Below are positions 1-27,773 of a DNA stretch of 27,773 nucleotides, piece by piece. Made by a program: the position numbers and the translations under genes. Under the pieces are notes generated by a model that saw only the letters and a list, made by a program, of their open reading frames with translations, did no database searches and had not been told where the DNA came from. How positions within the stretch are numbered: position 1 is the first letter of the stretch; the number at the start of each line of letters is the position of its first letter. Source of the stretch: a virus; IMG/VR virus record IMGVR_UViG_3300046516_000901, positions 1 through 27,773 of that record; one strand, given 5' to 3'.

Positions 1-2
1 TC

Positions 3-1589
3 GAGCGCGCGCGCGGGACCAAGCCCGGGATCCGGATCGCGGTTCTCATGGGGAGGATCGACCTCGTTTCTCAGACCGAGCGCGCGTTCCGGGAGTTTTT
101 TCCAGCCCGTGACATCGGCGTCCTGTTCGGGTCCCTCTCCCGGCGCGAGACGGACCGCCCGGTCACGCTCGTGTCGATACAGAGCGTGAAGCCCAAGGAG
201 GCGCACCGGTACGACCTCGTCATCGTCGACGAGGTCCACCGAATGGACCAGGACGAGGGCGCGTACGTCCGGTATTTAGAAGCGTGCCGAGGGCTCAACT
301 TCAAGGTGAAGGTCGTCGGCGTGACCGCGACCCCGTGGCGGGCGACCGGTCTGATCTACGGAAAGGACCAGCTTTTCTCGCGCGTGTGCTACCGGAAATC
401 CCTGCCCGAGATGATCGGGCTGGGGTTCCTCTGCCGGCCGATCCTGCGCGCGGCCGACAAAACGCTCGAGCACGACGTCGCGGGGCTCAGGCTCCGGATG
501 GGCGAGTACATGCAGGAGGACGTGGACCGTCTCGTCTCGGACCAGGACCGGTGCCTGAGCCAGGTCAGGGACGCGCTCTCGCAGCTCGCGGACAGGCGGT
601 GCGCGGTCTGGGCGTGCGCGTCGATCGCCCACTGCAACATGGTCGCCGACGCGCTCATGTCCCTGGGCGAGCGCGTGACCACGGTCCACTCCAAGTTAAA
701 GAGCGGTCCCCGGGCCGACAACCTAGCGGCGTTCGTCGGCGGCGCGTGCCGGCACATGAGCTTCGTCTCTGTCCTGTCGGAGGGGTTCGACCACCCGCCG
801 ATCGACGCGGTCGTGCTCATGCGTCCGATGCGGTCGCCGGTGCTCTACGTCCAGACGGTCGGCCGCGGCCTCAGGCCCGCCGAGGGGAAGAAGGACTGCC
901 TGGTGCTCGACTACGGCCAGGTGGTTAGGACCATCGGCCCGCTCGACGACCCGTCGATCGCCAAGGGCGGCGGGATGAGGGAACGGGACGGGCAGCTCAA
1001 GCTGGTGCCCGAGATCCCGCAGCTCGAGTGCCAGGCGTGCCGCGCGTTCACCCGCGCGCCGGCGAAGGCCTGCGGCGAATGCGGCGCGGAATTTCCGCCG
1101 CCGCCCGCCCCATCGCAGAAGATAGACCTGCGCGCCGGCGGAGGGGACATCCTTTCCTCGGACAAGGCGCCGCCTGCGCCGGTGACCCAGACGCTCGGCC
1201 CCGTGGTCGTTTCACCGCACACCGCCAAGAGCGGCAACCAGTGCGTGAAAATCCACTACCAGGACGGCGCCGTCATGTCCCGGCACGGCTGGGGCGGCGG
1301 GGTCTACGAATTCTTCGTCTGCTCGAACCCCTGGGCCATGGATCGCCTGGAGCAAAGGCTGGAGCGGATCGGGATCGACCTGCCCGACACCGACGGCTCG
1401 CATGTTTTCCCCGGAACTTTCGAGGTGACAACTCTCAGGGAAGGAAAGTATGACCGGGTCAAGGACGTCAGGCGGACGTCCCCGGCAAACCCCGGGTCAG
1501 CCGTGGGGTTCGGCGACGACGAGGAAGAGGAAAACGCGGATTTTCCGTTCGGATACAACAACCAGACACCGAGGGGGATAGGATTTTGA
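3..1589 (+). CDS. DEAD/DEAH-box superfamily 2 helicase, 5' end cut by window edge
   Basis: The reading frame is open to the left edge, so the ATG at 48 is internal and the Walker A motif lies outside the window. The 15 residues before that ATG fit the strand and motif Ia that follow Walker A in UvsW/SSL2-type helicases. Counting from the ATG at 48, visible motifs are IQSV (motif Ib), the DEVH box at about residues 61-64, TATPWRATG (motif III) and, further on, EGFDHP and QTVGRGLRP (motifs V and VI). Two CxxC pairs (CQAC and CGEC, near residues 328-345) form a probable zinc ribbon. A tail of about 165 residues of unknown role follows. It probably remodels DNA during phage replication or recombination, next to the exonuclease, whose start codon it overlaps (TTGA). 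Confidence 0.88.
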   Translation, partial: ERARGTKPGIRIAVLMGRIDLVSQTERAFREFFPARDIGVLFGSLSRRETDRPVTLVSIQSVKPKEAHRYDLVIVDEVHRMDQDEGAYVRYLEACRGLNFKVKVVGVTATPWRATGLIYGKDQLFSRVCYRKSLPEMIGLGFLCRPILRAADKTLEHDVAGLRLRMGEYMQEDVDRLVSDQDRCLSQVRDALSQLADRRCAVWACASIAHCNMVADALMSLGERVTTVHSKLKSGPRADNLAAFVGGACRHMSFVSVLSEGFDHPPIDAVVLMRPMRSPVLYVQTVGRGLRPAEGKKDCLVLDYGQVVRTIGPLDDPSIAKGGGMRERDGQLKLVPEIPQLECQACRAFTRAPAKACGECGAEFPPPPAPSQKIDLRAGGGDILSSDKAPPAPVTQTLGPVVVSPHTAKSGNQCVKIHYQDGAVMSRHGWGGGVYEFFVCSNPWAMDRLEQRLERIGIDLPDTDGSHVFPGTFEVTTLREGKYDRVKDVRRTSPANPGSAVGFGDDEEEENADFPFGYNNQTPRGIGF

Positions 1590-2656
1590 ACGATCTAGAC
1601 TGGGCAGAGGCACCGATTTTCAGCGTGGGGAAAAAGGAACCGGAGCAATCCGAGCCGGGCGACGAGACCCGGCAGGGATCCGAGGCGTGGCTCAGGTGGC
1701 GCAACAAGGGCCTGGGGTCGAGCGACGCGGCGGTGCTCCTGGGGACGAGCCCGTGGAAGACCGCAACGGAGCTCTGGCAGGAGAAGAAGGGGCTTTGGAA
1801 ACCCAAGTTCGGCTGGGCACAGAAGCAGGCCATGGAACGGGGAAAGAGGCTCGAGCCGTGCGTGCGCAGGCTCTACGAGGCGTGGGCCGGGACACTGTAT
1901 CCTGACGCGACCGCGGAGCACCCGCAGCACAAGTTCATGCGCGTGAGCTACGACGGGATCAACATGACGCACGGGAGGCTGATCGAGATCAAGTGCCCGA
2001 ACCAGAAGGACCACGAGCTCGCGCTCATGGGCGAGCTGCCCTCAAAATACATGCCGCAGGTTCAGTGGCAGCTCATGATCTCGGGGCTACCAGAAGCCGA
2101 CTACGTTTCCTACAACGGCCCCGACGCGTGGCTGGAGCAGGCGGCGAGGGACGAGATGTCCGTCGAAAAACGCCGGTTCGAGATGCTCAGGCTCGGGAAC
2201 TCCAAGCACATGGCCAGGGTCCGAGTGCTGCGCGACGAGGCGATGATCGCCGAGCTCTCACGCCGCGCGGTCCTGTTTTGGGAGACGATCGAGAAGGCCG
2301 CGTTCGACCCAGCCCCGTTCGCCACGTGGACCAGGCCGATCGGCGCCCCGGTCGTCATCGACCAGGCCGAGACGCAGGTCCTGGAGCAGTCGGTTGAGGC
2401 GCTCGTGGCCATGGCCCTGGAGGCCAAGGACGACGCGGCCAGGGCCGAGGCCCGGTACGATGCGCTCAAGGAAAAGCTGAAGAGAGAGCTCGGGGACCGA
2501 AGCGAGCTCGTCGTCGGCGAGGCGCAGATGCGCTGGACCAAGCGGAAGGGCGCGGTGGATTACGGAAAAATCCCGCAGCTCAAGGAACTGGACCTAGAGC
2601 AGTACAGGAAGCCGGAGACCAAGGTGTTCGAATTCAAGCGGAGGGAAGCGGAATGA
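1586..2656 (+). CDS. YqaJ-type viral recombination exonuclease
   Basis: This 356-residue protein has the PD-(D/E)xK nuclease signature of the YqaJ/lambda Exo group. It shows GLGSSDAAVLLGTSPW near residues 42-57, a conserved Glu at 90, Asp123 in SYDGIN, the catalytic E-I-K at 134-136, and MPQVQWQLM near 157-164. Members degrade one strand of double-stranded DNA so that a single-strand-annealing protein can recombine the ends. No annealing partner is visible here. The start is TTG at 1586, preceded by GAGGGGG at about 8 bases and overlapping the helicase stop by 4 bases, so translation is probably coupled. The last 100 residues are charged and helical and lie outside the nuclease core. Confidence 0.88.
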   Translation: MNDLDWAEAPIFSVGKKEPEQSEPGDETRQGSEAWLRWRNKGLGSSDAAVLLGTSPWKTATELWQEKKGLWKPKFGWAQKQAMERGKRLEPCVRRLYEAWAGTLYPDATAEHPQHKFMRVSYDGINMTHGRLIEIKCPNQKDHELALMGELPSKYMPQVQWQLMISGLPEADYVSYNGPDAWLEQAARDEMSVEKRRFEMLRLGNSKHMARVRVLRDEAMIAELSRRAVLFWETIEKAAFDPAPFATWTRPIGAPVVIDQAETQVLEQSVEALVAMALEAKDDAARAEARYDALKEKLKRELGDRSELVVGEAQMRWTKRKGAVDYGKIPQLKELDLEQYRKPETKVFEFKRREAE

Positions 2657-2979
2657 ATGCGGATATATGGATCGTTATAAGAGGTCGAAAATATGGCTAT
2701 CAAAGCTGGGCGCTAGGCAGCATCAGGGCCACGAAAAAAAAACCTGCGATTGCGAGTAACGAGATCGCCATTCGTTTGAAGCTAGAAATACCCAACGCTG
2801 TTTTTGATGAGCCGGTGTTCGAGGCCAGCATTTCGTTGCCGGAACCCAGCATCAACATGCCAAACAAGGCAGAAATAGCAGACGGAATCTCCGAGGCGAT
2901 GAGCCGAAACATGGGGTTCAAGGTCAAGGTTTCGATGGAGGAAGACCATGCTGAGCAAGCGTCAGAAAAAATCCAGTAG
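2653..2979 (+). CDS. Hypothetical protein, 108 aa
   Basis: I do not recognise this protein. It starts at an ATG that overlaps the exonuclease stop (ATGA), as the other genes of this operon do. The sequence is mixed, with a Lys-rich stretch near residue 28 encoded by a run of nine A bases (2735-2743), a region rich in Pro, Glu and Ile, and an acidic C-terminus. There is no signal peptide or membrane segment. Its DNA is less GC-rich than its neighbours. Position suggests an early accessory role beside the recombination genes, but nothing in the sequence shows function. Confidence 0.6.
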   Translation: MNADIWIVIRGRKYGYQSWALGSIRATKKKPAIASNEIAIRLKLEIPNAVFDEPVFEASISLPEPSINMPNKAEIADGISEAMSRNMGFKVKVSMEEDHAEQASEKIQ

Positions 2980-3100
2980 GCAGTGGGCGCAGAGCCGCAG
3001 GCGATCCATCTCATCTCCGCAGGGGCAGATGACGGCCGTCTCCCGCCCGAGGCAGACCAGGGCCTCGATGAGGAACCGCATGGGCGGGAGGGGCGAGTGA
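2948..3100 (+). CDS. Small basic protein, 50 aa, overlapping gene
   Basis: A short frame runs from the ATG at 2948 to the TGA at 3098. It overlaps the end of the preceding gene by 32 bases and the GTG of the next gene by 4 (GTGA). The product is strikingly basic: it begins MLSKRQKKSSRQW and continues with several Arg-rich stretches and few acidic residues. A GGAGGAAG-type ribosome site sits just before the ATG. The coupling at both ends argues that it is translated. Arg-rich short phage proteins often bind nucleic acid, but that is inference here. Confidence 0.5.
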   Translation: MLSKRQKKSSRQWAQSRRRSISSPQGQMTAVSRPRQTRASMRNRMGGRGE

Positions 3101-3372
3101 AAAAACTAAAAAGAGACCAGGTGAACCACCCGCCGCACTACAACACCGGTAAGATCGAGGTCATCGAGTTCATCGAGGACCAGCGCCTGACGTTCCACCT
3201 CGGCAACGCAGTCAAGTATATTTCGCGTGCGGGGAAGAAAAACGCGGGCAAGGTTTCCGAGGACCTCGAGAAGGCGATCTGGTACCTGCGGCGCCACATC
3301 GAGACGATGAAACCCAACCCGCGCAGGCCGAACGAGATGCCGCAGGAGCGCGCGCGTGGAAGGGCGAGGTAA
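3097..3372 (+). CDS. DUF3310 family protein (SaV-like)
   Basis: The 91-residue product has the DUF3310 signature: NHPPHYNTGKIEVIEFIED near the N-terminus, then NAVKYISRAGKK and EDLEKAIWYLRRHI. The family is common in phage early regions and is sometimes labelled a nucleotide kinase, but its biochemical role is not firmly established. I chose the GTG at 3097 over the ATG at 2983 because the homologous part begins there, a GGGAGG ribosome site lies just upstream, and it forms the usual 4-base overlap with the preceding stop. The Arg-rich tail is probably not part of the domain. Confidence 0.8.
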   Translation: MKKLKRDQVNHPPHYNTGKIEVIEFIEDQRLTFHLGNAVKYISRAGKKNAGKVSEDLEKAIWYLRRHIETMKPNPRRPNEMPQERARGRAR

Positions 3373-3468
3373 ATGTCCAAGTCGGACTGGTGGTTTTTCT
3401 GGGTCATCGCCGGGGTGTTCCTCTGGCTGATGGCGATCGACAGCATCGGTCACCTGGCGTGGGGATGA
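3373..3468 (+). CDS. Tiny single-pass membrane protein, 31 aa
   Basis: The ATG at 3373 follows the DUF3310 stop directly, and the TGA at 3466 overlaps the methylase start (ATGA). The peptide has a short polar N-terminus followed by a hydrophobic, Trp-rich stretch (DWWFFWVIAGVFLWLMAI) long enough to span a membrane once. A GGCGAGG sequence lies about 5 bases upstream. The tight junctions on both sides support it as a real gene. Function is unknown; tiny membrane proteins in early phage operons can affect host membrane enzymes or exclusion, but nothing specific is visible. Confidence 0.5.
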   Translation: MSKSDWWFFWVIAGVFLWLMAIDSIGHLAWG

Positions 3469-4280
3469 CCGTGCGGCGCCCGGCCCTCAGGTACTTCGGC
3501 GGCAAGTGGCGGATCGCGCCGTGGATCATCTCGCACTTTCCTCCGCACCGGATCTACTGCGAGCCGTTCGGCGGCGCCGCGAGCGTCCTTCTGCGAAAGG
3601 AAAGGTCTTATGCTGAAGTTTATAATGACCGCGATGGTGAGGTGGTTAATTTATTCCGTGTACTTCGCGACCGGAGCGCTGATCTTGGCGCGCTTCTGGA
3701 GAACACTCCGACTGCTCGCGACGAGTACGACCTCGCCCACGAACCGTCGGGCGACCCTGTCGAGCAGGCGAGGCGGACGATCATCAGGTCGTTCCTCGGA
3801 TTCGGGGCTGCGAGCTTGACCAGGGCATCGAAGAGCGGCTTCAGGGCGAGGGTTTCGAGTAATCGAAACCCGGCGGCGGACTTTCACTCCTATATCGGGT
3901 TGCTCGATCAATTCCGAGAGCGCCTTCGCGGAGTGATTATCGAGAACCGCGACGCCATCGAGGTGATGGAGCAGCAGGACGGTCCCGACACGCTCCACTT
4001 CGTAGACCCGCCCTACGTCCACGGCGTCCGGACGGCCGGAAAGCACGGCTACCGATGGGAGATGACCGACGCCGACCACGAGCGGCTCTGCGGGTTTCTG
4101 CAAACGCTCGGCGGCATGGTCGTGCTCTGCGGGTACGACAACCCGATCTACGGTGGCCTGGGCTGGGGAACGTCCGTCAAAAAAACCTGCGCCGACGGGG
4201 GCCGCGAGCGCACCGAGGTGCTCTGGATGAACCCGGCTTGCCTCGCCGCCGCGGAAGCTGTAGCCTCCACCCTAATATGA
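3465..4280 (+). CDS. Dam-like D12 class N6-adenine DNA methyltransferase
   Basis: This 271-residue protein carries the D12 (Dam) methylase signatures. RYFGGKWRIAPWI at the N-terminus is the SAM-binding FxGxK motif. EPFGGAASVLL follows, then YNDRDGEVVNLFRVLRD, and the catalytic DPPY sits in HFVDPPYVHG. It should methylate adenine N6 in the phage DNA, either to evade host restriction or to mark DNA. The recognition site cannot be read from the sequence. The ATG at 3465 is chosen because it overlaps the preceding stop (ATGA) and sits immediately before the FGGK motif; a longer frame from 3390 would add unrelated residues. It overlaps the ParB-like gene by 4 bases. Confidence 0.9.
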   Translation: MTVRRPALRYFGGKWRIAPWIISHFPPHRIYCEPFGGAASVLLRKERSYAEVYNDRDGEVVNLFRVLRDRSADLGALLENTPTARDEYDLAHEPSGDPVEQARRTIIRSFLGFGAASLTRASKSGFRARVSSNRNPAADFHSYIGLLDQFRERLRGVIIENRDAIEVMEQQDGPDTLHFVDPPYVHGVRTAGKHGYRWEMTDADHERLCGFLQTLGGMVVLCGYDNPIYGGLGWGTSVKKTCADGGRERTEVLWMNPACLAAAEAVASTLI

Positions 4281-4798
4281 GCACATGGAAACCGGTCATC
4301 CAATGGCGAACCCCCGAGTCCCTCGTCCCCTACGCGCGGAACGCCGCCGTCCACTCGCCGGAACAGATCGACGAGCTGGCCGGGCTGATCGCCGCGAACG
4401 GGTTCACCCAGCCGGTAGTCGTCGACCGGGAGGGCGTGATCGTGGTGGGCCACGGGAGGCGCGAGGCAGCGCTCAAGCTGAACCTCTCCGAGATCCCGGT
4501 GGTGGTGGCCGACCACCTCGACGAGCACCAGCTCGCGGCCTACCGCCTGGCCGACAACAAGATATCAGAGCGCAGGACCTGGGACACGGAGATGCTGAAG
4601 TTCGAGCTCGGGTCCCTAAAACTGCGGGACTTCGACATGCGCCTCACCGCGGTGCCGCTTCCGGAGCTGAAGTCGATGCTCCCAGGGGATCCTGGTACCG
4701 CCGCGAACGAGGCCCGCGGCGCGAAGGAACTCGGCGAGGAAGAGTTCCAGAAGTTCGCGCACACCTGCCCTAAATGCGGCTTCGGATTCGATGGCTAG
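4277..4798 (+). CDS. ParB/sulfiredoxin-like nuclease-domain protein
   Basis: The 173-residue product begins with a ParB-like N-terminal domain: LVPYARNAAVHSPEQIDELA, NGFTQPVVVD, then the GHGRREAALKL box and ADNKISERRTWD. In phages this domain usually stands alone or is fused to a DNA methylase, and can have nuclease or NTP-dependent DNA-binding activity. Here it is a separate gene sandwiched between two DNA methylases. The C-terminus ends in HTCPKCGFGFDG, a single CxxC that could bind metal only with help from another chain. The start at 4277 overlaps the adenine methylase stop (ATGA). Confidence 0.85.
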   Translation: MSTWKPVIQWRTPESLVPYARNAAVHSPEQIDELAGLIAANGFTQPVVVDREGVIVVGHGRREAALKLNLSEIPVVVADHLDEHQLAAYRLADNKISERRTWDTEMLKFELGSLKLRDFDMRLTAVPLPELKSMLPGDPGTAANEARGAKELGEEEFQKFAHTCPKCGFGFDG

Positions 4799-5642
4799 CC
4801 AGATCCTTAAAACCGGCCCGTGGCGGCTCTCCGACCTGTCCCCGGCGGCGCATGGCGCGCCGACCGTTTTCTCGTGCTTCTCCTGCGGCGGGGGGTCGAC
4901 GATGGGCTACAAGCTCGCCGGATTCGACGTCCTCGGCGGCGTGGAGATTGATCCGGAGATGACCGCGGTCTACCGGAAAAACCACCGTCCGAGGTTCTCG
5001 TACCTGGAGGGCATACAGGAATTCAAGGCGCGCCTGGACCTGCCGAGAGAACTTTTCGCTCTCGACGTGCTGGACGGGTCTCCGCCGTGCTCGAGCTTTT
5101 CCATGTCAGGAAACCGGGAGAAAGACTGGGGAAAGAAGAAGGTCTTCCGAGAGGGCCAGTCCGACCAGGTCCTGGACGACCTGTTCTTCCACTTCATAGA
5201 CACGGTCAGGATTCTCAGGCCCAAGGCCGTGGTCGCCGAGAACGTGAAGGGGCTCATCGTCGGGAACGCCCGGGGGTATGTGAAGCAGATCTTCGACGCG
5301 TTCAGGTCGGCCGGATACGACTGCCAGCTGTTCCTGCTGAACGCGTCCAGGATGGGCGTGCCGCAGAGGCGGGAGCGGACGTTTTTCTTCGCGCGGCGGT
5401 CCGACTTGGGGTTGCCCCCGATCCGCATGTCGTTCGGGGAGCGCGAGATATCCTGCCGCCAGGCCTTCGCCGGGATCAATCCGGTGGGGACCGCGGCCAC
5501 GGAGCTCCAGAGGCACTGGTGGTCGAGGATCAAGCCGGGGCAGTCGTTTTCCAAGGGGCACCCCAAGGGGCACTGGTTCAACTGCTTCCGCCTCCACCCC
5601 GACCTCCCGTTTTCTTCATGGCGAGATGTCATACCGCGTTAA
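4791..5642 (+). CDS. DNA cytosine-C5 methyltransferase, C-terminally truncated
   Basis: Visible motifs are I (TVFSCFSCGGGSTMGYKLAGF, split near residues 25-45), IV with the catalytic Cys100 (GSPPCSSFS), VI (ENV at 150-152) and VIII (QRRERTFFF, about 192-200). The chain then stops at residue 283, right after KGHWFNCFRLHPDLPF, where phage relatives continue into the rest of the target-recognition region and motifs IX and X (typically ending in QIGNAVPP). No continuation is seen in the other frames of the next 90 bases. Motif X helps close the SAM pocket, so the enzyme is probably inactive unless complemented. The start overlaps the ParB-like gene by 8 bases. Confidence 0.85.
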   Translation: MASQILKTGPWRLSDLSPAAHGAPTVFSCFSCGGGSTMGYKLAGFDVLGGVEIDPEMTAVYRKNHRPRFSYLEGIQEFKARLDLPRELFALDVLDGSPPCSSFSMSGNREKDWGKKKVFREGQSDQVLDDLFFHFIDTVRILRPKAVVAENVKGLIVGNARGYVKQIFDAFRSAGYDCQLFLLNASRMGVPQRRERTFFFARRSDLGLPPIRMSFGEREISCRQAFAGINPVGTAATELQRHWWSRIKPGQSFSKGHPKGHWFNCFRLHPDLPFSSWRDVIPR

Positions 5643-5731
5643 AGTGTACCTTTCTAGTAAATTATAGTCAATACACGGCAATCCGGTTTGCGCTTTTGTT
5701 AGGGTAGGTTAACAAATCCGCAACATGCCCC
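5643..5731. other. AT-rich convergent junction
   Basis: This 89-base gap separates the plus-strand early module from the minus-strand late module, so transcription from both sides converges here. It is clearly richer in A and T than the genes around it. I find no strong hairpin followed by a T run on either strand. Because the methylase gene breaks off at its left border, it is a likely recombination or mosaic joint. Confidence 0.6.
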
Positions 5732-6010
5732 TCACGCGGCGAGTCCCGGCCCGCAGAACGTGTAGGACTGCCCGACGACGGCGTCTCCTTGGTGCCATTG
5801 GACGATGCCGCCTTCTTTCCAGTGCACGTCGCAGAAAACCGTGTCGATCTCCCAGTCGTCCACCCCAGTCCGGCAGTTGTCGATTTTCTCGCACGTCATG
5901 GTGACGCATTTGTCGGCGCCGGGAGGCATTCCGCAGGCCGATCCGAGAACCGCCAAAACCGCCAAAATCAGTATAATCAACGTCCTGTTCATCATTATAC
6001 TATTTTACTA
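5655..6010. repeat. Imperfect AT-rich inverted repeat flanking lipoprotein gene
   Basis: TAGTAAATTATAGT at 5655-5668 and the reverse complement of 5999-6010 (TAGTAAAATAGT) match over 12 positions with a 2-base gap. The arms bracket the lipoprotein gene 5732-5995. The match is short and AT-rich, so chance is possible. Confidence 0.25.
5732..5995 (-). CDS. Small cysteine-rich lipoprotein, putative moron
   Basis: The 87-residue product starts MMNR followed by a strongly hydrophobic stretch (TLIILILAVLAVLGSAC). This reads as a lipoprotein signal peptide with the modified Cys at about residue 21, although the position -3 residue is Gly rather than the usual Leu. The mature part is short and has five more Cys residues, including TVFCDVHWKEGG, so disulphides in the periplasm are likely. 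It stands alone at the end of the late region, has its own candidate promoter and lacks a clear Shine-Dalgarno site. Small phage lipoproteins of this kind (for example T5 Llp) block superinfection; that role here is inference. Confidence 0.7.
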   Translation of the reverse strand: MMNRTLIILILAVLAVLGSACGMPPGADKCVTMTCEKIDNCRTGVDDWEIDTVFCDVHWKEGGIVQWHQGDAVVGQSYTFCGPGLAA

Positions 6011-6035
6011 CAGTATTAGAGGAAAGTCCAGTCAA
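6007..6035 (-). promoter_or_regulatory. Candidate sigma70-type promoter for the lipoprotein gene
   Basis: On the minus strand, TTGACT (6030-6035) and TGTAGT (6007-6012) are separated by 17 bases and match the -35 and -10 consensus at 5 of 6 and 4 of 6 positions. The predicted transcription start would lie only a few bases before the ATG at 5995, giving a very short leader. This fits the absence of a ribosome site. The -35 box overlaps the end of the upstream methyltransferase gene. Confidence 0.4.
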
Positions 6036-6514
6036 GGTTTGGCCTCCAGGTATAAGTCCCCGAAATTATAGCGGTCGCACTCGGCATGCTGGGCGACCGC
6101 CGCCGCGCGCGTGAACCCGCCCATTTGGGCCAGCCGCAGGATCTCGTCCCGGTCGTACATGTAGAGGTGTCCCCAGAGCCGCTGGCCCTCGTTCAGCATC
6201 GCGCAGGGGGTATCCGGGAGCCACGCGCCGCCGTACTCCCGGATCTCGCCCTTGAGGTAGCGGTCGATCAGGACGCGGACGTCGGGGCAGGAGAACCTGA
6301 GCACACCCTCCGGCCTGAGGATGCGCCGGCACTCCCGCATGAGGGCCACCGCGTCGCCCCATTCCAGGTGCTCGATGAAGTGCTCCGAGAAAACCAGGTC
6401 GACCGATGCCGTCTGGAGTGTCCTCAGATGGTCCGGGAGCCTGTGCCCGAATATCGCGTCCAGGTTCTGGAATCCCTCCTTGAGCACGTTCCCGCTCCCC
6501 AGGTTGAGCCTCAT
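6032..6514 (-). CDS. SAM-dependent methyltransferase (COG4627-like)
   Basis: This compact 160-residue class I methyltransferase starts MRLNLGSGNV, the SAM-binding motif I. It continues with ASVDLVFSEHFIEHLEW, RECRRILRPEGVLRFSCPD and a C-terminal half containing GHLYMYDRDEILRLAQMGGF. It resembles predicted methyltransferases found in polysaccharide loci, which often cap or modify sugars. I chose the ATG at 6514 because motif I starts there and it overlaps the stop of the glycosyltransferase gene (ATGA); the frame extends upstream but only as a shadow. It is the last gene of the four-gene sugar cassette, so it may methylate the sugar added by the preceding enzyme. The substrate is not readable from sequence. 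Confidence 0.8.
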   Translation of the reverse strand: MRLNLGSGNVLKEGFQNLDAIFGHRLPDHLRTLQTASVDLVFSEHFIEHLEWGDAVALMRECRRILRPEGVLRFSCPDVRVLIDRYLKGEIREYGGAWLPDTPCAMLNEGQRLWGHLYMYDRDEILRLAQMGGFTRAAAVAQHAECDRYNFGDLYLEAKP

Positions 6515-7254
6515 AGTTTTCCCTTCGACCGGAGCCACTCCTCGAAGGAGCCGTGGAACACGCCTCGGTGGGCATGGTCCCACTTCCATTCCTTATAGAG
6601 CGGGTTGACCCGGTCGTGCATCCGAAGATCTTCTCGGTAGTCCTCGAGGAACACCCACCGGCCGTGTTTTTTAACTTCGTCCCACATGCAGATTTCGAGC
6701 CCCCCGTACAGGAGCGACGGCTCCCTGAGCCCGCCGACCGCGCGGAGCCAGCCGCGGCGGAAACCGCAGATGGAGTTCATCGCGGCGACGCGGAGCTCGC
6801 GCACCCGCACCCCGTCCAGGATCTCCGACCCAAGGCCCTTGGTTTCGGCGTTGAGCTCGCGCTCGGAATGGGTGTGCCAGAGCGACAGCCAAACGACCCT
6901 GGGGTCCGCGACGAATGCCCGGCACATGGCCATGTTCCACCCCGGCGTCAGCGGCCAGGAGTCGGGGTCGTAGCCGACCACCATCGCGTTGTCAGGGATA
7001 CCGACCTGCTCCAGCGCCCAGTTGAAACCGTGGTGGAGACCGAGGTTTTTACCGGGGTCCAGGAGCGTCGCCCCGTGGTCCCGGGCGATGGCCTCGAGAT
7101 TCGCGCGCGTTTTCGGATAGTCGATCGGCCAGTGCTGGTCGACCATGAGGAGACGGTCCTCGACCGCGGGGTCTATGGTCTTCCGCCGCTGCTCGAGCGA
7201 GTCGGCGATGATGTCGGTGTCGTTGTGGCATAAAGAAATTGTCCAGGTCTTCAC
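6511..7254 (-). CDS. Glycosyltransferase, GT-A fold (GT2-like)
   Basis: The 247-residue product begins with a short beta strand (MKTWTISLCHND from a GTG). It shows DPGKNLGLHHGFNWAL near residues 75-90, the usual NxGxxxGxN element of GT-A transferases, and VGYDPDSWP, an Asp-Pro-Asp that fits the metal-binding DxD. Later parts include CGFRRGWLRAVGGLREP and GGLEICMWDE, equivalent to the acceptor-side region. It should transfer a nucleotide-activated sugar in the cytoplasm. The GTG at 7254 overlaps the acyltransferase stop (GTGA); the longer upstream frame is a shadow. Acceptor and sugar are unknown; context suggests an amino sugar made by the two enzymes upstream. Confidence 0.78.
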   Translation of the reverse strand: MKTWTISLCHNDTDIIADSLEQRRKTIDPAVEDRLLMVDQHWPIDYPKTRANLEAIARDHGATLLDPGKNLGLHHGFNWALEQVGIPDNAMVVGYDPDSWPLTPGWNMAMCRAFVADPRVVWLSLWHTHSERELNAETKGLGSEILDGVRVRELRVAAMNSICGFRRGWLRAVGGLREPSLLYGGLEICMWDEVKKHGRWVFLEDYREDLRMHDRVNPLYKEWKWDHAHRGVFHGSFEEWLRSKGKL

Positions 7255-7802
7255 TTGATCCTCTTGGCAGGCACTCCGCCCCAGGTCTCCCCGGCCGGAA
7301 CGTCTCTGATCACCGCGGCGCCCATCCCGACGATCGCTCCGGCGCCGATCCGAACGCCCTCGCGGATGGCCGAACCGGTCCCGATATAGGCCCCACGTCC
7401 GATGCGGCAGCACCCCGAGATGTTCGCCCCGGGAGAGACGGTCACGAAGTCCTCGATCACCGTGTCGTGTCCGACCGTGACATTCAGGTTTAAGATGACA
7501 CCCTTCCCGATGGTCACGTCGGGCGAAACCCGGACGCCCGGGCACCGGACCCCGTTTCGCATTTCTACCCCCAGCGAATGCACGCCAGCCGCGATGGCTT
7601 CCCACCAGAGCCTCTCCCGGACGCCTGGGTGACCCACGGCCGCGACGAAGTGGGTGAACCCCTCCAGGGACGACACGACGGGTTTTCCGCGGAGCATCTG
7701 GCCGGGTTCGGCGTTGTCGCTGTAGAAGGCGTCGGCCGAACCCTGCATCCATTCGAAAACTTCGCGTGCGAAACCGCCGGCGCCGAGCAGCACCACCCTC
7801 AT
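7251..7802 (-). CDS. PglD/NeuD-like sugar O/N-acyltransferase (hexapeptide repeat)
   Basis: The protein has 183 residues. The N-terminal Rossmann-like part (MRVVLLGAGGFAREVFEWM) is the PglD_N domain. From about residue 85 it turns into left-handed beta-helix hexapeptide repeats (VTIGKGVILNLNV, IGRGAYIGTGSAIREGV, IGAGAIVGMGAAV) and ends GETWGGVPAKRIK. His112 in VGHDTVIEDF fits the catalytic base of PglD and NeuD. Such enzymes acetylate an amino sugar on a nucleotide carrier, which suits its place directly after an aminotransferase (ATGA overlap at 7799-7802). The start at 7802 is fixed by that overlap and by the family N-terminus. Confidence 0.88.
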   Translation of the reverse strand: MRVVLLGAGGFAREVFEWMQGSADAFYSDNAEPGQMLRGKPVVSSLEGFTHFVAAVGHPGVRERLWWEAIAAGVHSLGVEMRNGVRCPGVRVSPDVTIGKGVILNLNVTVGHDTVIEDFVTVSPGANISGCCRIGRGAYIGTGSAIREGVRIGAGAIVGMGAAVIRDVPAGETWGGVPAKRIK

Positions 7803-8809
7803 GCCATCACCTCGTTGACTCTCCGCACGACGATCTCGAGCTCCTCGTCGGTCACGTCGGACGGCAGGGCGTACCGGGATAGGATATCCGCGTCGGGAGT
7901 GAAACAACCGTCGCAAAGTTCCTCTGGAAACGGGGGATAATATTGCCTGACATCGATCCCCATCCGGACGAGTTTCAAAGCCTTCGCGGCATTCAACCCC
8001 GATAGCACGCAGAGGCTCGGGGCCGACACGTTCTGGAGGGGCGCGAAAAGTTGGGTTTCGTCGATGTACGTTTCGAGCGTCAGCCGCTTGCGTTCGATCC
8101 GATCCAGGACCGCCTCGTATCGGTCAAGGTGCGCCAGGATCACGGCGCAGAGTAACTCCGACGGCTTGTGGTTCCTGCCGTCGAGCGACCGCACGATCCG
8201 GTCCGGATCGTTGCAGAAGTTGGAGAACCACCGCGCGCGCTCCCATTCGGCCTGGCTAGACACGGCGAGAACCCCGCCCTCGCCGCAGGAGAAATTCTTG
8301 GTCGCGTGGAGGGAGTAGCACGAGGGGTTTTTTGTCTCCGGGATCACCCCCCACTGTCCGGCGAGATCGTAGATGAGCCCGATCCCGGTTTCCTCGGCGA
8401 GCTTGTCCCACGCCGCGAAATCCACGGGGTACCCGAACGGGCTCACCACGACGGCGCCTTGGACGGAGTGCGGAATATTCGGATTCAGAGTCCACGTGTC
8501 GATACCGGTTGGCCAGAAAACCGGAACGCACCCGGCCGCCCTGACCGCCTGGACCGTCCCGATGTGCGTGTAGTCGGGCACCAGGATTTTCTCTCCGAGC
8601 TTGAACCTGAGGCGGCAGGCGATCTCGATCGCGGCGGTGCCGGTGGAGACCGGTAGGCAGGGCCTGCGCATCATGTCAGAAAGCCCCCGCACGGAGCGCT
8701 CGAACAGCGCCCCGAAATTAGAGAACGAGCCGGATCCGTAGGCCGTTTTCATGTGCCGTCCGATGTCGTCCCAAGCCGGGAACATCGGTCGGTTCAGGGG
8801 GATAGCCAT
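7799..8809 (-). CDS. DegT/DnrJ/EryC1-family PLP sugar aminotransferase
   Basis: The 336-residue protein matches nucleotide-sugar aminotransferases. It has a GSGSFSNFGALFE N-terminal motif, STGTAAIEIACRL (cofactor phosphate site), VPDYTHIGTVQAV, Asp148 in LIYDLAGQWG (pairs with the pyridine nitrogen) and the Schiff-base Lys171 in SLHATKNFSCGEGG. It is a little shorter than the usual 360-390 residues. The family converts a keto-sugar nucleotide to an amino sugar using Glu or Gln. No 4,6-dehydratase or epimerase is present in the window, so the keto substrate would have to come from the host or from genes outside. It directly follows the previous gene's stop (TAA then ATG). Confidence 0.9.
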   Translation of the reverse strand: MAIPLNRPMFPAWDDIGRHMKTAYGSGSFSNFGALFERSVRGLSDMMRRPCLPVSTGTAAIEIACRLRFKLGEKILVPDYTHIGTVQAVRAAGCVPVFWPTGIDTWTLNPNIPHSVQGAVVVSPFGYPVDFAAWDKLAEETGIGLIYDLAGQWGVIPETKNPSCYSLHATKNFSCGEGGVLAVSSQAEWERARWFSNFCNDPDRIVRSLDGRNHKPSELLCAVILAHLDRYEAVLDRIERKRLTLETYIDETQLFAPLQNVSAPSLCVLSGLNAAKALKLVRMGIDVRQYYPPFPEELCDGCFTPDADILSRYALPSDVTDEELEIVVRRVNEVMA

Positions 8810-9037
8810 TTAGATACCCTTGCCTTTGATCTCGGCGTCGACCGCCGAGTCCTCCGCGAGCGTGATGGTGTATTTGGCCTGGCCGATCTTGTTGAGACAC
8901 TTGACGACGAGGGCTGCGAACGCGGAATTACTCGCATCGACAACCTGCTTGGCGGCGTTGGCAGCCCCGACGGCGCCGAATATTTCCTGAAGAATTAGTA
9001 GGGTTAACTGGGCGAGCGCCGCAATGAGCGCGATCAC
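8810..9037 (-). CDS. Small membrane-anchored protein, 75 aa
   Basis: I do not recognise this protein. From the GTG at 9037 it begins with a hydrophobic helix (IALIAALAQLTLLILQEIFG) that should insert in the membrane. An Ala/Val-rich amphipathic region follows, then a charged C-terminus ending KGKGI. The GTG overlaps the stop of the lipoprotein gene (GTGA). The location among lysis-type genes makes a holin or antiholin accessory possible, but only one membrane segment is evident and this is inference. Confidence 0.6.
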   Translation of the reverse strand: MIALIAALAQLTLLILQEIFGAVGAANAAKQVVDASNSAFAALVVKCLNKIGQAKYTITLAEDSAVDAEIKGKGI

Positions 9038-9633
9038 GGGATGGCGCCTCCGTAGACGGTCGACCTGCCCTTCGTCGTCATGGCCATGTGGTAGATACCC
9101 GAGGTCCACTCCCATGCGAAGTTCTTGTCGTCGTGGACGCCAGATAGAGACACGTAACTCGCGTCAAGAACGCGGAGCCGGATCTCGCCGAGCGCGGCCG
9201 ACTGGTGTTCGTTCCCGCCCGTGTCGACCCATGTCCACTCTTCGACAACCTGCCAGTATCCGGCCTGGTCCTTCGCGAACGCTGGAGCGCCGACGAGCTG
9301 CGACCACTTGACGTCGATCTGAGTCTGGTTGTCCGGCACCGACTGACCGAAGATCACCTGGCCCTTGGGGTCGAAGACCTTGAAAGTGACGCACGGCTTC
9401 GTCCTGCACTGCACTGGCGGGGCCACGAGGGAGACGCCGAACTGAGTCGTGTCCTGCCCCTCATGGACCCTGCAGTAGGTAAAGCCTGAAACCGGCTGGT
9501 TCCCGCACCCGGAGATGATCACCGTGGTGTCGTTCGCCTCCATCGCGTAGACGGGCGACGTATCCACGATGGATATCCCCGAGCAGTTCGCGATCGAGAG
9601 TGCGAGCGCCAGCGCGGCCAGTGGTCTCCTCAT
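9034..9633 (-). CDS. Lipoprotein of unknown function, 199 aa
   Basis: The start MRRPLAALALALSIANCSG is a typical lipoprotein signal with lipobox I-A-N-C and Ser at +2, which predicts outer-membrane sorting in a Gram-negative host. The mature part is beta-rich and has four more Cys residues, including SGCGNQPVSGFTYCRVHEGQ and VQCRTKPCVTF, followed by a long stretch with several Trp residues (YWQVVEEWTWVD and FAWEWTSG). The start at 9633 is chosen because the signal peptide begins there, 2 bases after the preceding stop. It is too large for a typical o-spanin. It could act in superinfection exclusion, in lysis or on the host surface. Confidence 0.7.
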   Translation of the reverse strand: MRRPLAALALALSIANCSGISIVDTSPVYAMEANDTTVIISGCGNQPVSGFTYCRVHEGQDTTQFGVSLVAPPVQCRTKPCVTFKVFDPKGQVIFGQSVPDNQTQIDVKWSQLVGAPAFAKDQAGYWQVVEEWTWVDTGGNEHQSAALGEIRLRVLDASYVSLSGVHDDKNFAWEWTSGIYHMAMTTKGRSTVYGGAIP

Positions 9634-9635
9634 GC

Positions 9636-10001
9636 TTAGGCCGTCGGAGCGGGGGCGACAACCGGCTGTTGCTTGACCGCGGCGACGAGTGCCTCGCAGT
9701 CGACGACGACGTCGAGCGCGAGCTTCGCCGATGCGGCGACGATCGCCTGGGCCTTGGCATCTCCGAGGCCGGCCGACAGGCCGACGACGTACGCCAGGAG
9801 GTCGGCGTCGGCAGACGGATCTGCCAAGAGAGCCTCGAGCTCTGCCTTCGCGCTGGAAACCGTGCCGGCCAGGGAAACGGCGTCCATTCCCGAAGTCACC
9901 GCGTCCTGCAGCAGCTTGGTCCACGCCTTGGCCACAACATCGACAACCAGGGCCTCGGCGTCGAACGCCTCTTTAATCACAGCCTTTAAGAATTGGTTCA
10001 T
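9636..10001 (-). CDS. Ala-rich helical protein, 121 aa
   Basis: I do not recognise this protein. It is almost entirely predicted helix, rich in Ala, Val, Leu and Asp (for example AKAELEALLADPSADADLLAY), with a Pro-rich C-terminus. There is no clear signal peptide; hydrophobic stretches such as AEALVVDVVAKAW look amphipathic rather than membrane-spanning. The ATG at 10001 overlaps the previous stop (ATGA) and is preceded by AAGAAGGAGAA, a good ribosome site. It sits in the lysis-type gene cluster, but no role can be assigned. Confidence 0.6.
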   Translation of the reverse strand: MNQFLKAVIKEAFDAEALVVDVVAKAWTKLLQDAVTSGMDAVSLAGTVSSAKAELEALLADPSADADLLAYVVGLSAGLGDAKAQAIVAASAKLALDVVVDCEALVAAVKQQPVVAPAPTA

Positions 10002-10159
10002 TTTGAATTCTCCTTCTTCCGCAGGATAGCGCGAAACGCGTTGCAGACAAGCCCAATTGTGCTGTGGTGCCGGGTGAGTCCGAGGAGGAACTCCCAGACC
10101 AGGCCGATCAGGAGCTGGTGGATATTGATCTTGGATAACAGCTCATGCGAGATCTGCAT
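9998..10159 (-). CDS. Small protein with one hydrophobic segment, 53 aa
   Basis: This short frame runs from the ATG at 10159 to a TGA that overlaps the next ATG (ATGA). It overlaps the end of the DUF5675 gene by 17 bases. The peptide has a polar N-terminus, a hydrophobic core (HQLLIGLVWEFLLGLTR) and a basic C-terminus (RAILRKKENSK). It may associate with the membrane. It fills what would otherwise be the only gap in a gapless operon, which supports translation. The function is unknown; a small lysis accessory is possible. Confidence 0.55.
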   Translation of the reverse strand: MQISHELLSKINIHQLLIGLVWEFLLGLTRHHSTIGLVCNAFRAILRKKENSK

Positions 10160-10526
10160 CCGACACCTCGAGATCGAATTCGTTTTTACCCTTCATCAGG
10201 TTCATGAATGCGTCGAAGGCGAGCTTGCTCCCCAGGACCGCGATGCCGTCCCGCCTGAGCCCCAGGAGCACGCACCCGGTCGAATCCTTCTGGAGGTTTC
10301 CGATGTGGATCTCGATGTAGTCGTGCCCCTCCACGCCCGTTATACAGAACAGCTCGTATCCGAAATGCGGGGAAACCCGCCGCACGCACTTGTAGGTTCC
10401 GGCCGCGAGCTTGGGGAGACAGTTATAGGAATGCTCTAGCGTTGCCGCGAGCACGGTGCCGGATTCGTCCGAGAGCTGTCCGAAAATTCCGTCCGGAGTG
10501 AAATCGTAGCGGATGAGCCGGATCAT
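10143..10526 (-). CDS. DUF5675 family protein, possible cell-wall-active lysis gene
   Basis: The 127-residue protein fits the phage DUF5675 family: TLEHSYNCLPKLAAGTYKC, HFGYELFCITGVEGHDYIEIHIGN and DSTGCVLLG. These proteins are usually found beside phage lysis genes. The IHIGN element followed about 6 residues later by STGC recalls the His...Ser-x-Gly-Cys active site of L,D-transpeptidase (YkuD) folds. A link to peptidoglycan is therefore reasonable but inferred. No other endolysin candidate is visible. The start at 10526 overlaps the holin-like gene stop (ATGA). Confidence 0.75.
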   Translation of the reverse strand: MIRLIRYDFTPDGIFGQLSDESGTVLAATLEHSYNCLPKLAAGTYKCVRRVSPHFGYELFCITGVEGHDYIEIHIGNLQKDSTGCVLLGLRRDGIAVLGSKLAFDAFMNLMKGKNEFDLEVSDADLA

Positions 10527-10771
10527 TTCTTCAGCACCGCCGCGAGCGCGGCAATTCCAACGGTGAACGCTGACCCGGCCAGCGTGAATAGCCAGAATCG
10601 GTCCCGCTCGAGGATGGAGACCCTATTGTTGGTCCCGTGGTGGTCCTTCGAGAGGTCTTTTAAATCGACGTGCACGTCGTTGATCTTGGTGAAAACCCCG
10701 TCCATTTTCCCGTGCATGCTGACCATGCCTTCCTCGATCCGGATCACCCGAGTTTCGACCGTCTCGTGCAT
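10523..10771 (-). CDS. XhlA-like holin/hemolysin accessory, 82 aa
   Basis: The protein has a charged, coiled-coil N-terminal half (heptad-like pattern through VHVDLKDLSKDHHGTNNRVSILE) followed by one C-terminal membrane segment (FWLFTLAGSAFTVGIAALAAVL) and a Lys-Lys end. This is the architecture of XhlA and of many short phage holin-like proteins. It probably sits in the inner membrane with the coiled coil in the cytoplasm and helps trigger lysis. The ATG at 10771 has a GGGAGGG ribosome site 8 bases upstream. It is the first gene of the gapless block that runs down to 6032. Confidence 0.7.
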   Translation of the reverse strand: MHETVETRVIRIEEGMVSMHGKMDGVFTKINDVHVDLKDLSKDHHGTNNRVSILERDRFWLFTLAGSAFTVGIAALAAVLKK

Positions 10772-10773
10772 GG

Positions 10774-10804
10774 AAAAAACCCTCCCCTACAGGGTACACG
10801 GGAG
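10774..10804 (-). promoter_or_regulatory. Possible hairpin with T run over the holin ribosome site
   Basis: On the minus strand CTCCC (10800-10804) can pair with GGGAG (10782-10786), followed within 2 bases by six T residues (10774-10779). This looks like a weak intrinsic terminator and also buries the Shine-Dalgarno sequence of the holin-like gene. The stem is only 5 base pairs with a 13-base loop, so the structure is uncertain. Confidence 0.3.
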
Positions 10805-10807
10805 CGC

Positions 10808-11383
10808 CTATTTGATCCACCCGATCTGGTGGTTTTTGAAAATAGGCTCGTAACCCAGGCATTTCATGAACGCCTCGACCATCAGATGCTTGCCCGCGTC
10901 ATTTCCGTGCCTGTCGTCCACCGCGATGAGGCACCCCTTCGGGAGTTTCGCCCACACGGCGCACAGTTCCCCCAGATGGTGCATCGAGGATTGGATGTTG
11001 AGCTGGGGCGTCCAGTCGAAAGAATCGAGATAAAGAACGCAGCAGCGGGAGAGCACATCGTCGGAGAGCGAGTTCAGAACCTTCGGCGAGTCGCCGCAAT
11101 GGAACGTGATCCGCGATGTCTGCGTCTGAGCCGTTTCGATCGCTTCGGGACGGATGTCGATGGAATGGATTTCTAGCCCAGGGCGATGCCCCGCGAGCCA
11201 ATCCCAAACGATTGTTGACTGACCCTGGCCTTCCCAGTTTCCCTCGTCCCATGCCGTGCCGGTCTCGATGACCACGCCGCCTTGAAACTTCCCGGCGTGC
11301 TCGCACATCACCCGGAAATTACGCGCGCGCCTGGCGAGTTGTTTGGCCCATGGTTGCCGGTCGAAAAGTTCTCCTATATTCAT
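10808..11383 (-). CDS. Class I SAM-dependent methyltransferase, 191 aa
   Basis: The protein shows VVIETGTAW (motif I), IHSIDIRPEAIETA (motif II with the ribose-binding Asp), FHCGDSPKVLNSL (motif III) and VLYLDSFDW (motif IV), with AVDDRHGN near the end. This is the methyltransf_24 type often seen in glycan and secondary-metabolite loci. The ATG at 11383 overlaps the GT9-like stop (ATGA), so the two are probably co-translated; the longer upstream frame is a shadow. It may modify the same glycan as the GT9-like enzyme. Base composition is lower in GC than the tail genes. The substrate is unknown. Confidence 0.78.
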   Translation of the reverse strand: MNIGELFDRQPWAKQLARRARNFRVMCEHAGKFQGGVVIETGTAWDEGNWEGQGQSTIVWDWLAGHRPGLEIHSIDIRPEAIETAQTQTSRITFHCGDSPKVLNSLSDDVLSRCCVLYLDSFDWTPQLNIQSSMHHLGELCAVWAKLPKGCLIAVDDRHGNDAGKHLMVEAFMKCLGYEPIFKNHQIGWIK

Positions 11384-12390
11384 AATCTCTCCCTGCACCA
11401 CGGACCGACGATCTCGGGATCCGGGAGCCACGACCGGAGCGTGGCCTCGTCGACCTGGTCGATGCGCGTTTCCCCCGACCGGTTCGGGCAGTTGTCCATG
11501 ATGTTCCACATCCCTCCGAGCGAGAGATTCTGCATCCTCCAGGACCACGTGCCGTTCCGCCAGTGGGAGATGTAATCCGGGTGTTTGGCCGACGCGAAGA
11601 ACGCGATCCACGCGTCGCCGGAAACAGCCATGTGAAGCACCGAGGAATCGTTAGTGACGACGAGTTTGAGCTTCTGCGAGAGCCAGACCGTTTCCATGAC
11701 CGTCGTTTTGTTTCTCAAGTCAACGCACCCGGCGGTGTCGGTGTCAACCGTGCCCTGGGTTTCATCGGTTTCCTTTCCGACGAGAACCGGAACGAGCCCC
11801 TGCTTTTTGATCGAATCGAGAGCCGAGTCCCACCATTCTTTCGGGAACGTTTTAGACGGCCAGTGTTTCCCGGCGTGGACGAGGACGTGCCGCTGATCGT
11901 TGGCCAAGGAAATAAGCTCTGGATTTTCTGGACACTCTGGTTTCAGGACCACTTCCTTGTCCGCAATGGGGAGCTGGCATCGGAACGCGCAGAGGGACGG
12001 GAAATCCACGCAGTTGGTGATCGAGTGGGACATGAACTGGGGAACGAGCGAATTTCCATCGTGGTTCACGATCGTTTCAAAGCAGAGGAAATCATCCCAA
12101 ACCGGACGCTCTTTTTTTAGGTCGTAAACGTCGAAGAAATTGAGGTGCCTAAAAAGCTCTGGCATCTCGCTTGCGAGAGTGATCCGTTCTCCGCTCTTGA
12201 AGTTTTTCAGTGCGAACCTTAGCGTCGGTTCAGAGCAGATCTGATCGCCGATACCGCCCCAGGTGCGGATCAGGATATTTTTCTCCACCTTGTTTTTCAA
12301 CGCGATCGTGGTCCGACCGGCCGGGAGATGCCGGAACGGAACGATAATGGAATCTTCTTGGGCCGGGAGACCTGTGGGGGTGAGGTTCAT
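11380..12390 (-). CDS. Glycosyltransferase family 9-like (heptosyltransferase fold)
   Basis: This 336-residue protein has two Rossmann-like halves. The first has NILIRTWGGIGDQICSEPTLRF near residue 40. The second contains VLVHAGKHWPSKTFPKEWW, a close match to the HPGSSWPSKRWP motif of ADP-heptose:LPS heptosyltransferases, and VVTNDSSVLHMAVSGD, the nucleotide-sugar site. GT9 enzymes normally act on LPS core in Gram-negative bacteria. Here it lies between a predicted fibre gene and a methyltransferase. It might change host LPS or sugar-coat a virion protein. The first 35 residues are unlike the family and the start at 12390 has only a weak ribosome site, so a later start is possible. Confidence 0.8.
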   Translation of the reverse strand: MNLTPTGLPAQEDSIIVPFRHLPAGRTTIALKNKVEKNILIRTWGGIGDQICSEPTLRFALKNFKSGERITLASEMPELFRHLNFFDVYDLKKERPVWDDFLCFETIVNHDGNSLVPQFMSHSITNCVDFPSLCAFRCQLPIADKEVVLKPECPENPELISLANDQRHVLVHAGKHWPSKTFPKEWWDSALDSIKKQGLVPVLVGKETDETQGTVDTDTAGCVDLRNKTTVMETVWLSQKLKLVVTNDSSVLHMAVSGDAWIAFFASAKHPDYISHWRNGTWSWRMQNLSLGGMWNIMDNCPNRSGETRIDQVDEATLRSWLPDPEIVGPWCRERL

Positions 12391-12421
12391 GCCGTCAGTT
12401 GTATCGATGGTTATTAAAAAA

Positions 12422-13960
12422 TCAAGCTAAGTATTCGACGATAACCTGGTCGACAAGACCAGAGCCAATCGGAGTGGTTCCGAACGTCGCGTAAAAATTT
12501 TTCATCGAGATCGAGTAGGTCGTACCAGGAGTAACTGGAATGGAGTTTGTTTCTATTTTATCCTTCACATTCGCGATGTTCATGGGTCCGACGACGAGAG
12601 TTGGACTGGATCTCGGAGTGACATCTCCAACTCCGAGCTGTCCATTACTATTAAAACCCCAAGAATAGAGCTGACCTGTAGCAGTTACGGCAAGGATCGA
12701 AGTTAACTGAGCGCTACTATCTACACCACTGAAAACAGATACGAAATTTAACCCGCCGACAACAAGCGTTGGGCTCGATCGGGCTGTGGTATCCCCAACA
12801 CCAAGCTCGCCATCCGTATTGTCTCCCCATGCGTACAGAACCCCGGCAGAAGTAAGCCCAAAAGCGCACCCATTACTCGCACTGGTTCGAGCCATGAAAA
12901 TCTGAGAGAAAACAAGCCCACCGACCACGGCCACGGGACTGGACCGATTGGTGGTAGAACCGTCGCCTAATTGACCCTTTGCGTTAGCTCCCCAAGAATA
13001 TGCGGCACCAGAAGTGGTGAGACCCAACGTGCTAGAAGAAGCACTATTCGGTATGTTCTGAATAGCTTGGAACGTCAATCCGCCAACTACGAGAGTGGGA
13101 CTTGATCTTGGAGTGCTATCGCCCACTCCTAGCTCACCGTTCGTATTGAACCCCCAGGAATATATTTGTCCAGCGGTTGTAATTCCAAAAGCACTCTGGG
13201 CGGTGGAGGTGTTCGCGCCGCCGCTGTAAAAGTTTTGAAATGCCAGACCTCCAACGACGAGGGTAGGACTGGATCTGACTGTAGTGTCTCCAACCCCTAA
13301 TTGGCCATTTTGATTAATACCCCAGGCATAGAGTTGACCAGCAGTTGTGAGAGTCAAGATCGAACGTCCAAAGGCATGGATACCAAGAACAGTCAAACCG
13401 CCGACGACGAGAGTGGGACTAGATCGTTGATTTACGTCACCGACGCCGAGCTGCCCTTGTTGATTGTTGCCCCAGGCATAGAGTTTTCCGTTGGTGGTGA
13501 TCCCATAAGAGCCGCTGCCGTTGGTGCCTGTATTGTTGCCTCTGCCGAGAGCCATGAAAGTAATGCCCCCGACAACGAGGGTTGGGCTCGACCGCGGCGT
13601 TGTATCATTGGTGCCTCCGCCTCCAAAACCATTGCCACCCCACGAATAAAGAAGGCCCGATTGAGAAAGTCCAAATAATTCATTAGAACCTTCATCTCCG
13701 TAGCTCCAACATTGAATAAATTGCAACCCACCAACGACAAGGGTAGGGCTAGATCGGGGCGTGCTGTCCCCCACTCCGAGCTGTCCACTGTTGTTAAAAC
13801 CCATCATGTATAGTTTTCCATAGGAATCTAGAAAACCGCCAGAACATGGAACTATCGGTTGAGCTCTCTTAATAGCTAAGACTCTTGCCGTGGTGACGCC
13901 GGCCGGGATTGTTACCGATCCATCCGTGGTGAAAGTTTTCCTGACGAGATTCCTGCCCAT
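12422..13960 (-). CDS. RCC1-repeat beta-propeller protein, putative receptor-binding fibre
   Basis: The 512-residue protein has a short N-terminal segment (TFTTDGSVTIPAGVTTARVL) of the kind seen in fibre-like phage proteins. Eight RCC1-type repeats of about 50-57 residues follow, each with LYxWGxNxxGQLGVGD then RSSPTLVVGG, and a distinct C-terminal domain of about 50 residues. Eight blades are within reach of a closed propeller (RCC1 itself has seven). The gene lies directly after the main tail fibre, and its lower GC sets it apart. It is likely to be an adhesin exposed at the tail tip, with blade loops as the variable surface. The receptor is unknown. Confidence 0.82.
   Translation of the reverse strand: MGRNLVRKTFTTDGSVTIPAGVTTARVLAIKRAQPIVPCSGGFLDSYGKLYMMGFNNSGQLGVGDSTPRSSPTLVVGGLQFIQCWSYGDEGSNELFGLSQSGLLYSWGGNGFGGGGTNDTTPRSSPTLVVGGITFMALGRGNNTGTNGSGSYGITTNGKLYAWGNNQQGQLGVGDVNQRSSPTLVVGGLTVLGIHAFGRSILTLTTAGQLYAWGINQNGQLGVGDTTVRSSPTLVVGGLAFQNFYSGGANTSTAQSAFGITTAGQIYSWGFNTNGELGVGDSTPRSSPTLVVGGLTFQAIQNIPNSASSSTLGLTTSGAAYSWGANAKGQLGDGSTTNRSSPVAVVGGLVFSQIFMARTSASNGCAFGLTSAGVLYAWGDNTDGELGVGDTTARSSPTLVVGGLNFVSVFSGVDSSAQLTSILAVTATGQLYSWGFNSNGQLGVGDVTPRSSPTLVVGPMNIANVKDKIETNSIPVTPGTTYSISMKNFYATFGTTPIGSGLVDQVIVEYLA
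12588..13790. repeat. Eight diverged DNA repeats encoding RCC1 blades
   Basis: The most alike part of each unit encodes RSSPTLVVGG. Copies begin near 12590, 12750, 12920, 13082, 13247, 13399, 13568 and 13727, a period of about 150-170 bases. Synonymous codons differ between copies while the peptide is kept, so these are old, selected repeats and not a recent tandem duplication. Confidence 0.8.
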
Positions 13961-13972
13961 TTTTTCTCCCGC

Positions 13973-15736
13973 TCAGTTCTCGAGCCAGTAGTCCGTGCCG
14001 TTGGTCTGCCACTGCCACGCGCCCCACTGGGCCTCCATGACGTAGTCGGCGGCAAGGCCCTGCAGCTTCTCTCCGCCGTTCCGGTGCAGGGTGCACGCGT
14101 TGGTGTTGAAGTTTCCAAGCTTGTCGACCACCGCGAAAACGAAGTTGTCCACCGGGGCTGGCAGGTTGAGCTGCACCGCGCCCCCGCTGGTGTCGACCAG
14201 GAACAGGGATCTCTTGTTGGTGGTCGAGTTCACGGTGAACGGCGACTGCCCGCTGGTGATCGTCTGCTCGGTCCACAGGTCCGTCGATACCGACGCAGTG
14301 ACGATCGCGGCCGGAGCGGACAGGGACGCGTTGATCTCGAGTTCGGTGGCCGATGCGGCCACGCCCACGGGGACCATGAACTGGTTCGCCGTGACCGGCC
14401 TGGTCGAGGTAATCCCCCCGGGAGTCGCCGGGTCAACGTAGTAGGTCGCCCCCGGAGTCAGTCCGGACGTGGTGATTTTCCCGGCCGTTCGGACCCTGGC
14501 GGTGCTGCCGGACAGGACCGTCTCGATGACGAAGCCCGCGAACTGGTACCGGTTGGGACCGAGCGCGGCCGACGAGTCGCACTTGTACGCGTCCCCCGCG
14601 GTCCGGCCTCCGTCCGCGCCGCCGATCGAGATGTAGATCGGTTGGAGAGCGGTGAGGTTTTCCCCCGCGACAACCGGGTACTCGAACCCGATCGGCATCC
14701 CGAGCCCGCGCGCATCAAGCATCTGGATTTCGGAGACCGCCCCGCCGATGCTCTGGACGATGACGTAGGCGACCTTGTAGTTCGTCGTGAACGGGACAGC
14801 CCCGGCGCCGTCGAGGGTCTGGCTCTTGATCGCGGCCGAACACTGGGCGTAGGTCCCCTGCGTTCCGTAATTGACTAAAATCTCGTCCTTCCCATTCAGG
14901 GAAACCGCCGCCACGACCGCGTTGGTCCCGGTCGGAGCCGTGGGTGTGAACGCCGATGACGACGCGTCCCCGCCCGTGATCAACCCGGTGGAGAAATCCA
15001 AGAAGGTGTCGTTGGCGTTGAATAGCCCGCTCACGTCCTTCGGGAAGTGGCTGGGCTGGGATTTCCCGGGGTAGATGAACCCCGACGGAAACGGCTGCGG
15101 CAGCTGGGATGGTTTGATCCCCAAAACCTTCGCCGATGACCTGTACGGCCTGAGCCTGTCGTCGTAGCGCTGGCTCTTGCCGAGGTTGTCGGCGTTTTTT
15201 CCCGGGACGTCCCGGATCTCAAGGTCCAGGTTGTCGCTCGTTAGACCGGTCACGCCGAACGGAATTTTAAGACCGAACAGGACCACGTCGTTGACCTGGG
15301 TGGCCGGATAGTCCGGTGTGGCCGAATCCGTGCCCTCGATGACGACGACCTGCGTGCCCTGCGTCTGCTCGAGCGGAACCGTGTTGAACGGGCTCACGGG
15401 GTTGGTGATGAATGTGTTGTCGGTCAGGACCGGGCGGACAACGACGAGGGTCCGACGGCCCTGCGTGGACGCCGCCGGGGTGCCGGTGACCGAGATAGCG
15501 GTCGTACCCGTGACCGCGTGGAGGTAACCCGTGGGACCGGCCGCGATGCCGGCCGAGAGGTTGATCACCATCCCTGTCGCCGATGGCGCCAAGCCCGAGA
15601 GCACCGCGCCCTTGTGCTGCCCCTCGGGCAGACCCCGGACGATGTCCTGGATATACTGCTGGAACGCGGTGAAGTCCTGCGCGCGCCACCGGTACCGCCT
15701 GTAGAAATAAAATAGGTTCGGGTTCGGATTTGCCAT
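13973..15736 (-). CDS. Tail fibre / baseplate-attached structural protein, 587 aa
   Basis: The N-terminus (FYFYRRYRWRAQDFTAFQQYI) reads like a baseplate-attachment region. The middle is beta-rich, Thr/Gly/Ala-rich and has GLTPGATYYVDPATPGG, a motif common in phage fibre proteins. The C-terminal 80 residues (from KRSLFLVDTSGGAVQLNLP to a terminal Trp-rich end) match the small beta domain that closes many tail fibres. It directly follows the gp48-like baseplate gene, as fibre genes do in Mu. The protein should form a trimeric fibre; I see no separate chaperone. It ends 12 bases before the RCC1 gene, which may extend or alternate with it at the tip. Confidence 0.78.
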   Translation of the reverse strand: MANPNPNLFYFYRRYRWRAQDFTAFQQYIQDIVRGLPEGQHKGAVLSGLAPSATGMVINLSAGIAAGPTGYLHAVTGTTAISVTGTPAASTQGRRTLVVVRPVLTDNTFITNPVSPFNTVPLEQTQGTQVVVIEGTDSATPDYPATQVNDVVLFGLKIPFGVTGLTSDNLDLEIRDVPGKNADNLGKSQRYDDRLRPYRSSAKVLGIKPSQLPQPFPSGFIYPGKSQPSHFPKDVSGLFNANDTFLDFSTGLITGGDASSSAFTPTAPTGTNAVVAAVSLNGKDEILVNYGTQGTYAQCSAAIKSQTLDGAGAVPFTTNYKVAYVIVQSIGGAVSEIQMLDARGLGMPIGFEYPVVAGENLTALQPIYISIGGADGGRTAGDAYKCDSSAALGPNRYQFAGFVIETVLSGSTARVRTAGKITTSGLTPGATYYVDPATPGGITSTRPVTANQFMVPVGVAASATELEINASLSAPAAIVTASVSTDLWTEQTITSGQSPFTVNSTTNKRSLFLVDTSGGAVQLNLPAPVDNFVFAVVDKLGNFNTNACTLHRNGGEKLQGLAADYVMEAQWGAWQWQTNGTDYWLEN

Positions 15737-15738
15737 TC

Positions 15739-16440
15739 TTAAGTGCTCCCCCCGATCATATCGGCTGGATTTAGTCCGTCAACAATGACGTGCGCGCTCC
15801 TGGCCGGCTCGCCTTCTGAGAGGGCAAGGTCCAAAATCTGCCTCTGCAGCGCGGTGAGCGTGTAGCCGTAGATCCTGACGTCATAGGTATAGGCTTCCTG
15901 CCTGTAATTCAAATAGTCCTGCTGCGATATGCCGAGCTGCGCCGCGGTGACCGAGCACCAATCGGTCCGGAAACCGAACTGGACCCCGGAGAACCCGTTC
16001 AGGATTGTCTCAATGTCGAGTTGGGACACGTCGAGGACCCATCCGCCCTCGTCGCACCCCCACTCGACGATCTCGGCCGGGATGCTCGAGTCGATCACGC
16101 TGTAGACGATCGAAAGGATATCCGGCGGGGTCGTTCTCCTCTGGGACCTGATCCTGGAGACCACCCTGTCCTGCCGCTGCGAGAGCGTGAGCGACTGGTC
16201 CTGCTGCATTCCTAAAACCAGTTCCTCCCAGTCCACGATCGCGCTCGAATCGCAGTGCTGGGGAAAATAGTTGTCGTAGATCTGTCCCAGGTTGGAGTAG
16301 GCCGTGCCCAGGGTCGCGGCGGTGGCAAACGAGTCCGCGGTCGAGAAGAACGCGCTCGGAGGACCGTCGGGATACGCCCCCTCGGGGAGCTCCCTCTGAA
16401 TCATTCGGTAGATGTCGTTCTGCGTCAGGAATATTGGCAT
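15739..16440 (-). CDS. Mu gp48-like baseplate protein (YmfQ/DUF2313)
   Basis: The 233-residue protein follows baseplate J, the position of Mu gp48. Features that fit the YmfQ/DUF2313 group are an N-terminal helical region with Glu-Leu-Pro and Gly-Ala-Tyr elements (RELPEGAYPD), the central LTLSQRQDRVVSRIRSQ and a C-terminal part that ends in a region with LTALQRQILDLALSEG. Family members join the baseplate wedge to the tail fibres. It is separated by 3 bases from the J-like gene and by 2 from the fibre gene. The assignment rests on these motifs plus position. Confidence 0.78.
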   Translation of the reverse strand: MPIFLTQNDIYRMIQRELPEGAYPDGPPSAFFSTADSFATAATLGTAYSNLGQIYDNYFPQHCDSSAIVDWEELVLGMQQDQSLTLSQRQDRVVSRIRSQRRTTPPDILSIVYSVIDSSIPAEIVEWGCDEGGWVLDVSQLDIETILNGFSGVQFGFRTDWCSVTAAQLGISQQDYLNYRQEAYTYDVRIYGYTLTALQRQILDLALSEGEPARSAHVIVDGLNPADMIGGST

Positions 16441-16443
16441 AGG

Positions 16444-17655
16444 CTACATCGAGGACACCGCGATGGTCCCTGGGATAGCCACCAGGTTGGCCTGCATAAA
16501 GTAGTTGTAACCGGTTGCCGACAGGGGCTGGACCTGCCGGTCCAGGAGGATCGGGATCGAACCGGTCTCGACCGCCTCGTCCGATAATTTCACGTCGATC
16601 GTCTGCTCGATATCCGATGCCAGGACGAAACCCGATCCGGCAATTTGCCTTCCTCCGACGGGAGTTTTGTAGATCGCCCGGTTCACCTCCCGGGTCACGA
16701 GCTGGTCCTGGGTCAGGGTCTGTCCGGAAAGAATCGTGGCGCCGGTCCCCTGCGCGTACTTCACGAGGACCGTGACGTTGATCGGTTGCACCACCGGGGC
16801 GAGCACCGTCACGCAGTCGGTGACCGGCTTGTTGATCTCCAGGAACGCCTGAACGATGTCGATCAGAGCCTGGGACGGAATGACCGAGATCACCTCTCCG
16901 AGATCCACCGCCGCGTCGATGTTGGTCGTTCCGGAGGTGATGTAGACCGCAACCGTTCCGAGTCCGAACGGGAACCTGACCACGGACGCGGAGGTGACCG
17001 ACGGATCGGCGGCCCGGGCGTACTGCTCATAGTCCGAGACGCGGCCGACCGACAGGGGTTGCCGGATCCGCTGAACGATCCTGGCCCTGGCCTGGTCCGC
17101 GGTCTCCTGGTCACGAGCGTCCGCAAGTCCGCCGAAGGCCACGACTGCGGCTGATAGGATGCCCGCCGGGGGGGACGACAGCTTGAGCGGCGCGCCGGCC
17201 AGGAGGTTCTGACTCTGCCCCGCGGCTACGGACTGCACGGGCACGAGCCCGGACGCCTGAGTTCCGGAGAATCCGGTGGCCGGGAGAACGATGGTCGCGG
17301 TGGACTGGTAGGCGTTGTTGTTGGGCTGATAAAGAAACTGGGTGAGCTGCGGGACCGTGGCCCCCAGGTTTCCGGTGACAGAGACGTTTCCGACCGACTG
17401 GGTCGCGGGGATATATCCGCTTGCGAAATAAAGGTCCAGGAACCTGAGGACCGCGTCCTCGCGCGCGCGCTGCGGGAACGCGTCGTTGGCGATGAGCCGC
17501 TGGTCGGCGTACACGCCGGCCACCACCCCGCCCACGACCTGTCCTCGGATCCACCAGTCTGAGTCCGTCTGAGAGACGTTCACGTCCTTGGTCGTCGCGA
17601 GTTCGTCTAGGTATTCCTGGGCCACTTCCGACGGCGGTTTAAAATCAGTTGCCAT
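16444..17655 (-). CDS. Baseplate J-like protein (Mu gp47)
   Basis: This 403-residue protein matches the Baseplate_J family. It has an N-terminal helical segment with DSDWWIRGQVVGGVVAGVYADQ, ASGYIPATQSVGNVSVTG, an inner beta domain, and FGGLADARDQETADQARARIVQRI with the VSDYEQYARAADPSVTSA region typical of gp47. It forms the wedge of the contractile-tail baseplate and touches the spike complex. Start is the ATG at 17655, preceded by a GAGGAAAAAA ribosome site. Order with gp46 before and gp48 after is the Mu order. Confidence 0.9.
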   Translation of the reverse strand: MATDFKPPSEVAQEYLDELATTKDVNVSQTDSDWWIRGQVVGGVVAGVYADQRLIANDAFPQRAREDAVLRFLDLYFASGYIPATQSVGNVSVTGNLGATVPQLTQFLYQPNNNAYQSTATIVLPATGFSGTQASGLVPVQSVAAGQSQNLLAGAPLKLSSPPAGILSAAVVAFGGLADARDQETADQARARIVQRIRQPLSVGRVSDYEQYARAADPSVTSASVVRFPFGLGTVAVYITSGTTNIDAAVDLGEVISVIPSQALIDIVQAFLEINKPVTDCVTVLAPVVQPINVTVLVKYAQGTGATILSGQTLTQDQLVTREVNRAIYKTPVGGRQIAGSGFVLASDIEQTIDVKLSDEAVETGSIPILLDRQVQPLSATGYNYFMQANLVAIPGTIAVSSM

Positions 17656-17667
17656 TTTTTCCTCACA

Positions 17668-18042
17668 TCACCCGGCAGGCAGCACGGGAAGGTTGAGCTT
17701 CTGCGGCTGTCCCATGGCGTCAATGATCTCGATGCTGAGCTGCGCGTCGTTTCTTCCGGCCGAGGACTGGATCGTAGCCGTGAGATCCGAAGCCCTGCCG
17801 TCGTCCTCGATCGGCTGGAGAGCCTTCAGGGCGATGTCCGACAGGGAGTTCATCTCGTTGGGCCTGAAATGTTTCTTAACAGTGTAGAAATCCGATCCGT
17901 AGAAGGTATCCGGCGCGTAGAGCCATTGCGTGCGTTTGATCTTGAGCCTGTAATAGGCCGGATAAATCAAGGACTCATCCTCCGTTGGGGCGCCGTTCGA
18001 CATAACGTAATCCCCGGTTTTTGGGTCGATCCGCCAGCTCAT
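17668..18042 (-). CDS. Mu gp46-like baseplate protein
   Basis: The 124-residue product begins MSWRIDPKTGDYVMSNGAP, the DxxTGD start typical of Mu gp46. A helical part (YPAYYRLKIKRTQWLYAPD) leads to a C-terminal beta region with LSIEIIDAMGQPQKLNLPV. These proteins sit at the inner baseplate in the position of T4 gp25. The start at 18042 overlaps the gp45-like stop (ATGA). The region DFYTVKKHFRPNEMNSL differs from the Mu protein, but size and order agree. Confidence 0.78.
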   Translation of the reverse strand: MSWRIDPKTGDYVMSNGAPTEDESLIYPAYYRLKIKRTQWLYAPDTFYGSDFYTVKKHFRPNEMNSLSDIALKALQPIEDDGRASDLTATIQSSAGRNDAQLSIEIIDAMGQPQKLNLPVLPAG

Positions 18043-18719
18043 GAGCCCCCTCTCTCGGTGAATGCCTCTTGGGAAACTATATTCGATGACGCGGTGGAGA
18101 TGTAGGTTGTTTTTGAGGACTGCAGGTCGGCCACGATGCTGGCGATCGCGGCGGTGATCGCGGGCAAGGCCGCGTTCAGAATGACAGAAGCGGCCGCCAA
18201 AACAGGATCCGGGGACGCGCTCGTCGAGCTCGAAAAAGTGGTCAGCAGGGTAACCAATTGCGTCAACTGATTTGCCAGACTCTCGGTGTCCCCCTCGAAC
18301 GAGGTCAGGTAGGTCTTGAGGATATTGCCGAGCACCAGGGGTTCCGACGCGCTGCTGGACCCGATCTCTATTTTCTTTTGGCGGACATTGATCTTGCTCC
18401 CCTGCGCCGCGTAGAGGCAGCTCTCGCCCTCCTCTAAATCCGTCGGTCGGCCCTTGTCGCGGTGTCCGGTGACCATCCGGTTCCCGGCGTGGTCACCCAC
18501 CCTGACGACCACAGAGATCGTTCCCTTCGGCGCCCTCGACATGATCCCGAACGGATGGACCACAGGCCGTCCCGTGATCGTCGACTGGCCCGGAAACAGG
18601 TTGGCGATGTCCTCGGTGAAAAGAGCAGCGTCGGTCGCGTCGGTTTCGCCGTGCAGGACGATGTTGACCTGCCTTCGGATCTCCTCCTGGAGGAACCTGC
18701 GCGTCTCGGAGTCCATCAT
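18039..18719 (-). CDS. Mu gp45-like baseplate spike protein
   Basis: The 226-residue protein has an OB-fold-like core with GTISVVVRVGDHAGNRMV and the EEGESCLYAAQGSKINVRQKKI segment, which match Mu gp45/P2 gpV spike proteins. The spike pierces the outer membrane during contraction. After about residue 140 the sequence changes to a long Ala/Ser/Thr-rich helix region (LAAASVILNAALPAITAAIA) in place of the usual short beta-helical tip, so the apex may be unusual or made by another protein. It starts MMD at 18719; the overlap with the gp44-like gene is 4 bases. Confidence 0.82.
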   Translation of the reverse strand: MMDSETRRFLQEEIRRQVNIVLHGETDATDAALFTEDIANLFPGQSTITGRPVVHPFGIMSRAPKGTISVVVRVGDHAGNRMVTGHRDKGRPTDLEEGESCLYAAQGSKINVRQKKIEIGSSSASEPLVLGNILKTYLTSFEGDTESLANQLTQLVTLLTTFSSSTSASPDPVLAAASVILNAALPAITAAIASIVADLQSSKTTYISTASSNIVSQEAFTERGGS

Positions 18720-19945
18720 CCCGACACCTGTTTCCTGGCGGAAGGCTTTGGTTGGATGGGCGTGTCCGCGACGATGCTGCCTAACCTGCAGAGATGGAGG
18801 GAGGTTTTCTGGCCCTGCTCCCTCGAGAGCGAATACTCCACCGTGTGCGCGTACATATTCTCAGCCACCCCGGCCCTGGGGTAATTCACCTGGTAGGTCG
18901 AATCGTGCATCACCGGCGTCAGGTCGTCGTTGTAGTGGCCCTGGATGTTCACCTGGACCTGAACCTCGTTCACGTTCGCGCGCGCGATCTCCCGCTTCGC
19001 GTACGCCTGCAGGATGTTGGATCCGGCGATCGTGATCTGGTTGGCCCCCGAAAGGGACTGCGGATCTCCGCCCTGCGGCGTGGACACGACCACCGTCTTG
19101 GGAACCCGGTGTTGGAACCCGTAGAGCCTTTTTGGTCCCGGGGCGTTGTTGAGGATCCTCTGCTCGGGGCTGACCCTGGACTGAACGCTCTCCTGGCCGC
19201 TCCAGACAGGGATAATGACGTTCGGGATCTGCGTGGAGCTGTAGACGGCCTTCATTCCTAGAACGTTGGACCTGCGGTTGGGCCGGTCAAGGACGAACGA
19301 GCCGAGGGGATCGGATCCCATGTCCGGTTTCCCCACGACCAGCGTCCCGTCCGGATCCATCCACGCGAGCAGGTTCAGGGGCTCGAGATACCTCATGAGC
19401 GCGGACATCTTGCTCTCGCCGGGTTCTGTCGCGAAAAGGAACGACCCTCCCGGAACAGACTGGAGCCTGTAGTAATTGATCCGGGTGCTCAGCACCAGGG
19501 CGTTGACGACCTGGTCGATCGTGAGCAAGTTCCCCCAGATCGGGTCGTCCAGATCGTTCACCGTGCTCTGGTCCTCGAGCTGGCCCATGAGGCTCCGCCC
19601 CTGGACATGGACCACCTCGCCGGACTGGGCCTCCGTCTCGACCGAAACCGAGTCGATGATCCCTGTGGTGATGGGGTTTCCGTTCGCCTTCAAAATGGCG
19701 ATGTCCCCGTCCCGCACGAAGTCGATGAGGGACCCGGAGACGGTCGGGTTGACGAAGCTGAAGCTGAACGCCGAGACGGGCACGATGACCGAGGTCTGGA
19801 AACTGTACTCCGTGAACTGAGCCAGCTCCACCGACGGCCTGCTCGGATCGATGGGCTTCACCTGCAACGACACCGCCGGAAACCGGCCCTTGGTCCTGAG
19901 CTGTTTCTGGAGCGGGGTGTTCTGGAGGAATCCCTGGGTTGCCAT
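18716..19945 (-). CDS. Mu gp44 (gpP)-like baseplate hub protein
   Basis: This 409-residue protein resembles Mu gpP/gp44 and the late-control D group that form the hub at the top of the spike. It has beta-rich N-terminal domains (QFTEYSFQTSVIVPVSAFSF, DGDIAILKANGNPITTGIID), then SGEVVHVQGRSLMGQLEDQS, a helix-rich insert, and a closing region with HRVPKTVVVSTP and ARANVNEVQVQVNIQGH. It lies between the gpN-like and gp45-like genes, as in Mu. Start is ATG 19945, 1 base after the gpN-like stop. Confidence 0.85.
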   Translation of the reverse strand: MATQGFLQNTPLQKQLRTKGRFPAVSLQVKPIDPSRPSVELAQFTEYSFQTSVIVPVSAFSFSFVNPTVSGSLIDFVRDGDIAILKANGNPITTGIIDSVSVETEAQSGEVVHVQGRSLMGQLEDQSTVNDLDDPIWGNLLTIDQVVNALVLSTRINYYRLQSVPGGSFLFATEPGESKMSALMRYLEPLNLLAWMDPDGTLVVGKPDMGSDPLGSFVLDRPNRRSNVLGMKAVYSSTQIPNVIIPVWSGQESVQSRVSPEQRILNNAPGPKRLYGFQHRVPKTVVVSTPQGGDPQSLSGANQITIAGSNILQAYAKREIARANVNEVQVQVNIQGHYNDDLTPVMHDSTYQVNYPRAGVAENMYAHTVEYSLSREQGQKTSLHLCRLGSIVADTPIQPKPSARKQVSG

Positions 19946-19946
19946 G

Positions 19947-21152
19947 CTACGTCGGCACCAGAACCAGAGTTCCCTTGGGGATCAGGTTCAGGGAAAGGAG
20001 ATTCGGGTTTAGGACCTCGACGTCTATCGAGTTGTCGGGCACCAGTCCGTTGGCGAAGCACACCTCCCGGACGCTCATGTCCCTGGGGGTCGTGAAGTTC
20101 ACGATCTTGTTGTTGGAGCTTTGGAGCCCAAGCTCTAAAACCTTGGTGATCGAGACCACCGACTGCTTGAGGATCAGGATCTGGTCGTAGAAGATAAGGG
20201 ATCCTTGGCCGCCTTCCGTGGCCGCCATTTGGGTGATCGAATCGGCGAAGGACAGCCGCAGTGCCGCGACGGTATCCACCGCCTGCTGCGCCGCCAGGGC
20301 CGATGTTAGCGCCTGGCTCGCCTGGCCGGTCTGCACCTGCGCGGTGCCTGAAAACGCGTTCGACGGGGACGTGGCCACGCTGAACAGGGACGGATCCTGG
20401 CCCGCGACCGTGGGAGCAAGGCCCGGGATCAGCGACAGGTTTCCGGGGTTGAACGTCTGGTTTAATTTCGTGAGCGTGCTCGAATAATCGTCCCCATTCT
20501 TGCTCAGGAGGGACGCCACGAGGTTTTTCGTCGCGATCGCCACGAACGCCACCGACTGCACGGTGGCCACCGTGTTGGCGATTTTCGCCACGAACCCGAT
20601 CGCCGTGGTGAGTGCGGACTGCACGTTCTTGGAGTTCGGAATATCCGAGAAGCTCACCGAGAACGAATGCTCGATGAACCGGATCCTCAACGCCACGGCC
20701 TGCTTCTTGTCCGAGGAATGGGTCGTCACCCAGTCGTTAGCCGCGACCGTGATTTTCCCCCTGACCGGATGGATCAGGTCTCCGGGCCTGGGATCGTTGA
20801 GCTCCTTCAATAATTTTTTGTACTGGTTCTTGTAGTTCGGGCCGAAGATCAGGACGTTGACGTCGAAAATCTCGCCGTTCCTGCCGATGTCGTCGGTGCT
20901 CTGCCCGTCGGTGTACGGAAAAATGAGGGGGATTTTTCTCCGGCCGGATGTGTCCTGCACCTGGTCGACGGCCGCGTCGAAATTGTCGGTCGCGGTCTTG
21001 AACACGTGGAAAAGAATCTGAAGCCCGTTGTGCCCGTAGCTACCCTCGTCGATGTCCCACTGCTGGGAGATGGCACCGGTGAGAGATCCCAGGAGATTTG
21101 ACGCCCCAGCCAGGGCGTTGAGCCCGGCCTGGGTGTTGAGGTTCAGGCTCAT
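19947..21152 (-). CDS. Mu gpN-like tail protein (DNA circularisation N domain)
   Basis: The 401-residue protein carries the DNA_circ_N type region: GRRKIPLIFPYTDGQSTDDIGRNGE (in parts), FDVNVLIFGPNYKNQYKKLL, ELNDPRPGDLIHPVRGKI and VALRIRFIEHSF. Mu gpN links the tape measure to the hub. The C-terminal end (LVPDNSIDVEVLNPNL then PKGTLVLVPT) looks like a LysM-type module, as in baseplate hub proteins. Start at 21152 overlaps the tape measure stop (ATGA). Confidence 0.83.
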   Translation of the reverse strand: MSLNLNTQAGLNALAGASNLLGSLTGAISQQWDIDEGSYGHNGLQILFHVFKTATDNFDAAVDQVQDTSGRRKIPLIFPYTDGQSTDDIGRNGEIFDVNVLIFGPNYKNQYKKLLKELNDPRPGDLIHPVRGKITVAANDWVTTHSSDKKQAVALRIRFIEHSFSVSFSDIPNSKNVQSALTTAIGFVAKIANTVATVQSVAFVAIATKNLVASLLSKNGDDYSSTLTKLNQTFNPGNLSLIPGLAPTVAGQDPSLFSVATSPSNAFSGTAQVQTGQASQALTSALAAQQAVDTVAALRLSFADSITQMAATEGGQGSLIFYDQILILKQSVVSITKVLELGLQSSNNKIVNFTTPRDMSVREVCFANGLVPDNSIDVEVLNPNLLSLNLIPKGTLVLVPT

Positions 21153-22876
21153 TGACTAGTCCCCCTGCTCCCGCGGTGGGTGGCCTTGAGGCTCTTGTCC
21201 TTGCTCTCCACGGTCACGCGAACGTCCTTGGCCATCTGCGCCTTCATGATATTCTGCGCGGACTCTCCGCCCATCATCTTGTCGAGCTTGAAGATGAGCC
21301 GTTCCACAGCCGACCCCTCGAATCCCTCGGATGTCTTGCCCTGGGTCGTCTTGTCGATCACGTCGTTGATCGCGCCGCCGATCGCGTAGCTCCCCACGGC
21401 CGCGGCTCCGACCAGCCCGGCCTTCCCGAGCATTCCGCCGGCTCCGCCGGCTCCGCCCGCGATCCCTCCCGCGCCGAACCCACCGGGCCAGTTGATGACC
21501 TCGACCTTCTGAACATGCTCCCCGGTGATTCCCTCGATCGCCCGGGACTTGAGTTCCCCGCCCAGGAGCCCTTTCCCTAGACCTCCCAATCCCTTGGAAG
21601 TTAAGACCGCCGCGAGCACTGCGCCGCCGCCGACCACCGCCGCGGATCCGGCCGTGCTCTCGCCCGCTTTGGCCAGAGCCTGCGTTCCGCGGTTGATCAC
21701 ATCGGGCACCCCGAGCGCCTCCATCCCCTTTGTCACGGTGCCCTTCACCTTGTCGATGTTCGACCGGAAGGCGTCCCCCAGCCCCATCGTGGAGTGGTAT
21801 TCCGAGTTGAGGTCGACGACGCTGGTCCTGGCCTTCTCGATCGCCTCGCCGTTCTGGCGCATGGCCTCGGATAGCCTGACGAACCCCTTGGCCTCGTCCT
21901 CGGTCATCCCCATGGTCTGGAGCCCGAACTCGGTGTTTCCGCCGCCCCGGCGCATGGCCTCCTTGATCGTGTCCTGGAACGCCCCGGCGTTCATCTCGCC
22001 GCGCGGTCCGACCAGTTTCCCGATCCCCTGCGCCTCCATCCCGGCGCGCCCCTGGGCGGTCATGCCCATGAACCGCTGCAGGAACGACGTGGACCCTTCC
22101 CCGCCCAGCAGCCCAGCGGCGGCCAGGCCCACCCCGCCGCCTTCCCGGAGACGCTTTTTAAAGTCGGTGTTGGCCGAGGAGAAAAGCTTGTTGAGCATGT
22201 CGAGCGCCTCGGTGGCGCTTTTCCCGGTCGCGTTCCTGATCCTGAGAACGTCGTCCGCCACCCTCTGCATCGCCTTGGGGTCGTTCATGTTCCCGCCCTG
22301 GGCCACGACCACGCCGGCCAGGCCCTTGGCGATGGCGCCCTCCTGGCCCTTCTGCTTGGAAACACCTGCGAGCTCGCCGGCCGCGCGCGAATAGGCGGTG
22401 AGGTTCCCCTCGCCCCTGACGCCGGTCTGCGACAGTCCCTGCAGGGCGTTCGCCGCCGCCTCCGCGCCGACGCCGATGTCAGACAAATTGGACACGAGGG
22501 CGCGCTTGAAGCGCTCCGCCTTGTCCTGGGTCATCCCGAAGATGGGAGCGAGGCTCCTCATCGTGTCGTTGAGCTGGACGGCCTGCTTGATCGAACCGGA
22601 AAACTGCTCGTTGAGCTTCAGCCCGCCGAGCATGGCGTTGACGGAAAACAGGGTTTTGAAGTCGTCCTTGATCTGGCCCGCGATGCTCTTGGCCAGGGTG
22701 CGCATCTTGTTGAGAGCGCCGCTCACGACCGCGGTCTGGTCTGAGACCTGCTTTCCGACCTCCTTGGTCGTGGCGGACAGGGTGTCACCGGTTTCGGCCG
22801 CCGCGCGCGCGATCGCCTGCAGATCTTCCGCTATCTTCAGGAGGTCGCTTCTGACTGTTACCTTTGCCTCTGCCAC
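21149..22876 (-). CDS. Tail tape measure protein
   Basis: The 575-residue protein is mostly helical: an N-terminal region of amphipathic helices, a central globular-like part with repeated GMT and GLGG motifs, and a strongly hydrophobic Gly/Ala-rich C-terminal stretch (from STAGSAAVVGGGAVLAAVL through GAGGIAGGAGGAGGMLGK and GAAAVGSYAIGG). These are usual for tape measures, which set tail length and are ejected with the DNA. At 575 residues the tail would be fairly short if the common rule of about 0.15 nm per residue holds. It starts with GTG at 22876, with AAGGGGG a few bases upstream. Confidence 0.85.
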   Translation of the reverse strand: MAEAKVTVRSDLLKIAEDLQAIARAAAETGDTLSATTKEVGKQVSDQTAVVSGALNKMRTLAKSIAGQIKDDFKTLFSVNAMLGGLKLNEQFSGSIKQAVQLNDTMRSLAPIFGMTQDKAERFKRALVSNLSDIGVGAEAAANALQGLSQTGVRGEGNLTAYSRAAGELAGVSKQKGQEGAIAKGLAGVVVAQGGNMNDPKAMQRVADDVLRIRNATGKSATEALDMLNKLFSSANTDFKKRLREGGGVGLAAAGLLGGEGSTSFLQRFMGMTAQGRAGMEAQGIGKLVGPRGEMNAGAFQDTIKEAMRRGGGNTEFGLQTMGMTEDEAKGFVRLSEAMRQNGEAIEKARTSVVDLNSEYHSTMGLGDAFRSNIDKVKGTVTKGMEALGVPDVINRGTQALAKAGESTAGSAAVVGGGAVLAAVLTSKGLGGLGKGLLGGELKSRAIEGITGEHVQKVEVINWPGGFGAGGIAGGAGGAGGMLGKAGLVGAAAVGSYAIGGAINDVIDKTTQGKTSEGFEGSAVERLIFKLDKMMGGESAQNIMKAQMAKDVRVTVESKDKSLKATHRGSRGTSQ

Positions 22877-23443
22877 CTATGTCCCCCTTGGAGAACACAA
22901 TATCACCGTCGACCGCCCGGTGCACGAGGAGCCAGAAGATCTGCCCCTTCGTCAGGCTTCGGTGGGCCTCAACAATCGGAGGCAGACCGCGACCAAGCGA
23001 GAGATAGACAAGTCGGTCAGCAGTGAGGCTGGATCCGAGTTTTTTTTTAGTCCCTCGACGATGTTCTCGAGCTCTTCGGCCGGAACGTCCTCGATGTCCG
23101 GGTTCACTTTGTCCGTGATCCGGACGTACTGCTTCCAGATATGGTTGACCTCGTCCGGGGTCATCCTCTCCAGCATCACGACGGTCAGGTTGCCCGGTTG
23201 CCCCACGTCTTCGCTCGAGGCCTTCTCGAGCTGGTACATGGCGTTTAGGAGGGACGTGGTGATTCCGTTCTGCTGACCCTCCGGTAGCTTGGACAGCCTG
23301 TCTGATGTCTCACTCGCCGACTGGATGATCTCGATGCTAGACAGCGGCCGCAGCTGCCAGGACTTGCCACGGCAGGCCACCGGGAAACGGTAGTTGATCC
23401 CCTGGCGCATCGCCTCGAGATCGGGAAAATCAGAGCTTCTCAC
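22785..23443 (-). CDS. Tail assembly chaperone, -1 frameshift fusion (GT-type), 219 aa
   Basis: If ribosomes slip back one base at A AAA AAC (23039-23045), the first 135 residues of the chaperone are joined to 84 further codons ending at the TGA 22785-22787. The new part begins LGSSLTADRLVYLSLGRGLP and continues with SLTKGQIFWLLVHRAVDGD, then a basic Gly/Arg-rich tail. It overlaps the start of the tape measure gene by 92 bases. Tail chaperone pairs made by frameshifting just upstream of the tape measure are conserved across long-tailed phages, so this is the expected place. The fusion was read by hand from the sequence. Confidence 0.82.
22952..23443 (-). CDS. Tail assembly chaperone, zero-frame product (G-type)
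   Basis: The 163-residue protein begins at GTG 23443, with AGGAGG upstream, and contains acidic helical stretches (for example DIEDVPAEELENIVEGLKKN). It sits between the tube and tape measure genes, the position of Mu gp41 and lambda G. Such proteins coat the tape measure during tail building and are absent from the virion. The zero frame ends at the TGA 22952-22954; a fraction of ribosomes is expected to shift to the longer form. Confidence 0.82.
   Translation of the reverse strand: MRSSDFPDLEAMRQGINYRFPVACRGKSWQLRPLSSIEIIQSASETSDRLSKLPEGQQNGITTSLLNAMYQLEKASSEDVGQPGNLTVVMLERMTPDEVNHIWKQYVRITDKVNPDIEDVPAEELENIVEGLKKNSDPASLLTDLSISRLVAVCLRLLRPTEA
23039..23045 (-). promoter_or_regulatory. Programmed -1 frameshift site A AAA AAC
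   Basis: On the minus strand the zero frame reads CTA AAA AAA AAC TCG, so the heptamer A AAA AAC is in exactly the phase required for -1 slippage. It lies in a run of nine A bases. A GAGGGA sequence a few bases upstream could act like the internal Shine-Dalgarno that stimulates dnaX frameshifting. I see no convincing downstream pseudoknot by eye. Confidence 0.8.
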
Positions 23444-23470
23444 GGGGGAACCCTCCTAAAAAAATTGGAT

Positions 23471-23890
23471 TTAGAGCTGGATGTTGAAGACCTGTGCGAC
23501 GTTGCCCACGGCGTCCGTGAGCTTGATCGCGCCGAGGCTGAAGCGCTTCTTGACCTCGGTTCCGATTCCCGCGGCGTTCTGGTCCACGTTCTTGGGGAAC
23601 AGACCCGATGCGATGTACTGGTCGGCGCCGGCCACGAAGACGAGCCGCACGTCGGCCGTCTTGAACGGAAGGCTCTCGATTTTCGGGGAGGCCAGCGTGT
23701 TCTGCACGGCCACCTCGAGGTCAATGTCGATGTCCTCGTTGCCCTGCACGAATCCCCGGTTGAAGGTGTCGGGCGTCATCGACGGAACTGGCTTGGCATT
23801 GAAGTTGGTCTTGAGAGACGCGCTCTGAAGGTCGATCACCGGAGCGCCATTAACCTGGATGAACGCCCTATCCGCGTAAACAGTCGCCAA
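23471..23890 (-). CDS. Major tail tube protein
   Basis: The 139-residue protein is beta-rich with ADRAFIQVNGAPVIDLQSAS, FNRGFVQGNEDIDIDLEVAV and a central FVAGADQYIASG loop, and ends AVGNVAQVFNIQL. Size and location directly after the sheath gene match Mu gpM. It should polymerise into the rigid tube inside the sheath. Start is TTG at 23890, with AGG spaced 9 bases upstream; there is no nearby ATG that preserves the N-terminal strand. Confidence 0.82.
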   Translation of the reverse strand: MATVYADRAFIQVNGAPVIDLQSASLKTNFNAKPVPSMTPDTFNRGFVQGNEDIDIDLEVAVQNTLASPKIESLPFKTADVRLVFVAGADQYIASGLFPKNVDQNAAGIGTEVKKRFSLGAIKLTDAVGNVAQVFNIQL

Positions 23891-23956
23891 TTTGGTACCC
23901 TGCCTTTCTTAACGGGCTCCACTCGCCCAAACACTTTCTACAGACCATATGTTTTT

Positions 23957-25192
23957 TTACGCCGTGAAACTGTCGAACTGGGTTCCGGCCTGGATGTTGC
24001 TCGCGATCACGTGGAGACCAGGCACCACGTTGACCGGGATAAAAACGTCGAAACGGGACCGGTCCGAGACGTTCCTCTGGACCACCACCTGCGGAGCCAG
24101 CTGCTCGACCGCCTGAAGCATTCCTTGGGTCTCCAGCGTGGACAGGATCGCGATCACCTCGCCTCGGACAACCTTGCCCTCGGCCGTGGATGCCTTCACC
24201 CTCTGGAAATCCGGCTGGTTGAACCGCGACACGATCGATTTTCTCGTGAAGTAGAGGACCTGGAAGTCTTGCACGTCGTAGTAGGCCGTGACCGCCGTCA
24301 CCGAATCGCCCGTAGTCACGCGCGAGGTAACCGACCTCACGATCACCACGTTCGTGTTGGGAAGAACCTGGAGCGGCGTCCATCCCTGGTTCAGCGCGGA
24401 CTCGGACTCGAGTCCTGCGCCGACTGTGATCCAGTCGGAGTTGGAGACAGGGGCCAGGATGCTTCCGATCTGCAGACCGTCCACCGGGTTGAACGGAACC
24501 GCGTTCCCGCCGAGGCTTCCGGAGTATGCCGCGGCGAGCTCTGCCACTAGCAACACTGGAGCGGAGTTTCGAAACCAGACCGGTGACAGATACTGGGTGT
24601 CGTATTTGAAGAGCGTGGACGGGTCCTGGACGCTCATGTTCGCGGCGATACCGATCGTCCCGTACTGGCCGTTGGCGGTCCGGGTCGCGCCGGACATGGT
24701 CGCCGCGGCCGTGACCAGCTGGCCCGTCAGGGACTGGTTGGTCGCGTCGTACGGGGAAACCAGGAATTCCGTCTCGCCGTATTTCTCGGCGGCTGCGAGC
24801 GCGGCCGGGATCGCTGCGGCGTTCAGAGCGCCGAATCCGGCGTCGGTCTGCGCGAGCGGCGTCGCGATGATGTTCGGGAAATTTGAACCGCCGATCGAGG
24901 AGTTCGCCTTGATGCAGGCGATGACCATCTTGGCGAGCTCGGATCCGGTTCCGAATTTGGCGTTGGCCTCGGTGGCACCTGCTGTCGGATCCGCGACGTT
25001 GTTGACCACCACGACCACGTAGGGCGTGGACGACCCGGACGTGACGCCGGAGACCGCGGCGCCGCCCGTGGGCCCCATGTGCCCGATCAGGTTTATCGTC
25101 TGGTTCGGGTTCGGAAGTCCCGCCGCAGCCGCGAACGTGACCTCGGTGGGCCTACCCGGAGTTTTCTGGATACCGATGCTCGTGAGTCCCAT
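23957..25192 (-). CDS. Tail sheath protein (Mu gpL-like)
   Basis: The 411-residue protein opens with GLTSIGIQKTPGRPTEVTF and ends with the conserved sheath C-terminal elements RFNQPDFQRVKASTAEGKV, GEVIAILSTLE and DRSRFDVFIPVNVVPGLHV, which form the handshake strands between subunits. The middle is rich in Ala and Gly with NFPNIIATPLAQTD and FLVSPYDATNQSLTGQLV. This identifies a contractile tail. Start is the ATG at 25192, 3 bases downstream of the preceding stop. A 66-base spacer without a convincing gene follows before the tube. Confidence 0.9.
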   Translation of the reverse strand: MGLTSIGIQKTPGRPTEVTFAAAAGLPNPNQTINLIGHMGPTGGAAVSGVTSGSSTPYVVVVVNNVADPTAGATEANAKFGTGSELAKMVIACIKANSSIGGSNFPNIIATPLAQTDAGFGALNAAAIPAALAAAEKYGETEFLVSPYDATNQSLTGQLVTAAATMSGATRTANGQYGTIGIAANMSVQDPSTLFKYDTQYLSPVWFRNSAPVLLVAELAAAYSGSLGGNAVPFNPVDGLQIGSILAPVSNSDWITVGAGLESESALNQGWTPLQVLPNTNVVIVRSVTSRVTTGDSVTAVTAYYDVQDFQVLYFTRKSIVSRFNQPDFQRVKASTAEGKVVRGEVIAILSTLETQGMLQAVEQLAPQVVVQRNVSDRSRFDVFIPVNVVPGLHVIASNIQAGTQFDSFTA

Positions 25193-25195
25193 TGT

Positions 25196-25864
25196 CTATC
25201 CCCCTATGGTCACCTGCAGATCCACCTCGGCGCCGTGGTCGGGGGTACCATCGTCGTGTAGAGGCAGGATCTGAGCCGCTATGGTCCTGAGTTCCGCCAA
25301 CGTCACGTTGAACGGATCCTCCTTGGTGCGGCCTGTATTCTCAAGATAAGCGTCCCACACTTTCAAATCAATGCGGAAGTTGGCCTTAGTCTGCGAGAGC
25401 GGAACGATCGCCTCGCTGGACAGGTAAATAGCCAATGTTTTGTCGACGTCGAACACCTTACCGAGCTCGTTCAAGCCGGGCACCAGCTCGATGGCCTGGG
25501 CGAAAAAAGGCGGACGCCTGAACTGCTGGAGCATCGCGGCGGTCAGGACGTCCTGGAACCGCTGCAGCTCGTCGCGCCGGAGATCGGCCGGGTAGATCAC
25601 GTCAAGGAGCAATTCCCCGGTGATATAATGGGATTCATGCTCCTTGCGGTAGGTCCTGCTGTAGATTCTGAGCGCCGGCAACTGCCTCTCGGAATAGTCC
25701 GATCGCTCGTAGGTGTCGATGTTGTCCGAGAAAATATACTTGAATTCCCTGGTCTGTAAAAAAAGCTGGGCCACAGACTTGACGAGGCTTTCCGTTGGCC
25801 CGTCGATGAACGGGTTGATCTTCAACTTGTCGATCATGTCCTTGGCCTGGGTGTTCGGGATCAA
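25196..25864 (-). CDS. Hypothetical tail-completion-type protein, 222 aa
   Basis: I do not recognise the family. The protein is mixed alpha/beta with IYSRTYRKEHESHYITGELL, LRRDELQRFQDVLTAAML and DPFNVTLAELRTIAAQILPL. It lies between the virion morphogenesis and sheath genes, where Mu-like phages place tail terminator and completion genes (Mu gp37 or gpK position). It starts with TTG at 25864, overlapping the previous stop (TTGA). A tail terminator role is plausible from position only. Confidence 0.6.
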   Translation of the reverse strand: MIPNTQAKDMIDKLKINPFIDGPTESLVKSVAQLFLQTREFKYIFSDNIDTYERSDYSERQLPALRIYSRTYRKEHESHYITGELLLDVIYPADLRRDELQRFQDVLTAAMLQQFRRPPFFAQAIELVPGLNELGKVFDVDKTLAIYLSSEAIVPLSQTKANFRIDLKVWDAYLENTGRTKEDPFNVTLAELRTIAAQILPLHDDGTPDHGAEVDLQVTIGG

Positions 25865-26388
25865 CGACCCTCCAGGATCTCTGCGATCAGGTTTGCCAGG
25901 GTTTGGGAAATTTCGTCCTCGTCCTGAGCGTTAAGATCCGTGAAGTTTCTGGCCGGGATGACCGATTTCTGGCTGAAAATCGGCTTTCCGGTATTTGGGT
26001 TGTAATACCTGAGAGCCTTGGCCTTGACCGGACGGATAATCGCGCCGCTGTTCTGGACCGACGCGTAGGCCAGGCTGCTGCCCACCTCGACGGTCATCTC
26101 GCGCGCGATGCCACTCGACCTGACGAACCCTCCGGCGCCGGCCTTTCCGCCGTTTCCTGGCGGCGCTATGGATTTCCTGAGCGCCGCAGTGAGGGACAGT
26201 ATCTGCCCCTGCCTGAGCTTTAGCGGAGCCCATTTCTCGTGCCCGTTGTGGGCGCCCTCGGCGTCGAACCGCAGCCCGATCTGGGTCTGGACCGTGGCCG
26301 CGATCGCGCGCTGGATCCGGTCCCAGGAGCTGTCGAACCGCCTGATCAGGTCCGGAAACTCGAACTTTGCCTCGCAGGTGGCGGCCAT
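25861..26388 (-). CDS. Phage virion morphogenesis protein (tail completion, Mu gpG/P2 gpS-like)
   Basis: The 175-residue protein fits the virion morphogenesis/tail completion group. Key parts are WAPLKLRQGQILSLTAALRKS, the region around VGSSLAYASVQNSGAI (Mu gpG-like V-G-S...YA...Q.G) and PARNFTDLNAQDEDEI near the end, where these proteins have PxRxFLG-like sequence. They act at the head-tail joint. Start at 26388 overlaps the preceding stop by 1 base. Confidence 0.8.
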   Translation of the reverse strand: MAATCEAKFEFPDLIRRFDSSWDRIQRAIAATVQTQIGLRFDAEGAHNGHEKWAPLKLRQGQILSLTAALRKSIAPPGNGGKAGAGGFVRSSGIAREMTVEVGSSLAYASVQNSGAIIRPVKAKALRYYNPNTGKPIFSQKSVIPARNFTDLNAQDEDEISQTLANLIAEILEGR

Positions 26389-27014
26389 CAGAGCGTGCCG
26401 CCGTTGGTACCGCCGGGGGGAGTCTGCCCGTCAGTCCACTGCTGCTCGTCGGAATCGAGAAACCCGTTCCAGAACGTCTCGGACGGGCTGTTGATTTGGA
26501 GCGCAGGGTATCCCCCGTGCCCGGTGTCGTCCGTCCTGGTCACGTACCCGGCGAACCCGTTGTCCGCCGCGGAGACCATGTAGTTCGGCCTGAGCCCCGG
26601 GAGAGGAGGTCGCCGGAACGTGTTGAACGTCCCTTGGCGGAGCTCGATCAGGGACTCGACCACCTTGGTGTACCGGGTCTGCGCGGTATCGGAATACTTC
26701 GACGCGTCCACGACGGATCCGCGGCCGAAATCGGTCTCGAGCACGCGCACCACCGACAAAAGCTCGCACAGGGTCCTCAAAATTTCCTTGGTCGGCCTCT
26801 CGGGGAGCTGGGAGAACGGCTCGCCGTTGTAGCCCTGAAACGGGGCCGTGTACCGGGTGGACAGGTCCCACTCGACCTGGCCCTCGGACTCGTTCACGAT
26901 CCTGTTGAGCAGGATCAGCGGCATCCGGTCCGGCTCCTGGTCAGGGTTATTGGTCACCTTGACCTTGCCTCGCAGCCGGATGATCACGGAGTTGGAGTTG
27001 ATGTAAAGTCCCAA
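26388..27014 (-). CDS. Head-tail connector-type protein, 208 aa
   Basis: No family is certain. The protein contains VSESLIELRQGTF-like helical stretches, KEILRTLCELLSVVRVLETD and a Gly/Pro-rich C-terminus (QTPPGGTNGG). It lies between head genes and the virion morphogenesis gene, where gp36-like connector proteins occur in Mu-like phages. It starts with TTG at 27014, preceded by GGGGGAG at 5-6 bases. A hairpin terminator candidate lies in the 102-base gap upstream. Confidence 0.55.
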   Translation of the reverse strand: MGLYINSNSVIIRLRGKVKVTNNPDQEPDRMPLILLNRIVNESEGQVEWDLSTRYTAPFQGYNGEPFSQLPERPTKEILRTLCELLSVVRVLETDFGRGSVVDASKYSDTAQTRYTKVVESLIELRQGTFNTFRRPPLPGLRPNYMVSAADNGFAGYVTRTDDTGHGGYPALQINSPSETFWNGFLDSDEQQWTDGQTPPGGTNGGTL

Positions 27015-27028
27015 GCCACTCCCCCTAT

Positions 27029-27064
27029 GAAAACGCCCGGAGCCTTTTTATGGGCACCCGGGCG
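27029..27064 (-). terminator. Candidate intrinsic terminator
   Basis: On the minus strand a 7-bp GC stem (CGCCCGG at 27034-27040 pairs with 27058-27064) with 3 more inner pairs is followed by four T residues. It lies just downstream of the 89-residue head gene. The U tract is short, so it may only reduce readthrough to the tail genes. Confidence 0.5.
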
Positions 27065-27116
27065 CTCCCAAGTACACTCTCTCCTGTTCCCCCGAAAAGG
27101 AGGGGTGTGCCAGGAA

Positions 27117-27386
27117 TCACTTCACCCGGACAGCGCGGTAGACCTGTGTCTCCTTGGCCCCGCGCGTCTGGTAGCCGCCGTTGTCCCGGTAGCCGATCAA
27201 ATATTTCTTGTCGCAGAATTCCTTGGCGTCTTCCTCGGACACGCTGACGACGTTCCCCTCGGTGACCACGTGCTCCAGCTTCCCCTCGCCCAACCGGATC
27301 GGGTAAATGGCTTTGATGCGGACCATCTTGGTCTGCGAGGAAGGAGGATTGGTCATCTGGGTCTGGTCTTTATCGGGAGAACTCAT
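27117..27386 (-). CDS. Small head-region protein, 89 aa
   Basis: I do not recognise a named family. The first 20 residues are polar and Gln/Ser/Pro-rich, then a compact beta-type domain (VRIKAIYPIRLGEG, HVVTEGNVVSVSEEDAKEF, YLIGYRDNGGY) ends with the basic AVRVK. Small genes of this type follow the capsid gene in many Mu-like phages (gp35-like position). Start ATG 27386 has AAAGGAAAAG upstream. Hairpins lie on both sides of the gene. Confidence 0.6.
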   Translation of the reverse strand: MSSPDKDQTQMTNPPSSQTKMVRIKAIYPIRLGEGKLEHVVTEGNVVSVSEEDAKEFCDKKYLIGYRDNGGYQTRGAKETQVYRAVRVK

Positions 27387-27409
27387 TGTGTCTTTTCCTT
27401 TCGTGTCAG

Positions 27410-27445
27410 GAGCCGGCCCATAAAAGCGCCGGCCCCCATTTTTTC
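27410..27445 (+). terminator. Hairpin with plus-strand T run after the head gene
   Basis: GCCGGC at 27412-27417 pairs with GCCGGC at 27428-27433 (loop 10 bases), followed on the plus strand by six T residues within 27439-27444. This has the form of a plus-strand terminator although no plus-strand gene is visible nearby. On the minus strand it is a hairpin just after the stop of the rightmost gene, without a T run, and may stabilise or process the late mRNA. Confidence 0.35.
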
Positions 27446-27773
27446 TTAGCTCACCTTGGCGGTGAGAATATCGAACGAGCGGTAAAGGTTCACACCGCCG
27501 TAGACGCCGGCGATGATGTCGACGTACGGGTTTCCGGGACCGCCCTTGGTTCCGGGAGCGATGTTCTCCTCGACCACGAGGAACTTGCCGAATCCCGGCG
27601 CTTCCATAGAGCCCGAAGCCAGGTTGAGCCCCTGGACGAACTCGCCGATCAGGTCTCCGTCCGGCAGGGTCGATTCGAAGAAGATCGAACCATCCGGGAT
27701 GAAGTAAACGGCGCTAGAGACAGAGATCTGCCCCGGTCCGACCGCGTTTCCAAACGGGTCGTTTCCGGTTCCA
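27446..27773 (-). CDS. Head protein, 5' end outside window (possible major capsid C-terminus)
   Basis: The frame is open to the right edge and ends at the TAA 27446-27448, giving the last 108 residues. They are beta-rich: QISVSSAVYFIPDGSIFFES, LIGEFVQGLNLASG, KFLVVEENIAPG and NPYVDIIAGVYGGVNLYRS. Position just before the small head gene and the connector fits a capsid or decoration protein, and the GGVNLYRSFDILTAKVS end suggests a domain found at capsid C-termini. The identity is inferred from order; the N-terminal part would decide. Confidence 0.5.
   Translation of the reverse strand, partial: GTGNDPFGNAVGPGQISVSSAVYFIPDGSIFFESTLPDGDLIGEFVQGLNLASGSMEAPGFGKFLVVEENIAPGTKGGPGNPYVDIIAGVYGGVNLYRSFDILTAKVS

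Follow-up and report, generated by a model that had tools for sequence, protein, structure and literature searches.

Some phages of an uncultured lineage probably make their own modified 4-amino-4,6-dideoxyhexose and attach it, most likely to virion proteins, by chemistry of the viosamine (VioA/VioB/VioT/VioM) kind. The evidence comes from the window, the whole 27,773-base stretch of DNA that we analysed (linear-classed virus record IMGVR_UViG_3300046516_000901), and from related phage genomes. In the window, four open reading frames, for an aminotransferase (AT), an acyltransferase (AcT), a glycosyltransferase (GT) and a methyltransferase (MT), were found on the minus strand, running from position 8809 down to 6032, where an earlier note had placed an amino-sugar cassette.

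The cassette and its genome context

The source of the window is an uncultured tailed phage. The plus strand carries early-type genes, with a RadD-like helicase, a lambda-type exonuclease, and Dam and Dcm methylases, and the minus strand carries a contractile-tail module with the baseplate J protein, the sheath and a Mu gpP-like hub; the end of the window falls within the major capsid gene. The relatives are mostly 48-53 kb in size, and four of them look complete because the assemblies contain direct terminal repeats of 81-127 bases; therefore, the window appears to represent about half of a genome. Bacteroidales were considered as the host on the strength of a single match in the J-protein scan, a 7.6-kb MAG contig so labelled, and were set aside because this link is too weak.

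The junctions of the cassette, in the order AT/AcT, AcT/GT and GT/MT, read GGCATGAGG, CAAGTGAAG and ACTATGAGG, and in each of them, the stop codon of one gene and the start codon of the next overlap by four bases: ATGA at 7799..7802, GTGA at 7251..7254 and ATGA at 6511..6514, all on the minus strand and all as described earlier. Such 4-base overlaps are frequent in phages; judging from their presence at all three joints, the cassette genes would be translationally coupled. None of the four proteins contains a transmembrane segment predicted by hydropathy.

Upstream of the cassette, on the same strand, lie genes for a GT9 (heptosyltransferase-like) protein (11380..12390; PF01075, 34 bits), which is probably a second sugar transferase, and for a second methyltransferase-like protein (10808..11383; weak match to Methyltransf_24, 84 bits to phrog_24975), the two being joined by another ATGA overlap. 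A homologue of the GT9 protein with 49% identity is encoded in the related phage G004, immediately ahead of the AT gene. The interval between this gene pair and the cassette (8810..10771, minus strand) is a putative lysis region that consists of genes for small membrane, lipobox-containing and DUF5675 proteins (PF18925, hydropathy). The earlier designation of the locus as a lysis operon holds to the extent that these are the neighbours of the cassette and that, in the relative G013, the AT gene overlaps a gene for a lytic-enzyme-like protein; against it, no endolysin was identified within the 27.8-kb window.

Predicted enzymes

The enzyme classes assigned to the four genes in the earlier note are supported by sequence profiles, by conserved residues and, for the GT, by the fold. 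The AT (7799..8809, minus strand, 336 aa) is a sugar aminotransferase of the DegT/DnrJ/EryC1/StrS family, VioA/DesI/WecE-like, with 96.1 bits against PF01041 (curated cut-off, 19.8). The PLP lysine, Lys171, and Asp148 are located in the expected motifs and are unchanged across nine homologues, and the profile matches in the PDB include DesI, WbpE, WecE, perosamine synthase and the Mimivirus protein L136. The AT does not reach the equivalog score for a dTDP-4-keto-6-deoxyglucose 4-aminotransferase; the best score, for DesI, is 58 of 650 bits, and the others are lower. Being far under all equivalog cut-offs, these subfamily scores do not fix the position of amination (C3 or C4) or the carrier (dTDP or UDP). 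A search of 50,697 phage records with the AT matched eight, all at less than 30% identity; in the best annotated of these, MW202713 (26% identity), the AT gene adjoins the terminase gene. Close to the MW202713 AT gene are genes for a protein with a methyltransferase domain and for a tibC-like GT.

The AcT (7251..7802, minus strand, 183 aa) is a hexapeptide N-acyltransferase of the NeuD/PglD/VioB type, which combines an N-terminal Rossmann-like part, hexapeptide repeats and the catalytic His112, a residue pointed out earlier and found unchanged in three homologues. It matches the NeuD/PglB/VioB profile TIGR03570 over the full length of the profile with 139.1 bits, which falls short of the curated threshold (160.8); the hexapeptide repeats score 51.9 bits (cut-off, 27), and the PglD_N domain, 21.6 bits, just below the cut-off of 23.4. 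The top matches in the PDB are 4m9c and VioB (7txp).

The GT (6511..7254, minus strand, 247 aa, GTG start) is a soluble glycosyltransferase of the GT-A fold. Its sequence matches no Pfam, NCBIfam or PHROG family, the Glycos_transf_2 profile of CAZy GT2 included, so that the assignment relies on the AlphaFold model (pLDDT 92.6), which foldseek aligns to GT-A enzymes with a probability of 1.00, and on the D96-x-D98 (DxD) motif, which is unchanged in ten homologues. The fold matches in the PDB include PcManGT, ppGalNAc-T and SpsA; the match to ppGalNAc-T (TMq 0.66) was considered as a sign of a protein acceptor and set aside, given that GT-A domains match broadly. The family comprises 12 phage records, the window included. 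A tblastn search of the 50,697 phage records with the GT yielded no matches, nor did an alignment scan of GTDB genomes covering 84,980 species; such pattern-based scans overlook distant relatives, and the absence of this family from cellular genomes is a scan result rather than proof.

The MT (6032..6514, minus strand, 160 aa) is a short class I SAM-dependent methyltransferase, with 32 bits against PF08241 (Methyltransf_11) and a model pLDDT of 86. The fold search retrieved generic methyltransferases, with no sugar enzyme at the top rank, and homologues were found in eight related records. No relative of either the GT or the MT is informative on the substrate.

The gene set in related phages

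Relatives were gathered via the baseplate J protein and then via GT, AT and AcT alignments. The baseplate J search identified six records of closely related phages plus a short fragment; when IMG/VR was scanned with single-protein patterns of the AT and the GT, nothing was retrieved. Altogether, 11 IMG/VR records besides the window encode the GT (G002, G003, G004, G006 and G008-G014), and, being metagenomic, these records may miss genes through truncation. The earlier note had named absence of the unit from related phages as an outcome that would refute a system; this outcome is not observed. The AT and a hexapeptide AcT are both present in 10 of the 11 records and both missing in the remaining one, G010, so that the two genes are jointly present or jointly absent throughout. 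The MT is encoded in eight (it is absent from G010 and G012, and G011 is a fragment), an RmlD-like reductase in nine, and a second, GT-B-like protein in ten. RmlB together with RmlC is found in seven (G002, G004, G008, G010, G011, G012 and G014). Because related phages repeat the gene set, a chance assembly of the four genes can be ruled out.

The arrangement of the genes varies. In G013, the AT-AcT-GT-MT order and the strand are the same as in the window, directly after the lytic-enzyme-like gene, which upholds the earlier reading of the cassette as a unit in pathway order; thus, the combination of aminotransferase, acyltransferase, transferase and methyltransferase genes that characterizes viosamine-type sets is encoded together in both genomes. 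In G008, the AT and AcT genes overlap, as do the GT and MT genes, and the two pairs are separated by approximately 1.2 kb of other genes. The order in G011 is RmlB, RmlC, portal, a small gene, AT, AcT and GT. In G012 (152 kb) and G014 (104 kb), the order is RmlB, RmlC, AT, a WcaF-like AcT (on the other strand) and GT, with a 4-base overlap between the RmlC and AT genes in G012. Profiles for the sheath, J and terminase proteins found nothing in G012 and G014, which are larger phages of a different backbone. Most of the other relatives encode the MT in the head region, adjoining the RmlD-like gene. In all, seven relatives, G012, G014 and most of the others among them, possess an AcT of this other hexapeptide subfamily (WcaF-like), encoded on the opposite strand, that might catalyse O-acetylation instead.

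The phylogenetic trees of the AT and the GT are concordant, with the window joining G008 (at a moderate support of 81-83) and G002 joining G012, unlike the sheath tree, in which the window groups with G010. This discrepancy suggests that the AT and GT genes moved together by horizontal transfer.

Sugar supply and the proposed pathway

The earlier note found no dehydratase and concluded that the phage taps a host pathway. As stated, this does not hold for the group: the window stops in the capsid gene, and the seven relatives with RmlB and RmlC thereby encode a dTDP-glucose 4,6-dehydratase. In several relatives, the RmlB and RmlC genes are located between those for the terminase and the portal, a region that the window does not include. 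The assignments are at equivalog level: RmlB scores 367 bits in G002 (cut-off, 365) and is above the cut-off in G012 and G014 as well, and RmlC scores 160 bits in G004 (cut-off, 155.8). Among the 50,697 phage records, 234 encode RmlB. It is absent from G003, G006, G009 and G013, so that, in some of these phages, a host 4-keto sugar might be tapped. An RmlA-type NTP_transferase was not found in any of the nine records searched, and therefore, dTDP-glucose would be host-derived.

The RmlB gene adjoining that for the AT, together with the AcT of G008, for which the best match is VioB, the dTDP-viosamine acetyltransferase (116 bits), points to dTDP-4-keto-6-deoxyglucose as the starting compound and to an N-acylated 4-amino-4,6-dideoxyhexose as the product. 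In the pathway that we propose, which would operate late in infection, dTDP-glucose from the host would be converted to dTDP-4-keto-6-deoxyglucose by the phage RmlB, in most members, or by a host enzyme; the phage AT would then aminate the keto carbon, probably at C4, and the NeuD/VioB-type AcT would N-acylate the resulting amino sugar. The carrier would be dTDP up to the transfer of the sugar by the soluble GT-A enzyme, presumably in the cytoplasm, with O-methylation by the MT either preceding or following the transfer. Alternatively, given that the RmlC gene lies ahead of that for the AT in G012, the AT may act on a 3,5-epimerised sugar. Furthermore, the presence of the GT without the AT and AcT in G010 implies that the GT may accept other 6-deoxysugars.

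The acceptor and alternative explanations

The cassette genes are mostly co-directional with the late genes, no integrase (PF00589) was found in the nine records searched, and the enzymes lack membrane segments; for these reasons, the most likely acceptor would be a virion protein, such as a tail fibre, tail or capsid protein, with host surface glycans coming second. The modification could shield the particles from antibody-like or surface traps, serve in receptor binding or stabilize the particles.

Under the second option, which we consider unlikely, the same sugar pathway would alter the LPS, capsule or flagella of the infected host, for instance as a block to superinfection or to keep new particles from adhering to debris. 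Phages that alter host O-antigens are known, GT9 is the family of the LPS-core heptosyltransferases that are active at the cytoplasmic face, and the cassette is close to lysis-type genes. However, the late placement of the genes would leave little time for a surface change, and with neither an integrase nor GtrA (PF04138) in the nine records searched, and no transmembrane segment in the enzymes, a flippase-coupled system of the Gtr type, with its GtrA flippase, membrane GT and temperate phage, is not indicated. Lysogenic conversion of host surface glycans was accordingly judged unlikely.

Less probable still is that the four proteins are loosely acquired metabolic enzymes that share no pathway, or that their substrate is a small molecule or a metabolite of the host instead of a transferred sugar. 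The separation of the MT from the AT and GT in most relatives, the two distinct AcT subfamilies, and the GT that occurs without an AT in G010 would fit this explanation; against it stand the joint presence or absence of the AT and AcT in all 11 other GT-bearing records, the recurrence of the gene order in G013, G008 and G011, and the existence of the set in phages of other backbones with RmlB and RmlC attached.

Attachment of the sugar to phage DNA, a hypermodification that would counter restriction, was rejected as very improbable. In its favour, phage glycosyltransferases are known to glycosylate DNA, such a role was guessed for the dTDP-rhamnose genes of phi92-like coliphages (PMC7552041), and the window carries Dam- and Dcm-type methylases. 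Against it, no thymidylate synthase family (PF00303) gene, the homologue expected for hydroxymethyl-base synthesis, was found in the nine records searched, so that a base with a hydroxymethyl group to accept the sugar is not predicted; the cassette lies among structural and lysis genes, away from DNA metabolism; and phi92-like phages, which carry the analogous pathway, remain normally sensitive to restriction (PMC8594841).

Relationship to known systems

Glycosylation of virion proteins thus remains the preferred reading, and few cases of self-made virion glycans are known in phages. The closest parallel to the gene set is the viosamine island of Pseudomonas syringae, where vioA, vioB, vioT and vioM build a modified viosamine on flagellin, as demonstrated with mutants and mass spectra (PMC3927599). 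The four predicted activities and the dTDP-6-deoxysugar chemistry are the same, and most of the phage relatives encode rhamnose enzymes. In contrast to the phage set, that island is bacterial and chromosomal; its VioT consists of 1,173 aa compared to the 247 aa of the single-domain phage GT; no counterparts of its vioS, vioR and acp genes were seen in the window; and its flagellin acceptor has been shown, whereas virion proteins are the predicted acceptor of the phage set.

Among viruses, the fibrils of Mimivirus contain Vio4NAc, partly 2-O-methylated, with R141, L136, L142 and R132 involved; none of the predicted Mimivirus glycosyltransferases had been characterised at the time of that report (PMC10117803). 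The likeness would be that of a virus making an N-acetylated, O-methylated viosamine for its particle, and, as mentioned above, L136 is among the profile matches of the AT. However, Mimivirus is a eukaryotic giant virus that uses a UDP carrier, with L142 fused to a GT and the genes in a large cluster, and its enzymes share only distant similarity with those of the phages. Phage-encoded RmlB, RmlC and a reductase are shared with the phi92-like coliphages (Justusliebigvirus), which carry RmlB, RmlA, RmlC and RmlD. Unlike the set described here, the phi92-like pathway includes RmlA and is located in the region of DNA and nucleotide metabolism, and no aminotransferase or acyltransferase is annotated in that stretch. 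Proposed particle glycans are also a point of similarity with mycobacteriophages, in which glycans occur on the C-termini of capsid and tail-tube proteins (Freeman et al. 2023, cited in PMC12619734); an aminosugar synthesis set is not claimed in the portion of that account considered here.

Our literature search found no paper on an aminosugar pathway for virion glycosylation in phages. The single enzymes are not new; what is new is the aminosugar set, accompanied by a GT family of its own and spread over the late gene regions of this uncultured lineage. More tentatively, tailed phages without a detected integrase may harbour a near-complete, horizontally moving dTDP-4-amino-6-deoxysugar pathway and, by means of a GT family not found in cellular genomes, may decorate their virion proteins with a sugar resembling a methylated N-acyl-viosamine, which would be the bacterial-virus equivalent of the glycan on Mimivirus fibrils.

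The conserved set, which spans the terminase, capsid, tail and lysis regions, provides a defined list of enzymes, each of which can be assayed with available substrates. If the proposed pathway is correct, phages would be among the viruses that cover themselves with self-made rare sugars of a bacterial type, and the GT would represent a new family of glycosyltransferases, with a bearing on how phages escape from traps or antibodies.

Additional sugar-related and accessory genes

The late region that contains the amino-sugar cassette also encodes, on the minus strand, a GT9-like transferase (window 12390-11380) and a methyltransferase-like protein (11383-10808), which are joined by an ATGA junction and constitute a putative second sugar pair. 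The tail-fibre position is occupied by an RCC1 beta-propeller repeat protein (12422-13960, minus strand; PF00415, 7 stretches); in the related phage G004, such a protein is likewise present, with the GT9 gene next after it, as in the window. A small lipobox protein (5732-5995, minus strand) is encoded immediately downstream of the cassette. In the early region, two DNA methyltransferase genes, one of the Dam type (adenine) and one of the Dcm type (cytosine), lie close together on the plus strand (3390-4280 and 4791-5642, respectively); the Dcm-type enzyme shows 62% identity to its counterparts in the relatives G003 and G006. In G006, an inserted ORF (29117-29935; L024:9117-9935, minus strand) separates the tape measure gene from the tail gene that follows; on visual inspection, its product resembles a PAPS-reductase-type protein.

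At three head-region loci in relatives (L022:5847-7288, L025:420-1759, and L017:1160-2523; plus strand in each), the gene for an RmlD-like reductase comes after that for the cassette methyltransferase, in an orientation opposite to that of the adjoining structural genes. Furthermore, 10 of the 11 relatives carrying the cassette glycosyltransferase family encode a conserved GT-B-like protein, marked by the motif TSFYRG.GPL and without a Pfam match (among other loci, L020:6289-7416 and L017:8433-9557, minus strand, and L140:7226-8269, plus strand). This protein is likely a second glycosyltransferase of the proposed amino-sugar synthesis and transfer pathway.
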